A DNA stretch of 64,000 nt, taken from Diplonema papillatum (Eukaryota > Euglenozoa > Diplonemea > Diplonemida > Diplonemidae). The stretch spans positions 236,597 to 300,596 of the forward strand of contig JAPJBO010000191.1 of the NCBI GenBank assembly GCA_030068145.1, written 5' to 3'. Shown one piece after another: positions 1 to 64,000 of the stretch; within the stretch, counting starts at the first letter, position 1, and each line of letters begins with the position of its first letter. Below the pieces are notes generated by a model, which saw nothing but the letters and a program-made list of their open reading frames with translations, was not told the origin of the DNA and made no database searches. Position numbers and translations under genes: made by a program.

Positions 1-1
1 C

Positions 2-871
2 ATGGAGATGGTCAGCCGGTGCATCGAGTCGGTTCCTTCGGTCTGCGAGACCTCGCTCTTCACGCGGAAGGCCTGGGAGGCGATGTGGAACTTTTTGTCG
101 GCCGAGCGCGCGACCGGCGCGACCCTCCGCCAGCTCGTCGCGACGTTCTCGCAGGCGTACGGGATGCTGCTGCACCACACGCTCTCCAACTCGCAGTTGG
201 GCATCATCTCGGCGCTGAGCGGCCCTGCGTCTTACAAGCCGTCCGCCCATCAATCGGACGGCGTGCCTCGGCGGGGTACCCATGCGACCGATGACTGCAA
301 CGTCCTGTTTCAGAACCCGCGGTCGCTGCTGATGCTTGGGGTTATGATATGCGCACTGTATCCCGTGGTGGCTGGGAATCGAGCCGCCGACGACGACACG
401 TCGCACCGCCAGGCGCTGTGCCTGCTGCACCTGCTGCACGTGAAGTACCTGCGGAAGGAGGCGGAGCCGCTGGTTTCGGTGGTGGGTTCAGTGATCAAGC
501 GGGGGCTGCATTGGCAGCACGGCCTGCCGCTGACCCTGCAGGAGCTGCTGCTGTCGGACGCCGCGCACCACGCGCTGCTGCCGGTGGTGCTGCCGAGGGT
601 GCTGCGCGCGTACTTCGTCGACCAGGAGCGGGCGAGGGAGAGCGAGCTGCCGACCGGCGGCAACTGGGTGTGGATCCCGGCGCTGCTCGACGGCTGCGTC
701 AAGCGCGCCGGCGCCCCGCGCGTGTGGGCCATCGCCGTCCTCCTGCTCTCGGTCTGCGTCGCGGTGCGGACAGTCGAGGCAGGGCCCCTGCTCATCGAAA
801 TCGCGAACTGTATGCATAAACACATCTTGCGACTCTTGAAGAAAGAAGAAGAAGAAAAAGAAAAAGAATAA
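2..871 (+). CDS. 3' part of an unidentified protein gene
   Basis: An open frame runs from the window edge to a TAA at 869-871 (289 codons if read from the first ATG). The left edge cuts the gene, so the true start is not visible. The protein is Leu/Ala-rich and looks helical. A hydrophobic stretch lies near residues 108-123, and the tail is highly charged (KK followed by E/K repeats). GC-rich third positions up to about position 780 argue that the frame is real. I do not recognise the family and see no catalytic motif. An intron inside this stretch cannot be excluded, because the middle (residues 75-100) reads less like folded protein than the rest. Confidence 0.5.
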   Translation: MEMVSRCIESVPSVCETSLFTRKAWEAMWNFLSAERATGATLRQLVATFSQAYGMLLHHTLSNSQLGIISALSGPASYKPSAHQSDGVPRRGTHATDDCNVLFQNPRSLLMLGVMICALYPVVAGNRAADDDTSHRQALCLLHLLHVKYLRKEAEPLVSVVGSVIKRGLHWQHGLPLTLQELLLSDAAHHALLPVVLPRVLRAYFVDQERARESELPTGGNWVWIPALLDGCVKRAGAPRVWAIAVLLLSVCVAVRTVEAGPLLIEIANCMHKHILRLLKKEEEEKEKE

Positions 872-1120
872 TATTCTCCTCCTTGGTGTGCGTCTCGTGC
901 TGCAATCAGCTCCAGTCTCAGTGCCGCTGCGTAAAAGGGCAAGTAGAAAACGAACCAACTGTTAATGATTTTCGTGTGTTTGCCACATTTCCATCGGTAA
1001 GCAAGAGCGTGAGCGGTTGTGTGAGGAGCGAGAGGCCCTGTTTATATCATTAGTCGGTGAATATTAATCTTCTGAGACTAGCGTCTTTTACGACTCGTAC
1101 GACAAAGACAAAATAAAAAG
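872..1120. other. Downstream non-coding sequence
   Basis: AT-richer sequence follows the first ORF. I see no gene, only the presumed 3' UTR and intergenic DNA leading into a dispersed repeat. Confidence 0.4.
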
Positions 1121-1121
1121 G

Positions 1122-1397
1122 CCGCTCCTGGGTCCAGGAACGTGACGGTCAACCACAGCTTGCAAAGCTTGAGTCGGAGGCAGCACAGTGCAACAACCCC
1201 GTCCGCTCTGCCCTGCGGCTGACCGTCTCGACGAACTTGTGTTCAGCGCGAGCGCCAAGCCCCAAGGTGCGCCAAACCTTGATGCTTAGTTTGGGAAACC
1301 GGTAGGCACTTGACCCGTAGGCCCGTGGCTCTGCAGTACCGCCGAACACGTGAAGCTTGGCTCCCGTGTAGCAGGCTTTCCCTGGTACCTTGCAAGT
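1122..1397 (+). repeat. Dispersed repeat family D, copy 1
   Basis: This 270-bp unit begins GGCCGCTCCTG and ends near CCCTGGTACCT. It recurs at about 6278-6531 (copy 2) and 20138-20335 (copy 3, inside prefoldin intron 1). A diverged inverted copy lies near 22985-23105. The copies share blocks such as GGTCAACCACAGC and CTTGACCCGTAGGCCC but differ by internal deletions. No coding capacity, clear terminal inverted repeats or pol III boxes were found. Confidence 0.75.
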
Positions 1398-1693
1398 CTT
1401 GAGGAAAAGAAAACCACGCGTAGAGACCATCCCACGCCTACTTTGACAACGGCCCGAGGGGGAGGAAGAATTCTGGGGACAAAATCGTGCCTAGCAAAAC
1501 ATTTCTACACAACAAAACTACGCATTTCTTTTAGAACGCGAGGGTTTCTCAATAAGATTTCAGCTTTGCAGGAGGAAACCCCCTGGTTAGGGCGGCAAAA
1601 AGAGTTTGGGGGGTTTTCTCGTAACCATAATATTATAGCCCTTGCTTGCTCTTAGAGAACCCATTTTAACAACGGTCACACGGAGACTCTAAA

Positions 1694-2012
1694 CCCCCTG
1701 AATTTCAAGCGAACTTTAACTCTAAAAAGCTGTGACGCCAAAGACGCAAATATGAGACCTGCAGCATGGGTATGGGCCTGTTGGAGAACACCAAGAAGCT
1801 GAAGAACGGCCAGCAGGCCAGATCGGTCATGACACGCACGCCCCTCAACCCCCGGAATTTCAAGCGAACTTCAACTCTAAAAAAGCGGTGACACCAAAAA
1901 CGGAAATACAAGATCTACTGCAGCATGGGTATGGCCTGCTGGATAACACCAAGAAGCTGAAGAACGGACAGCAGGCCAGATCGGTCATGACATGCACGCC
2001 CGAGGGTCTCAC
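1694..2012 (+). repeat. Tandem pair of about 154 bp with a shared short reading frame
   Basis: Two imperfect direct copies begin with GAATTTCAAGCGAACTT at about 1700 and 1857. Each contains a short open stretch starting ATGGGTATGG that encodes a Lys/Gln-rich helix (LENTKKLKNGQQAR in the first). The conserved reading suggests a duplicated exon fragment. The first 50 bp of the unit occurs again at about 18795-18845. The parent gene is not recognised. Confidence 0.6.
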
Positions 2013-2399
2013 CACTTAACCGGCACATGCAGGGCTTCCTCCACATCCCACAGGCAATCCGTCATTGACACGACGACCGTACGGTGATCCCAGCGAGTTC
2101 CCCGTGTTTACGTCTATCTGCGTCGCGTCCGCCCGCTTGTTTCGGGCCGCAGGCAAGACGATCGCCGGTTCCAACTGGAACGAGCTACAAAGGTTTGTTT
2201 TTTATTTCAGTGGTTCAACGCACAGTGGATTGCTGGTGCAGGGCTGTGCGCTGGACATCACAGGGGAAGGAGCGTATCTGGCAGGGACACAATTGCTGCG
2301 TCTGTCGGGCAATATCGGGCTTTGTACATCCGAATGTGCAACTCTCTGCTATCGCCGAGAGCAGGAACCTATCATAGCATGATTGAATCCTGTGTCCGT

Positions 2400-2830
2400 C
2401 GCCCCTCGTTTACTCGCCACTCACTCTCTCACTCACCCAGGCACTCACTCAATCACCAAATCTCTCAACTCACTCACTGACTCTCTCAATTGATCAACGC
2501 ATCCACACTTTTACTCACTCAATCACTCAGCTCAATCACTCACTCTTCCAATGGACTCACTCACTCAGGCACTCACTCATCACTCAACTCACTCACTGAC
2601 TCTTTCTCACTCAATTACTCAACGCATCCACACTTTCACTCAGCTCAATCACTCACTCTTTCAATGGACTCACTCACTCAGGCACTCACTCAATCACTCA
2701 ACTCACTCACTGTCTCTCGCTCAATTACTCAACGCATTCTCACTTTCACTCACTATCACTCAGCTCAATCACTCTTTCAATGGACTCTCTCACTCTCCAG
2801 TTCACTCAATCAACTCAATCCTCCTATACA
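2400..2830 (+). repeat. Degenerate CACT/ACTC microsatellite
   Basis: About 430 bp of ACTC-type tetranucleotide repeats in a longer imperfect unit containing CAATGGACTCACTCAC. The Ser/His/Leu/Thr-rich ORFs across it are by-products of the repeat. Confidence 0.9.
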
Positions 2831-3540
2831 CCCACAGCTCGGTCTACGACAAGTTACCCGAAAAGTGGCTGCCTGTGTTCTCGGTCATCTTTGAAAAAGA
2901 CGAAGTTGTCACGAAGCATGCCGACCCAAGCCTGCTTATATCTACAGATATGGAGTGATGACGAGATCAAAGTGCCCCGGGTATTGTTCGTACCTCACCT
3001 TGGGGTCTTGACTGCCCCCACCAACTGAGATCTGCGAGCCCAGCCTAAAAAACACACGCGCGACTCGACGGAAATTAGCACTCGACCGCGATCTCTCTCT
3101 GATTCGAATTGTTAGGGGTGCACGTGACACCAGCTCACGACTTTTTTGCACCATTACGGGTTCGGCACCACGGCAAACCGCTGGCTCAACCCGGCCCTGG
3201 TTCTGTGTCGGGTTGTGCACTTGGCGCAGCGCGATGCTCATCAACCACGCAGGTCCACCCCTGTCCCCTCGGAACTGCATCGCATTGCGTCCCTCACGTT
3301 CTGTCGCGTTCCCACACTCTTGATCTCCCAGAGCTGCACATCCTGGTTGGTGGAGTGATTTGTCAAGTTGATTCCGTTAACGAACGAGATCTCGACCCTT
3401 AAATATGTGGGCGCGTCGTTGTAGGGGGTGTCTTTTGGCATCGGCGGCTTGCTGCTTACCCGAGACGCATTACTTCTTGAGGGGACTGCGCGCGACTTAT
3501 AGCGCGCGGAAGAGCGAGCCAATAGCAGGTCTGTGATGCA
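2831..3540. other. No gene seen
   Basis: Intergenic sequence with short open frames on both strands. None shows recognisable protein features. Confidence 0.4.
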
Positions 3541-3548
3541 TGATAAGA

Positions 3549-3762
3549 TGCCAAAATCCACCCCTTTGCACAAATAAATCATTTTTTGACGTGTATGCCG
3601 GCCCCGAAACCCTGTCTGTGCGGCCGAAAACGGGCCCGAAACGGGTTTTGGCGGGTTAAGTGGAGGTAAAGGGGCCCACAAGCGGGCCCAGATGGGGTTT
3701 CGGGGCCAGTAAGGGGTGACGTCGAAAAATGATTTATTTGTGCAAAGGGGTGGATTTTGGCA
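3549..3762. mobile_element. 214-bp foldback MITE
   Basis: The left arm (about 3549-3614) begins TGCCAAAATCCACCCC. Its near-perfect reverse complement ends at 3762. The arms, about 65-70 bp each, include a shared GGCCCCGAAACCC block and surround a short GC-rich centre. This is a small non-autonomous terminal-inverted-repeat element. I could not find a convincing target-site duplication, so the superfamily is unassigned. Confidence 0.75.
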
Positions 3763-3894
3763 GAAGTACGGTCTCTTGTGGTTGGTCCGGCCTGCGCCAT
3801 GACTCTCCGCACGAGAGCAGGCGGCGGGGAAGGCCAGACACGTGTCTGCAGAAATTGCGACCCGAAAGCCGCAGAATCCACCCGCAAGCACACC

Positions 3895-4790
3895 ACTCAG
3901 CGGAATTGGAAACGCGAGAGACGTGGCGCAAGCGAGAGTCAGAGACTGGGTTTCAACACTGCACTGAGTCAGGCGCGAGCACAGCTTGTTCGCTGGAGAT
4001 GCATCGCGTGGGTAGCGTTTTCCCTTCGCAGAGGGCTTTTCTGCGCGCCTGAACACAAAGAGATGTTGCGCAAGCGAGAGTCAGCGATTCGATTTCAACA
4101 CTGCACTGTGTCCAGTGTGCCTGTCTCGTGATCCGGAGGTGTGTCACCCTGGATGTTGCTCTCTGTGTGTTCCAGCAAGTCGACGACGAAACAGGTCTGG
4201 CTAGGACGGGACAGCTTTCTCGGGCGCGCCATCCGGAACGTTGCCTGTTCTCGTGCATCTGGCGGTGGGAGAACGTGAATAACCACCCTGGATGTTGCTC
4301 CCTGTGTGTTCCAGCAAGTCGACGACGAAACAGGTCTTGCTTGTACGGGACAGCTTTCTCCATCCGGAACGTTGTGCCTGTTCTGGTGCATCCGGCGGTG
4401 GGAGAACGTGAACCTCGCGTGGAAGGGCAGGCGCAAGAACACAGCTTGTTCCCTCCGCAGAGGGCTCCCCCGCAGGAGATGCATCGCGTAGGCAGCATTT
4501 TCCCTCCGGAGAGGGCTTTTCCGCGCGCCCCAACACAAAGAGATGTGGCGCAAGCGAGAGTTAGAAATTCGATTTACTGTGTCCAGTGCGCCTGTCTCGT
4601 GATCCGGCGGTTTATTCCGTGGTAGTACACGCACCCTGAATAGTGTTCCCTGTGTGCACCAGCAAGTCGACAACGAAACAGTTCTTGTTAGAACGTGACA
4701 GCTTTCTCGGGCGCGCCACCCGGAATGTTGCCTTTTCTACTGCAGCTGGCGGTGGGAGAACGTGAACCTCGCGCGGAAGGGCAGCCCCTC
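3895..4790 (+). repeat. Interleaved tandem repeats
   Basis: A unit containing CCAGCAAGTCGAC and GGCGGTGGGAGAACGTGAA occurs three times (about 4145-4280, 4295-4415, 4640-4765). A second unit containing CACAAAGAGATG and GTGTCCAGTG occurs near 4050-4135 and 4535-4610. The ORFs over this stretch repeat along with the DNA and are not credible genes. Confidence 0.7.
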
Positions 4791-6270
4791 GAGTATTTCT
4801 TGAAAAGAGGGGGCCCTCAGCATAGGGTTAGCGTCAGTTTCAATTGTGAGGCAAATCCTCACATTTTGAAAAAAAAAAAAAAAAAAAGCGGGGAAAAAAA
4901 AAAGGATCCCAGCACGAGCTGCTGTTGTTGACAAAAAGAAATCTGGGAGGAAACTGGTGTCACATCCTCGTCCACCTTGGAAAACAGAAAAATCCAAAAG
5001 AAATATGCGTTTTTTTCGGGAACCCTGGGGGCCAGCCCCGTGGTGTATGGGTCAAACTGGGTCCAACTGCTGGTGGGGCCTAGCTAAAGTCTCATCATCA
5101 GGGGGGGACAGTCATAAACACGTCACCAAGAAACATACCCAAAAAAAAATTGCCGCTGCGCGGGGCCAAGAAACTACCCCCCCCCCAGGCATCTTGTTAA
5201 GAACCATCCATCCATCCATCCATCAGCCGGCTGACCCCCCCCCCCCCCCCTCATCAGACGTTACCTGTCACACTCTAAGGTGGTCACCACGGTGGGCGGT
5301 CAGAAAAAAAAAAGTTTTTTTTTTTGCCCCAAATACTCCAAAATACCACACTTCGGAAAATTTTTGTGTTTTGACCATTTCACCTTAGAGAATTTGACCA
5401 CCAGCCTCCAGGGCAACTGCACTGTAGAGGGGGGGGGTCTGGTTTATCCGGCCATCCGGCCAAAGTGGCTGATCCTTAACAAGAGCGCTGCCCCCCCCCC
5501 CCCCCCCCCCCTCACAAGTGTATCCAAAAAAAAATTGCCGCTGCGCGGGGCCTGAGCCAACAATAACAAGCCAAACCCGTTCTTATACAAGACGGGGAGG
5601 ACACGATCTGAAACACGGGGGGCCTCGGTGAAGCGCCCCTGGTGCCCCGGTGCAGTCGGTCGGGGGTCCAACCCACTGCACCGGGATGGGCACGGTGCAA
5701 CAGCGAACAGAGGCTTTTCTTCCGCGCAAACTGCGCTTTTTCTGAAGAGCTTCTAGCCGAACCCCTGTTTTTACATTTCTTCGAGACTAAAAGTGCCCAA
5801 CATAGCTTCCCCACCAGAAAATGGCTATCCCTCACATAATTTTCAGGTTGTACACGATTTTGAGGGTCACGCTAATACCCTGGCCCTCAGGGGGAAAAAA
5901 GAAAAAACAAAAAAAACGAAGAGGAAACCATTCTTTCTATCCGATCGCTACCTGCACCGCCCCCGTCCGGGGCGCACGCACCCATCAACGAATGGCTTGT
6001 CAACCAAAGCAACATTTCCCCACCCCCTCCCCAGATGCAGATGGCGCCTTGCCGGCTCCTCTCACTGGACCGGTCCAGTGTTGAGCTACATAGACATCCA
6101 AGCACGTTCGTTGCATCCCCCCTCGAGAGTGTGCACTTTCTTACCGCCGTTGAAGGGTTCAAAACTTTCGTGTTTTTCGAGCAGAATCAAGAGATGTGCG
6201 GTTTCAGGCCGTAGGGTGATTGATCCTTACCTTGGCGACCCCCCCCGGGGCATTTGCTCAAGGAAGAGAA
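4791..6270. other. Non-coding stretch with homopolymers
   Basis: Contains poly-A (about 4869-4887) and poly-C runs near 5235-5250 and 5493-5512. A short direct repeat, ATTGCCGCTGCGCGGGGCC, occurs near 5149 and 5534. I see no gene. A CCCTCGAGTATTT scrap near 4788 is the end of the MITE core found at 44.6 and 52.4 kb. Confidence 0.5.
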
Positions 6271-6277
6271 GAAAAAG

Positions 6278-6531
6278 GCCGCTCCTGCTGCAGGAACACG
6301 ACGGTCAACCACAGCTTGCAAAGCTTGAGTCGGAGGCAGCACAGTGCAACAACCCCGTCCGCTCTGCCCTGTGACTGACCGTCTCGACGAGCCAAGCCCC
6401 AAGGTGCGCCACGCCTTGATACTTTAGTTTGGGAAATCGGTAGCCACTTGACCCGTAGGCCCGTGGCTCAGCAGTACCGCCGAACACGTGAAGCTTGGCT
6501 CCCGTGTAGCAGGCTTTCCCTGGTACCTGCT
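6278..6531 (+). repeat. Dispersed repeat family D, copy 2
   Basis: Matches the copy at 1122-1397 over nearly its whole length but lacks the central CTTGTGTTCAGCGCGAGCG block. Confidence 0.75.
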
Positions 6532-6994
6532 CGAAGAAAAAAGGCAACTGCGTCAAGTACGCATGATCGGCAGCGCTTCGCCCAAACATTAAACTAACCC
6601 CTTCACCCCCGCCCGCTCTTTTCCCCCTTCTCTTTTCGAAAAGCCGCGAAGAAGGCAGCGCTTTAAGTTACGACTCGCGCCCCCCCCACTGCTTCTTCCC
6701 TTTTTCAGTTTGCGTGCAGACGAGTATATCGAGCACGTGTGAAGCGTCGGAGGCTACCAGTGCCGAATGGCAGATCTCTGCGGAGTCAGCTATGCGTCGT
6801 CATGAATGCGGAGATGGTTACTACTAGGAAGAAGCGGAGTCGCGAAGACGAGCAGGCGAAGGCAAGGAACACAGGGTGTTGAGATCTCGGCCGCGGGGAC
6901 AACCCGCGAGGGAGAAAAGGAAGTGCGCCGAATCATCTGGTGACTCCTCAGGCTCGTTCAGACTCCACAGCGGACGTGAAGCGCGCACCGGAGG
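6532..6994. other. No gene seen
   Basis: Pyrimidine-rich sequence, then a short Arg/Lys-rich frame starting ATGAATGCGG at 6801 that stops within 90 bp. Possibly the eroded start of a basic protein; nothing can be assigned. Confidence 0.3.
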
Positions 6995-7080
6995 ACACGA
7001 CGCGTGCAAAGAGGTAGTCTGTAGCGGCTTGTGCAGTCTATCGTCACAGATTGTTGCTGCATATGACGTTCAAACCCGGA
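6995..7080 (+). repeat. Dispersed repeat family F, copy 1
   Basis: About 85 bp, including CACAGATTGTTGCTGCATAT, is repeated at about 21643-21728, just upstream of prefoldin exon 3. Confidence 0.7.
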
Positions 7081-7199
7081 AGACCGTCGTCACCTGCAGG
7101 AAAACCAGAACCCAGCAGACTGTCACCTGTGAGGAGATAATTCGTACCAAGAAGACAAACAGTCGCCACGTGACACAATCGGTACCCAGAAGACGAATC

Positions 7200-8723
7200 C
7201 ACCTGAATGATGTCTTCGAAGTAGCTTTCAGAGCACTGATATGTATTTGGTTCGCGCATATAGGCAACAAAATAATAGCATATAGGCGCATATAGGCGAA
7301 ATAAATTCAGAAATAATATAAAATAATGCAGAAATATTCGCGAAATATTCAAAAATAATATTTTATTAATATTTTCCTGTTGACTTCCCTGGCTGTTTTC
7401 TCGTGCAGGAACGCGGCTCTGTGCTATCAGAAGCTGAGAAAGGCTGCTGGAACATGTTCTCGCGAAAAAACAGTGACCCAAGGTCACGTAGTTAGGTTCG
7501 ACTTTGACTACATGCTTTTGCTTGTGTGCATGATGAAGGCAGATTGGAGAATGTATGCATAGCTGGGTCCATGTTTGCTTTGCCTTCGTGCACAACAAAG
7601 GCTGTGTCATGCCGCCGAAACAGCAATTGTCCGCGTTTAGAGCACGTTCACCAAGAACAGGACATCTTCGCATCGAGTGTGGTCGACAAGAGGTTGGTCG
7701 ACGATGGTCTAGTTTGCATGAGTGTGAAAACACGACTGCCAACGCTTATCCACGTGTTGGGTTCCTTCTTATTCTTTCAGAACGGGAAAAGAATGGTCAA
7801 GAGAAAGCTGGTCGTTTCTGACGCCTCGTCCGTACGACCGAGTCTGACAACGAAGAGCCCGAAGCCGAGATACCAGCGAAGACAGTAAGTCGTCCAAAAA
7901 GAAGCCAGCGCCAAAGCGCAAACGAGGTCGCCCAAGGGCAGCAAACACAAGCCGAAAGGCAATGCTTTCGCGCTGACCTTGCCTGCAGCGCAGCCCGGCG
8001 TAGACGCAAACCCGACAAACGACAAGCCGACGACGACAGTCAAAAACGCCTCCAGGTAAGAAGCACGACTCACGCGGCTGACATGCCATCAAGCACGGTG
8101 GAGTGGCCGCCGCTGCATCGGTCTACCTGGTGAGAAACGGGGCTGACTGCCGAGCGATACGGTGGTTTACGACGAGTGGTGCGCCTCCTTACCACCCAGA
8201 GCCGACTTCAGCGGATTACAACAGCATCAGCGTGCAAAGACGAAAGGACAAAAAGCCAGCGGAGACACCCACGGCCGAAGTGAATGACTTCTTCTTCGCA
8301 AAGAGCGAAGTGTGCGACTTGCGGCTGTAGCGGCCTACGACAACTCCATAGACGTGGCAAGTTTATGGTTTGCCCGGTTTATCCGCCGGGTCTACGACCT
8401 AATTCTTCCAGTCAGCCAACCCTAACATGTCGTTATTGACACTTTCAGCTCGTTGGCTACCGGATCATCGGGTTTGCGCACGAATTCCGCACAAAACAGC
8501 GCGTTTCTGCACGACTCTCGGTCCAGATGGTGACCGGGAATATTTTCGAATAAAATATTGCACAAAAATAATGCGCAATTTATTTCGCCTATATGCCTAT
8601 ATTTAGTCTATATTTAGCCCATATTTAGCCTATATTTAGCCTATATTTCGCCTATATGCGCCTATATTTCGCCTATATTTTTATTATTTTTTGGGAAAAA
8701 CGCGAAAATAATCGAATATAGGC

Positions 8724-8757
<34 letters not shown>

Positions 8758-8881
8758 GAACTAACTGCTGTAGTATTGGCATTCTTTCTGTATTTTAGGT
8801 TCCTTCGCAACTCGCCAGGAAAGGAGGAAAAGACACCTGAATGATGCATTCTAAGTAGCTTTCAGTGCACTGATAAGTATT
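7200..8881. repeat. Region bounded by 48-bp direct repeats with AT-rich inverted arms
   Basis: Direct repeats beginning CACCTGAATGATG lie at 7200-7247 and 8834-8881. Just inside them are AT-rich arms in opposite orientation: GCATATAGGCG-type motifs at 7250-7370 and their complements (CGCCTATAT, TAGCCTATATTT) at 8540-8740, followed by a TA run. The middle carries a decayed coding stretch. The layout resembles a degenerate inserted element, but no transposase was found. Confidence 0.5.
7777..8060 (+). pseudogene. Decayed fragment with an AT-hook-like motif
   Basis: An acidic Ser/Glu stretch (SESDNEEPEAE, about 7840) is followed, in a different frame, by a basic stretch containing KRKRGRPRAA (about 7915-7945). 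RGRPR is the core of AT-hook DNA-binding motifs. A possible acceptor (TTTCTTTCAG) lies before 7780, and possible donors lie at 7887 and 8057. The frames do not join without a shift or a tiny intron, so this is either a broken gene or exons I cannot place. Confidence 0.3.
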
Positions 8882-9011
8882 CCGCCCCATTTAAACCTCG
8901 AGCACAAGCAAGCGTCGGAAGACAGCCGACGGACGCGCTCGACAACGCTGAGCGCGACCCGTTGCCCGCCGTGCTGCCGCGCTGAGGGCAAGGATCTCCA
9001 TCGGCCATCCC

Positions 9012-9285
9012 CAGTTATTTGGGTTCGAATGCAAAGAATCTGTGGCGATACTCTGCATCGTCGGCGTCGCGGTTATCTCTTCGCACGTGATGTGTCATGC
9101 TTTCGCCTCTTCAGCTCGTCTTGATCGTCGCGCTCAGGCGCGCGTTTGGTGCCTCGTTTCTCCTTCGATGGCTCGTCCAGGTGCATCGGTTGCGCGTCGA
9201 TAGTTGCTTCCTTACGGCGGCGCTTGGGCGATGACCGTGTCGTCGTCGGTGGTGTTGCCGAGGTTGATCGTTGCTTCTTCGTCTT
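9012..9285 (-). mobile_element. 5'-truncated LINE 3'-end fragment
   Basis: Matches the 3' end of the LINE at 36179-38106 (minus strand) for about 250 bp, starting from the shared 3' terminus (complement of TTCGAATGCAAAGAATCTG). It covers the 3' UTR and the Arg/Lys-rich C-terminal codons. Too short and mutated to code. Confidence 0.75.
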
Positions 9286-9299
9286 CGCTCTCGACTATG

Positions 9300-9955
9300 A
9301 TAGACAGAAGAATGCAGCTCCAGGCAATTCTATGCAGCTCCAGGGGATAGGGGGGATAGGGATGTACCTGATAGACCGTGGTGGACCTCGATTTGCTACA
9401 ATGAACAGCGGCAGGCAATTCGACGCAGTTCCAGGAGATAGGGATGGACCGGCTTATAACAACTTATGAAACAGGAAACCGATAGATGGATCGGGGACCA
9501 ATCCACGGCCTTGAACTCACAAGCCATAGCACGAGCAATTATTTTTGTTTGTGCGATTTAAGGTGTGGGGGGGCCTTCACGTGGCGACACTGTTGACCGC
9601 ACCTTAATTGAGTCGCGGTCGCCGACCCCCCAACCGCCAGCATCATGTACTTGATGCGGCGCGGAACAAGTGCTGACAGCACCGCCCGGCGAATAGAGGG
9701 CCACAAAAGGGGCAAATCGACCGGTCGGGGGGTGCTCAGCAGCCAATAGCCTGATGGCTGAGTGCACACCTAAGCAGGGCTGCATCCTCGTGTTGTCCCC
9801 GTGTTGTGTATCAGGCTTCGTGGGGGCCTGGTCAACCACCTCATCACAGTAGGCGCAAACCTTCTCGACAGTGATTGGACAGTCGGGATGCCGGGGCGGG
9901 TCTCCACGAAGAAGAGAAAAGTAAAGCAAGAGTGCCCCCTGCGCCTGCTGTCTCC
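9300..9955. other. No supported gene
   Basis: The minus strand has a 123-codon open frame (9558-9929) containing one CAYC motif. It has no convincing family signature and may be retroelement debris. AATTC[TG]ATGCAG-type short repeats lie near 9325 and 9415. Confidence 0.3.
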
Positions 9956-9964
9956 GGCTGCTTC

Positions 9965-10113
9965 GACAGACGACACATACTACTGCTACTACTACTACTA
10001 CTACTACTACTGTTCGTTTCAGCCTGCATGTGTTCTGGTTAAACCGCTGCCAACGTTCTTTTTAGCTGTAACAAATACTGTCTCCAGGGAAGCAGAAATT
10101 GGTTGACGCAAAA
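9965..10113 (+). repeat. UBL5 upstream repeat, copy 1
   Basis: A block starting with an ACTACTACT microsatellite and ending CAGAAATTGGTTG recurs at about 10292-10427, directly before the intact UBL5 gene. It marks tandem duplication of the UBL5 5' flank and start. Confidence 0.75.
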
Positions 10114-10205
10114 AAATACTCGAGGGACTGCCTTGTGCTCATTTCGAAGGAGGCTAGAGGGGGAGAAAACAATACAACTACAAAGTGGGTCTTTTTGTTG
10201 AACGC
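10110..10205 (-). repeat. MITE-core fragment
   Basis: Minus-strand fragment of the core shared by the elements at 44.6, 52.2 and 56.4 kb. It is recognised by AAATACTCGAGGG and, on the opposite strand, GTATTGTTTTCTCCCCC. Confidence 0.65.
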
Positions 10206-10219
10206 TTAACAACCTAACA

Positions 10220-10293
10220 ATGCCGCGAATGATAGAAATCATCCTCAACGACCGGCTCGGGCACAAGGTGCGGCTGAAGTGCAACGACGACGA
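10220..10293 (+). pseudogene. Truncated UBL5 copy (5' part)
   Basis: The first 25 codons are identical to those of the intact UBL5 gene. The sequence then runs into the ACTACTACT repeat of the next upstream block. A truncated tandem duplicate. Confidence 0.8.
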
Positions 10294-10433
10294 CACATAC
10301 TACTGCTACTACTACTACTACTGCTGTTCGTTTCAGCCTGCATGTGTTCTGGTTAAACCGCTGCCAACGTTCTTTTTAGCTGTAACAAATACTGTCTCCA
10401 GGGAAGCAGAAATTGGTTGTCGCAAATAAAACA

Positions 10434-10664
10434 ATGCCGCGAATGATAGAAATCATCCTCAACGACCGGCTCGGGCACAAGGTGCGGCTGAAGTGCAACG
10501 ACGACGACACCATCGCCGACGTCAAGAAGCTCTGCGCCGCCCAGATCGGGACGAGGCCCGAGAAGCTGCGCATCCAGCAGTCGTACCAGGTTTTCAAGGA
10601 CCATATCACCCTTGGGGATTACGAAATACGGGACGGCATGGGTCTTGAGCTCTACTACAACTAG
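10434..10664 (+). CDS. UBL5: Ubiquitin-like protein 5 (Hub1/UBL5)
   Basis: Intronless 76-codon gene. It encodes the ubiquitin-like fold of UBL5/Hub1, a protein that binds the spliceosome (HIND motifs, Snu66) non-covalently and acts in the nucleus. Family marks are [10 protein letters not shown] near the start, [10 protein letters not shown] in the first helix, [16 protein letters not shown], and the ending LELYYN. The double tyrosine at the C-terminus, in place of ubiquitin's diglycine, is the hallmark of this family and means no ordinary conjugation. Length fits the family (about 73 aa), with three extra residues (MPR) before the usual methionine. The nearby copies are all broken, so this is probably the functional one. 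Confidence 0.93.
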
Positions 10665-10789
10665 AACCCACGGAAACTTGGCACGCTGACGCATGTTGCA
10701 CAGGCGGGCGTGGAAGTGACCGATCTATTGGTTCTGCGTTCGCTTCAAGCTTTGTTAGCTCCACACAGCTTCATGCATTGCATGCGAAG

Positions 10790-10975
10790 GCAGAAGTGCA
10801 ACGACGCCGCACCATAGCCGACGTCAAGAAGCTCTGCGCCGCCCAGATCGGGACGAGGCCCGAGAAGCTGCGCATCCAGCAGTCGTACCAGGGTCTCAAG
10901 GATCTTGGGGCTACAAAATACGTGACGGCATGGATCATGAGCTCTACTACCATTGGAACCTGCGGAAACCTGGCA
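10790..10975 (+). pseudogene. Truncated UBL5 copy
   Basis: Matches UBL5 from the DDDTIADV region to the C-terminus. The start is missing, and small deletions near FKDHITLGD shift the frame. Confidence 0.8.
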
Positions 10976-11033
10976 CGCTGACGTCGTGGTGCACGGGCGG
11001 GCGCGATCATACGATCTTTTGTTCTGTCAGTCA

Positions 11034-11155
11034 GCAGCTTTGCGCCGCAAGGGGGACCATGCCCGATCATCCAGCAGTCGTACCAGAGGGTTCACATCAC
11101 CTTTTGAGACTACGAAATGCGGACGGCGCGGGTTTGAGCTCTACTACAACTAGAA
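11034..11155 (+). pseudogene. UBL5 fragment, heavily deleted
   Basis: Short pieces of the UBL5 middle and C-terminus (GCTTTGCGCCGC; GAGCTCTACTACAACTAG) remain, with deletions between them. Confidence 0.7.
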
Positions 11156-11321
11156 CCAACGCCACCCTGCCACGGTGGCGTCATGTTGCCGGGCGCGATA
11201 GTACCGCTCTATTGTTCTACCACTTACATTCGCTTCGTTGGCTTCCCACGTTGCGAGTGATGTGCCTGAAGAGCAACGACGACGACGCCACAACCGGCTT
11301 GGAGAGTCGTATGAACTATCA

Positions 11322-12710
11322 TCCTCGGCGACTATGGAATACGGGACGTGAACCCTGCTACTCCCGGGGGTAACAGACTAAGATGCGAAGCCCTGAAGAA
11401 AGCATCCTCGGCAGCTATGGAATACGGGACGTGAACCCTGCTACACCCGGGGGTAACAGACTAAGATGTGAAGCCCTGAAGAAAGCATCCTCGGCGACTA
11501 TGGAATACGGGACGTGAACCCTGCTACTCCCGGGGGTAACAGACTAAGATGTGAAGCCCTGAAGAAAGCATCCTCGGCGACTATGGAATACGGGACGTGA
11601 ACCCTGCTACACCCGGGGGTAACAGACTAAGATGTGAAGCCCTGAAGAAAGCATCCTCAGCGACTATGGAATACGGGACGCGAACCCTGCTACACCCGGG
11701 GGTAACAGACTAAGATGTGAAACCCTGAAGAAAGCATCCTCGGCAGCTGGGACGTGAACCCTGCTACACCCGGGGGTAACAGACTAAGATGTGAAGCCCT
11801 GAAGAAAGCATCCTCGGCGACTATGGAATACGGGACGTGAACCCTGCTACACCCGGGGGTAACAGACTAAGATGTGAAGCCCTGAAGAAAGCATCCTCAG
11901 CGACTATGGAATACGGGACGCGAACCCTGCTACACCCGGGGGTAACAGACTAAGATGTGAAACCCTGAAGAAAGCATCCTCGGCAGCTGGGACGTGAACC
12001 CTGCTACACCCGGGGGTAACAGACTAAGATGTGAAGCCCTGAAGAAAGCATCCTCGGCGACTATGGAATACGGGACGTGAACCCTGCTACACCCGGGGGT
12101 AACAGACTAAGATGCGAAGCCCTGAAGAAAGCATCCTCGGCAGCTATGGAATACGGGACGTGAACCCTGCTACACCCGGGGGTAACAGACTAAGATGTGA
12201 AGCCCTGAAGAAAGCATCCTCGGCGACTATGGAATACGGGACGTGAACCCTGCTACACCCGGGGGTAACAGACTAAGATGTGAAGCCCTGAAGAAAGCAT
12301 CCTCAGCGACTATGGAATACGGGACGCGAACCCTGCTACACCCGGGGGTAACAGACTAAGATGTGAAACCCTGAAGAAAGCATCCTCGGCAGCTGGGACG
12401 TGAACCCTGCTACACCCGGGGGTAACAGACTAAGATGTGAAGCCCTGAAGAAAGCATCCTCGGCGACTATGGAATACGGGACGTGAACCCTGCTACACCC
12501 GGGGGTAACAGACTAAGATGCGAAGCCCTGAAGAAAGCATCCTCGGCAGCTATGGAATACGGGACGTGAACCCTGCTACACCCGGGGGTAACAGACTAAG
12601 ATGTGAAGCCCTGAAGAAAGCATCCTCGGCGACTATGGAATACGGGACGTGAACCCTGCTACTCCCGGGGGTAACAGACTAAGATGTGAAGCCCTGAAGA
12701 AATCATCCGA
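11322..12710 (+). repeat. 83-bp minisatellite apparently derived from UBL5
   Basis: About 16-17 units of 83 bp with some 71-bp variants that lack the TATGGAATAC stretch. Variants such as GGCAGCTGGG and CAGCGACTATGG recur in a set order, which suggests higher-order repeats. The unit core GGCGACTATGGAATACGGGA matches the UBL5 segment coding GDYEIRDG (GGGGATTACGAAATACGGGA). A UBL5 fragment (about 11265-11320) leads straight into the array. Confidence 0.85.
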
Positions 12711-13580
12711 GATACTCCCAGCAAGCAGTCGTTCACGGGTTCCACACAAAACAACATTGGTCGCTACTGCCTGTTATTGATTGCTCGTTTGCCCATGTTT
12801 CACTCGAGGTTGGAATAGGACAAGAAGGATTGGTTCCTTTGATCCGCGTAGTAGGGTCCTTGTCTTGATCTCAGCAAAGTCAATGCGCCGGATCTGGTTC
12901 GCGACAACGTTCTTGTTCAGAAGAAACGTTGTTGTCCAACCTCGTAAACGGTTTGCTTCGATCCTGAAGTTCGCATTCGTGAGTATTGGGTCGCCCACGC
13001 GCGTAGAGGATCACGCATCCTTCGCGAATGAAAGAAAAACAAAGCAAATCAAAAAAAAAAAAAAAAAAGATAGGACCCCCCCTACCCCCGCCTTCTTAGC
13101 CGTTCCTCGGTTCGAATGCAGGACACTATCCCCTCGGGTCGGTGTACCCGTGCCACGCTGGATTTGTCACAGCTTCGTTTGCAGCCTCTTTCGCCCTCCT
13201 GCTATCTGCATTCGCCGCCCGAAGAAAACGAAGCTGAACCACACACAGCGTGGCATCCGTCTTTGAACCACCTGCTGGCTGCCAACGGTTAGTAGCGACT
13301 GTTCAAACCGGTCGCGTCCCCTGTTTGTAGTGGTGAGCGGTCCAGTCCTGTGACAATTCTGCCTCGGACAAGCACCACGCTGCCGATACACCCCCTACGC
13401 CGACACGCCCACCGTAATGAAGGGTTGAGATCTCGTTCGTTACCAGGTAGACAAGCAGTGGGCCGGTCTGCGCATGGTCGTGCACCTTCGCAGCCGCCCG
13501 CCCCAGCCTCGCCAGGGCCGGCTGCAGGGAAAGTGGCTGCAAGGGCACGCGGTCGCCACAGAAGGCGTCATTCAAAGGGC
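12711..13580. other. No supported gene
   Basis: A 161-codon plus-strand open frame (12781-13266) crosses a poly-A run and has no recognisable motif. Otherwise intergenic. A MITE-core end (minus strand, AAATACTCGAGGG) lies at about 13588-13660. Confidence 0.35.
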
Positions 13581-13883
13581 GATCACGTAAAAAATACTCG
13601 AGGGACCGTTTTGTACTCACTTCGAAGGAGACCTACAAGGGAGACACAAGAATACAACTACCACGCCCCGCCACGAAAAACCCAGACTTTGCCTGTGTTT
13701 CGTGTGGGCCACAGCACGTTTTTTACCTCCCTTTGAAATTTCGCGACTGGCCTCTTCAAGTATTTTCAAGCAATCAAAAAGCAGGTGCTTGTACACAAAA
13801 TAGAGGTCAACCTGCAAACCCGCCGCCCTTGACCGGCCGCAGACGAGCCGCGCGACGGGGAAGGGGTAAGGGGCCGTTGTGCG

Positions 13884-16901
<3,018 letters not shown>

Positions 16902-16969
16902 AGAACGCAAGAGCATCTGCCCTGTCAGCTTTGGACGGGAACCGTGGCTGTAACAGGTAGCGGGGAACT

Positions 16970-17950
16970 AAGGTTCGATTCCTGAGAGAGCCTGCAATGT
17001 AGTAGCAAATCAAAGCCGGCAGTGATTGTGGTAAACGGTCAACGTTTACCGTTTACAAAAGTTTACGATTCATTCTTTGGTGGTGAACTGTTGAGGTAAA
17101 GGTTGGGGGTGCGACGTGCAGCCTGAACACGTGTTTTCCACCGGCTGAGTATTACGACTTGCTCTACCGCATCGTAGCTGTACCCCAGGTGGCGAGGCGG
17201 TCAGCCAAGGCGTGGTGGTGCGCCGCTGCCGGGCAGCTGGATCGGCGGGCCGCGCGCCGCGGCACCGGCGCCGTGCGGGCTGCGATGCACTGCGTCGGGG
17301 GCACAGCCGACCGCGGTGGGCACTCGGGCAGGCAGCCGCAGGTCCACCGGCAGAAGGGTACCGGCACGCTGCTGAAGCCGACGCTCCGCCTGCAAAGCGG
17401 CGCAGGCACGCTCATCCCGATCCCGCCCATCGAAACCCGCACCCGGAACTGGCGCGCGCAGGAGGCAGGCGGCGTGAAGAACGCAAGAGCATCTGCCCTA
17501 TCAGCTTTGGAGTTCGATTCCTGAGAGAGCCTGCAATGTAGTAGCAAATGAGCCGGCAGTGATTGTGGTAAACGGTCAACGTTTACCGTTTACAACAGGT
17601 TACGATTCATTCTTTGGTGGTGAACTGTTGAGGTAGGTGGGGGGTGCGACGTGCAGCCTGAACACGTGTTTTCCACCGGCTGAGTATTACCACTTGCTCT
17701 ACCGCATCGGGGCTATCAGTAGCTGTACCCCAGTGGTCGGTTGGCCAAGGCGTGGTGGTCCGCCGGCGCCAGGCAACTGGCTCGTCGGGCGTCGTGCGGG
17801 CCGTGATGCACTGCGTCGGGGGCACCGCCGACCGCTGCAAGCACCCAGGAAGGCAGGCGCAGATCTACTGGCAGACGGGCGCCGGGTCGCTGGTGAAGCC
17901 GACGCTCCGCCTGCAAACGCTCCGCCTGCAAAGCGGTGCCGGTTGCAACA
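16970..17950 (+). pseudogene. Two truncated 3'-end copies of the polyQ gene
   Basis: The last 290 bp of the ORF plus its 3' flank (AGAGCCTGCAATGTAGTAGC, then the GGTAAACGGTCAACG block) recur at about 17189-17530. A more deleted copy lies at about 17740-17950. Each is preceded by the same flank, giving a tandem of roughly 550 bp. No copy has the repeat or polyQ part. Confidence 0.8.
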
Positions 17951-19080
17951 GCTGAATGTCTTTACACAGGCGGAACATCTCACCCGATGATGCGGCAGCT
18001 AGCCAAGATAAAGTGCAAGGTCATATCCTCCGTCGGGACCACCCTTTCCTAGACCGACGCACGAGTCTTTGATATGTGGCTACACCCTTCCCACTGGCCA
18101 AGACTGCCTACGGCCCCCAAAGAGGCTGTACATGGTCCATCCCCTCGGTGTACACCGAAAAAAGATCCTGCGATGGGAAACAACAACCGGAGGGACCACA
18201 GTCCAAGAATTCGGCCAGCACTTCTCTCTTCCCCGGCGCGCCTCGTGACCCGGCGAACTACGAGGGCCAAAAAAAAAGAAATGTCATCTCTCCACTCGTT
18301 CAGGATCGTGAGCAATCTGGTCCCTCCTTATAGACCGTGCTGCACCGGGGTATTCTGAAGTTAGGATGCAGAGTATCTGTAGCGATGGCCTGCGTTAGTG
18401 TGTAGGTGGACTGCGGTGCAGCATAGAGCACCCGTGATAAGACAGGGTCAGGCCATGCGGTGCAGATTCAGGGGATAGGGGATGGACCGGCTTGCAACTG
18501 TGTTTCCCACGAGCTTTTTTTGTACGCTGCCAGATTATTTGTTGCAGCCTTCGCTTCCGCGAAGGCAATGTACTTACTAGACCAGGAAAAAGGAAAGAAA
18601 GAAGAAATAGGACGCCCTTTCAAACTGTTTGCTTGAGAGCCTTCTAAACGTAGATATGCTGGCGGGCTGCTAGCGGGTATGTTGACGCTATCGCGGCTCA
18701 GAAAATAGACCACAATAAACGCTAAAAAAGAGCGACGTCCCTCAAAAACCTTTCTTGTTCTAAGAGAACCCAATCGTGAACGGTCACACGGAGACCCTAA
18801 AACCCCGGAATTTCAAGCGAACTTTAACTCTAAAAAAGGAACGCAGCTCGTCCGCCGGCGGCTACTGGCGCACGTGGTACTTCAGCGGACGAGGCACGAA
18901 GTGCGAGCTAACGGGCGAGCCGCGACCAGCCTCGTGTCTGAATACTCGAAAGGCGGCTGCGTCAGCGACTTTCTGCAGGAGCACGTTGCGTTCCTCACAG
19001 CATCTTGCCCCAGATGCCCGGTAGGGTGTCAAAAAAGTTGAGAGTTACCGTGTTTGCACGGTAAGGAATTGCCTTGTGGA
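17951..19080. other. No supported gene
   Basis: Intergenic sequence with short open frames on both strands. A scrap of the 1.7-kb tandem pair lies at about 18795-18845. Confidence 0.35.
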
Positions 19081-19081
19081 G

Positions 19082-19220
19082 GTGAGTCCGCCTTGTTTTC
19101 ACATTCTTCAGCCATTATTTCAGCCTAAACGAGCATCCGACTAGGTATTCTGGATTTCCAGAGCATTCGGGGGCCACCCGAGTGGTAGGGTCCCAGTCTT
19201 GGGGTTCTGACGACCCCCCT
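19082..19220 (+). repeat. Dispersed repeat family N, copy 1
   Basis: About 135 bp, including TTTCAGCCTAAACGAGC and an ACCCGAGTGGT...GGGTTCTG pair loosely like pol III A and B boxes. A diverged copy lies at 44371-44505. Confidence 0.6.
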
Positions 19221-19267
19221 TTCTCCGGCATAACAGGGTCCTTTGGCACTGTGGATTCTATATTGAG

Positions 19268-19313
19268 CATTGATGCAGATTATCGCCACAGATTCTTTGC
19301 ATTCTAAGCCAAA
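19268..19313 (+). mobile_element. 46-bp LINE 3'-end insertion with perfect TSD
   Basis: The insert matches the last 46 bp of the LINE at 36179-38106, ending CTAAGCCAAA. Direct repeats CTATATTGAG at 19258-19267 and 19314-19323 flank it. An extremely 5'-truncated retrotransposed copy. Confidence 0.85.
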
Positions 19314-19975
19314 CTATATTGAGTGAGTCCACCCGACGGTGCAGCCTACACCCGTTGCTTTGTTTGATGCATTTTTTGTGTTAGCAATGCATTTTCTTTT
19401 TTTTTTTTGAAGTATAGAGCTCACTAGGACAACAAACGGAGGCTGGGCCTTAGCCTTTTGAGAGGGAAACATCGGGAACATGAATGTACCTGGCCATCCT
19501 TTAGCTCCGTTAGGTCGGGAGGAGGAACGGTTTCCGGGGAGCCTTGTTGTCGGCTCCGGTTAGAAGTCCGGTTGGGGAGCTTCTTTCTGGCTCGTGCCGT
19601 GGCCTGAGAGGGGAAGTTCAGGGAGGGAATGCTGGAGCAGTTGCACGCTCTTTCGTTTTTCTTGGGGGCGGAACTCACCTGCTTTGGTAAGTTTCATGTA
19701 GTACGCTGCCAACTACTCATTTTTAGTACCAACAATGCGGCGACACACGGGGAGGAAACCACCAGTGACGCACAAACAAAACGGGAAAAAACACGGAGTC
19801 TTTTATCCCCGAGGCGCATTCGAACCAGGTTGTAATACCTAGTGGGGGGACCTTCTCCGGTAGCTCCCGGTTCAGCCGACTTCCGCGGCCTTCTTAAAAG
19901 GTCCAAAAAGCTCTCTCACACACACACAACGACCGAAACACGGTGCAGTCTGAAAATCGCAATCGGTGGGACAAA

Positions 19976-21864
19976 ATGGGGAAGCCAGCCGAAGAGGAGC
20001 CGGCGAACATCTCAGTGACGTGGGAGGACCAGAAGAAAATCTCGAACTTTTGCCGCCTGCACAAGCGGAAGGACGAGGTCATCGTGGAGGTCGAAACGCT
20101 CAAGAAGCAACTGGTATGCCGCCCTTCACGCGACGCTGTGGCCGCTCCTGGTCAAGGAACGTGACGGTCAACCACAGCAAAGCTTGAGTCGGAGGCAGCA
20201 CAGTGCCACAACCCCGTCCGCTCTGCCCTGTGGCTGACCGTCTCGACGAGCTTGTGTTCAGCGCGAGCGCCAAGCCCCGAGGTGCGCCACGCCTTGATCC
20301 ACTTGACCCGTAGGCCCGCGGCTCTGCCGTCGCTCCAAACAAGCAACATTCATTCACTCAGGACGACATCATGGATGCGGAAACCGAGATCTACATCGCG
20401 GATGACATCAAATACGGCCTGGGGCAGTGCTTCCTCACCGTCGACACCGACCAAGTGGACACAATGCTCGGAGATTCGAAGGAAGCCCTGGAGGGTAACG
20501 TGGAAACCCTTAACAACGAGCTGGTGTGCATCTTTCTGCATTTCTTATTGAAGCGTGCAACCTGCAGGGAATAGTAGATCTCTTGAGTTTGTGCTGCTCA
20601 CGATTGCTGAACATCGTAACCTAAAGAGGACCTACACCCCTCGTGAGAAAAAGCCAAAGAATAAACGCATCTTCGTCTTTCTTTCCGTTCCGTCAAGAGC
20701 TGCGAGTCAACTATTCTTAGTCGTCTCCCGGTCTCTTGTGGAATCCTCCCTGCCTCTGTTCACGGGAGCTTCTGTCTTCAATTGAGGGCAGAAGGCAGCA
20801 GGTGCAGCACTTCCATGCGGTCAACCGCTGAGCGTGGAAGCTGTTGTGTGGGGAAGAAGCCCCCGCATTGCAAAGGTGCAGCCCGCCCCAAGCCCGCAGC
20901 AGAAAGCTTGGACGATCCGAATAGGTCCAGATAGGTGCCTCGAACATACGTGCGCCCAGTGAAGGAGCAATGGTGGCGATATCAACGCGGCTCCGACTCG
21001 TACCACTCGTCGGGGGTTTGGGACTTTTAACCCTCTATTCAAAGGTCCATCTTCTCAAATCTGTGCTCGTTCGCCATCGGCCTCCGGGATGGGGATCACT
21101 CCCGGATCTGGCCTGGTCTGCGTCTTGGATTGTGTCTCACGTCAGCGGTCAATGTTGCAAGCGACGAAGATCAAGTGGTCTGGTTCCAGTTTCTTGTGGT
21201 AACAAGCTTCGGTTCCCGAAAACGTCAGAGGTAACCCTGCGCTCGATATGCTACCTGCGAACCCTTGATCACCAAGCAGTTTGCGAAACGTAGCAGCGCG
21301 CAGAACGCCGCGGACGCGGCCGCCTCGCCTGACGGCTCGCGTCCCAAGGCTCTGTCAACCAGTTAAAGGAAGTGAAACCAGTTAGCAGAAACCCCTGTTT
21401 GGGGAGAATGGGAGTCGGTCATAAAACATACGTTAAATTGACATGCGCCTTGAGCCTGAAGCTAGGCCGGCGGGGAAAACAACAACGTCGGTGAGCAGAC
21501 GTCAAAAAGTGTCGTGGCTCTATTTGTGCGCACAGCCGGTTTTTGTGTGTACGTGTGTAAACCCGTGTTTTGAGTGATTTAACACAGCACGCTGTCATCC
21601 GACACTTTTTGATATAGACAAGCAATTAAATTCTCTTGAGAGCATGACACGACGCGTGCAAAGAGGTAGTCTGCAGCGGCTTGTGCAGTCGATCGTCACA
21701 GATTGTTGCTGCATATCAAGTTCAAACTACTACTACTATGGTCGAATGGTATTTCACGTTCTTGCATTTCCCCACAGGAAGCGATCGCCGAGGTGATGAA
21801 GGGGCTGAAGGCGGAACTGCATGCGAAGTTCGGGAATGCTGTGTACTTGGACACGGACAAGTAG
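19976..21864 (+). CDS. PFDN4: Prefoldin subunit 4 (three exons)
   Basis: Exons 19976-20113, 20362-20523 and 21778-21864 join in phase to 128 aa. Introns are GT-AG (donors gtatgc and gtgtgc; acceptors ...ctcag and ...cacag). Prefoldin is a cytosolic hexamer that hands unfolded actin and tubulin to CCT; subunit 4 is a beta-type subunit. Family marks: ISVTWEDQKKISNF at the start of the N-terminal helix, LKKQL at the end of exon 1, DDIMDAE and GQCFLTVDTDQV (beta hairpins) in exon 2, and LKAELHAKFGNAVYLD near the end. The usual family has about seven residues between the helix end and DDIM that are absent at the exon 1/2 junction. Intron 1 is almost filled by repeat D, and a small exon may be lost or hidden there. 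Confidence 0.9.
20138..20335 (+). repeat. Dispersed repeat family D, copy 3, in PFDN4 intron 1
   Basis: Shares GGCCGCTCCTGG, GGTCAACCACAGC and CACTTGACCCGTAGGCCC with the copies at 1.1 and 6.3 kb. It makes up about 80% of the 248-bp intron. Confidence 0.75.
20993..21090 (+). repeat. Dispersed repeat family P, copy 1
   Basis: Shares TACCACTCRTCGG, GACTTTTAACCCTC and ATCGGCCTCCGGGA with about 61165-61265. No coding potential. It lies in PFDN4 intron 2. Confidence 0.55.
21643..21728 (+). repeat. Dispersed repeat family F, copy 2
   Basis: Second copy of the 85-bp unit at 6995-7080, in PFDN4 intron 2. Confidence 0.7.
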
Positions 21865-22134
21865 TGTGGCGTCACCCGGCTGTACGCCCGCTGGGTACCC
21901 TTTCCTGCCTCTGCGCGTCACCCCCCCGCCCCTCCCCCTTTGTTTCTTTGTCTTTTGCTTATCTCGCGTAGAACAAGCGAACACTAGCTTGGCACGAACC
22001 TGATCACATGCACAAACCTTCTTCTGTCGTGCTGCGTGGCCCCAGCACGCAGATGTGTTGCGGCTCTTGCAAACTGACGAAGGCATGCAGGGGGTCCCTT
22101 GGCGGGTCTGTACGTGCAACGCGGAGGCGGTATT

Positions 22135-22500
22135 GTTTTGGTGAGTTCTCTCCCCACGGAGTCGAAGAGGTCACCCAACGTGCGGGCCATTGAGCTACGT
22201 GAAGACTGCTGAGAAGGATGGCGCAAATTTTACTTCGAGGCAGTTTTTGGTGAGCACTCCACTCATCTGATGTACAAAGTTCTCCAACGTGCGGGTCATT
22301 GAGTCATGTGAAGACTGCTGAGAAGGATGACGCAACGTTCACTTCAAGGCAGTGTTGGGTGCATTCTCCATTCATCCCCAACGTAAAAAATCTTCCAGCG
22401 TGCGGGTCATTCATCCACGTGCAGACTGCTAGGAAGAATGACATAGCATTATCACTTCAAGGCAGTGCTTGGTGAGTTCCCCACTCATCTGGTGCACACT
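22135..22500 (+). repeat. Tandem repeat of about 109 bp
   Basis: Three to four imperfect units marked by CGTGCGGGYCATT and GAAGACTGCTGAGAAGGAT. Non-coding. Confidence 0.75.
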
Positions 22501-22984
22501 GCCCCTGGCAACACGCGGGTCTGACCGACACTGAGAAGAGGCACCATAACCAGTACCCGAAGCCCAATGGAAGGAGCAGCCCACGGCGCAACGAACGCTG
22601 CGCAAGTAGCTACCGGTTCGCTTTCGGTTCCTTTGCGCCTTCGATAGTGTCCGGGTGTGCGGAACACTCAGCTCGGCTGGAGTTAAAGAGGGAATGCCCC
22701 AGTTACCCGCCCGAAAAGCGGGGCGTGCGACCGAAACGCGTGTAAAAGCACTGGGTCTTTTAACTCCAGCTTCAGCTCTAGCTTCTGAAGCTGGGCTCCA
22801 CCGTGCACACTCATGGGGTTGCCGATCCCCGCGAAAACTGTACAATATCCCAACTTGGACTTCGCTTGCAACACATCCGTGCATCATTAGTTAGCTGGAG
22901 ACGAAACCTACTTGGATGCATGAATCTCAGGGGGCTCCATCGATATCGAGGGCCACCACTCGAGCGAGCCGGATAGAGCGGCTC

Positions 22985-23105
22985 GGGCCGGCAGGGATGT
23001 CCCGCCGCACAGCCACGGGCCTACGGCTCAGGTGGCCGCCGATTTCGCTAGCGGAAACGACAGCGCAAGCGCCACCTTGAGGCTTGGCGCTTGTGTTGAA
23101 CACAA
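22985..23105 (-). repeat. Diverged inverted copy of repeat family D
   Basis: On the minus strand, CTTGTGTTCAACACAAGCG and GCCGTAGGCCCGTGGCT match blocks of family D. The rest has diverged. Confidence 0.5.
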
Positions 23106-24450
23106 GACTGTTTAGAGGCAGCATCGGGAGTTGTATGCGTAGCATTGTCTACACCATCCACCAGTAGGTGGTAGTATCAAAGGGCATTCTATGTCATCAC
23201 TGCATGGATACGATGGGTATCCGTGTGTGTGTGTCCTCCTGGATAGACAACCCCAACAAAGCGTAGTACGAGGATGACGTGTCGTGTGTTGTGAGGTCCT
23301 TGCGACTTCCGATTCCAAGCGTTGCCTTTTCATGCTGCGGGTCGACCGTTCCGCACCTTTGCTCCCCCTCGGAGCGAAATCTTCTTTTTTCCCCGTTCAT
23401 TTTCCCGCCAGCCTCACCGACCTCGCCATCAAATGCTACGTAGACCCGTTCGAACCGAAACGCTGTGGCCCAGCACGTCCCAGTTCCCGTTCTCCTTTTC
23501 CTCCGCACCGCGCGGGACTTCGGCGCAGCGTACCCTCCAACCAAGGTACGAAGCTTGTCGGTGCTACAAAGTTGTAGCAGGAAAGAAGACGGGGCGAAAT
23601 ATTCAGTTTAATGTTCAGGAAAGTACCGGCTGCCTCCGGGGGAGAATGGGGATTGTGCATTCAAAACAGGCTCGAGTAAGATCCTCGATCAAGTATACAC
23701 CCCGGACTCCACTCCGGATTGCGGGAGTGGTTTTGCGGTCGTTTGTGCGGTCGGCCTCACTCCCTGTTTTCACGCTCTCGCGCGCATGTCAGCACGACGC
23801 TTTCTGTCGACAATTCTTGTTGAACACGGCTCGACAGCTTCCCCCAGCGACTTTGTAAGAATCGGCCAAAATCGGCGGATGGACGGGTGAAGGGGGCAGT
23901 TGCCTTGGGGGCCGGGTGGTGAGATGCTCTAAGGTGAAATGGTCACAATACCCGGGCCCACAAAAATTTCCGACGAGGTGTCGCTTGTACTTGCACTGTA
24001 GACACAAACGAGTAGTCGGCAAGGTACTACGTTTGAAGCAGGTGAATTCTGCCAGTGCCAGGCATGGCTAGCAGTAGTGCCCATGACCACTTCTGCAGAA
24101 AAAAACAGAAAAGAGAAGAATTTCTATCTATTCGATTCAGGGTCGTCGTCCCTTCGGTGGCGAGGCTTATTCAGGTGACGATTGGGTGCACCAGACAGCA
24201 TGGCTAACTTGTCCAGACTCGCCTGGTGGCGACGGATGCCGCGCATTTTCAAGCACTGACGAACAACCCCTGACATGGACAGGGGCTAGCTATAGACGTG
24301 GTTTTTTTTGTCCAAAAAGAAAAGCCGTACAACAACCACTTCTTTGGCACCCGACGAGGGAAGTCTCAATACCGTATTAAACCCCGGCCAGTGCGCACAA
24401 GCAACAAAAGTACGTGCGCTCGGCTAAAGGCCGGTGCGGGGCGAGACTGG
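23106..24450. other. No supported gene
   Basis: Open frames on both strands near 23200-23860 (up to 178 codons) have no recognisable motif and overlap one another. Unresolved. Confidence 0.3.
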
Positions 24451-24464
24451 AGGCAGCTGTTAAA

Positions 24465-24660
24465 GTTCGGGAACAGTAAAGTTCGTGCGCAGCTAAGTTC
24501 GGGCGATGCCAAGTTGGGTGATGCAAATTTCTGGTGAACCAAAGTTCGGGCGAAGCAAAGTTCGGGCGCAGCTGAGTTCGGGCGAAGCTAAGTTCTGGTG
24601 AAGCAAAGCAAAGTGCGGGCGAAGCAAAGTTCGGGTTCTGGTGATGCTGAGTTCGACGTG
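24465..24660 (+). repeat. AGTTCGGGCGAAGC repeat, short array
   Basis: Loose tandem units of AAGTTCGGGCGAAGC and CAGCTGAGTTC. Same family as the regular 27-bp array at 54780-55110. Confidence 0.8.
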
Positions 24661-24810
24661 TGGTAGCAAGTTTAGCGCCAGTACCCGGCCCCCGACTCCG
24701 TTTCCCGTGGTGCCCAAATACCGCGAGATACTGAGAAACTCCGCGAAAAACGCAAATTTCGGGCACATTAGACCCCGAAACGCAACAAACCTCGAAAACA
24801 ATCTTCGACC

Positions 24811-24890
24811 GAAAAAGTGTGATGGGCGGGGTCCGAACCCGGGCCTACCGGCCTGAAGGCCGACGCCCGCTCACTCTGCCACCCCCTTGC
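24811..24890 (-). ncRNA. tRNA-like pol III unit or SINE head
   Basis: On the minus strand, TGGCAGAGTGAGCGGG matches the pol III A box, GGTTCGGACCC matches the B box, and TTTTT (24811-24815) follows as a terminator. The centre folds as a perfect 7-bp hairpin with a four-base loop (TTCA) instead of the 17-nt tRNA anticodon arm. The acceptor pairing has two mismatches. It is therefore not a good tRNA gene; a tRNA-derived SINE head or tRNA pseudogene is more likely. No other copy was noticed in the window. Confidence 0.45.
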
Positions 24891-24899
24891 CTTTTGGCA

Positions 24900-25200
24900 G
24901 GGAAGGAAAAAGCTATCTCCGCACTAGTATCTAGTCCAAAAACAATACACTTTTCGCCACTTAGAAAAGCCGGGTTGGCTCGAATAGAGGCTATTCACAT
25001 TGCATGTTCATAGGACCTCCAGTCTCGAAAAATGCCGTGCTAAAACAGATGTTTTGCTTGAGCACTTGCACCCACCCGCACATGCACGCTTCTTCCATCG
25101 TGCTTCGACTAAACTCGGAAAAGGTCATCGGCATGCTAATGGGTACCACACGAAGCCTTTCGCCGTGCCTTCGGTACGTCCCTTCTCCACCTGGTCCGGG
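24900..25200. other. No gene seen
   Basis: Intergenic sequence with no recognisable feature. Confidence 0.3.
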
Positions 25201-25207
25201 CTCCTGG

Positions 25208-25265
25208 TAGGTTCCCCGAAACTCCCCGACACTTCCCCGAAACTCCCCGAAACTCCCCGATACTC
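25208..25265 (+). repeat. CCCCGAAACT minisatellite
   Basis: Ten-bp CCCCGAAACT-type units; a second short array of the same unit is at 26837-26902. Confidence 0.8.
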
Positions 25266-25689
25266 AGCCCGATTTTTGTGGAAAAAAGTGGGGCTGCCGG
25301 TGGGTGGGCAGGTGTACAGGTTGGTAGTTGAGTGGACAGATGGGTGGATGGGGGTGGGCAGGCGGTGGATGGATGAACAGGTGTAGACGGGTGGGTGGAT
25401 GGGCGTGTGATTCGGACGCGGCTCTCTTGAGCCGTCCGTGTTCCTCCTCCGATTGGCCACCTCGACAGCTCGCAGGGCGTTTCTTAACACTGTGCGAGAG
25501 AACTCGGATGCATCTACCAACTGTAGCTTGGACTCCTAGGCAGTTGTTGAGGCACACCCTGCAGCCTGCGCATTCGGAGGGCCTCAAGGCGAACCAGCAG
25601 TTGCTGGAAAACCTGCAGGACCTGCCCAGGGAGTCTGGAGCAGGACGCGTCTTGTGCATGAGCGCAGATTCAACCATCATCTGACTCTT

Positions 25690-28250
25690 CTGGTTGCGGT
25701 TGCAACCTTCGGTACCACGAGGTTGCCATTCTTATGTCAAATTCTTCAATTCCCTCTTGGGTTTTGGTTTGGGCAAGAAGTATTCGCGCCCGCCATCTCC
25801 CGATGACCTTCCCACTTCTGACCACGCTGCAGCAGTCACGTGTAAACCGGGCAGACCCAGTCGTCCCCCATCTGGTCCCGAACGACGAGCACCGCTCCTG
25901 CACCCGAGTTTAGCCTTCGATGATTGGAAGCCGTATCGGAAACAGTGAGTCAACCCATCCCGGAATTCTGAATTCGTGCATCCGGTTGAAAGGAGTTTCG
26001 ACTTCGGAGTCCACGTTCACTTATGTGAAGATTTGTAGAGTACGGGAGGAACCGGAAATCTCCGGAAAGATGGTACCCGCATTCCAACTCGTCTCGGGAA
26101 AGGTCAGTCGACGACCATATGCAGGTGGGTGGAGGCCCTGGGACTGCGAAGGCGTGACCACCCCATAAGGAGGACTTTCTATCTTGCGTTATCTCTCTGT
26201 CCAGTCGCCATAGCAACCTTATCCTCGGCCAAATCATCCTGCAACCCTGCTTTCAGGATGGCCATCGTGCCTCTCATTTTGGTTATCATACTCCTCGCCC
26301 GAATTGCCGTCTTCGACCGTAACTGCCCCTCCTGGTGGTTAGGGTTAGCAAAGAGCCTGTGGTGAGAATGTGCATCTGCTCTCTTTCGTGACCTCTTCGT
26401 GCTACCTCTCTTCGTCACTGGCACTTTATCTTGCACCTCTGCCCGCCGCGGAGTGCACGTCTCTGTCTTCGATAATGGCGAGTCCTTACGCCGCCGCTTC
26501 GTTGCCAGCGGCTGTCCTAGTGTCGTCGCCTTCTGCGGCGTTCTCGATGGCGGTGTTGGCGCCGGCATCCGCCGCTTCCCTTGTGGCGCTTTGGGCCGAT
26601 GGTTGACCGCACGACCTCTGGTGGAACGGTTCCTGCTCCCCTTGCCGCGGATCCTGTCGGTGTCAGACCGTGTCAACCTGTACCTCCCAGTCTGTCCTTC
26701 CTTCTCAGCCTCTATCTTCGTCTTCGGGGCATAGCCAAACACGGGACCGCTGCAAGGTAGGGCCAGAATAGCGTAGCCCCCTCCCCGCCTTCGCCAAGGC
26801 CGGCTGCAGGGAAAGTGGTCGCCACAAAGGAAATACCCCGAAATTCCCCGAAACTCCCCGAACTTCCCCGAAACTCCCCGAAATTCCCCGAAACTCCCCG
26901 ATATTTTCGTCTAGACCAGGTGGCTTCTCTTAGGCTGTAGACCCTTAAATGAAATATCCGCCCAGGCATGGTTGAGCCGGCGGGAAGGTCAGAGAGGTTG
27001 TCCTCCTAGTCTTTCGAACCACGCATTGCCTCTGGACCTAGCTAGACGCTCCCAGAAAGGCGTGAACTGGGAGAAGAAGCTTCTTAGCCTTCCTCCGCCC
27101 TTGTATCAGGCTGCCCAGCACTATGCTGTTGTCAACCGAGACTGAGACGGTGAAGTCGAATCTGTCATGGAACCACAGGGGGACGCAACCGACACAGTAG
27201 CAAACTCGAGGTGGTGGATCTGCAGCTCTGACCGCGTGTGGGGATGCGCGAAGTATTCGACCGCGGGAAGAACGCTATCTACGACCGTAGCTAAGACCGC
27301 GCCAAGACCGAAGAGGGTAGTGTCGCTGTTGCCGCGTTGTAGTCGCGGGCGGCACAGGGCGGTTGCAGTCGCTGCTGGTAGCGCAGGGACCAGTTCGCCG
27401 TCAGGATCGGAGTCGGACACTGCTCGCTTCCTCGTTGCTTCCGCCCGGTTCACAACCGGCGGCCTCCACGAGTATTTCCTCCAACGCAGGTGCTTATTGA
27501 AAAAGAAACCGAAACGGCGCGGCGGCATGTGGCTGGGCTAGCCGAGGTAGCTTGAGAATCGATTGTCCCTCTGGGACAGGGCTCGATTCTTAACTGTCTC
27601 GGTCGCGCTCCTTCGGATTGTCTTTTGAAAGAGTTGTCAAGAAGTCGAGGAAGGCATTCCCCGAAAGGCGCTCACGAACCCTGCTCGGTGCCCAGCTTTT
27701 TGCATCTTTACGGCTACACAACCCTGCATAGGAACGTGGGGCCGGCTGTGGTCTTGTTGGTTGGTCGTGTTCGCGCACGGTCTACTACGGCCTCCCCTCC
27801 GGGATCGCAAATCGGTGCTGAGTTGGCCTCCTTGTCTTCTGTTGAACGCAGGCTGGTTTCGACGGCTTTGCGGCGACCTCCTGCGTTGACCTTGCTGCTC
27901 GCTGGCGGGGGCGCGGACTACGTTGTAGTAACGTACCACCTCGCTCAGCCCCACCTCAACCGCGGTCGTCCGCTGCCCTTCCAAATCCTTTCAGCGTGCT
28001 GGCGCACGAATTCATCGTCGTCGGTCTGCCTTTGGCGGGGAGCTTCCACTGTGCGTGCCGGTCCCCGTCGTCCATATTACTGGGCCGAGAGCAAATAATT
28101 CCGACCGACCACTCGCTATCCCGCAAGAACGCAAGTGTTGGAAAGGATAGGTTGTCACGTCGGATTTGGCAAGCCAGCTCGGACGGTGCTTTCTCAGGCT
28201 GCCCCTCTGTATAAGCCAGGCTGCCCTCTGTACAAGCCTTGTTCGAAAGC
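25690..28250. other. No supported gene; possible retroelement debris
   Basis: Minus-strand open frames at 26179-26742 (Lys/Arg/Pro/Thr-rich, 187 codons), 27121-27528 and 27637-27984 are compositionally odd and lack domain motifs. A CCCCGAAACT array lies at 26837-26902. The stretch may be decayed LINE coding sequence, but I could not find RT, endonuclease or zinc-finger residues. Confidence 0.3.
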
Positions 28251-28298
28251 CGTAGGGTAGTACGCCGCTGTTCCGTCGGTTGAAGCCTTCTGCACAGG

Positions 28299-28967
28299 AT
28301 GGCTACCGTGCAGGAGGATGTCGATACGTGTCGGTTGCTGAGCGGGAGACCGGCAATGACAGCGCAGCTGGTCTTGCTCGTCGTAGCGGGGAGTCTGCTC
28401 GTGTATAAGAATGCGCGAGAAGGGGGTAGGACGGCGGAGGTGTTCGTTATGGACACGGCAAAGCAAGGCGTCGGCGCGCTGTGCGGCCACATGGTCGGCA
28501 TGACGGTCGCGATAACCATCGGCGCGATGACGGACAAGCGGTACGAGTGCGGGTGGTACCTGGTGACCTTCGTGCTCGACACGACGCTGGGCACGTTTCT
28601 CACCTTCGCCCTCCTCCGGCGGCTCGAAACGCTTCTCTTTCGCTGCGGGTGCGTGCGGACCGCCTCCACGGGGGTCTACCCGTCCTTCTCCGCGTTCGTC
28701 TCGCAAACCGTCCTCTTCGCCTTGTCCGTCTCCGCGGCCCGCTGCGTCTGCGCCGGCATCCTCTTCGCCTTCCGCACCATGCTCCTCCCCGTCGTGACTA
28801 CCTTCTGCGCCGTCTTCGAAGGCCACCCCGTTATCTTCCTCGCATTCGTGATGCTGGTGGGCCCTGGCTGCTTCAACTCTGCGCAGTTTTGGGTCCAAGA
28901 CAACCTCCTCCAGCGGGCCGTCAACGTGCACAAGAAGTGGGAAGACGTGATCGACGACGTGGTGTAG
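28299..28967 (+). CDS. STIMATE/TMEM110-like multi-pass membrane protein
   Basis: Single exon, 222 codons, ATG 28299 to TAG. STIMATE (TMEM110) is an ER membrane protein that promotes STIM-dependent store-operated calcium entry in animals; related proteins occur widely in protists and fungi. Seen here: several hydrophobic helices (about residues 22-35, 60-75, 82-105, 127-160, 176-192). Family-like blocks are CGWYLVTFVLDTTLGTF in the middle and a C-terminal run ending FNSAQFWVQDNLL, matching the family's WY..NF.LD.T.G and A..FW..DN.L pattern. No signal peptide is needed for this topology. The animal protein is longer (about 290 aa), and the C-terminal tail is short here. Assignment rests on motif recall; the calcium role in this organism is inference. 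Confidence 0.75.
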   Translation: MATVQEDVDTCRLLSGRPAMTAQLVLLVVAGSLLVYKNAREGGRTAEVFVMDTAKQGVGALCGHMVGMTVAITIGAMTDKRYECGWYLVTFVLDTTLGTFLTFALLRRLETLLFRCGCVRTASTGVYPSFSAFVSQTVLFALSVSAARCVCAGILFAFRTMLLPVVTTFCAVFEGHPVIFLAFVMLVGPGCFNSAQFWVQDNLLQRAVNVHKKWEDVIDDVV

Positions 28968-29720
28968 TCTGAGAAGTGCTGTGTTGTGCTTCTTCGCGCA
29001 CCTTCGGAACCTCGCTGCAGCTTCCGTGTACGCAGCCCATTACTGTATAGGCGGGCTGGGGGGTCAAGGAGCTACCGACCCTCTGTTCCTAACCGCAGCA
29101 TCCAGCTGGTGTTTGCATTAGGACTGGGAGTCGGCGGGATTCATCGGGTGGGTCGACGAAGGGGCCGCGCTATGCCAGCTGCGCGACGGGAGTTAGTGCA
29201 CACGAGCCCGTCACTAGAACCTCCCCTTTTTTTTCTGTCGAGCGGCGCGCCGAGAAGCGGCTGTCGGGGAGGCCCCAGCTGAGCCGGTAGGATGCTCCTG
29301 CGCTAGCGCGCAGCCGTAACATCAGCCCCACCATATGCACGGGTTTGCTGCTGCCATCCCAAGTGTGCCGAAGCCAACCCCACCACTGTATGCTGCGAGC
29401 TGGCAGCAGCATACGAAGCAACTCACTTTACTGCCGGCAACCAGCTCGGCGAGGACCGCCGACACGGAAACCGACCGCTCACCACGCTCATACATAAAGC
29501 CATAGGCCGTGCAACTGCCAAGAAGAAGAGAGCCCACGACGCGTCAAGACGGTGCTCCCCCGCGAAACGGGCTCGCCCACCAGCCAGATCGGCCCCGATG
29601 GTGCCAACACCGACGCCGTCACCCTCGGTAACGGGGCAGCGGCCCGCAGACGGAACGACCTATGCCCGCCTTAGAAGTACGGCGTTGTAGTGAGGCGACC
29701 GGAAACTCTCTCACTCTCCC
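28968..29720. other. No supported gene
   Basis: Intergenic sequence downstream of the membrane protein gene. Short frames only. Confidence 0.35.
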
Positions 29721-29721
29721 A

Positions 29722-30040
29722 AAAGGATCACAAGTCCCGGTTGATGATTTGGGTTGTGATTCCCCGCGCCAACAAGATATTGCTGGTTGAATTCCAGCCG
29801 CCCAGAGTTTCGACCGACCGCTCATACATAAAGGCTCACAAGTCCCTGTTGATGATTTGGGTTGTGATTTCCCGCGCCAACAAGATATTGCTGGTTGAAT
29901 TCCAGCCGCCCAGAGTTTCGACCGACCGCTTACCACGCTCATAGAGAAAGGATCACAAGTCCCTGTTGATGATTTGGGTTGTGATTTCCCGCGCCAACAA
30001 GATATCGCTGGTTGAATTCCAGCCGCCCAGAGTTTCGGGT
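29722..30040 (+). repeat. Tandem repeat of about 110 bp, three units
   Basis: Units start AAGGMTCACAAGTCC near 29722, 29831 and 29947 and contain TTGATGATTTGGGTTGTGAT. The minus-strand ORF across them repeats with the DNA. Confidence 0.85.
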
Positions 30041-30477
30041 TGTCGTACAGTCTGGATCTTGTAACCGATTGTTACAACACCCGAGTCGCGCAGGAGCCGC
30101 ACTTGACCGAGTTGACTCCAAGCATCTGTTGGGTTTGCAGTTTGCGATTCGCCACTGCGCTCGGGCTTCCCCCCAGGGAGCGAAGTTATTTCTTCATCTT
30201 ATTCTCGTTCATTGAGGCGCTGGAGCCGCTGCACTCTCGCTAGCTACCGAGCCACTGCACAGCCGGTGCGCCCCCACTACCGATGGACGATATCCAGTCC
30301 GAGAGTGCCCGCCGTTTCCTTTCCAGAACACCAGCAGCCACGGGAAGACCTGGGCGAAAGCGCAGGAAGTGGTTGGAAGAGCTTGAGCTTCTCTGTCGTT
30401 TGAGGGGAACCCCCCACCCGCTTGTACCATACGCGGGTGCGAGCGAAGAGGGAGCAAACAGAGGCAAGCGCTTGTAG

Positions 30478-30643
30478 TATCCTGCAAAGGGAGCCCCTGT
30501 ACCAAACCCCCGGCCAAGGAGCGCGACTGCGCCGACGAGCTGCGCGCGCTGCGGGAGAAGACCAGCTGCTTGGAAAACTCGCTCGACCCCCCAGATCACT
30601 TCTGACCGACTACCACGCCGTCTACGTCTTTTTAACCGGCACA
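30478..30643 (+). pseudogene. Fragment of the nucleotidase gene's coiled-coil segment
   Basis: 30478-30600 matches the part of the 40983 gene that codes SILQRELLYQRPPTKERDC through KTSCLENSLD, with a frameshifting deletion. The match ends near 30600. Element A is inserted at 30644. Confidence 0.8.
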
Positions 30644-31384
30644 CAGGGCTTACGCTCCACGTGTGGAACGTGTCGATTTCCACACGTTAATCCTTTTTGT
30701 ATAAACACCTGCTTTGTAGGAAATGCTTGAGGAGACTGTCAGTTGCGATAGACCAAAGGAGGTAAATAGGCTGTAGCTCACACGAAACACAGTTGTAGTT
30801 GTATTGTTTTCTTCCCCTCTAGCCTCCTTCGAAATGAGCACAAGGCAGTCCCTCGAGATTTCGGAATTTATTTCCCCACGTGTGCTTCCACGTGTGGATC
30901 CACAGGTACCACGTGTGGATTTTGGTTTAATTTTTCCCCCGCCTCAGGTTGGTCCACATGCAGGGGAGTCTAGGCTCACAAGTCGCCAAGGCCGCACAGC
31001 TAGGTGTCGCCAAGTCCGGTAGTGAGGCTTTTTTTTTTTTTTTTTTTTTTGGGAGCGCGGGACACTGTACAAGCCATGTTGGTACAGCGGGGCTGCCGGT
31101 ATTTTTTTTTTTTTTTGTCCGCCGCACAGGGATTTATATAGCTTTTCCTCCTCTGCAGAAAAGTCCTTTTCGCCCTCGGGGTCCTGTGGTGGATCCAAAA
31201 TTAATTAGAATTGGTAGTTTCGAGGAAAGCACTACCAGGGCAGCCCAGCCCAACCCAGTGTTGGAACAAGAATCAGACGAAATGGTTAAGCTAATTTGTA
31301 AGACAGGGGGGGTCTGGGGGGCAGCGCCCCCCAGCGCACGGTACGGTACAGCGAAGAATTTCCGCGCCGGTCAACTCCTAGTAT

Positions 31385-32016
31385 TGAATCCAAATTCAGT
31401 TAGAACCGGTAGTCAACGTCTGATGCCGAACCCCAAATCTAATTAGAATCGGTACTCAACGTCCAATTTCCGATCCTGAATTTAATTAGAATTGGTAGTC
31501 AACGTCCAATTTCCGATTCCAAATTTAAATAGAATTGGTAGTCAACGTTCAGGTTTGGCTCCAAATTTAATTAAAATTGGTAGTCAACGTCTAGGTTCGG
31601 ATCCACAACCAATTAGACTTGGTAGTCAACGTCTGATGCCAAATCCAAAATTTAATTAGAATTGCTAGGCAACGTCCAGTTTCGGATCCCGAATTTAATT
31701 ACAATTGGTAGTCAACGTCCAGTTTCGGATTCCAAAATTAATTACAATCCGTAGTCAACGTCTGATGTCGTATCCAAAATTTAATTAGAAGTGGTAGTCA
31801 ACGTCCAAATTCGGATCCCAAATTTAATTAGAATTGGTAGTCAACGTCCAACTTCCGATTCTGAATTTAATTAGAATTGGTAGTCAACGTCTAATGTCGG
31901 ATCCCAAATTTAATTAGAAGTGGTAGTCAACGTCTATTGTCGGATCCAAATTTAATTAGAATTGGTAGTCAACGTCCAATTTTGAATCCAAATTTAATTA
32001 GAATTGGTAGTCAACG
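31385..32016 (+). repeat. 42-bp satellite, left part
   Basis: About 15 units with the core AATTGGTAGTCAACG. Units are more diverged than in the right part. Array broken at 32017 by element C. Confidence 0.9.
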
Positions 32017-32457
32017 CTGAGCCAATTCACCTACCCCCTGATCGAGTGTAATCGAGCGTAATCGAGCGTAATCGAGTGTAATCGAGCGTAATCGAGCGTA
32101 ATAGAGTGTAGTAGAGTGTAGTAGAGCGTTGTAGAGTGTGATCGAGATTGACACTAGTATTTTGGGTTCGACCACTGGTGGACCCCTGACTGGCCCATGG
32201 GCGACCATGTTGACCACTGTCTGGCCCCAGAAGTGCCAAGCATAAGCATACGAGGGACGGAAACCGCAGGCAAGTGGGCGATGTGCATATGAGACCGGAA
32301 GCTTTCGGGGACTGCAGGCGAGTTGGTGGCGAAAAGGGACAAAGATCTTCGAGCGACTGTGAGCAGCCTAGCAAGACGGGATGATGAACGATGATGAAAA
32401 AAGAAGAAGCGCTAGGCCGCTCGAAAGCACACGAAATCCGCACCTTGCGTTGCAGCA

Positions 32458-33489
32458 CTACAGCAGAAAGACGAGCTTCTTCCTCGGCTCTTGGCACTCC
32501 TCTGCCTTCCTCTTCACCAGGACAGTCCCTGGCGGGTCAGCATCCGGTAGCTCCACCGGCTGGTCAGCATCCGGTTGCTCCACCGGCGGGTCAGCATCCG
32601 GTAGCTCCACCGGCGGGTCAGCATCCGGTAGCTCCCCCGGCGGGTCAGCATCCGGTAGCTCCGAGGCCCTGTCTTCGGCTGTGCTCGTGCCTGCAGGCTT
32701 CGTCGGCTTCGGCTTCTTCCAGATGTCGAAAAGAGATCTGTAGCTGGACAGATCCTCTTTCGCGGCAGCGGCTCGCCTTTCTTCCTCTCGTCGCGCTTGA
32801 GCCCCAACTCGAGAGTCTTGCAAATGAGACCCTCGCTTCTTCTCGACCGCAGCCACCGCGGTCTTCTCCAGCAGAGCGGCGCCCTTTTCACAGCCGCTTA
32901 TGTGGGCTTCGTAGGGGGCTAGCCTGAGCTTGTCCTTGTCCCCCTCCTTGGCGACGAACACCACCTTTGAGCATCCCACGCAAGATACGGTGGGCGAGAT
33001 GCCTTTACCGACCTTGAAGGCCGGTTGCAGGTCGGCGCCGGTTAACTTAGCGGCTAGCTGGGCCGCTGTGTTCGCTTGCTTGCCTGCCGCCCGCTTCTCG
33101 GTTGCGTCCAGCACGACAATAAGCTGTCGTGCGTCCGCTCTGGCTGCTGCGAACAAGTCCGCCGGCCCAACGACCTCGCGGATGCCGGTGTCATCGTCGT
33201 CGAGGCGCGCGGCGGATTTCGGCAGCGTGTACCGAACGGCGGTGGGGGCTAGGGAGACAGTAAAGCCCTCCCTTCGCGCGATCGGCACCGCTGCGTCTCG
33301 TGCCTTTTTGACGTACTGCGCAAGGTCGTCACCCCCCTGCTCAACGTACAAAACGGCCTCTGCGGCCGCTGTTCGGTCCTTTTTGGTAAGGAGCTTTTTT
33401 GTGCGCTCCCCCCAAATCACCTTCATGGTGAAGCTGATCTCATTCTCGCGCGGCATCTTAGAATTCAAACCCCCTGCAATAAAGTTCAC
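32458..33489 (-). CDS. Element C ORF2: putative zinc-binding protein
   Basis: 343 codons on the minus strand, downstream of the 724-codon ORF (gap about 300 bp) and read in the same direction. A second in-frame ATG at codon 12 (MPRENE) could be the real start. Seen: an Ala/Arg/Lys-rich N-terminal region; a possible C2HC zinc cluster (C170, C173, H196, C200); a charged helical stretch (about 210-240); five copies of a 9-residue repeat close to ELPDADPPV (about 277-322); and a basic end. Role unknown. Its position inside the TIRs suggests a partner of the presumed transposase, such as a DNA-binding accessory protein; that is inference. Confidence 0.65.
   Translation of the reverse strand: MNFIAGGLNSKMPRENEISFTMKVIWGERTKKLLTKKDRTAAAEAVLYVEQGGDDLAQYVKKARDAAVPIARREGFTVSLAPTAVRYTLPKSAARLDDDDTGIREVVGPADLFAAARADARQLIVVLDATEKRAAGKQANTAAQLAAKLTGADLQPAFKVGKGISPTVSCVGCSKVVFVAKEGDKDKLRLAPYEAHISGCEKGAALLEKTAVAAVEKKRGSHLQDSRVGAQARREEERRAAAAKEDLSSYRSLFDIWKKPKPTKPAGTSTAEDRASELPDADPPGELPDADPPVELPDADPPVEQPDADQPVELPDADPPGTVLVKRKAEECQEPRKKLVFLL
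32540..32665 (-). repeat. 27-bp coding VNTR in element C ORF2
   Basis: Four to five units of 27 bp (plus strand CGGGTCAGCATCCGGTAGCT) code the ELPDADPPV repeat. Confidence 0.85.
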
Positions 33490-33785
33490 AATGAAAGATT
33501 ATCAATGCAGCACGAAGCGAAGCACAACCAGATCACACGCTTGAACGCACACAACATTCGAGACAAGGCATCGAATGCACGACAGCCACTGATAGAGAAC
33601 GACAAGAACGCAAGAGAGATGGGACAAACATATGACGGCATGCGTTTTCGTAGAGTCCGTACAGGCCAGATGGTTTATGTAAGAGCAGCAAGAATGAGGA
33701 CGTCGTCTGAATGAAAATGAGCCTGCTGACCGCAAACAAAATTACTTGAGCAGAGGAACGAGAAGCTAAAGTGACCCATGGTTAA

Positions 33786-35960
33786 TCAGGAGTCAGCGCT
33801 TGACGAATCGTCGGCGCTGTCGGACTCGTCGGACTCGTCAGAATTGTCGGACTCGTCGGAATTGTCGGACCCATTGGACGAGGTACTACTGCCTGACTTG
33901 TTCGATGATTTCCCAGCCTTAACCGTAGGGTTCTTTTTCCGACGTTTCACAGAGTGCTTTCCCCCGGGCTTCTCCGGACGCTTTCGCCCGACCTTGCCGT
34001 AGGTAGTCGGCAGCTTGAAGTCGGACTTGTCGAAGGCGATGATGGCTTCGAGAAGGTCGCTCATTTTGCCCTTTTTGGGAAGGCGTCGCTTCATGCTTTG
34101 ACTCAATACGCATGCGCGAGTGCCGTTTTCAGCAATCTCCTTCGGGGTCAACTGCTCGATTGCCTCCAAGCGTGTCTTCGCGATCTCTTCCCTTGCATCG
34201 CGCTTGCGCTGGCTTTCATCAGCAAGATTCTGTTTTCGCTGGGTGTGTGCTTCGAACTCGTCTGCCAGGCGGTGGGACCTTTCAATGCAGTTTTCCCATG
34301 AACGGTACACCGTATCACAAAGAGTCGAAACGGCGCAGTCCCGAAGCAGCCACTCGCTGATCTCAGGTTCGTTTCCTCCTCGAATAACAGCTATACCCCT
34401 GAGTACCTCATCGGTGACAGTCTGGTTCTTGCAGTCTTCAACAGTCTGCTTCACCACACCTACAGGGGTTTCCGTTAAATTCGGATTGCAGTTCGGGGGT
34501 GCGTTGGCTGCATTCGACATGTTGATGTACTTGTCGAATTCTAGGCGCTTGAAATGCCGCACGTATTTCATTACGTGCCCAACCAGAACTTCGGCTTCCT
34601 CGGAGACTGCAGTACACTCAATTTCTTGGGGTATGTCGGACTGTCGATGGGGAGCGAGGGCGTCTTTTAAAGCTGCTGCGTATCCAGATAGCTTTGCACC
34701 AGGCTTGTCCTCGACAAGGAAAACATCTTCGAGTTCCACAACACCGAACTTCAGCTTCGACTTGGATGCGGTTTCCACCACTCGGATCTGCAACGGGACG
34801 ACGCATCCGAACCAGTCCTTCTTGCCCTGCACGACCAATTTCTGAAGATCGTGGTCACCCACATTCTTGCAGAGGCAACACAGGATGCTGCACCACGCCT
34901 CCTTGACGGTGCCGAGCTGGTCAAGATGCCAAAGCAAGTGCGTCAGAGGATAGCAGAGCGACGTGAACAGCAAGCGGAGGACGCGGAGCTTCGGAAGGAA
35001 CGACGTGCCCACGAGGGCCTCATACAGCTTGAGGAACCGGTTTGGCACACGCTTCTTTGCTATTGGGCTGGACGCGTACAGCAGGACTTGCCGCGTGGAA
35101 AGATAAAGCCGCGCCCACTCGGCAAGAGGTTTTCCCCGAATCTCTTCTGAAAGGCTGTAAGCTCCGGCCGTCAGTGTTGAAAACCGACCGGCTTTGACTG
35201 GTGCCCAAAACACGCCTGCTGGGCTCACGCCAGCGTTTTCTTCCAGCCAGTGGTGGAAGGCATCGTTTCCTGCGATGAAATCATACGCCAATGGAATGAG
35301 TGATCGCAAAGGAAGGTCGGTCGCCAGACATTTTTGGACGGCTTTGTCAGCAAGGTGCAGGCGATGCACGGGCTCCATGATGACCTCGTCGACGGCCCCA
35401 CAGGCGTACAACTCACTAGCCGTCGTGAAGAGGCCTCTGTCTGTAACAACCTTCTTCATCCTTGGGAGCAGTGCATCGCCAGGGAGATCGAACCCCAAGG
35501 CAAGGAGCGACTCTTGCAGCTTCTGAAAGTAGTCCAGCACGTACTGGAGATACTTCGTCGTCGTTGCTGGATCCTTCTGCCGCACAAGTGCTGCAAGCAC
35601 AAGCCGCGTCCTCCACCTCTGCTCCATCGTGTCCAGGTACGAGAACGTCAGGCAGAGGATATCCTTGCTCCCCGGAAGCTCTCCTGCATCCCCGGCAATG
35701 ACGAAGTCACCACCCCCAAGCCGGAGCAGAAACTCCATGTCACCGAGGACAAGGTGCCTACCAAGCGCTCGGCGAACAGCCCTATCGCCTGGAACTGGCC
35801 CGCACGGAATGCCGAAAGGCCCAAGTACTAGCTGCGCTAAATTGAATATATGCGAGCTAATGCGAGATACTGGTACCCGAGCCCGTATGCACTCGACAAC
35901 CTGCTTCCGCAAGTCAGCCCGAACTTCCTGGTCTCCAGCTGCACGGCCTGTCTCGGGCAT
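33786..35960 (-). CDS. Element C ORF1: putative transposase, unassigned family
   Basis: 724 codons, ATG at 35960, TAA at 33786. It is the largest ORF of element C, so the transposase is expected here. Weak support for an RNase H-like DDE core: a strand-like stretch ending in D91 (FVIAGDAGE); then D174 in VVTDRG about 80 residues on; then a helix with VHRLHLADKAV (H199-V208) that resembles the hAT pattern of D followed by C/H-x-L-x-L. The third acidic residue could not be placed. The C-terminus has a basic nuclear-localisation-like stretch (SVKRRKKNP) and a Ser/Asp/Glu tail. The 5-bp TSD and CTGAG ends do not fit classical hAT elements. The frame is intact, so the copy may be young. Confidence 0.65.
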   Translation of the reverse strand: MPETGRAAGDQEVRADLRKQVVECIRARVPVSRISSHIFNLAQLVLGPFGIPCGPVPGDRAVRRALGRHLVLGDMEFLLRLGGGDFVIAGDAGELPGSKDILCLTFSYLDTMEQRWRTRLVLAALVRQKDPATTTKYLQYVLDYFQKLQESLLALGFDLPGDALLPRMKKVVTDRGLFTTASELYACGAVDEVIMEPVHRLHLADKAVQKCLATDLPLRSLIPLAYDFIAGNDAFHHWLEENAGVSPAGVFWAPVKAGRFSTLTAGAYSLSEEIRGKPLAEWARLYLSTRQVLLYASSPIAKKRVPNRFLKLYEALVGTSFLPKLRVLRLLFTSLCYPLTHLLWHLDQLGTVKEAWCSILCCLCKNVGDHDLQKLVVQGKKDWFGCVVPLQIRVVETASKSKLKFGVVELEDVFLVEDKPGAKLSGYAAALKDALAPHRQSDIPQEIECTAVSEEAEVLVGHVMKYVRHFKRLEFDKYINMSNAANAPPNCNPNLTETPVGVVKQTVEDCKNQTVTDEVLRGIAVIRGGNEPEISEWLLRDCAVSTLCDTVYRSWENCIERSHRLADEFEAHTQRKQNLADESQRKRDAREEIAKTRLEAIEQLTPKEIAENGTRACVLSQSMKRRLPKKGKMSDLLEAIIAFDKSDFKLPTTYGKVGRKRPEKPGGKHSVKRRKKNPTVKAGKSSNKSGSSTSSNGSDNSDESDNSDESDESDSADDSSSADS

Positions 35961-36178
35961 TTTTTCAGACTAATATTCTTGTTTTTATTCCGATTTCAAT
36001 ATCCTGTCATCAGCACCTTTTTAGCCCCGGAAGAAGGTGCGTTAGTGGGTACGTTGAACCGACCAATCAAGATTGCCTGAGTGTTACGCCGTTAATCAAT
36101 TACTGCAGTACCCCCCCAATTCACCCAAAAGTTGATCGAGTGTAATCGAGCGTAATCGAGCGTAATCGAGTGTAATCG

Positions 36179-38106
36179 TTTGGATTAGAATGCAAAGAAT
36201 CTGTGGCGATAATCTGCATCGCCGACGGCGCGGTTATCTCTTCGCACGTGATGTGTCATGCTTTCGCCTCTTTAGCTCGTCTTGATCGTCGCGCTCAGGC
36301 GCGCGTTTGGTGCTTCGCTTCTTCTTCGATTGCTCGTCGAGGTTCATCGGTTGCGCGTCGATTTCTGCTTCTTCCCAGCGCCTGGGCGATGGTCGTGGCG
36401 CATCGACGCGTCCTTTGCGTCTTTTCGGTACCGGCTCCGCCGCGGAGTCCGATTGCCGCTTCTTCGCTGGCGTTGGCGCCGTCTTCCCGACCTTCGCTGC
36501 TGATGTCGGCGTTGATGTTGCGGGTTCTCGCTCGTCTTCCTCTGCTTCCGGCAGAACGAGCACCACGTTCTCACGTTTCGCCTGTCTCGGCGCTGGCGCG
36601 GGACCCTCCGGCTCCGCCTTCCTCTTCTTCGCCGTTGTTTCTTCACCTCTCGCCACGGCCGCCCGGTGGTGCCCTTTCCTGCAGCAGTGCCCGGGTCTCC
36701 TACTCCTCAGGTCGGCGTGTTTCTTACAGCCGTCGCACGTCGGCATGCCATGATCGAGGCATCGGTGGTGATGGTTGCGACAGCACTCCGCTGTCGTCTT
36801 ACACGTGGCGCACTGCGTCATCCGGTGCTCGGCACACATTTTTACGGCTAGGCCATCACCCTCCCTGTGATGGGCCTGGCAGCACCACGCCACCGACTTG
36901 CCCCGGCGCTTACACACGTCGCACTTCACCTTTTGGTGCCCGGGGCACACCCGCTCACCCCACTTCTCGTGTCGGGGAATCCCTTCCGGCACGAGCCACG
37001 GATCCCCTCCGACGACAGCCGACTTCTTCCCTTTCCTCTTCTCCGTAGTGTCATCGAAGGCCGCCCATCTCGCCGCACGCTCCGCCCTTTCTCTTCCGTA
37101 CGTCGGGAAAAGGTCCATCCCCCACGCCTCGCCGGTGAACGCATGCCGGCTCGCCTTCAGCTGCGTCTCCAAGATTCCCATCGTCTCCTCGCCGCCGCGG
37201 AAAATTGGCCTCATCTCGTAGCCCGTGAGGCATGGGGGGGCCCCTACCGTTCTCAATGAACCTATCTTCTCCAGCTTTCTACCCGGCAGAAGCGGCCCCA
37301 CCCCTTTCCGCTCAAGCGCTTCCCCGATCGTTTTCAGCATCCGCGCCAACATTCTCGCACGGATACACAGCGGCGTCCCACCTGTCGTCGCCACTAAACT
37401 GCCCGGTAGATCGAGCCCGGTGTACACTTCGAAGTCTACTGCGAGCTCTGCCGTCGAGACGTCACCCGCTACCGACCAGCACATCCCATCCAGCCAATAC
37501 TGCAGCGCCCGGAACCACCTCTCTCCTGCTACCGCCGTGAAGGTCCCCGGTCCAGCGATCGCTTCGAAATTCAGCCGGCGCGGGGGGCAGTCGTCAGGGT
37601 GCAGTTGTCTCCAGGGGTGGCCGACTGCCCGGTCTCTTCCTTCTCTCTCCAGCCGTCGTCTCTCTTGCATGACTTCCGCCATGAATGTGTGCAGCACTTC
37701 GATGTTGATCCGACTTCCCTTCGGCAGAATCCCGTGTTCTTGCAGGCACGGAGGCCAAGTCGAGCGATCTGCGTCAACAATTTCGGCATACTGCTGTTGC
37801 ATTCGGATTCGTTCATACGCCCGGCACTGCCACCAAATGTGGCCCAGAGTTTCTTCCGTCGCCTCGTCACAGCGTCTGCACAGCCCGTCACCTCCCCACA
37901 GCTTGGCAGCATGTGATTCCGTCATCACCGACCCTGCTACGACCTCGGCAACGTCCCGCGCGGCCGTCAGCGTTGTCGACGCCTTCAGCCCGTAGGCATT
38001 CGTCGCGGTGTAGTCGACACCCGCCCGTACCCCTCCGAAGTTTGTGCGCCTCTTCTCGAGCTCCCCTAGTCGCCAGCCGTGAATCGCCTTTCTCAGGGTG
38101 TGCCCA
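36179..38106 (-). mobile_element. 5'-truncated LINE inside element C
   Basis: 1.9 kb, minus strand. Flanked by GAGTGTAATCG at 36168-36178 and 38107-38117, a probable 11-bp TSD, though the site lies in a repeat. The 3' terminus ends CTAATCCAAA, as in the 46-bp copy at 19268-19313. It holds the C-terminal part of a LINE polyprotein. Related 3' fragments occur at 9.0 and 56.6-57.4 kb. Confidence 0.85.
36234..38106 (-). CDS. LINE polyprotein C-terminal part with Cys/His clusters
   Basis: Open frame ending at 36234. The frame continues upstream through element C's end to 38201, but that part is not LINE sequence. Seen (numbering from the upstream ATG at 38201): a post-RT zinc-knuckle-like motif C108-x2-C111-x9-H121-x4-C126 as in zf-RVT regions of non-LTR elements; a block with ELAVDFEVYTG (251-261) shared with the LINE at 49.5 kb; then three Cys/His clusters of the form C-x2-H-x4-C-x2-C...CC-x3-HH; and a basic, nuclear-signal-like tail. 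RT and endonuclease are missing because of 5' truncation. The clusters probably bind zinc and nucleic acid (inference). Confidence 0.75.
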
Positions 38107-38184
38107 GAGTGTAATCGAGTGTAATCGACGCGTAATCGAGCTAAAGTCATTTTCAGGGGGGCTAGGTGAATTGGCTCAGCAACG

Positions 38185-40137
38185 TTCAATTTTGAATCCA
38201 AATTTAATTAGAATTGGTAGTCAACGTTCAATTTTGAATCCAAATTTAATTAGAATTGGTAGTCAACGTTCGATTTTGAATCCAAATTTAATTAGAATTG
38301 GTAGTCAACGTTCAATTTTGAATCCAAATTTAATTAGAATTGGTAGTCAACGTTCAATTTTGATCCCAAATTTAATTAGAATTGGTAGTCAACGTCCAAT
38401 TTCCGATCTCCAAATTTAATTAGAATTGGTAGTCAACGTTCAATTTTGAATCCAAATTTAATTAGAATTGGTAGTCAACGTCCGATTTCGAATCCCAAAT
38501 TTAATTAGAATTGGTAGTCAACGTCCAATTTCCGATCTCAAATTTAATTAGAATTGGTAGTCAACGTCTAATGTCGGATCCCAAATTTAATTAGAAGTGG
38601 TAGTCAACGTCTATTGTCGGATCCAAATTTAATTAGAATTGGTAGTCAACGTCCAATTTCCGATCTCAAATTTAATTAGAATTGGTAGTCAACGTTCAAT
38701 TTTGAATCCAAATTTAATTAGAATTGGTAGTCAACGTTCGATTTCCGATCTCAAATTTAATTAGAATTGGTAGTCAACGTCCAATTTCCGATCTCAAATT
38801 TAATTAGAATTGGTAGTCAACGTCTAATGTCGGATCCCAAATTTAATTAGAAGTGGTAGTCAACGTCTATTGTCGGATCCAAATTTAATTAGAATTGGTA
38901 GTCAACGTCCAATTTTGAATCCAAATTTAATTAGAATTGGTAGTCAACGTTCAATTTTGAATCCAAATTTAATTAGAATTGGTAGTCAACGTTCGATTTT
39001 GAACCCAAATTTAATTAGAATTGGTAGTCAACGTTCGATTTCCGATCTCAAATTTAATTAGAATTGGTAGTCAACGTTCAATTTTGAATCCAAATTTAAT
39101 TAGAATTGGTAGTCAACGTCCAATTTCCGATCTCAAATTTAATTAGAATTGGTAGTCAACGTTCAATTTTGAATCCAAATTTAATTAGAATTGGTAGTCA
39201 ACGTTCAATTTCCGATCTCAAATTTAATTAGAATTGGTAGTCAACGTCCAATTTCCGATCTCAAATTTAATTAGAATTGGTAGTCAACGTTCAATTTTGA
39301 ATCCAAATTTAATTAGAATTGGTAGTCAACGTTCGATTTTGAATCCAAATTTAATTAGAATTGGTAGTCAACGTTCAATTTTGAATCCAAATTTAATTAG
39401 AATTGGTAGTCAACGTTCGATTTTGAATCCAAATTTAATTAGAATTGGTAGTCAACGTCCAATTTCCGATCTCAAATTTAATTAGAATTGGTAGTCAACG
39501 TTCAATTTTGAATCCAAATTTAATTAGAATTGGTAGTCAACGTTCGATTTTGAATCCAAATTTAATTAGAATTGGTAGTCAACGTCCAATTTCCGATCTC
39601 AAATTTAATTAGAATTGGTAGTCAACGTCCAATTTCCGATCCCAAATTTAATTAGAATTGGTAGTCAACGTCCAATTTCGGATCCCAAATTTAATTAGAA
39701 TTGGTAATCAACGTTCGATTTTGAATCCAAACTTAATTAGAATTGGTAGTCAACGTCCAACTTCCAATCCCAAACTTAATTAGAGTTGGTAGTCAACGTT
39801 CAATTTTGATTCCAAATTTAATTAGAATTGGTAGTCAACGTCCAATTTCGGATCCCAAATTTAATTAGAATTGGTAATCAACGTTCGATTTTGAATTCAA
39901 ACTTAATTAGAATTGGTAGTCAACGTCCAACTTCCGATCCCAAACTTAATTAGAGTTGGTAGTCAACGTTCAATTTTGATTCCAAATTTAATTAGAATTG
40001 GTAGTCAACGTCCAATTTCGGATCCCAAATTTAATTAGAATTGGTAATCAACGTTCGATTTTGAATCCAAATTTAATTAGAATTGGTAGTCAACGTTCAA
40101 TTTCCGATCCCAAATTTAATTAGACTTGGTAGTCAAC
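38185..40137 (+). repeat. 42-bp satellite, right part
   Basis: About 46 units. The core AATTTAATTAGAATTGGTAG followed by TCAACG is nearly constant, while the following 16 bp occurs in a few versions (TTCAATTTTGAATCC, CCAATTTCCGATCTC, TCTAATGTCGGATCC). Blocks of units recur in order, so it grew by multi-unit duplication. Period 42 keeps one frame open (NLIRIGSQRSIL-type repeats), an artefact. Confidence 0.95.
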
Positions 40138-40540
40138 GTCTCGCCTCCCACCACCCCCTTTGGCCCTCCGCCCCTGGCCCTCCTGCCTCCTCTTTCCCCG
40201 CCTCCGTTATACTCTTCCTGCCCCATGGCTTCGCCATGGCTTTCGCCGTGACTTCGCCATGTCTTCGCCATGGCTTCGTCCCTCACCCCCGCTGATCCCG
40301 GTTGGTAGTGACCCGGCCTTACCCCAACCCCCAGCCCAAAATTAAGTCAATTTTTTTTTTTTCGCGCTCGGGGTGGCCCCGAGCCCCAGACCCATATATA
40401 AATCACTGCCGCCGCACATAGGGGGAAAGGTTTTTTTCCCTCGAACCTTAAGCGCCCACACGTGGACCACACGTATTTTCTCTGAGGCCGAAAACGGAGC
40501 GTAAGCCCTGCCGGCACCATACACGATTTCGTATTCGCAA

Positions 40541-40860
40541 AAATCTTGAGCACGAAGATCCGGCAGCGCCTGGACCGGAAGGCGGAGGAAGAGGAGCTCG
40601 CGGACCTGCGCGTGGCGGTCAGTATCCTGCAAAGGGAGCTGCTGTACCAGAGACCCCCGACCAAGGAGCGCGACTGCACCGACGAGCTCCGTGCGCTGCG
40701 GGAGAAGACCAGCTGCTTGGAAAACTCGCTCGACCCCCAAATTATCGGCGACTTGTCGACAGAACCACTTGTACTTACCCTATTCCGATCAACCACAAAA
40801 ACATGTCTGTCGACGACATCTTTTTACCCGGCACATTCCGCGGTTTTCGTATTCGCAAAA
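40541..40860 (+). pseudogene. Second fragment of the nucleotidase coiled-coil segment
   Basis: 40541-40760 matches 41122-41325 of the real gene at about 97%, then runs into unrelated sequence. It lacks both the docking domain and the phosphoesterase domains. Confidence 0.85.
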
Positions 40861-40982
40861 AACTAAATGCAAACGGGAAACGTCCAAGTTTCGAACCCAT
40901 GCAAATGTACCACCATACAAGGAACCGACCACCCCTGGGTGTGCTAGTCTGACACTTGCTGTCGTCGGACGGGGGGGAAGAA

Positions 40983-43151
40983 ATGCCGGAGATGGCGCCG
41001 GTCGCGAACGACGACGACGCGGCGAAGAAGGCGTACTTGAAGCAGCACGGGCTGCACCTGCTGTTCACTTCGCTGCTGGACGACGTCCTGTCCGAGCGGC
41101 CGGCGGACCCGCTGCTGTTCTTGAGCACGAAGATCCGGCAGCGCCTGGGGCGGAAGGCGGAGGAAGAGGAGCTCGCGGACCTGCGCGTGGCGGTCAGTAT
41201 CCTGCAAAGGGAGCTGCTGTACCAGAGACCCCCGACCAAGGAGCGCGACTGCGCCGACGAGCTCCGTGCGCTGCGGGAGAAGACCAGCTGCTTGGAAAAC
41301 TCGCTCGACCCCCAAATTATGGGAGACCTCTCGAAGCGGACGTTCGACAACAGCCGCACAGCCCGGCAGCCGTACAAGACGCCGAGCAGCCCGGACACTC
41401 GGGCGGCGTCGAGGTGCCCGCGCAGTCTGACAATCGTGCACTTCAACGACGTGTACCACTGCGAAGGGTTCAAAACAGAGCCGGTTGGCGGGGTAGCCCG
41501 GTTTGCGACTGCGTTGAAGAGCATGTCCGGGCCGTTGGTCAACGCACACGTCTTGTTTTCGGGCGACGTGTTCTCGCCGTCGATCGAGGCGACCGTGTCG
41601 CAAGGCGCGCACATGGTCCCCATCCTCAACGAGCTGAAGGTCGAAGCCGCGTGCGTAGGGAACCACGACCTCGACTTCGGCACCGAGCGCTTCGCCGAGC
41701 TCGCCGGGCGGTGCGAGTTCCCGTGGCTCCTGACGAACCTCGTCGACAACGAGAAGCCCCTCGCCGGCACCGTCCCATCAAAAATCGTGAACTGGGACGG
41801 AGTGCGGGTCGGTATTCTCGGCATCGTCGAGCAAGAGTGGATCGAAGCCTGCGGGCAGCTGCCAGCGTCCGTCGCGTACAAGGACATGGTCGAGACGACG
41901 AACGCGACGTGCCGGCAGCTGAAGGAGACGGGGGTGCACGTGATCATAGCGCTGACGCACATGCGCCTGGCGAACGACCAACACCTCGCCGAGTCCTGCC
42001 CCGACCTGGACCTGATCCTCGGAGGCCACGACCACGACTACAACCACGTCATCGCGGGGAGTCTTCACGTGGTTAAGTCGGGAAGCGACTTCCGCCACTT
42101 TTCTGTCGCGACCCTCACCGTCCCGGCTGTCCGCCTGCTGCACGGCCACGACTCCGCGGACGCGGTCGACGTGAGCGTGCGGAAGTTTGAAGTCACGGCG
42201 CAGTACCCGGCGGACCCTACGATGCTCTCGATCGTGGCCGACACCCAGGCCGACATCAGCGAAAAACTTGACAAGGTGGTGGGGCACACCGAAGTGCCGT
42301 TCGACGTCCGATTCTCGGTCGTGCGCACGCAGGAGGCGGCGTTCGGGAACTGGGCGACGGACATCATCCGGTGGTTCTACCACTTCGTCGAGTGCGACAT
42401 CGCGCTGCTCCAAGGCGGGTGCTTCAGGGCGGACCGCGTCTTGGACGAGGGACCCCTCACGCTGAAAGACCTGCTGTCCGTGGTCCCGATGGAGGACCCG
42501 ATCATCGTCATGACGCTCACCGGCGACGACATCGCCTCCGCCCTCAACTCCGGCGTCAGCAAGTTCCCGAGCCTCGACGGGAGGTTCCCGCAGGTGTCCG
42601 GAATGCGGTTCACGTTTGACCCCGACGAGCCGGCCCGGTCGAGGGTGAAGGCCGTGCACATTTTGAACCGGCAGACGCAGGTCTACGAGCCGCTGCAGCC
42701 GGCGAAGCTTTACCGCATGGCGACATCCGACTACCTCGCGCGCGGCAACGACGGGTACGACGTCTTCGCGAAGCAAAACCGGGTCATCGACTGCGAGCAG
42801 GGCATCATCCTCCCCGTCCTCCTCCGCAACTTCCTGTTCCTGCAGCGCTGGGGGGAGGCGCTGATCCAGAACCAGTCGATCGTGCGGAGGATCTTCCGCA
42901 ACCGCTCGCCGGTGACCGCGAAGTCGCTGACCAAGGGCAGCATCTGCCCGCTGCTCGAAGGCCGGATCGAGATGCTCGGAACCTTCGAAAGGCCCGTCTC
43001 GCAGGACACGTCGCAGGCGCAGCGGGCCTCTCCCGGGTCGTCGCCTCGGTCGCCCAAGTCGATTCGCAAGGCGCTGGGCGGCGGCCCCAGCACGCTGCGG
43101 CTCAACGGGACGTCGCACGCCCATTTCGGCCCAGCGACGGCGATCACGTGA
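40983..43151 (+). CDS. RIIalpha docking domain fused to a 5'-nucleotidase-type phosphoesterase
   Basis: Single exon, 722 codons from ATG 40983; the frame opens a few codons earlier but without an ATG. N-terminus (about 14-50): an RIIalpha/DPY-30-like helix pair (YLKQHGLHLLF...LSERPADPLLFL), which dimerises and docks amphipathic helices in cilia. Then a charged coiled coil (52-112). Then a metallophosphoesterase core with HFNDVYH (D156, H159), FSGDVF (D195), GNHD (N227, H228) and GGHDHD (H349, H351), the metal and catalytic residues of the UshA/5'-nucleotidase family. Then the substrate-binding C-terminal domain with FGNWATDIIRW and YLARGNDGYDVF. No signal peptide, unlike secreted 5'-nucleotidases, so probably cytosolic or ciliary. 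AMP or a related nucleotide is the likely substrate (inference). Truncated copies lie on both sides. Confidence 0.88.
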   Translation: MPEMAPVANDDDAAKKAYLKQHGLHLLFTSLLDDVLSERPADPLLFLSTKIRQRLGRKAEEEELADLRVAVSILQRELLYQRPPTKERDCADELRALREKTSCLENSLDPQIMGDLSKRTFDNSRTARQPYKTPSSPDTRAASRCPRSLTIVHFNDVYHCEGFKTEPVGGVARFATALKSMSGPLVNAHVLFSGDVFSPSIEATVSQGAHMVPILNELKVEAACVGNHDLDFGTERFAELAGRCEFPWLLTNLVDNEKPLAGTVPSKIVNWDGVRVGILGIVEQEWIEACGQLPASVAYKDMVETTNATCRQLKETGVHVIIALTHMRLANDQHLAESCPDLDLILGGHDHDYNHVIAGSLHVVKSGSDFRHFSVATLTVPAVRLLHGHDSADAVDVSVRKFEVTAQYPADPTMLSIVADTQADISEKLDKVVGHTEVPFDVRFSVVRTQEAAFGNWATDIIRWFYHFVECDIALLQGGCFRADRVLDEGPLTLKDLLSVVPMEDPIIVMTLTGDDIASALNSGVSKFPSLDGRFPQVSGMRFTFDPDEPARSRVKAVHILNRQTQVYEPLQPAKLYRMATSDYLARGNDGYDVFAKQNRVIDCEQGIILPVLLRNFLFLQRWGEALIQNQSIVRRIFRNRSPVTAKSLTKGSICPLLEGRIEMLGTFERPVSQDTSQAQRASPGSSPRSPKSIRKALGGGPSTLRLNGTSHAHFGPATAIT

Positions 43152-43290
43152 CGGCGGGGCGTTGCTGCCTCTGCTTTCTGCTCGTGTGTAGAGCACGACA
43201 CTCGTTGTGTCCCCTCGGCATGAGATCGGAGAAAACGGTCTAACCCATGGGTTCTCTCCATGGGTCTACCGTGGGCCCACCATCGGGTTC

Positions 43291-43800
43291 TCTGCAGTGG
43301 CCGTGCACATTTTGAACCTGCAAACGCAAGTCTACGAGCCGCTGCAGCATGCGAAGCTTTACCGCATGGCGACCTCCGACTACCTCGCGCGCGGCAACGA
43401 CGGGTACGACGTCTTCGCGAAGCAAAACCGGGTCATCGACTGCGAGCAGGGCATCATCCTCCCCGTCCTCCTCCGCAACTTCCTGTTCCTGCAGCGCTGG
43501 GGGGAGGCGCTGATCCAGAACCAGTCGATCGTGCGGAGGATCTTCCGCAACCGCTCGCCGATGACCGCGAAGTTGCTGACCAAGGGCAGCATCTGCCCGC
43601 TGCTCGAAGGCCGGATCGAGATGCTCGGAACCTTCGAAAGGCCCGTCTCGCAGGACACGTCGCAGGCGCAGCGGGCCTCTCCCGGGTCGTCGCCTCGGTC
43701 GCCCAAGTCGATTCGCAAGGCGCTGGGCGGCGGCCCCAGCACGCTGCGGCTCAACGGGACGTCGCACGCTCATTTCGGCCCGGCGACGGCGATCACGTGA
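43291..43800 (+). pseudogene. 3'-end duplicate 1 of the nucleotidase gene
   Basis: Copy of 42642-43151 with few changes and the same TGA. It keeps about 165 codons of the C-terminal domain but no catalytic metal site, so it cannot be an active enzyme. The 3' flank (GAGCACGACACTCGTTGTGTC) is duplicated with it, giving a tandem unit of about 650 bp. Confidence 0.85.
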
Positions 43801-43953
43801 CGGCAGGGGGAGGGGGGTGTTGCTCCTCTGCTTTCTGCTCGTGTGTAGAGCACGACACTCGTTGTGTCGGGGATTTTGACCCCCTCCCCCCCGGCATGAG
43901 ATAGGAGAAAACGGTCTAACCAGTGGAGTTCTTTCCCATCGGGTTCTCTACGG

Positions 43954-44371
43954 TGGCCGTGCACATTTTGAACCGGCAGACGCAGGTCTACGAGCCGCTG
44001 CAGCCGGCGAAGCTTTACCGCATGGCGACCTCCGACTACCTCGCGCGCGGCAACGACGGGTACGACGTCTTCGCGAAGCATAACCGAGTCATCGACTGCG
44101 AGCAGGGCATCATCCTCCCCGTCCTCCTCCGCAACTTCCTGTTCCTGCAGCGCTGGGGGGATCGTGCCGAGGATCTTCTGCAACCGCTCGCCGATGACCG
44201 CGAAGTCGTTGACCAAGGGCAGCATCTGCCCGCTGCTCGAAGGCCGGATCGAGGAGCTCGGAACCTTCGAAAGGCCCGTCTCGCAGGACACGTCGCAGGC
44301 GCAGCGGGCCTCTCCCGGGTCGTCGCCTCGGTCGCCCGTGTCGATTCGCAAGGCGCTGGGCGGCGGCCCGG
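43954..44371 (+). pseudogene. 3'-end duplicate 2 of the nucleotidase gene
   Basis: As duplicate 1, but with a deletion near 44160 that breaks the frame and an end truncated at about 44371, where repeat family N begins. A further 55-bp scrap of the same 3' end is at about 45030-45085. Confidence 0.85.
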
Positions 44372-44505
44372 GTGATTTCGCCTTGTTTTCGCATTCTGCG
44401 GCCATTATTCCAGCCTAAACGAGCGTCCGACCACTTTTCCCGCATTTTCGGAGCAGTTGTATGGGCACCTGAGTGGTGGGCTTCGAGTTTTGGGCTTCTG
44501 GCGAC
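44371..44505 (+). repeat. Dispersed repeat family N, copy 2
   Basis: Diverged copy of 19082-19220, sharing CAGCCTAAACGAGCRTCCGAC. Confidence 0.6.
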
Positions 44506-44532
44506 GCGACGCCCAGTTTGGGTTTCTGATGT

Positions 44533-44753
44533 TTTTTTGTAAAAGCACCTGCTTTGTAGGAATACTTGAGGAGGCTGCCAGCTGCAAAAGATCAAAGGAG
44601 GTAAATGTGCTGTAGCCCACACGAAGCACAAGTAAAGCTGGGTTCAGTGGCGGGCGTAAGTGTTCAACAAAAAAGACCCACTTTGTAGTTGTATTGTTTC
44701 TCCCCCTCTAGCCTCCTTCGAAGTAAGCACAAGACAGCCCCTCGAGTATTTCC
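44533..44753 (+). mobile_element. MITE core, separate copy
   Basis: Runs from TTGTAAAAGCACCTGC to CCCTCGAGTATTT and matches the inner part of element A (52215-52435) without A's TIRs. Its own ends, AATACTTGAGGAGGCTGCC and the complement of GGCAGCCCCTCGAGTATT, are inverted repeats, so the core may be an independent MITE captured by element A. Confidence 0.6.
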
Positions 44754-44757
44754 TTAA

Positions 44758-45013
44758 CCACTTACGGACGGAGGGGGGAAGGGTTAATTTGGGAAAAGGG
44801 GGGGCCTCCAAGGCAAATCTCAGGTATCCGTTGAGAGCTCGGAGCAGGATTTCTGCCCGATGAAGGACGCAATTCAAAGATCTGTGTCAGATCTTTCCAA
44901 TAAAGCAAACAGCGACCACTTTCGACCATTCTTTGGCCTCTCGCCCGTGAACTTGACACCCGCGAGCTTTCTTTAATTAACTACCGCTAAAGTGGTAGTT
45001 CGTCCAGAAGTGG
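44758..45013. mobile_element. 256-bp MITE with TTAA target site
   Basis: Ends CCACTTACGGACG (44758) and CGTCCAGAAGTGG (ending 45013) are inverted repeats with two mismatches. TTAA flanks both sides (44754-44757, 45014-45017). TTAA target duplication is typical of piggyBac and some other families. No coding capacity. Confidence 0.75.
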
Positions 45014-45179
45014 TTAAGGAGTTGCCTTGCTGAGGCTCAACGGGACGTCGCACGCCCATTTCGGCCCGGCGACGGCGATCACCACAGTTGTTGTCGGGGA
45101 TTTGGACCCCGCCCCGGCATGAGATCGGAGAAAACAGTCTAACCCAAGGGCCCACGATCGGTTTCGTGGACACCAGAAG

Positions 45180-45310
45180 GGGAGTTGAAGCTGGAGTTAA
45201 AACAGCGGGTGTCACAGGAGAGATGAGGACTTACACGCGTTTTGGTTGTAGCACACCCGCTTTTCGGGTGTGACTCGGACACACCCTCTTTGACTCCAGC
45301 TTCTGAGGCT
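45180..45310. repeat. GCGGGTGTG palindromic repeat, copy
   Basis: ACACCCGCTTTTCGGGTGTG hairpin with flanks shared, inverted, with 47105-47215; related pieces at 22690-22800 and 48060-48200. A dispersed hairpin-bearing repeat. Confidence 0.6.
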
Positions 45311-45699
45311 GGACATCTCCGCGCCTCGCCCTGTACGAGAAGGGTTTGTTCCTCCGGCGCTGGATGCAGCACTTGTCCCTTGTTTGGAGAAGCTTCGGCA
45401 ACCGCTCAACTATACTGTGGACCGAGCGTGGGGCCCGCCGATAGAGTCCGAAACCACACCAACAACTTACAATGGTGCTCACCGGCACCCTTTGACCAAG
45501 AGTCTGAATACAACGAGAGCCACCGAGGACCTTGATGTCCGCACCCTGGAACATCGACCTTGGCAATGTGTAGCCGACTCGTCGACATGAATGGTCGCAC
45601 TGCCGACAAACAAGGCCCTGTGCACTTGACGAGTAGATTTCGATCCGCCTTCTTGGCCTCGGCGCCGCCGCCTACCAAGGCCCGACCAGGGTCCCCGTG

Positions 45700-46620
45700 G
45701 CCCGCGCGTCGTCGGTGCCCGGGAAAAAGAGGGCTGCCGCGGCTCACGGCCAGCAGCAGCCGACGGCCGCCAAGCCGTTGATCACCCCGCCCCCGATATT
45801 TAGCCAGATGACGTGGCACAGGGCGTCTCACACACACTCCTCGTACAACACTATCCACCGTCGCTGAGTCCGAACTCCCGGTGTTTCCCGCGGTTCACGG
45901 CCACTGACAGCCGCCAAGCCATTATGATCGGTGTCGTCTGTGCCCGGCAAAAAGAGGATTCCAGCGTTTCACGGCCAGCAGCAACCGACGGCCGCCAGAT
46001 GACGTGGCACACGGCGCCTCACGCGCACTCGTCGTACAACACCATCCACCGTCGATGAGCCCGAACTCCAGTCTCCCGGTGTTACCCGCGGCACACGGCC
46101 AGCAGCAGCCGACGGCCGCCAAGCTGTTGATCACCCCGCCCCCGATATCCAGCCAGATGACGTGGCACAGGGCGTCTCACGCGCACTCCTCGTACAACAC
46201 TATCCACCGTCGCTGAGTCCGAACTCCCGGTGTTTCCCGCGGTTCACGGCCACTGACAGCCGCCAAGCCATTATGATCGGTGTCGTCCGTGCCCGGCAAA
46301 AAGAGGATTCCAGCGTTTCACGGCCAGCAGCAACCGACGGCCGCCAGATGACGTGGCACACGGCGTCTCACGCGCACTCGTCGTACAACACCATCCACCG
46401 TCGATGAGCCCGAACTCCAGTCTCCCGGTGTTACCCGCGGCACACGGCCAGCAGCAGCCGACGGCCGCCAAGCTGTTGATCACCCCGCCCCCGATATGAC
46501 GTGGCACAGGGCGGCGTCTCACGCGCACTCCTCGTACAACACTATCCACCGTCGCTGAGTCCGAACTCCCGGTGTTTCCCGCGGCTAGCAGCAACCGACA
46601 GCCGTCAAACAAACCCCGTC
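45700..46620 (+). repeat. Complex tandem array (Arg/His-codon-rich DNA)
   Basis: Units of about 340-360 bp built of shorter sub-repeats (GATGACGTGGCACA, TACAACACYATCCACCG, CCGAACTCC, CGGCCGCCAAG) occur about two and a half times. Open frames on both strands repeat with the DNA; I do not accept them as genes. Confidence 0.8.
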
Positions 46621-48980
46621 GCGCTGCAAGTGAGAAGAGATCCATCGCCGCGACCCTTGCGGCGACATCAGAAAGTCTGCAGCTTCGAGCGAGCTCTCGT
46701 GTGTCGATGGGCGACGCCCAAGACGAGCTCGGCCGCGTGGACAACTTGTGGTTACAGGGGACTATCGGGGATCGGCAGAGCACTCGTTCTTCCTAGGCAT
46801 ACTGTGCATACGAGTCTAAACTCGTATTTCGGTTTTCGGAGCAAATTCTCGCCACACGACTCGTATTCTCGTGCCAAACTCGTCTAAACTCGTATTGACG
46901 AGTTTAGACGAGGACAGGCTATTTTCACTGTGCGTTCTCTTCCTTTGGGGAGTCCACGTCCGTGGCACACCTGGGAGGGTCATTCCTGCAGCCAGAGTCG
47001 CGACCGAGTCACTGCTGAACCCGTAATGGGCCACACAACGGAGCCACCGCTCTCGTCGCCCTGCGAGGACGCAACTAGTCATACACGGCGAGTTCCAGCT
47101 CAGAAGAAGTTGGAGTCCAAGAGGGTGTGCTCAAGTCACACCCTCTATACCCGAAAAGCGGGTGTGCTACAACCAAAACGTGTAGCTCCACACCCGAAAA
47201 GCGGAAGTGGCACCCGCTTTTTTTACCTCAATTTTCTGAGACTGAGTCACTGCCTGGTCCGCTACCACCGCCGAGTAGCAACTGCAGTTATACCCCGACA
47301 GTCGTCCGAAGACGATCTCAATGTGGACGATGACGATGATGACAGGCTGGTGATATCCAGCTCCAGTTTTTGAATGCTGCGCTTTCGCGCCGCATGCTTT
47401 TTATTGGCTGCCACGTATGGTCTGCCGACGCTTGCACGAATTAGTTGTCTTTGAACCTCCAGTTTTAAATGTGGTCGTACCCGATCAGTTGGAGACCAAA
47501 TTAATAACGCCCGGCACAGCGTCAAATCGGCACATCCGAGCGTCACAGCAGGAACCGAGTCAGATCGAGTCACAACTTTTGTCGTACCGTGAGGTACTGA
47601 GTGCCGCATCCCGAATGGGCCAACAACTGAGTCGCAACTGTAGTCGCGACCTGAGGCCCAACTAGTCAAATCATCACCCGAGTGTCATACCAGTAGTCGA
47701 GTTACGACTGCGTCACCGCTGAGCCCGAAATGGGCCGCAACTGAGTCGCAATAAGTCGTGGCGTCGCACCCGAGGAAGGTTCGGAATCGGCCTTGCTGAT
47801 CAACAGCGATTGGAGGTTCCAATCGCCTCAAGCTTCCCGGAAGTCAGTTCAGGCTGCAAGAAACAATTCAGAAAAAAAACACAAGAAAAAGAATAGAATA
47901 AAGCATAACCGCGCACTTCCTCGAAAAAGACTTTGCAAGCAGCAAACATACCCGAGGCAGTGTCCTGCCCAAAAACGCTAAACTAAGATTACCCCCCGCA
48001 CCCCAGGCGATGCAAGTCGTCCCCACTACACGGTGAACTCCAGCAGCTTTTGCCCGAGTGAAACCAGACTCTCCAAAAGCGGGTGTGCCACACGCAAATA
48101 GGGTGTGGAATTGAGTAAACAATAGTATTGAGTAAAATAGGGTGTGCACACCCTATTTTACACCCTATTTCACACCCTATTTCCGGGTGTGGTCACACCC
48201 GCACTTGAGGCCGGACTTTAGCTCGAGCAAAAGTTGCTGGAGTTCACCGTGTATACGCTCTCTTCTTCTTTTCTGAGTTCGGAGTCTCCTCCTCCCGAGA
48301 TCGGGCGGCGCCAGCTCGGTTTCCACTGAGCGCGGGCCAGCGTTGGGAAAAGAAGCATCTGTGTTCCCAAGATTCCGCCCTCTTTCCCGTTTCTGTGTGT
48401 CTTGCCGCTGCCGGCGTTGATTTTCGGAAGAACCGGGTGCCCGCGCCAAATACGTTGGCAAGGATGAGGGTGACCCCAGGTAGTACCACATGGCCCCCCT
48501 TTGGTACCACACGGGGGCCACACAACCCAAAAATTCGAAAAATGGGCATTTCTTCTTGTTTTAAAGGTGTTTGTGGAGCTCGAAGAGGCCAAATCACGTG
48601 TTTGGCACAGTTCCGGGCATCTCGAGACTGGGTTTTATGCGTAACAAACCAAGGTATCAGTGGGTGTGCCCATGTCGACAATGTCCCAGCCAACGCAGAA
48701 TTTATCTGAAGGTGAATAAGGTTATTAAAGGTAAAACAGCGGTGTCACCTGAGGGGGTAGTACCCCGAGGTACCCCGTGGCAAAAAAAAGCAGTGCCTGC
48801 GGGCTTGTCTTGGGACACAACTGCGACCGCGTGTTATCACCCACTAGAAGAGGACGCACAACTCCCTCCCGCACGAGTGAAACCTGAGTGAAACCACCAC
48901 CCTTCTGATTTTTGCAGTACAAAATGAAGCGGAAAAAACATGTTTTTCGATACAGCCTCCCCGAAAAAGCAAGAAAAACA
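46621..48980. other. No supported gene
   Basis: Holds hairpin repeats (47105-47215; CACACCCTATTT repeats at 48060-48200), an ACTCGTATT inverted motif near 46820-46910, and scattered short frames. A long minus-strand frame at 48244-48693 has no recognisable motif. Confidence 0.35.
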
Positions 48981-48988
48981 CCTCCAAA

Positions 48989-51376
48989 ATGTTGCGCACG
49001 TCCGCCCGATTCATCAGACCCGCCGGGGCACGAGCATACGCCATCCCGGTGAACAACGTGTGCAGAGAATGGAGGTGCAACGTCGACAACGAAGAGACCG
49101 CCGAGAAGTTGGACAAGGTCCTGGGCTCCATGCAGTCGAAGATCCCATCCAAGAATGTCCAGAGGTTGGTCTGCAAAGCCGAGTGGGACTACAAGGTCTG
49201 TACAATTGCCGGAGAACGTCGCAACTCTGCGAGGGGGTTAGCTTCTATATCCACATCTGGACTGTCAGTCCAAATGTGGAAAAGGGGAAAAAGAAGAAAA
49301 AAATGGCACCACACCATCTCAGGGCCCAGCATTGTCGCGAAGATACTTCGATTCAGCCGTTACCCACTTTAAGCCCTGAACTTAAACACACACACACACA
49401 CACGGGGAGCCATTGTCAAACAAGGCTACAGTTCCGGACAGCAAGAAGGAGCGTCAGCTGTGACGTGAGGAAGCCAACGGCCTGGGCCATACTTCGCAAC
49501 AGGGGTTACCCATACATGAATCCTAACACACACACACACATTGCGTGTACTAAAGCGGCTACACCTTTTCTTCGTCGAGGTCCTAACTCGACGTCAGGAA
49601 GCAGACGGCCTGCTTGACAGGTCCGCCAGGCATCACAGGACCGTGGACTACCCGCGTGGGTGGAAGCCATCAGAACCACACAGACTCACGGTCCCTGCCA
49701 TTGCACCTTCCGCCGTCGGAACGAAGTGGAAATATGGCCAAGAGATGTGGATGGCATTTACCGACTGGCTGCAGCAGACGAAGTGGGCCCCCCCAGGGCA
49801 CGATGAGCTGGGAACCAGTTTCATCGAACTGGCAGTGGATCTCGAGCTGTACACAGGACGGCGACTCCCTGACCTGAAGAGTAGGTTCTACTCAGCTCCT
49901 CCACAAGCACCAACAGGCAAGGCAACGGCAGCCCGCGCTACGTTACCGGCCCGGGAAATGGGAGACAGCAGGCTCCTGGTTTATTTCGATGGCGGGGCGA
50001 GAGCGAATGGGACCGCCTTCGCCGTTGCCGGGGCGGGGGCAGTCGTGTACCGCGATGGAGTGAAAGTGGCAGAAGTGGTCCTGCCACTGCCGACCGTGCG
50101 CAGCAACAACGTAGCAGAGTACGAAGGACTGCTAGCGGGCCTGCACCTGCTGGGGGATGCAGGCGAAGCGGAAGGAGAGGAATGCACGGTGCGAGGCGAC
50201 TCGGCGCTGGTTGTCGGGCACCTCGCACGACGCATGGCATGTTCAGAGGAACTGAAGCCGTATCTGACGCGCGCGGCCTTGAAGGTGTCGTCCCTGCAGA
50301 GACGGCTGACACTGCACATTGAGCACGTTGCGCGGGAGCAGAACACAGACGCGGACGCGCTCAGCAACGCCGCCATGGACCTGGTGCAACGCCAAAGGCC
50401 CACCCGGCAGCAACAAGAGACCATGCTGGCAAACTTCCGTCGGTCCGGTCTAGGAAAAGCGCTCAGCCTCATCGAAATGGGGAAGGCGTATGGGAAGGTG
50501 GTTGCACAGCCGTGGTTCTGCGGCCATGAATACTCCACCACCGTTTTGACATCTGTGGGAGGAACGGTTGTGCGGGGTGTTTCGAGGCGTGCACAGTTAT
50601 TGACCGCGACCGAGGATGTGATCATGAAGATACGCGAACACACACGAGAAAATCGGCCAGACCAACAAGAAAACAGCCCGTTCCCTCCGCACCTGGGATG
50701 GGCCGCAACTTTTTTGCCAGAGGAGGCCTATCCGGCAGGGTGGACGCAGGGAAAGCCGGATTGGAAGACGAAGGCTGAAGCGGCAGGAAGAAGCTCAAGC
50801 ACGGAACCGTGCGAAGGAGCCCCCCCGTTCGAGGCCCCAGAAGGCGCGGTGAATACCTCCCGCCCCGGAGTGGTTTGCTCGCATCACAGGAAGCCGCGAT
50901 GCAGGGAGTGCGTCAAAAAGCGCCTACCGGCGGAGACCTGCTGTCGCCTCAAGCAGCATCATCACGGATCGGATGGTCTAAGGCCGCGGATGCACTTTTG
51001 CACAGCACACAGACTAGGACGCTGCGGCGACTGCGTAGTAGCAAACGAAGCATTAGCCAGCTGCTGCCCGAAGCACCATGCAAACAGAAGAGCGAACAGA
51101 GACCCCCACTCCCAGCCCGAGGGTGCATCGGCCGTTACCTAGCCATAAATGAGCGTGGTCGTACTTTCGTAAAGGGAGGCACCACGTTAAAACGGGTCCG
51201 CAACACACACACACACACACACACAGGTCATCAGCACCGTCTCCATGCAAGAATTCGGCGAGTGGAAGGCGAACTCGTTTGAACCCGAGGCGTCCTTCAT
51301 GGACAAGTTGAAGGCCACACCGGGAGTCACAAACGTCAAGGCCCAGGCGTACGTAGTTGACCAGATCAAGAAGTAA
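48989..51376 (+). CDS. Small two-exon protein, probably mitochondrial
   Basis: Exon 1 48989-49195 (69 codons, donor gtctgt) and exon 2 51227-51376 (acceptor ...cacacag), in phase, 118 aa in total. The N-terminus (MLRTSARFIRPAGARAYA) is Arg/Ala/Ser-rich without acidic residues, as in mitochondrial presequences. The rest reads as a small alpha/beta protein: WRCNVDNEETAEKLDKVL, QRLVCKAEWDYKV, EFGEWKANSFEPEASF, then GVTNVKAQAYV. I do not know its function. The 2.0-kb intron contains a LINE and CA repeats. Joining the exons is supported by phase, good splice signals and the continuous alpha/beta pattern, not by a known homologue. Confidence 0.65.
49540..51205 (+). mobile_element. 5'-truncated LINE in the intron, between CA repeats
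   Basis: Sits between AC runs at 49526-49540 and 51203-51224. The 5' part (RT) is missing. Coding strand is the same as the host gene. The AC tracts on both sides suggest insertion into an AC microsatellite. Confidence 0.7.
49541..51142 (+). CDS. LINE polyprotein C-terminal part with RNase H
   Basis: 533-codon frame open from the truncation point (no ATG start) to TGA at 51140-51142. Order: a block with FIELAVDLELYTG (94-106) shared with the 36-38 kb LINE; an RNase H1-type domain (about 145-280) with its acidic residues D150 (YFDGGARANG), E193 (NNVAEYEG), D220 (VRGDS) and D272 (NTDADALSNAAM); a linker; then two Cys/His clusters (VCSHHRKPRCRECV...CC-x4-HHH; CTAHRLGRCGDC...CCPKHH). All four RNase H residues are intact. 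RT is absent through 5' truncation. Confidence 0.85.
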   Translation: MRVLKRLHLFFVEVLTRRQEADGLLDRSARHHRTVDYPRGWKPSEPHRLTVPAIAPSAVGTKWKYGQEMWMAFTDWLQQTKWAPPGHDELGTSFIELAVDLELYTGRRLPDLKSRFYSAPPQAPTGKATAARATLPAREMGDSRLLVYFDGGARANGTAFAVAGAGAVVYRDGVKVAEVVLPLPTVRSNNVAEYEGLLAGLHLLGDAGEAEGEECTVRGDSALVVGHLARRMACSEELKPYLTRAALKVSSLQRRLTLHIEHVAREQNTDADALSNAAMDLVQRQRPTRQQQETMLANFRRSGLGKALSLIEMGKAYGKVVAQPWFCGHEYSTTVLTSVGGTVVRGVSRRAQLLTATEDVIMKIREHTRENRPDQQENSPFPPHLGWAATFLPEEAYPAGWTQGKPDWKTKAEAAGRSSSTEPCEGAPPFEAPEGAVNTSRPGVVCSHHRKPRCRECVKKRLPAETCCRLKQHHHGSDGLRPRMHFCTAHRLGRCGDCVVANEALASCCPKHHANRRANRDPHSQPEGASAVT

Positions 51377-52171
51377 GAGTACCGCGACCTGGCTATCCCG
51401 GAGCAATACTTGCACCAAGCACCCTTTCTTAGCTTGCTGACCAACCACGCCCACATTTCTTTATAGTGACATTTGTACTGAAGGGAACATTTCCGGCAAC
51501 AACGTGTACATGAAAAGTTAATACAGGTACCCACACCCTGTACGCGCAAAGAACGAAAAAAAATTGCTGCCTCGTTTTCTTCATCATCACACTCATCCGT
51601 GCACAAGCCAACTCCGGACATGTTCCTCGCGCCGCTCCTTCGCCACGCCTTTTCATCTCTCGATGATATTGCGTTCGGCTAGTCCGCCCCTTATTTCCTT
51701 AAAAAACTGCTGGATAGCTCTGCTTGAGAGTCTCTCCACCGCAAAGAAGTCAGCGGGCGCGCGAGGTGCGGGTGGATACAACGTCGAAAGAGGGCAAATC
51801 CACTTTCGCTATTGCGCAAACAAAGTCGAACCTCGGGGCTCCGTCGCTTCACGTTTCTCCTCCCGAAAAAAAAACGTCTCTTGTGTTACTTTTTCACGTT
51901 CTCCTTTTTTCCAGGAACCGACGAACGAAGGGGCTGCGCTGCAGGTGTTCCGTCCTTGTTTGGTCCACCCGGATGAAGAACTTGCGGGGTGTCGATTCTC
52001 CGGGACCTTTGGGGTGGGACGTTTCTTCTGAAACAGAAGGCTGCTCTGCAGGAAATACTCGAGGAGGCTGCCGTTGCAAAGTCTCAAAGGAGAGGAGGGG
52101 TTGGTACTCCAGCTACCGACCCGGCCCGTCACGCGCGCACCCTACGGAGAGCCTACACGATTCCCGAAAGC
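51377..52171. other. No supported gene
   Basis: 3' flank of the small-protein gene, then short frames. Near 52040-52095 is a partial MITE-core end (GGAAATACTCGAGGAGGCTG). Confidence 0.35.
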
Positions 52172-52179
52172 CCTGGACC

Positions 52180-52723
52180 CAGGGCTTACGCTCCGTGGAT
52201 TTCCACACGTTAATTCTTTTTGTATAAGCACCTGCTTTGTAGGAAATGCTTGAGGAGACTGCCAGTTGCGATAGATCAAAGGAGGTAAATGTGCTGTAGC
52301 CCACACGAAACACAGGTAAATCTGGGTTTAGTGGCGGGCGTAAGCGTTCAACAAAAAAGACCCATTTTGTAGTTGTATTGTTTCTCCCCCTCTAGCCTCC
52401 TTCGAAGTAAGCACAAGGCAGCCCCTCGAGTATTTTCGGATTTTATTTCCCCACGTGTGCTTCCACGTGTGGATCCACAGGTACCACATGTGGATTGGTT
52501 TAGTTTTTCCCCCACATGTGCTGCAGGTTGGTCCACATGCAGGGGAGTCGGCCCACAAGTCGCCAAGGCCGCACAGCCAGGTGTCGCCAAGTCCGGTAGT
52601 GAGGCTATTTTTTTTTTGCCCGCCGTACATAGGGGGAACGGTTTTTTTTCCCTCGAACCTTAAGCGCCCACACGTGGACCACACGTATTTTCTCTTGAGG
52701 CCGAAGACGGAGCGTAAGCCCTG
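52180..52723 (+). mobile_element. Element A, copy 2: complete 544-bp hAT-like MITE
   Basis: Ends CAGGGCTTACGCTCCG and CGGAGCGTAAGCCCTG are perfect inverted repeats. Perfect 8-bp target duplications CCTGGACC lie at 52172-52179 and 52724-52731. It contains the MITE core (52215-52435), CACGTG-rich short palindromes (52450-52500) and a T run. No ORF. It serves as the reference for reconstructing the split copy at 30.6-40.5 kb. Confidence 0.93.
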
Positions 52724-52884
52724 CCTGGACCTGACGAGCCGGATTTCTTTGCCTTACCCGCTTTCCCTCGTTTCTTCATTTTATTTTTTTATATTTGACT
52801 GCGTCGACAACGTTCGTAGGCTGCAGGAGAAAGCCGCAGCGCCGCTGTTACCCTTCAGACCGTCGACAGACCAGTGCCGTCTAA

Positions 52885-53076
52885 ATGGTGCCTGGCACGC
52901 ATGCATGCGGAACGTGGTACGAATCGTGTATCACAGGAGGTGCAGTGCTGCCAGCTGACGGAAATTGTGACGGCAGCATCACAATCGTCGCTGGGCAGGG
53001 CGGTTGTGTGGACGGCAAAAGTTTGTTCAACACAAGACCCGCCCAGAAGTCCTGCAGAAGTCCTTTTTGCTTCTGA
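52885..53076 (+). other. Short Cys-rich open frame of unknown status
   Basis: 63 codons with six cysteines (THACGTWYESC...NCDGS...GGCVDG). No signal peptide or family match; could be an exon scrap. A poly-C run and no further gene follow to 53590. Confidence 0.2.
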
Positions 53077-53394
53077 AATGGGGTAGCTTCAAGACACCGG
53101 CGTTTTTTTCTTCGTCAGCCTATTCTTCGGCCCTCCCTGTCCCTCCCACGCTCACACCCCCCCCCGCGAGAGAATAAAAAACACGTGTTTTAGCGCATCT
53201 TTCGATCTCAAGATTTCCGCTTCTTTTTCGGGTTCTTGCTTTCCCGGCGAGCTGCGAGAGAACCAACCAGAAAGAGTGCCAACGCTACTCTTTCTACAAT
53301 GTAGTCTATTCATGATAATGGAGGTTTAATTCGCACACCGGAGCGGCGCCTACGGCTCCGAAGGCACCGCACCCAAGGGGAATTAAACCAACTA

Positions 53395-53570
53395 CAAACG
53401 TGTCACGGGACAAGCCGGCAGCCGCTGCTCAACGGCACATGCTGATCCGTGTGGTCCGTGTACTTAAAAGTTCCCAGAGCTTAACGGTTTCATCACGTGG
53501 GCGGCCCTTGAGATTACCCCTTAGGTGACACCGCTATATCCTTAGCCACTTAGCAGTCTTCAACTTTCTT
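53395..53570 (+). repeat. Dispersed repeat family E, copy 1
   Basis: Shares CATGCTRATCCRTGTGG, GTACTTAAAAG and TCACGTGGGCGGCCC with 60915-61040. Confidence 0.75.
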
Positions 53571-54149
53571 TCTCGCGCCAGTCGGTCGCCAGAGCGATGG
53601 CGGACCCGTGGATCCGAAGGACGCACTGCGCTCGTTACAGCGAGTGAGGAGGCTGCCCGGCGCGAAGGAACTGGTGGTCCAATGCGTTGCTACGTCAGAT
53701 TCTCCTCGATCCAGTCCGGTTGGAATGACACTAGCCGCGGTTTGGGATACCACCAGTTATGGACTGTTTCGAGTTTCAAGGATCTGTGTTTTGTGTCTAC
53801 AGTCGACAGTCAAGGCTGGTGTTCTCCTTGGACGCAGGTGTGGCTGGCACCTGTTAGTTCGTCTGTTGGTCTTCGCAGCTGTGTTTTCTATGTTTTGATT
53901 CGTGTGTTGGTCAGGCCTTCGACTGAGTTGGATTTCTCGGACATGTATTAGCAATGGAGTTACCATTGTTATCCAACTGGGCCTAAAAGACACCTTCCCC
54001 TGCCACCAAATTAATGAGCCGTCTGCAGACCCAGTTACTCTGAGACTCGCATGGCTTAATCCTTGAAACGAGCATCAAACAGGTTCCTTGTCCAACGGGT
54101 GGGGGCACAAGCGTTAGTCAAGGATCCGCAATGAAAAATAGAAACCACA

Positions 54150-54535
54150 TTCCTAACGGTGGGACTGAGCAAGCAATAGAGGCCACATTCCTAACGGTGG
54201 AAGAGTTCCTGAGCAAGCAAATGGAGGCCACATTCCTAACGGTGGAAGAGTTCCTGAGCAAGCAAATAGAGGCCAAATTCCTACGGTGGAAGAGTTCCTG
54301 AGCAAGCAAATAGAGGCCAAATTCCTACGGTGGAAGAGTTCCTGAGCAAGCAAATAGAGGCCACATTCCTAACGGTGGAAGAGTTCCTGAGCAAGCAAAT
54401 AGAGGCCAAATTCCTACGGTGGAAGAGTTCCTGAGCAAGCAAATAGAGGCCACATTCCTACGGTGGAAGAGTTCCTGTGCAAGCAAATAGAGGCCGCATT
54501 CCAAACGGTGAAACAGTTCCTGAGCAAGCAAAATC
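54150..54535 (+). repeat. 45-bp minisatellite, nine units
   Basis: Unit contains GTGGAAGAGTTCCTGAGCAA and AGAGGCC; some units are 44 bp. The open frames (both strands) are repeat-driven. Confidence 0.9.
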
Positions 54536-54779
54536 CAGACCACATTCCAAACGAGTACGAGCTTGGTGTCGGCCGCAAGCCACGTCAGCGGTCCACCGGA
54601 GCCTCAGTAATTCCGGCTTCTTGTACTCGAAACAGTCCAAACAAGCGCACCCCTTTTCGCTGTGCTACACAAGAACACATTTCGACGAAGGTCACTCGGC
54701 ATATGAGCCAGCTTGGAAGGAAATGCTCGAAGAAGCTCCCCGACAAAGAACCGAAGTGCTGTGACTGAGGCTAAGCTCT

Positions 54780-55112
54780 GGTGAAAGCAAAGTTCGGGCA
54801 AAGCAAAGCAAAGTTCGGGCGATGCTAAGTTCTGGTGAAAGCAAAGTTCTGGCGAAGCTGAGTCAAAGCAAAGTTCGGGCGAAGCTGAGTCAAAGCAAAG
54901 TTCGGGCGAAGCTGAGTCAAAGCAAAGTTCGGGCGAAGCTGAGTCAAAGCAAAGTTCGGGCGAAGCTGAGTCAAAGCAAAGTTCGGGCGAAGCTGAGTCA
55001 AAGCAAAGTTCGGGCGAAGCTGAGTCAAAGCAAAGTTCTGGCGAAGCTGAGTCAAAGCAAAGTTCGGGCGAAGCTGAGTCAAAGCAAAGTTCGGGCGAAG
55101 CTCAGTTCTGGT
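54780..55112 (+). repeat. 27-bp minisatellite
   Basis: About ten units of CAAAGTTCGGGCGAAGCTGA plus GTCAAAG; period 27. The nine-residue repeat ORFs (SQSKVRAKL; minus LRPNFALTQ) are artefacts. Same family as 24465-24660. Confidence 0.95.
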
Positions 55113-55545
55113 GACCGGACATGTGTTGAACGGACGTGAGGTCATTCGGGTCTACCCCTACACGACAAGACACGCAAGCACAACAGGGAAAAAGTTGTGA
55201 GTGAAAAAAACAACACGCGGTGTACGCAAAGGACACATCAGATTGCGTTTGAAGTGCATTTGCCCCATCACCCCTTCCATTCGGAGTCAAAGCAGCTCTA
55301 CGCTGAGTATTTTAGTTTTTGAAACCCCCTTGGACTGTTGGCCAAGCGAACGTTTATTAGAACAAGGTGCAAGGCACCGAAGCTGCTCGTCCTTCGGGAT
55401 CGACCGGGCGGCCTAAAAAGAGAAAAAGAAGCGGCGACCGAAAACGAGAAGATGAGGGAAGGCCAGTCCCATAAGCCGTCGAAGGAATTCGTGACGTTGC
55501 CGGGTACTCTGCAGCTGGACGCCGAAGAGCTGTCGAAGAACCGAA
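55113..55545 (+). pseudogene. Truncated upstream duplicate of DNAI1 exon 1 and its 5' flank
   Basis: Matches 55565-55995: 5' flank (CAAGACACRCAARCACA, CTGCTCGTCCTTCGGGATCG) and the first 28 codons (KEFVTLPGTLQLDAEELSK). It then jumps back to flank sequence. A tandem duplicate that cannot make the protein. Confidence 0.85.
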
Positions 55546-55909
55546 GGGATCCCAAGTGCTACTGGACACGTGTTGAACGGGCATGGCAGGATATGCGGGT
55601 CCACCTCTTCACGACAAGACACACAAACACAGCAGGGAAAACAGTCCTGATGGAGAAAAAACAACACACGGTGGTGTAAGCGAAGGACAAAACATATTGC
55701 GTTTGAATTGTATTTGCCCCAATACCCCTACATCTCCTCCCTTCCATTCGGAGTCAAAGCGAGTATTTTGAAACCACCGGATTGTCAGCCAAGCGAACGT
55801 TTACTTCAAAACAAGGTTGCAAGGCACCGAAGCTGCTCGTCCTTCGGGATCGACCAGGCGGCCGTAAAAAGAGAAAAAGAAGCGGCGACCAAAAAACGAG
55901 AAAGAGAAG

Positions 55910-58900
55910 ATGACGGAAGGTCAGTACCATGAGCCGTCGAAGGAGTTCGTGACGTTGCCGGGTACTCTGCAGCTGGACGCCGAAGAGCTGTCGAAGCAGA
56001 TCGACCGCATTCTGAAGGCGACGAACCCAAACGTGGGCGGAACGCACGGCGAGCACAAGGAGCACTACTTCTCGCACAAGAAGGATGAGCGGTGCTTCAA
56101 GCCGATCCCGACCATGGACCAGACCGCGTTCCACTTGGTCGTCAACGGCAACGCGATCGGCGCGAACGACACGGAGGCCATCAAGCAGCAGGCCGAGCAC
56201 GCGGCGAGGGTGAAGGCGCTGACGCTCGCCGAGGAGGCCGAAAAAAACCCCGAGCTCGTCGAGCAAGAGGGCGTCAGCACGAAGATCCTCAAGAACCAGT
56301 TCAACTTCACGGACCGCGCCAGCCAGACGTTCAACAACCCGCTGCGGCACAGGTCTGGCCCGGCGATCGTCCCGCCCCCTTTTTTGTATAAGCACCTGCT
56401 TTGTAGGAAATGCTTGAGGAGACTGCCAGTTGCGATAGATCAAAGGAGGTAAATGTGCTGCTGGAGGTAAATGCGCTGTAGCCCACACGAAACAGAGGTA
56501 AATCTGGGTTTAGTGGCGGGCGTAAGCGTTCAACAAAAAAAGACCCACTTTGTAGTTGTATTGTTTCCCCCTCTAGCCTCTTCCGCTCGTGATTGTAGCG
56601 TTCAGTCATCCACCTCTACCTTGCTCCTGCTGCTAACAGCATAATTGCCTGTGCTAGCCTACGATAGTTTGGATTAGAATCTGTGGCGATATGCATCGCC
56701 GGTGTCACGGTTATCTCTTCGCACGTGATGCGTCATGCTTTCGTCTTGATCGTCGCGTTCAGGCGCGCGTTTGGTGCTTCGCTTCTCCTTCGGCTGCTCG
56801 TCGCCTGTCATAGACACCAGCAGGCAGTGGCTCAATATCTCCCGTGTAACCACCACCCGTTCCCCCTCTCGTCACTCACCTCTACCTTGCTCCTGCTAAC
56901 AGCATAATTGCCTGTGATAGCCTACGATGGTTTTGGTTACAATGCAAATAATCTGTGGCGATAAGCATCGCCGGTGTCGGTTATCTCTTCGCACGTGATG
57001 TGCCATGCATGCTTTCGTCTTGATCGTCGCGTTCAGGCGCGCGTTTGGTGCTTCGCTTCTCCTTCGGCTGTCATAGACACCAGCAGGCAGTGGCTCAATA
57101 TCCCGTGTAACCACCGCCCGTTCCCCCTCTCGTCACTCACCTCTACCTTGCTCCTGCTAACAGCATAGTTGCCTGTGCTAGCCTACGATAGTTTAGGTTA
57201 GAATCTGTGGCGAAAAGCATCGCCGGTGTCACGGTTATCTCTTCGCGGGCGATGTGTCGTGCTTTCGTCTTGATCTATTGATGAGCGCGTTTGGTGCTTC
57301 GCTTCTCCTTCGGCTGCTCGTCGCCTGTCATGGACACCAGCAGGCAGTGGCTCAATATCACCACCCGTTCCCCCTCTCGTCACTCACCTCTACCTTGCTC
57401 CTGCTAACAGAGACGTAATCACGGAGCCGCCCCCGATCGTGCCGTTTTCGAGCAACGCGACACAGTGGGACATCTTCGACGCGTACCGAGAAGAGGAGGC
57501 GCAGCAGAAGGCCGCGCTGGGGAAGAAGACGAAGAGCAGCCGCGACGACAAAAAGCGGGACGAGCTGGTGTCCAGCGAGAACACCGAAGACATCCTCAAC
57601 AGCCAGCAGATGCTGCTGTCCCTCAAGATCATGGAGCGGATGGTCAACCAGAACAGCTGCCACGACATCACGGACGACTACAAGTACTGGGACGACATGG
57701 GCGACCCGTTCAAACCGGACTCGGGCACGCTGCTCCCGCTGTGGAAGTTCACCGCCGACGTCGCGCGGAAGAAGACGGTGACCTCAATCTGTTGGAACCC
57801 GAAGTACAACGACCTCTTCGCAGTGGGCTACGGGTCGTACGAGTTCCTGAAACAGGGAACAGGCGTCATCCTGTGCTGGTCGCTCAAGAACTGGTCCTAC
57901 CCCGAGTACTCTTTCACCACCGAATCAGGGGTCATGTGCATTGACTTCCACCAACAGCACGCTTCGGTGTGTCCCTTTATGTCTTCCGGTCTGACTGCTC
58001 AAGCTTTTGATAGCGTCTTTTGATTGGCTTTTGACAGGCCTATAGAAACCCGGCCTTTGGTCTGACTGATCAAGCTTTTGACAGGCCTATAGAAACCCGG
58101 CCTTTGGTCTGAGTGATCAAGCTTTTGACAGGCCTATAGAAACCCGGCCTTTGGTCTGACTGATCAAGCTTTTGACAGGCCTATAGAAACCCGGCCTTTG
58201 GTCTGACCGATTAAGCTTTTGACAGGCCTATAGAAACCCGGCCTTTGGTCTGCCTGATCAATCTTTTGACAGGCCTATAGAAACCCGGCCTTTGGTCTGA
58301 CTGATCAAGCTTTTGACAGGCCTATAGAAACCCGGCCTTTGGTCTGACTGATCAAGCTTTTGACAGGCCTATAGAAACCCGGCCTTTGGTCTGACCGATT
58401 AAGCTTTTGATCGGGCCTTTTCATTGGTCATGCACTTTGTCTCACCTAGGGAAAACCAGAATACGGCCTTCGGTCTGACTGCTCAAGCTTTTGATAGAGA
58501 CTATTAGAGTCTTTTGATTGGTCACCCACTTTGCCTCACCTGTAGAAAACGAGAAACAGGCCTTTGGTCTGACTGATCAAGCGCGCCTCCGGAGCGACTT
58601 ACGCCCGCCGTAGCAGTGCGAAGAGAAGTGAGGAGACCGGAAACTCCCCGGAGAGATGGTCCCTGCACTCTAACTCGTCTCTCTCTCTCTCTCAAGCTTT
58701 TGACAGACCTATAGAAACCCAGAAACCGGCCTTTGGTCTGACTGATCAAGCTTTTGATAGAGACTATTAGAGTCTTTTGATTGGTCACCCACTTTGCCTC
58801 ACCTGTAGAAAACGAGAAACCGGCCTTTGGTCTGACTGCTCAAGCTTTTGATAGAGACTAATAGAGTCTTTTGATTGGTCACCCACTTTGCCTCACCTAT

Positions 58901-59985
58901 AGAAACCCAGAAACCGGCCTTTGGTCTGACTAATCAGGCTTCAGATCGGGCCTTTTGATCTGGTTTGTCAGAGCAGTACACCTCTGACGTCACCCTCCCG
59001 ACCACAAAACTTCCCGCTTACAGCTACTCGCCTGTGGATTGTATGACGGCACGGTGATGGTGTTCGACGTGCGGCAAAACTCGAACAAACCGATTTACAT
59101 GTCGACGGTGAAGACCGGGAAGCACATGGATCCCGTATGGCAGGTATGCCGGCTGCCACCAACACGGAGGACCCCCATGGTTATTCGTAATAACAGTTGA
59201 TTGCGCACTCGAAGGAGAACGCTGGCAGCGTGTTTGGGAGGAGATAGCTGGAACATCGAGCCTTGGCGAGTAGGCGCAGGGCAGGCAAACCTTTGTGCCC
59301 CCAGCGTCTGTAGACAGTAGATCTAATTTATCGGGGCTAGGATGCGCGTGCATCGTTCCAACGAAAAGAGTAGGCGCGATGTTTGTTTGTACGCGCCGGG
59401 AGAAGTTGACCCGATAAATTAGGCCCACGGTTAGTAAAGAAGCTGGCGCACAAAAGGCTCGCCTGACGCACCCACCGTTCTCCGAAATCACATGGCTCTA
59501 TTTCGTGCCCCTCTGAACGCCAAGCCACATTGCATCCCCCGTTGGCCAGGCATTGGTCTACCACTGGTGGACCATTTGTTTAACAGTCGTCGCCCATTGC
59601 GAGGCAGTGTTCGACCCGATAAATTAGACCCCACGGTTAGGCGAACGCTAGCGCGGAAAAAGCTCGTCTGATCTCAGCACCCATTCTTCTCTGCGAAATG
59701 ACATGGACGTTGACTCGGAGTGGCTTTATTTCGCGTGAATCGTGTCCCTTTGCACGCGCCCCCCTCCTATCGCAGGTCTACTGGGCGAAGGAGGAAACCG
59801 GCAAGAACCTGTCGTTTTACAGTGTCAGCAGCGACGGGAGAGTTACGCAGTGGATCCTCTCCAAGAACGAGCTGCAGTACAATGACGTGGCAGAGCTGAA
59901 GATCACGGAAGGCCTCGGGGCCGACAGGGAAGACCTCGACGCCTCGTTGGCTGGTCTGTCGGGCGGAACGTGCTTCGACTTCCAG
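55910..59985 (+). CDS. DNAI1: Axonemal dynein intermediate chain 1, 5' four exons (partial)
   Basis: Exons 55910-56352, 57411-57966, 59024-59143 and 59776-59985 join in phase to 443 codons. All junctions are GT-AG. The protein is an outer-arm dynein intermediate chain (IC1/IC78), which attaches the motor to the ciliary doublet. Family marks: NQFNFTDRASQTFNNPLR at the end of exon 1; IMERMVNQNSCHDITDDYKYWDD; GTLLPLWKF; WNPKYNDLFAVGYGSY (first WD repeat); LLACGLYDGTVMVFDVRQ; FYSVSSDGRVTQW. Human DNAI1 is about 700 aa, so roughly 60% is present. The remaining WD exons are not found before the window ends, unless the Penelope-like element lies in intron 4. Introns 1 and 2 are filled with repeats. 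Confidence 0.93.
56375..56580 (+). mobile_element. MITE core copy in DNAI1 intron 1
   Basis: Matches 52215-52400 (TTTTGTATAAGCACCTGC through TTGTATTGTTT and CCCCCTCTAGCCTC). Element A's TIRs are absent. Confidence 0.75.
56640..57410. repeat. Three tandem units of LINE 3' end plus splice acceptor
   Basis: Units 56640-56902, 56903-57163 and 57164-57410 each hold a minus-strand LINE 3'-end fragment (complement of TTTGGATTAGAATCTGTGGC) followed by ACCTCTACCTTGCTCCTGCT then AACAG. The last unit's AACAG is the acceptor of exon 2. The earlier ones (ending 56639, 56902, 57163) are potential decoy acceptors. Confidence 0.8.
58025..58950 (+). repeat. 47-bp minisatellite in DNAI1 intron 2
   Basis: About eight regular units (GATCAAGCTTTTGACAGG, CCTATAGAAACCCGG, CCTTTGGTCTGACT), then longer variants with a TTGATTGGTCACCCACTTTG insert to about 58950. 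It makes up most of the 1.06-kb intron. Confidence 0.92.
59144..59775 (+). other. DNAI1 intron 3
   Basis: Contains an imperfect internal direct repeat (GACCCGATAAATTAG near 59408 and 59612, with shared flanks). No gene. Confidence 0.7.
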
Positions 59986-60510
59986 GTGCGCGCTTGCTTC
60001 TATTGATCCCATCTTTTCTCCCGTCTCTTGGAAGGTGGCAAAAAGATCCTCCGAAGAGCTTTACCAGAGTCTTTTTCTTCGAACCATCTCTTGGAAAGAT
60101 ACCCCCATTCAATGAAGGTTTCTCAATTGGCGTCGGGTGGAGGCTCGGTGGCGACGCTCCGCTCTCTTCGCATTTTTGTGGGCCACGACCTTCTTCGGAT
60201 TGTCTCGATGAATCCACTGCGGAACAGCGGTCACCAAAGCTGGTTCACCATTCGTGAGAGAAATAGGTCTAGAATTCACATGAGGCAATGCTCCCAAAGT
60301 CCAAACCTGAAACGATAACATACCCAGTTTCACTGGAGTGCCCGTTCCCGGCGCGAAATCGCAACAAACGAAGAATGGAGCTGGTTATCACCAGCCTATT
60401 ATCACCGTCCTCGTCCGCTTTGAGATCGTCCTCGGACGACGTATTCAAATAACCCTAGCCTATGACAAATGCAAGCTTACCCCTGTGGTACCTGCATTTC
60501 AAGTTCACAC
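59986..60510. other. Start of DNAI1 intron 4; no exon seen
   Basis: After donor gtgcgc at 59986 I find no sequence coding the next expected WD-repeat segment. Confidence 0.5.
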
Positions 60511-60519
60511 TGCTTAACG

Positions 60520-60904
60520 GAAAAAGGAGACGGCGACGACCGGACGGGCGACCAAGAGGCCGCCACCAACGCCAGGAACCAGCGAACGACCAGCGCTGAA
60601 GAAGAGGGTGCTCGGCACCCCGAAGGAAGGCCCGATCGCCGGCCGCAAGCGGAAGAAGACGAAGGCGATCACACCCGACTCAGGGGTGCATCGAAGGAAG
60701 AAGAAGGTACCGAGGGCAAGCAGCTCTCAGAAACGACCGGGGACCACGGGCACACCAATGCCCTCGAAAGTGGAAAACGGGCACTCCTGCCCGCCCTCGT
60801 ACTCGCCGACTCAGTCTTTGGAATCGCAAGAAAGCCAAACCCCGCTAGCTCCACAAATGCTCGACCTTGACGACGCAATGGCAGGTGACGACGTCATCCG
60901 ATAA
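60520..60904 (+). pseudogene. Basic Ser/Pro/Lys-rich open fragment, unidentified
   Basis: About 125 codons to a TAA, Lys/Arg/Pro/Thr-rich (KRVLGTPKEG, GRKRKKTKAIT) with an acidic end (LDLDDAMAGDD). No domain is recognised. No ATG opens it, and it is followed directly by repeat E. It may be the C-terminal coding end of a retroelement. Confidence 0.3.
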
Positions 60905-60914
60905 CCTGACTTTC

Positions 60915-61265
60915 AAGGCAGTGCATGCTAATCCATGTGGTGCATGTACTTAAAAGAACTCAATGCTTAACGGCTTATCACGTGGGCGGCCCTGAGATTA
61001 CCCCCTCACTTTATCTTTAGCCATACTTCAACTATCTTCGCGATCCGGTGTTTACCGTGAAAGCTTCAAGTTTCTTTGAACGGGAAAAACACGCAGTCTT
61101 TTAATCCCGAGGTTTGTTTATCCCGCAATCGAACCATGAACGATTAAGATTTGAACGCATCTCCAACTCTTACCACTCATCGGTTTCAGGGACTTTTAGC
61201 CCTCTTTTCAAAGTTCTTTGCATCTTTCCATCACTGTACTTGTTCGCTATCGGCCTCCGGGAGAT
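60915..61265 (+). repeat. Dispersed repeats E (copy 2) and P (copy 2)
   Basis: 60915-61040 matches 53395-53570, and 61165-61265 matches 20993-21090. In between, GGGAAAAACACGCAGTCTTT matches about 19787-19810. These modules may be parts of one longer degenerate element. Confidence 0.55.
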
Positions 61266-61399
61266 ATTTAGCCTTAGCAGAGGGATACCTGCCGATTAGC
61301 TCAGCATTCCCAAACTGAGCGACTCGTGCTAGCAAGGAGTTAACCAACATGGCTCGTCGAGGAAATACGGGACTGGTCTAAATACGGCTACGCCGAACG

Positions 61400-61426
61400 C
61401 CCCCCCCCCCCCCCCCCCCCCCCCCC
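61400..61426 (+). repeat. Poly-C tract of about 27 nt
   Basis: Uninterrupted C run just before the Penelope-like element. The length may be imprecise for assembly reasons. Confidence 0.8.
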
Positions 61427-61576
61427 GTTGTTTTCGTTTCCCAGCGACACGGAGAGAGGGAAAGGAAGAGAAACGCTGCGACAAAGGTCACCCCAGACCC
61501 CAAGCGGCCCCCAAAACAAAGAAGCCCTGCGAGAAAGGTCTTTCCAGACCCCAAGCAGCCCCAGAACAGAGGAACC

Positions 61577-62446
61577 GTGGAACGACTCAACACCCGGTTC
61601 ACAACGATCGACAAAAGGAGCGCGAACAAAAGAGGCCGCAAAAAGAAAAACCCAGAGCACAAGCACGAAAACGCCGCCAAGAAAAATCGGAAGAACGACC
61701 ACGTGACTCTGAGGCAAAAAAACAAAACGAAAAAAACGAAAAAAACCAAAAAAACAAAAAAAAACAATAAAAGTGCACGCGCCAACAGAAAAGAACGGCG
61801 AAAACAAAAAACAAACCGGCCCAAATCTGACACTCGTTTCCTCGCCGCTTTTGTCCACACGCGCCGCCACCCTGACGACGACGACGACGATCACGGAAGC
61901 CGAAGAAAAAGCGCGATCGAAATCTTCTGGAAGCGATACGGCACAAAAGTGTCGAATGGGCGGAACAAATGCGGAACCGACCGAAGCGACGTCGCCGACA
62001 ACACGACGGGAGTGATCTACGTACTTCTGAACGAAGGGGGCACCGTCCTCTACGTGGGTCAGACGTCGAAGACGGCCGAGGTGCGAAACAGCAAGCACTG
62101 GGAAAATCGGAACTCAAAGGGCAACCGTGTGTCGCAACAATTGCGAAAGCGAGGCCGGAAGCTCTACGCGTGTCCGATACAGAATGTTCCGAAACGGCTG
62201 TACGTTCAGCCCGCTGACTTCCCGCGCGTTGCTCTCCCTATCGAAGATTTCTGGATCAAATGGCTAAACCCGCCATTGAACATGACAAATCGGCGCCAGG
62301 GAGAGAGGGTCAACCGCAAGGCTGCAAAGAAGAAGAAGAGGCAACGTCCACCGCAACGCCTCCGCAAACGACGCACCGACGGCAACGTCTGGCACCGCAT
62401 AAACGGTCCAACATTGACACCTCCCCGGGCTTCTGTTCTGGGTTGA
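61577..62446 (+). CDS. GIY-YIG endonuclease domain of the Penelope-like element
   Basis: Open frame of 289 codons with no ATG at its start. The first 90 residues are Lys/Arg/Asn-rich. The GIY-YIG fold spans about 145-232: GVIYVLL (GIY strand), LYVGQTSK (YIG strand; V for I), an Arg/His-containing helix (VRNSKHW), and the catalytic Glu region IEDFWIKWLNPPLNM, which matches the family's E-x3-I-x3-NPPLN end. Metal-dependent single-strand nicking to prime reverse transcription is the known role. No Cys zinc motif is visible between the two signature strands. A Lys/Arg-rich linker follows before the frame ends at TGA. Confidence 0.85.
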   Translation: MERLNTRFTTIDKRSANKRGRKKKNPEHKHENAAKKNRKNDHVTLRQKNKTKKTKKTKKTKKNNKSARANRKERRKQKTNRPKSDTRFLAAFVHTRRHPDDDDDDHGSRRKSAIEIFWKRYGTKVSNGRNKCGTDRSDVADNTTGVIYVLLNEGGTVLYVGQTSKTAEVRNSKHWENRNSKGNRVSQQLRKRGRKLYACPIQNVPKRLYVQPADFPRVALPIEDFWIKWLNPPLNMTNRRQGERVNRKAAKKKKRQRPPQRLRKRRTDGNVWHRINGPTLTPPRASVLG

Positions 62447-62781
62447 GGAAACAATTGGACCACCTGCTGACACTCCCACAGGACCGGTTGGGAACCTACG
62501 ACATGTCAACATGGCATCCCAATCGCGCCCTCCGCCTACGCACGTGGCTGAGAACCTTCGTTCAAGGAAAAGACGTCACAGACAAAGTACGAATCCTTGA
62601 ACGACTCCTCAGTGCGCGCATCCGCAACAGAACCGAGAAACCGGCGGCCCCCCCACGACGGTATTTCAAGCTGACGCATCATCACCCGGCACAAGACCGG
62701 ACAGCAATTGCCGGCGTCCTGTCACGCGCACGGGTTCGCGAAACGTGCCCCAACCGGCCGTCCTCAAAAACCTCATGGTGA
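62447..62781 (+). pseudogene. Linker between GIY-YIG and RT, frame-shifted
   Basis: Continues in another frame (to TGA at about 62781) with HPNRALRLRTWLRTFV and ILERLLSARI-type helices. Then broken until 62872. Probably one protein originally; mutations or sequence errors separate the frames. Confidence 0.6.
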
Positions 62782-62871
62782 GCAACCGCCTGAAGCCACT
62801 TTGGTAACCCTCGTCAGCAACGTCACCGAAGTAAGTTACGAAGCGAATCAACCGACTAGCTCAGGTTCGGT

Positions 62872-63525
62872 TTGCCCATGCATGCAGCATATGACACCAC
62901 ACCGCCCGCTTTAGGACTTGCAACGGATCTGAAGACTGACGAAGCCCTCCTTTCACTTTTTCGAAAAGGACGAAAATACCGGGTCGCGAGTAGTCCGATG
63001 ACTATGTACGACTCGATAAGACACGACGTCGAAGAATTCGTGAACTCGAATTTCCCGAAGGCGAGCGAGGACGAGAAGACCAGATTTTCAACAACTCTGG
63101 TCGAAGAGTTCGACGCCGTCCTTGGAACTCTCAACGCGCACACCGACGAACCTCAACTCCGAGACGCCTTACGCACCCTGAAGAAGCTCCAGGAGCACCT
63201 CGTGTTTCTCCCTGTAGATAAGACGTCCCATGACTTCGGGTTTATCTGCAAGGAAAAATACAAGGAGCTCTTACGGGACGAATTACAACAGAGCTCAACG
63301 TACCAGGAAGTTGGCGAGTCGATTGATGACGTGCTCGAACGACACCGTGACTTCAACAAGTCACACAAGTTCGTACACGCCGACAACCTACCGTACCTTT
63401 ACGGCATCCCGAAACTCCACAAACCCGAACCACGGATGCGGTACATTGCCGGCGTGTCGGAAACGTTGAGAAGAAAGACGAACAGAAGGACCGAGACGAA
63501 AAAGGCCGCGACAAGAAACGAATGA
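62872..63525 (+). CDS. Penelope-type reverse transcriptase, N-terminal part
   Basis: 217 codons. Penelope RT marks: LKTDEALLSLFRKGRKYRVA (the 'L..GL.F.P'-like entry block), FLPVDKTSHDFGF (fingers, Lys/Asp pair), LPYLYGIPKLHKP (conserved 'YGLPKIHK' block), then MRYIAGVSE ('RPIVS' block). The frame is lost after this block and coding resumes in another frame at about 63480. Confidence 0.85.
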   Translation: MPMHAAYDTTPPALGLATDLKTDEALLSLFRKGRKYRVASSPMTMYDSIRHDVEEFVNSNFPKASEDEKTRFSTTLVEEFDAVLGTLNAHTDEPQLRDALRTLKKLQEHLVFLPVDKTSHDFGFICKEKYKELLRDELQQSSTYQEVGESIDDVLERHRDFNKSHKFVHADNLPYLYGIPKLHKPEPRMRYIAGVSETLRRKTNRRTETKKAATRNE

Positions 63526-64000
63526 AGACACGTGCATCCACAACCCCTGCACACCAAGAAGCCTCCGGTTTGCTGAAGCTGGTGCTAGCTACGCTCCGAA
63601 GCAAGGACGAAGCGGCGTTTTCGCAAACGGGGATACGTCGTTTCTTCGTCGTGGAGTCGGTCGATGACGTAGCAGTACACATAAAGACGAACTACGCTCG
63701 ACTGCGCAAAAAAGCGCCACGAACCTTCGACTTCAAAGAGATGTACACGAAGATTCCGCAGAAGCAGATTGTTGACTATGTTATGTCTGCGGTTGCAGAG
63801 GCTTTCGAGTACATGAAGTCCGAAAAAGGAGCGAACGTAGAAGCCCAGCGCGCCAAACACCGCTTCGAATTTGGGAAACCAGACGAATCGAACACGACCT
63901 CCTACAATGTCGAAGAGATTCGAGCACTGGTCAGCTTCATTGTTGGTAACACCTTCGTCACCAACGGTGGAACATGCTACCAGCAGGTATCCGGAATCCC
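63480..64000 (+). CDS. Penelope-type reverse transcriptase, continuing past the window
   Basis: Open in the third frame from about 63480 to the edge. TFDFKEMYTKIP (about 63726-63761) is the RT motif with the first catalytic aspartate (F-D-x-K-x-M-Y-T-x-I-P). The final residues YQQVSGIP are the start of the conserved Q-x-x-GIPMG motif. The YxDD-type motif and the thumb lie beyond the window. Confidence 0.88.

What the first reader, a model, noticed from the sequence alone, without database searches (positions are those of the whole stretch)
32017..38179. Candidate undescribed DNA transposon family (element C)
A 6.16-kb unit (4.2 kb without the LINE) with about 24-bp TIRs starting CTGAG, a 5-bp TSD and two same-strand ORFs (724 and 343 codons), both intact. 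ORF1 has only a weak RNase H-like pattern (D91, D174, VHRLHLADKAV). ORF2 has a possible C2HC zinc site. TSD length, TIR start and two-gene content do not match a superfamily I know. Sub-terminal TGTAATCGAG repeats are direct, not mirrored, which could make the two ends functionally different.
Basis: partly seen in the sequence, partly recalled or inferred. Interest (0 to 1): 0.85.

Follow-up and report, generated by a model that had tools for sequence, protein, structure and literature searches.

The report
Two-gene DNA transposon with lopsided ends
An unnamed eukaryotic genome carries what looks like a jumping gene with two protein genes and repeats that point the same way at both ends; that it jumped in is well supported, but whether it belongs to a known or a new transposon group could not be settled here.

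Summary
The insertion is real. Terminal inverted repeats (22 of 23 bases complementary) bound 32017-38179. Joining the flanks with one CAACG removed restores the 42-bp minisatellite in phase. A retroelement fragment (36179-38106) later landed in the right end. Two long ORFs (724 codons; 343 codons, 332 from the first ATG) lie on the minus strand.

Two corrections. The duplication is not uniquely 5 bp: AAC (3 bp) with termini GCTGAG fits equally. And 5-bp duplications are known (hAT5, TDD-4/5), so they do not set it apart.

The direct repeats are real: all 12 copies with at most 1 mismatch in the 64-kb window lie in the element, on one strand. A likely reason: the right end holds a 63-bp, 90% identical direct copy of the left end.

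Pfam, NCBIfam, PHROGs and the PDB named neither ORF; structure models were too poor to use. ORF1 motif order looks hAT-like, but similarity to Hermes segments was not significant. Best reading: an autonomous cut-and-paste transposon, ORF1 transposase plus ORF2 end-binding protein. Copy number and superfamily stay open: no eukaryotic genome was available.

The parts
31386..32016 (.). left flank: 42/43-bp minisatellite, ends in CAACG
32012..32016 (.). target site duplication, left copy CAACG (or AAC 32013-32015 in the 3-bp register)
32017..32038 (+). left terminal inverted repeat CTGAGCCAATTCACCTACCCCC
32039..32146 (+). left subterminal array of about ten 10-bp repeats of TGTAATCGAG type (9 with at most 2 mismatches), all in + orientation
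32458..33489 (-). ORF2, 343 codons from GTG (332 from the first ATG, 33456); C-x2-C-x22-H-x3-C pattern, ELPDADPP-type repeats, basic C-terminus; proposed end-binding protein
   Evidence: function inferred
33786..35960 (-). ORF1, 724 codons; D91, D174, H199; basic NLS-like stretch and acidic/serine C-terminus; proposed DDE transposase
   Evidence: function inferred
36116..36178 (+). direct copy (90% over 63 bp) of the left-end block 32022-32084, inside the right end
36168..36178 (.). GAGTGTAATCG, proposed target duplication of the inserted retroelement, left copy
   Evidence: sequence
36179..38106 (-). inserted, probably 5'-truncated LINE-like fragment, not part of the transposon
   Evidence: class inferred
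38107..38141 (+). remaining right subterminal repeats (first 11 bp = second copy of the retroelement's duplication)
38158..38179 (-). right terminal inverted repeat, GGGGCTAGGTGAATTGGCTCAG on +
38180..38184 (.). target site duplication, right copy CAACG (or AAC 38181-38183 in the 3-bp register)
38180..40139 (.). right flank: continuation of the 42-bp minisatellite

Best explanation
Element C is an apparently complete two-gene cut-and-paste DNA transposon of a eukaryote, about 4.2 kb without its retroelement, inserted in a 42-bp minisatellite. Inferred mechanism: ORF1 is a DDE/RNase H-type transposase with a hAT-like layout. It cuts at the TIRs and makes staggered cuts in the target, which leaves the 3- or 5-bp duplication. 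ORF2 is a small protein with a zinc-site pattern that binds the 10-bp direct repeats (about 10 at the left end, about 7 at the right before the retroelement landed), as TNPA does for En/Spm or the BED domain for Hermes. Because the repeats at both ends point the same way, the two ends present opposite polarity relative to their TIRs, which could force left-right pairing. Shown: insertion, TIRs, duplication, repeats, intact ORFs. Inferred: both protein functions and the pairing role. The first two rivals below are finer placements that overlap with this statement.
For: TIRs and empty site. An open frame far longer than in shuffles. ORF1 motif order D91 - 83 residues - D174 - 25 residues - H199, with VVTDRG at D174; the Hermes segment printed has FVTDRG at the matching place. 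The weak secondary-structure call of the ORF1 fragment is four strands then a helix, with D91 in the second strand. Lower GC3 in ORF1/ORF2 (0.64/0.70) than in the two host-like genes measured (0.90, 0.86). Repeats at up to 1 mismatch confined to the element and to one strand. Precedents: TNPA recognises subterminal repeats (PMC2613891, passages); the Hermes BED domain binds subterminal repeats, differently at the two ends (PMC10368747, passages).
Against: No credible profile or sequence match for either ORF. ORF1 against the Hermes RNase H segment is not better than shuffles (BLOSUM62: p 0.60 for all of ORF1, 0.13 for residues 60-220; BLOSUM45: 0.30 and 0.37). With BLOSUM45 the best local match to all of ORF1 lies elsewhere (residues 404-443), not at D174. 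ORF1 gives no PF05699 match, although a typed hAT C-terminal consensus finds it at 1.4e-30. Both models put D174 at the end of a helix, not of a strand as an RNase H fold would have it, though both are too poor to rely on (pLDDT 34 and 45); Foldseek gave nothing at E <= 0.001. No third acidic catalytic residue can be named. The zinc site of ORF2 is a pattern only. Only one copy seen.
Confidence: 0.6

Rival explanations
1. A divergent member of the hAT superfamily (for instance of a 5-bp-duplication type such as hAT5) whose similarity is too low for the profile libraries used here. This is a finer placement of the best explanation.
For: Motif order and the VTDRG motif as in the Hermes segment; 5-bp duplications known in hAT5 (PMC12730594, passages); Hermes uses subterminal repeats and a BED zinc site (PMC10368747, passages).
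Against: No PF05699, DUF659 or other hAT profile match; alignment to Hermes segments not significant; termini CTGAG or GCTGAG do not fit the hAT start YARNG (consensus recalled, not from a call).
Confidence: 0.4
2. A member of another known superfamily (MULE, Transib/CMC, Ginger2, Harbinger-like or other) not recognised by sequence. Also a finer placement of the best explanation.
For: Two proteins and subterminal repeats resemble En/Spm; 5-bp duplication fits TDD-4/5 and Transib (recalled); a 3-bp register would fit EnSpm or Harbinger duplication lengths.
Against: No profile match of any of these families; termini are not CAC..GTG; TDD-4/5 have TIRs of 260-297 bp against about 23 here.
Confidence: 0.2
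3. A non-autonomous element: the TIRs are mobilised in trans and ORF1/ORF2 are captured or unrelated genes.
For: Neither ORF has a demonstrated transposase domain; cargo genes are known in transposons (recalled).
Against: The two ORFs fill most of the 4.2-kb element and are intact, and ORF1 keeps an ordered D...D...H pattern.
Confidence: 0.15
4. No transposon: the inverted repeats and CAACG are chance or rearrangement in a repeat array.
For: The flank is a tandem array, so CAACG recurs about every 42 bp.
Against: A 22-of-23 inverted repeat exactly at both array edges, in-phase restoration of the 42-bp unit, and subterminal repeats confined to the unit.
Confidence: 0.03

Closest known systems
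hAT superfamily (Hermes; hAT5 group)
   Same: Order of D, D and H motifs with VTDRG; subterminal repeats and a CCHC-type site; ends that differ, as in Hermes (PMC10368747, passages); 5-bp duplication in hAT5 (PMC12730594, passages)
   Different: No significant sequence similarity, no detected Dimer_Tnp_hAT domain, other TIR start (hAT consensus recalled), zinc-site pattern on a separate ORF
En/Spm (CACTA), TNPD + TNPA
   Same: Two proteins; short subterminal repeats at both ends, recognised by TNPA (PMC2613891, passages)
   Different: TIR not CACTA, no CACTA transposase profile match
Ginger2 / TDD-4, TDD-5
   Same: 5-bp duplication in a protist DNA transposon (PMC2836005, passages)
   Different: TIRs of 260-297 bp there, about 23 bp here; no integrase profile match
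Transib
   Same: 5-bp duplication (recalled)
   Different: TIR start CACWRTG (recalled) not present; no Transib/RAG1 profile match

Membership tests
TIR (class II) DNA transposon | terminal inverted repeats at both borders | tested here: met
TIR (class II) DNA transposon | target site duplication and clean empty site | tested here: met
   phase restored; length 3 or 5 bp, ambiguous
TIR (class II) DNA transposon | recognisable DDE/D transposase | tested here: inconclusive
   no profile match; models too poor
TIR (class II) DNA transposon | multiple copies in the genome | not testable with these tools
   no genome held
hAT | C-terminal dimerisation domain PF05699 | tested here: not met
   no match at E up to 10; positive control by a typed consensus. 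A strongly diverged domain could be missed at this sensitivity
hAT | RNase H core similar to known hAT | tested here: inconclusive
   not above shuffles against one Hermes segment
hAT | TSD of 8 bp, or 5-7 bp in named groups (PMC12730594) | tested here: inconclusive
   5 bp is one of the possible registers
hAT | TIR start YARNG (recalled) | tested here: not met
   CTGAG or GCTGAG
En/Spm (CACTA) | termini CAC..GTG | tested here: not met
Ginger2 | integrase-like DDE core | tested here: inconclusive
   no Pfam integrase match for ORF1, no positive control run
Transib | TIR start CACWRTG (recalled) | tested here: not met
Transib | RAG1-like core | tested here: inconclusive
   no Pfam match, no positive control run

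The most novel reading that the evidence does not exclude
A superfamily-level new lineage of eukaryotic DNA transposons in which catalysis (ORF1) and end recognition (ORF2) are split into two genes, and the recognition arrays run in the same direction at both ends, so that left and right ends are functionally different by design; the right end arose in part by a direct copy of the left-end block.
Probability: 0.25. Interest if true: 0.65.

Novelty: new variant of a known kind. Interest (0 to 1): 0.45.

Why it matters
If ORF1 proves to lie outside the known superfamilies, it adds a branch to the DDE transposases and a compact two-gene system to study. Same-direction subterminal arrays at both ends would be a simple natural test of how a transposon tells its left end from its right, a question studied in Hermes (PMC10368747, passages). 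If it proves to be a diverged hAT element, it is still a useful outlying member with a detached zinc-site protein.

Tried and rejected
Profile libraries: Pfam (E up to 1 or 10), NCBIfam and PHROGs gave nothing credible for ORF1 or ORF2. The weak rows dropped were ACCA (0.38 and 0.12), Clathrin (0.12), Saf4_Yju2 (2.4 and 0.59) and the regulator Hpr (0.18), all below their cut-offs. PDB by sequence: two prefoldin rows (0.51, 0.88) for ORF1 (7), one phosphatase row (0.75) for ORF2 (20), none for ORF1 1-560 (21). Relatives: viral contigs with ORF1, the ORF1 core, ORF2 and the LINE ORF (14, 15, 16, 61), TIR and repeat patterns in viral contigs (24, 70, 71), genome contigs with ORF1 (23), plasmids with ORF1 (8): none confirmed; with single proteins these scans reach close relatives only, and they hold no eukaryotic genomes as such. 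A typed hAT consensus gave no confirmed hAT locus to build a profile from in viral contigs (35) or genome contigs (42). Structure: two AlphaFold2 jobs without alignment (19/32: pLDDT 34.1; 48/56: pLDDT 45.0, pTM 0.43). Foldseek of the second against the PDB: 0 matches at E <= 0.001, 749 at E <= 10, of which 50 are shown, mostly protein tyrosine phosphatases with TM about 0.2; taken as meaningless (60). hAT by pairwise alignment: 12 of 12 comparisons (8 with ORF1, 4 with ORF2) had p between 0.13 and 0.76. An attempt to place the host by a gene in 48990-51380 gave nothing. Considered and rejected: chance inverted repeat; repeats belonging to the LINE (the five other 3' ends printed lack them).

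Full report
Setting. The window is eukaryotic: a eukaryotic LSU rRNA fragment at 60906-61444, a STIMATE-family gene and a 5'-nucleotidase-like gene. No genome is held for it, so everything below rests on one copy.

The insertion. The two borders carry an inverted repeat of 23 nt, 96% complementary. Its first 17 bases, searched with up to 3 mismatches, occur nowhere else in the window. The reverse complement of the left 23-mer matches 21 of 23 at the right border and at most 13 of 23 elsewhere in 32040-40000. Both borders lie exactly at the edges of a 42-bp minisatellite. When the flanks are joined with one CAACG removed, the spacing of the unit anchor runs 43, 43, 42, 42, 42, 42, 42, 42, 42 through the junction. 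This is the signature of a clean insertion.

The duplication length is not fixed. CAACG begins with C and ends with G, so CAACG with termini CTGAG (5 bp) and AAC with termini GCTGAG (3 bp) describe the same letters; a 2-bp register also fits. Only further copies can decide.

The retroelement. 36179-38106 looks like a later insertion: its 3' end recurs at 9018-9242 (89%), 19272, 56676, 56927 and 57200 without the 10-bp repeats next to it, and it is flanked by GAGTGTAATCG on both sides (sequence). Its ORF has no Pfam match at E up to 1. Parts of it are weakly similar (about 34% identity) to the ORF at 49541-51142, which has an RNase H-type match. 'LINE' is therefore an inference.

The ends. TGTAATCGAG with at most 1 mismatch occurs 12 times on the + strand of the window, all inside the element (6 at the left end, 6 at the right), and 0 times on the - strand. 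At up to 2 mismatches, 19 of 27 + copies and 1 of 16 - copies are inside; of the 19, one lies in ORF1 and two in the retroelement. The right end holds a 63-bp block, 90% identical to and in the same orientation as the left end, including CCAATTCACC. Without the retroelement the right end reads CCAATTCACC, about seven direct repeats, then the inverted TIR. So the same-direction repeats are plausibly the trace of a direct duplication of the left end, and the right end carries a TIR core on both sides of its repeats.

The proteins. ORF1 (724 codons) and ORF2 (343 codons from GTG, 332 from ATG) are both on the minus strand. The longest open frame of 32017-36178, 727 codons, compares with at most 306 in 300 mononucleotide shuffles. 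GC3 is 0.64 and 0.70, against 0.90 and 0.86 in the two host-like genes measured. ORF1 has D91 (AGDAGE), D174 (VVTDRG) and H199 (VHRLHL), and a basic then acidic/serine-rich C-terminus; ORF2 has C170, C173, H196, C200 (translations). Pfam, NCBIfam, PHROGs and the PDB give no credible name for either.

Is ORF1 hAT? The order and spacing (83 and 25 residues) resemble Hermes, whose segment printed by the PDB search reads FVTDRG at the second aspartate. But the local alignment score is no better than shuffles (BLOSUM62 p 0.60 for all of ORF1, 0.13 for residues 60-220; BLOSUM45 0.30 and 0.37), and with BLOSUM45 the best match is elsewhere in ORF1. The hAT dimerisation domain, which a typed consensus finds at 1.4e-30, is not detected in ORF1. 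The resemblance is a lead, not membership. Structure prediction without an alignment failed (pLDDT 34.1 and 45.0). The second model's order of four strands and a helix would fit an RNase H start, but it and the first put D174 at the end of a helix, which would not; its Foldseek matches are meaningless.

How it likely works. Inference from anatomy and precedent: ORF1 cuts and joins; ORF2 binds the 10-bp arrays. In En/Spm, TNPA recognises subterminal repeats and both TNPA and TNPD are needed (PMC2613891, passages). In Hermes, BED domains with a CCHC zinc site bind subterminal repeats and the two ends are treated differently (PMC10368747, passages). Same-direction arrays would give the two ends opposite polarity relative to the TIR and could enforce left-right pairing. 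None of this is shown here.

Literature. 5-bp duplications are on record for hAT5 (PMC12730594, passages) and TDD-4/5 (PMC2836005, passages). Searches around hAT, 5-bp duplications, new superfamilies and subterminal repeats listed no paper that from title and abstract start describes this element; several listings were cut (for instance 20 of 205 and 15 of 134). Only passages of PMC12730594, PMC4455052, PMC10045372, PMC2836005, PMC12477816, PMC2613891 and PMC10368747 were seen. This is weak evidence of novelty.

Verdict. A real, apparently complete TIR transposon copy with an unusual end architecture; superfamily open. I put about 0.4 on diverged hAT, 0.2 on another known superfamily, 0.25 on a new lineage, and about 0.15 on a non-autonomous element or artefact; these odds are rounded. 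The first three are sub-cases of the best explanation, whose 0.6 also asks that the proposed roles of ORF1 and ORF2 hold.

Noticed in passing
60906-61444: Fragment of eukaryotic LSU rRNA on the minus strand (116.9 bits, model positions 24-664), near a run of 27 C and a retroelement; partial and apparently diverged.
   Followed up: partly
61577-64000: ORF with a GIY-YIG domain (E 7.4e-06) followed by ORFs that read by eye like a reverse transcriptase region (no Pfam RT match for 62872-63525); may be a Penelope-like element with the endonuclease upstream (recalled comparison).
   Followed up: partly
48990-51380: A small host-like gene (read by eye) whose probable intron carries a LINE-like ORF with an RNase H match (RVT_3, 5e-09) next to CA repeats.
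   Followed up: partly
36234-38201 and 49541-51142: Cys/His-rich stretches (and a second stretch) shared at about 34% identity by two LINE-like ORFs of the window, possibly a zinc motif of this retroelement group.
   Followed up: no
56611-57410: Tandem array of about 261-bp units containing the 3' end of the same LINE-like family.
   Followed up: no
33456-33484: Acceptor-like TTTATTGCAG just upstream of the first ATG of ORF2; ORF2 may have a spliced 5' part.
   Followed up: no
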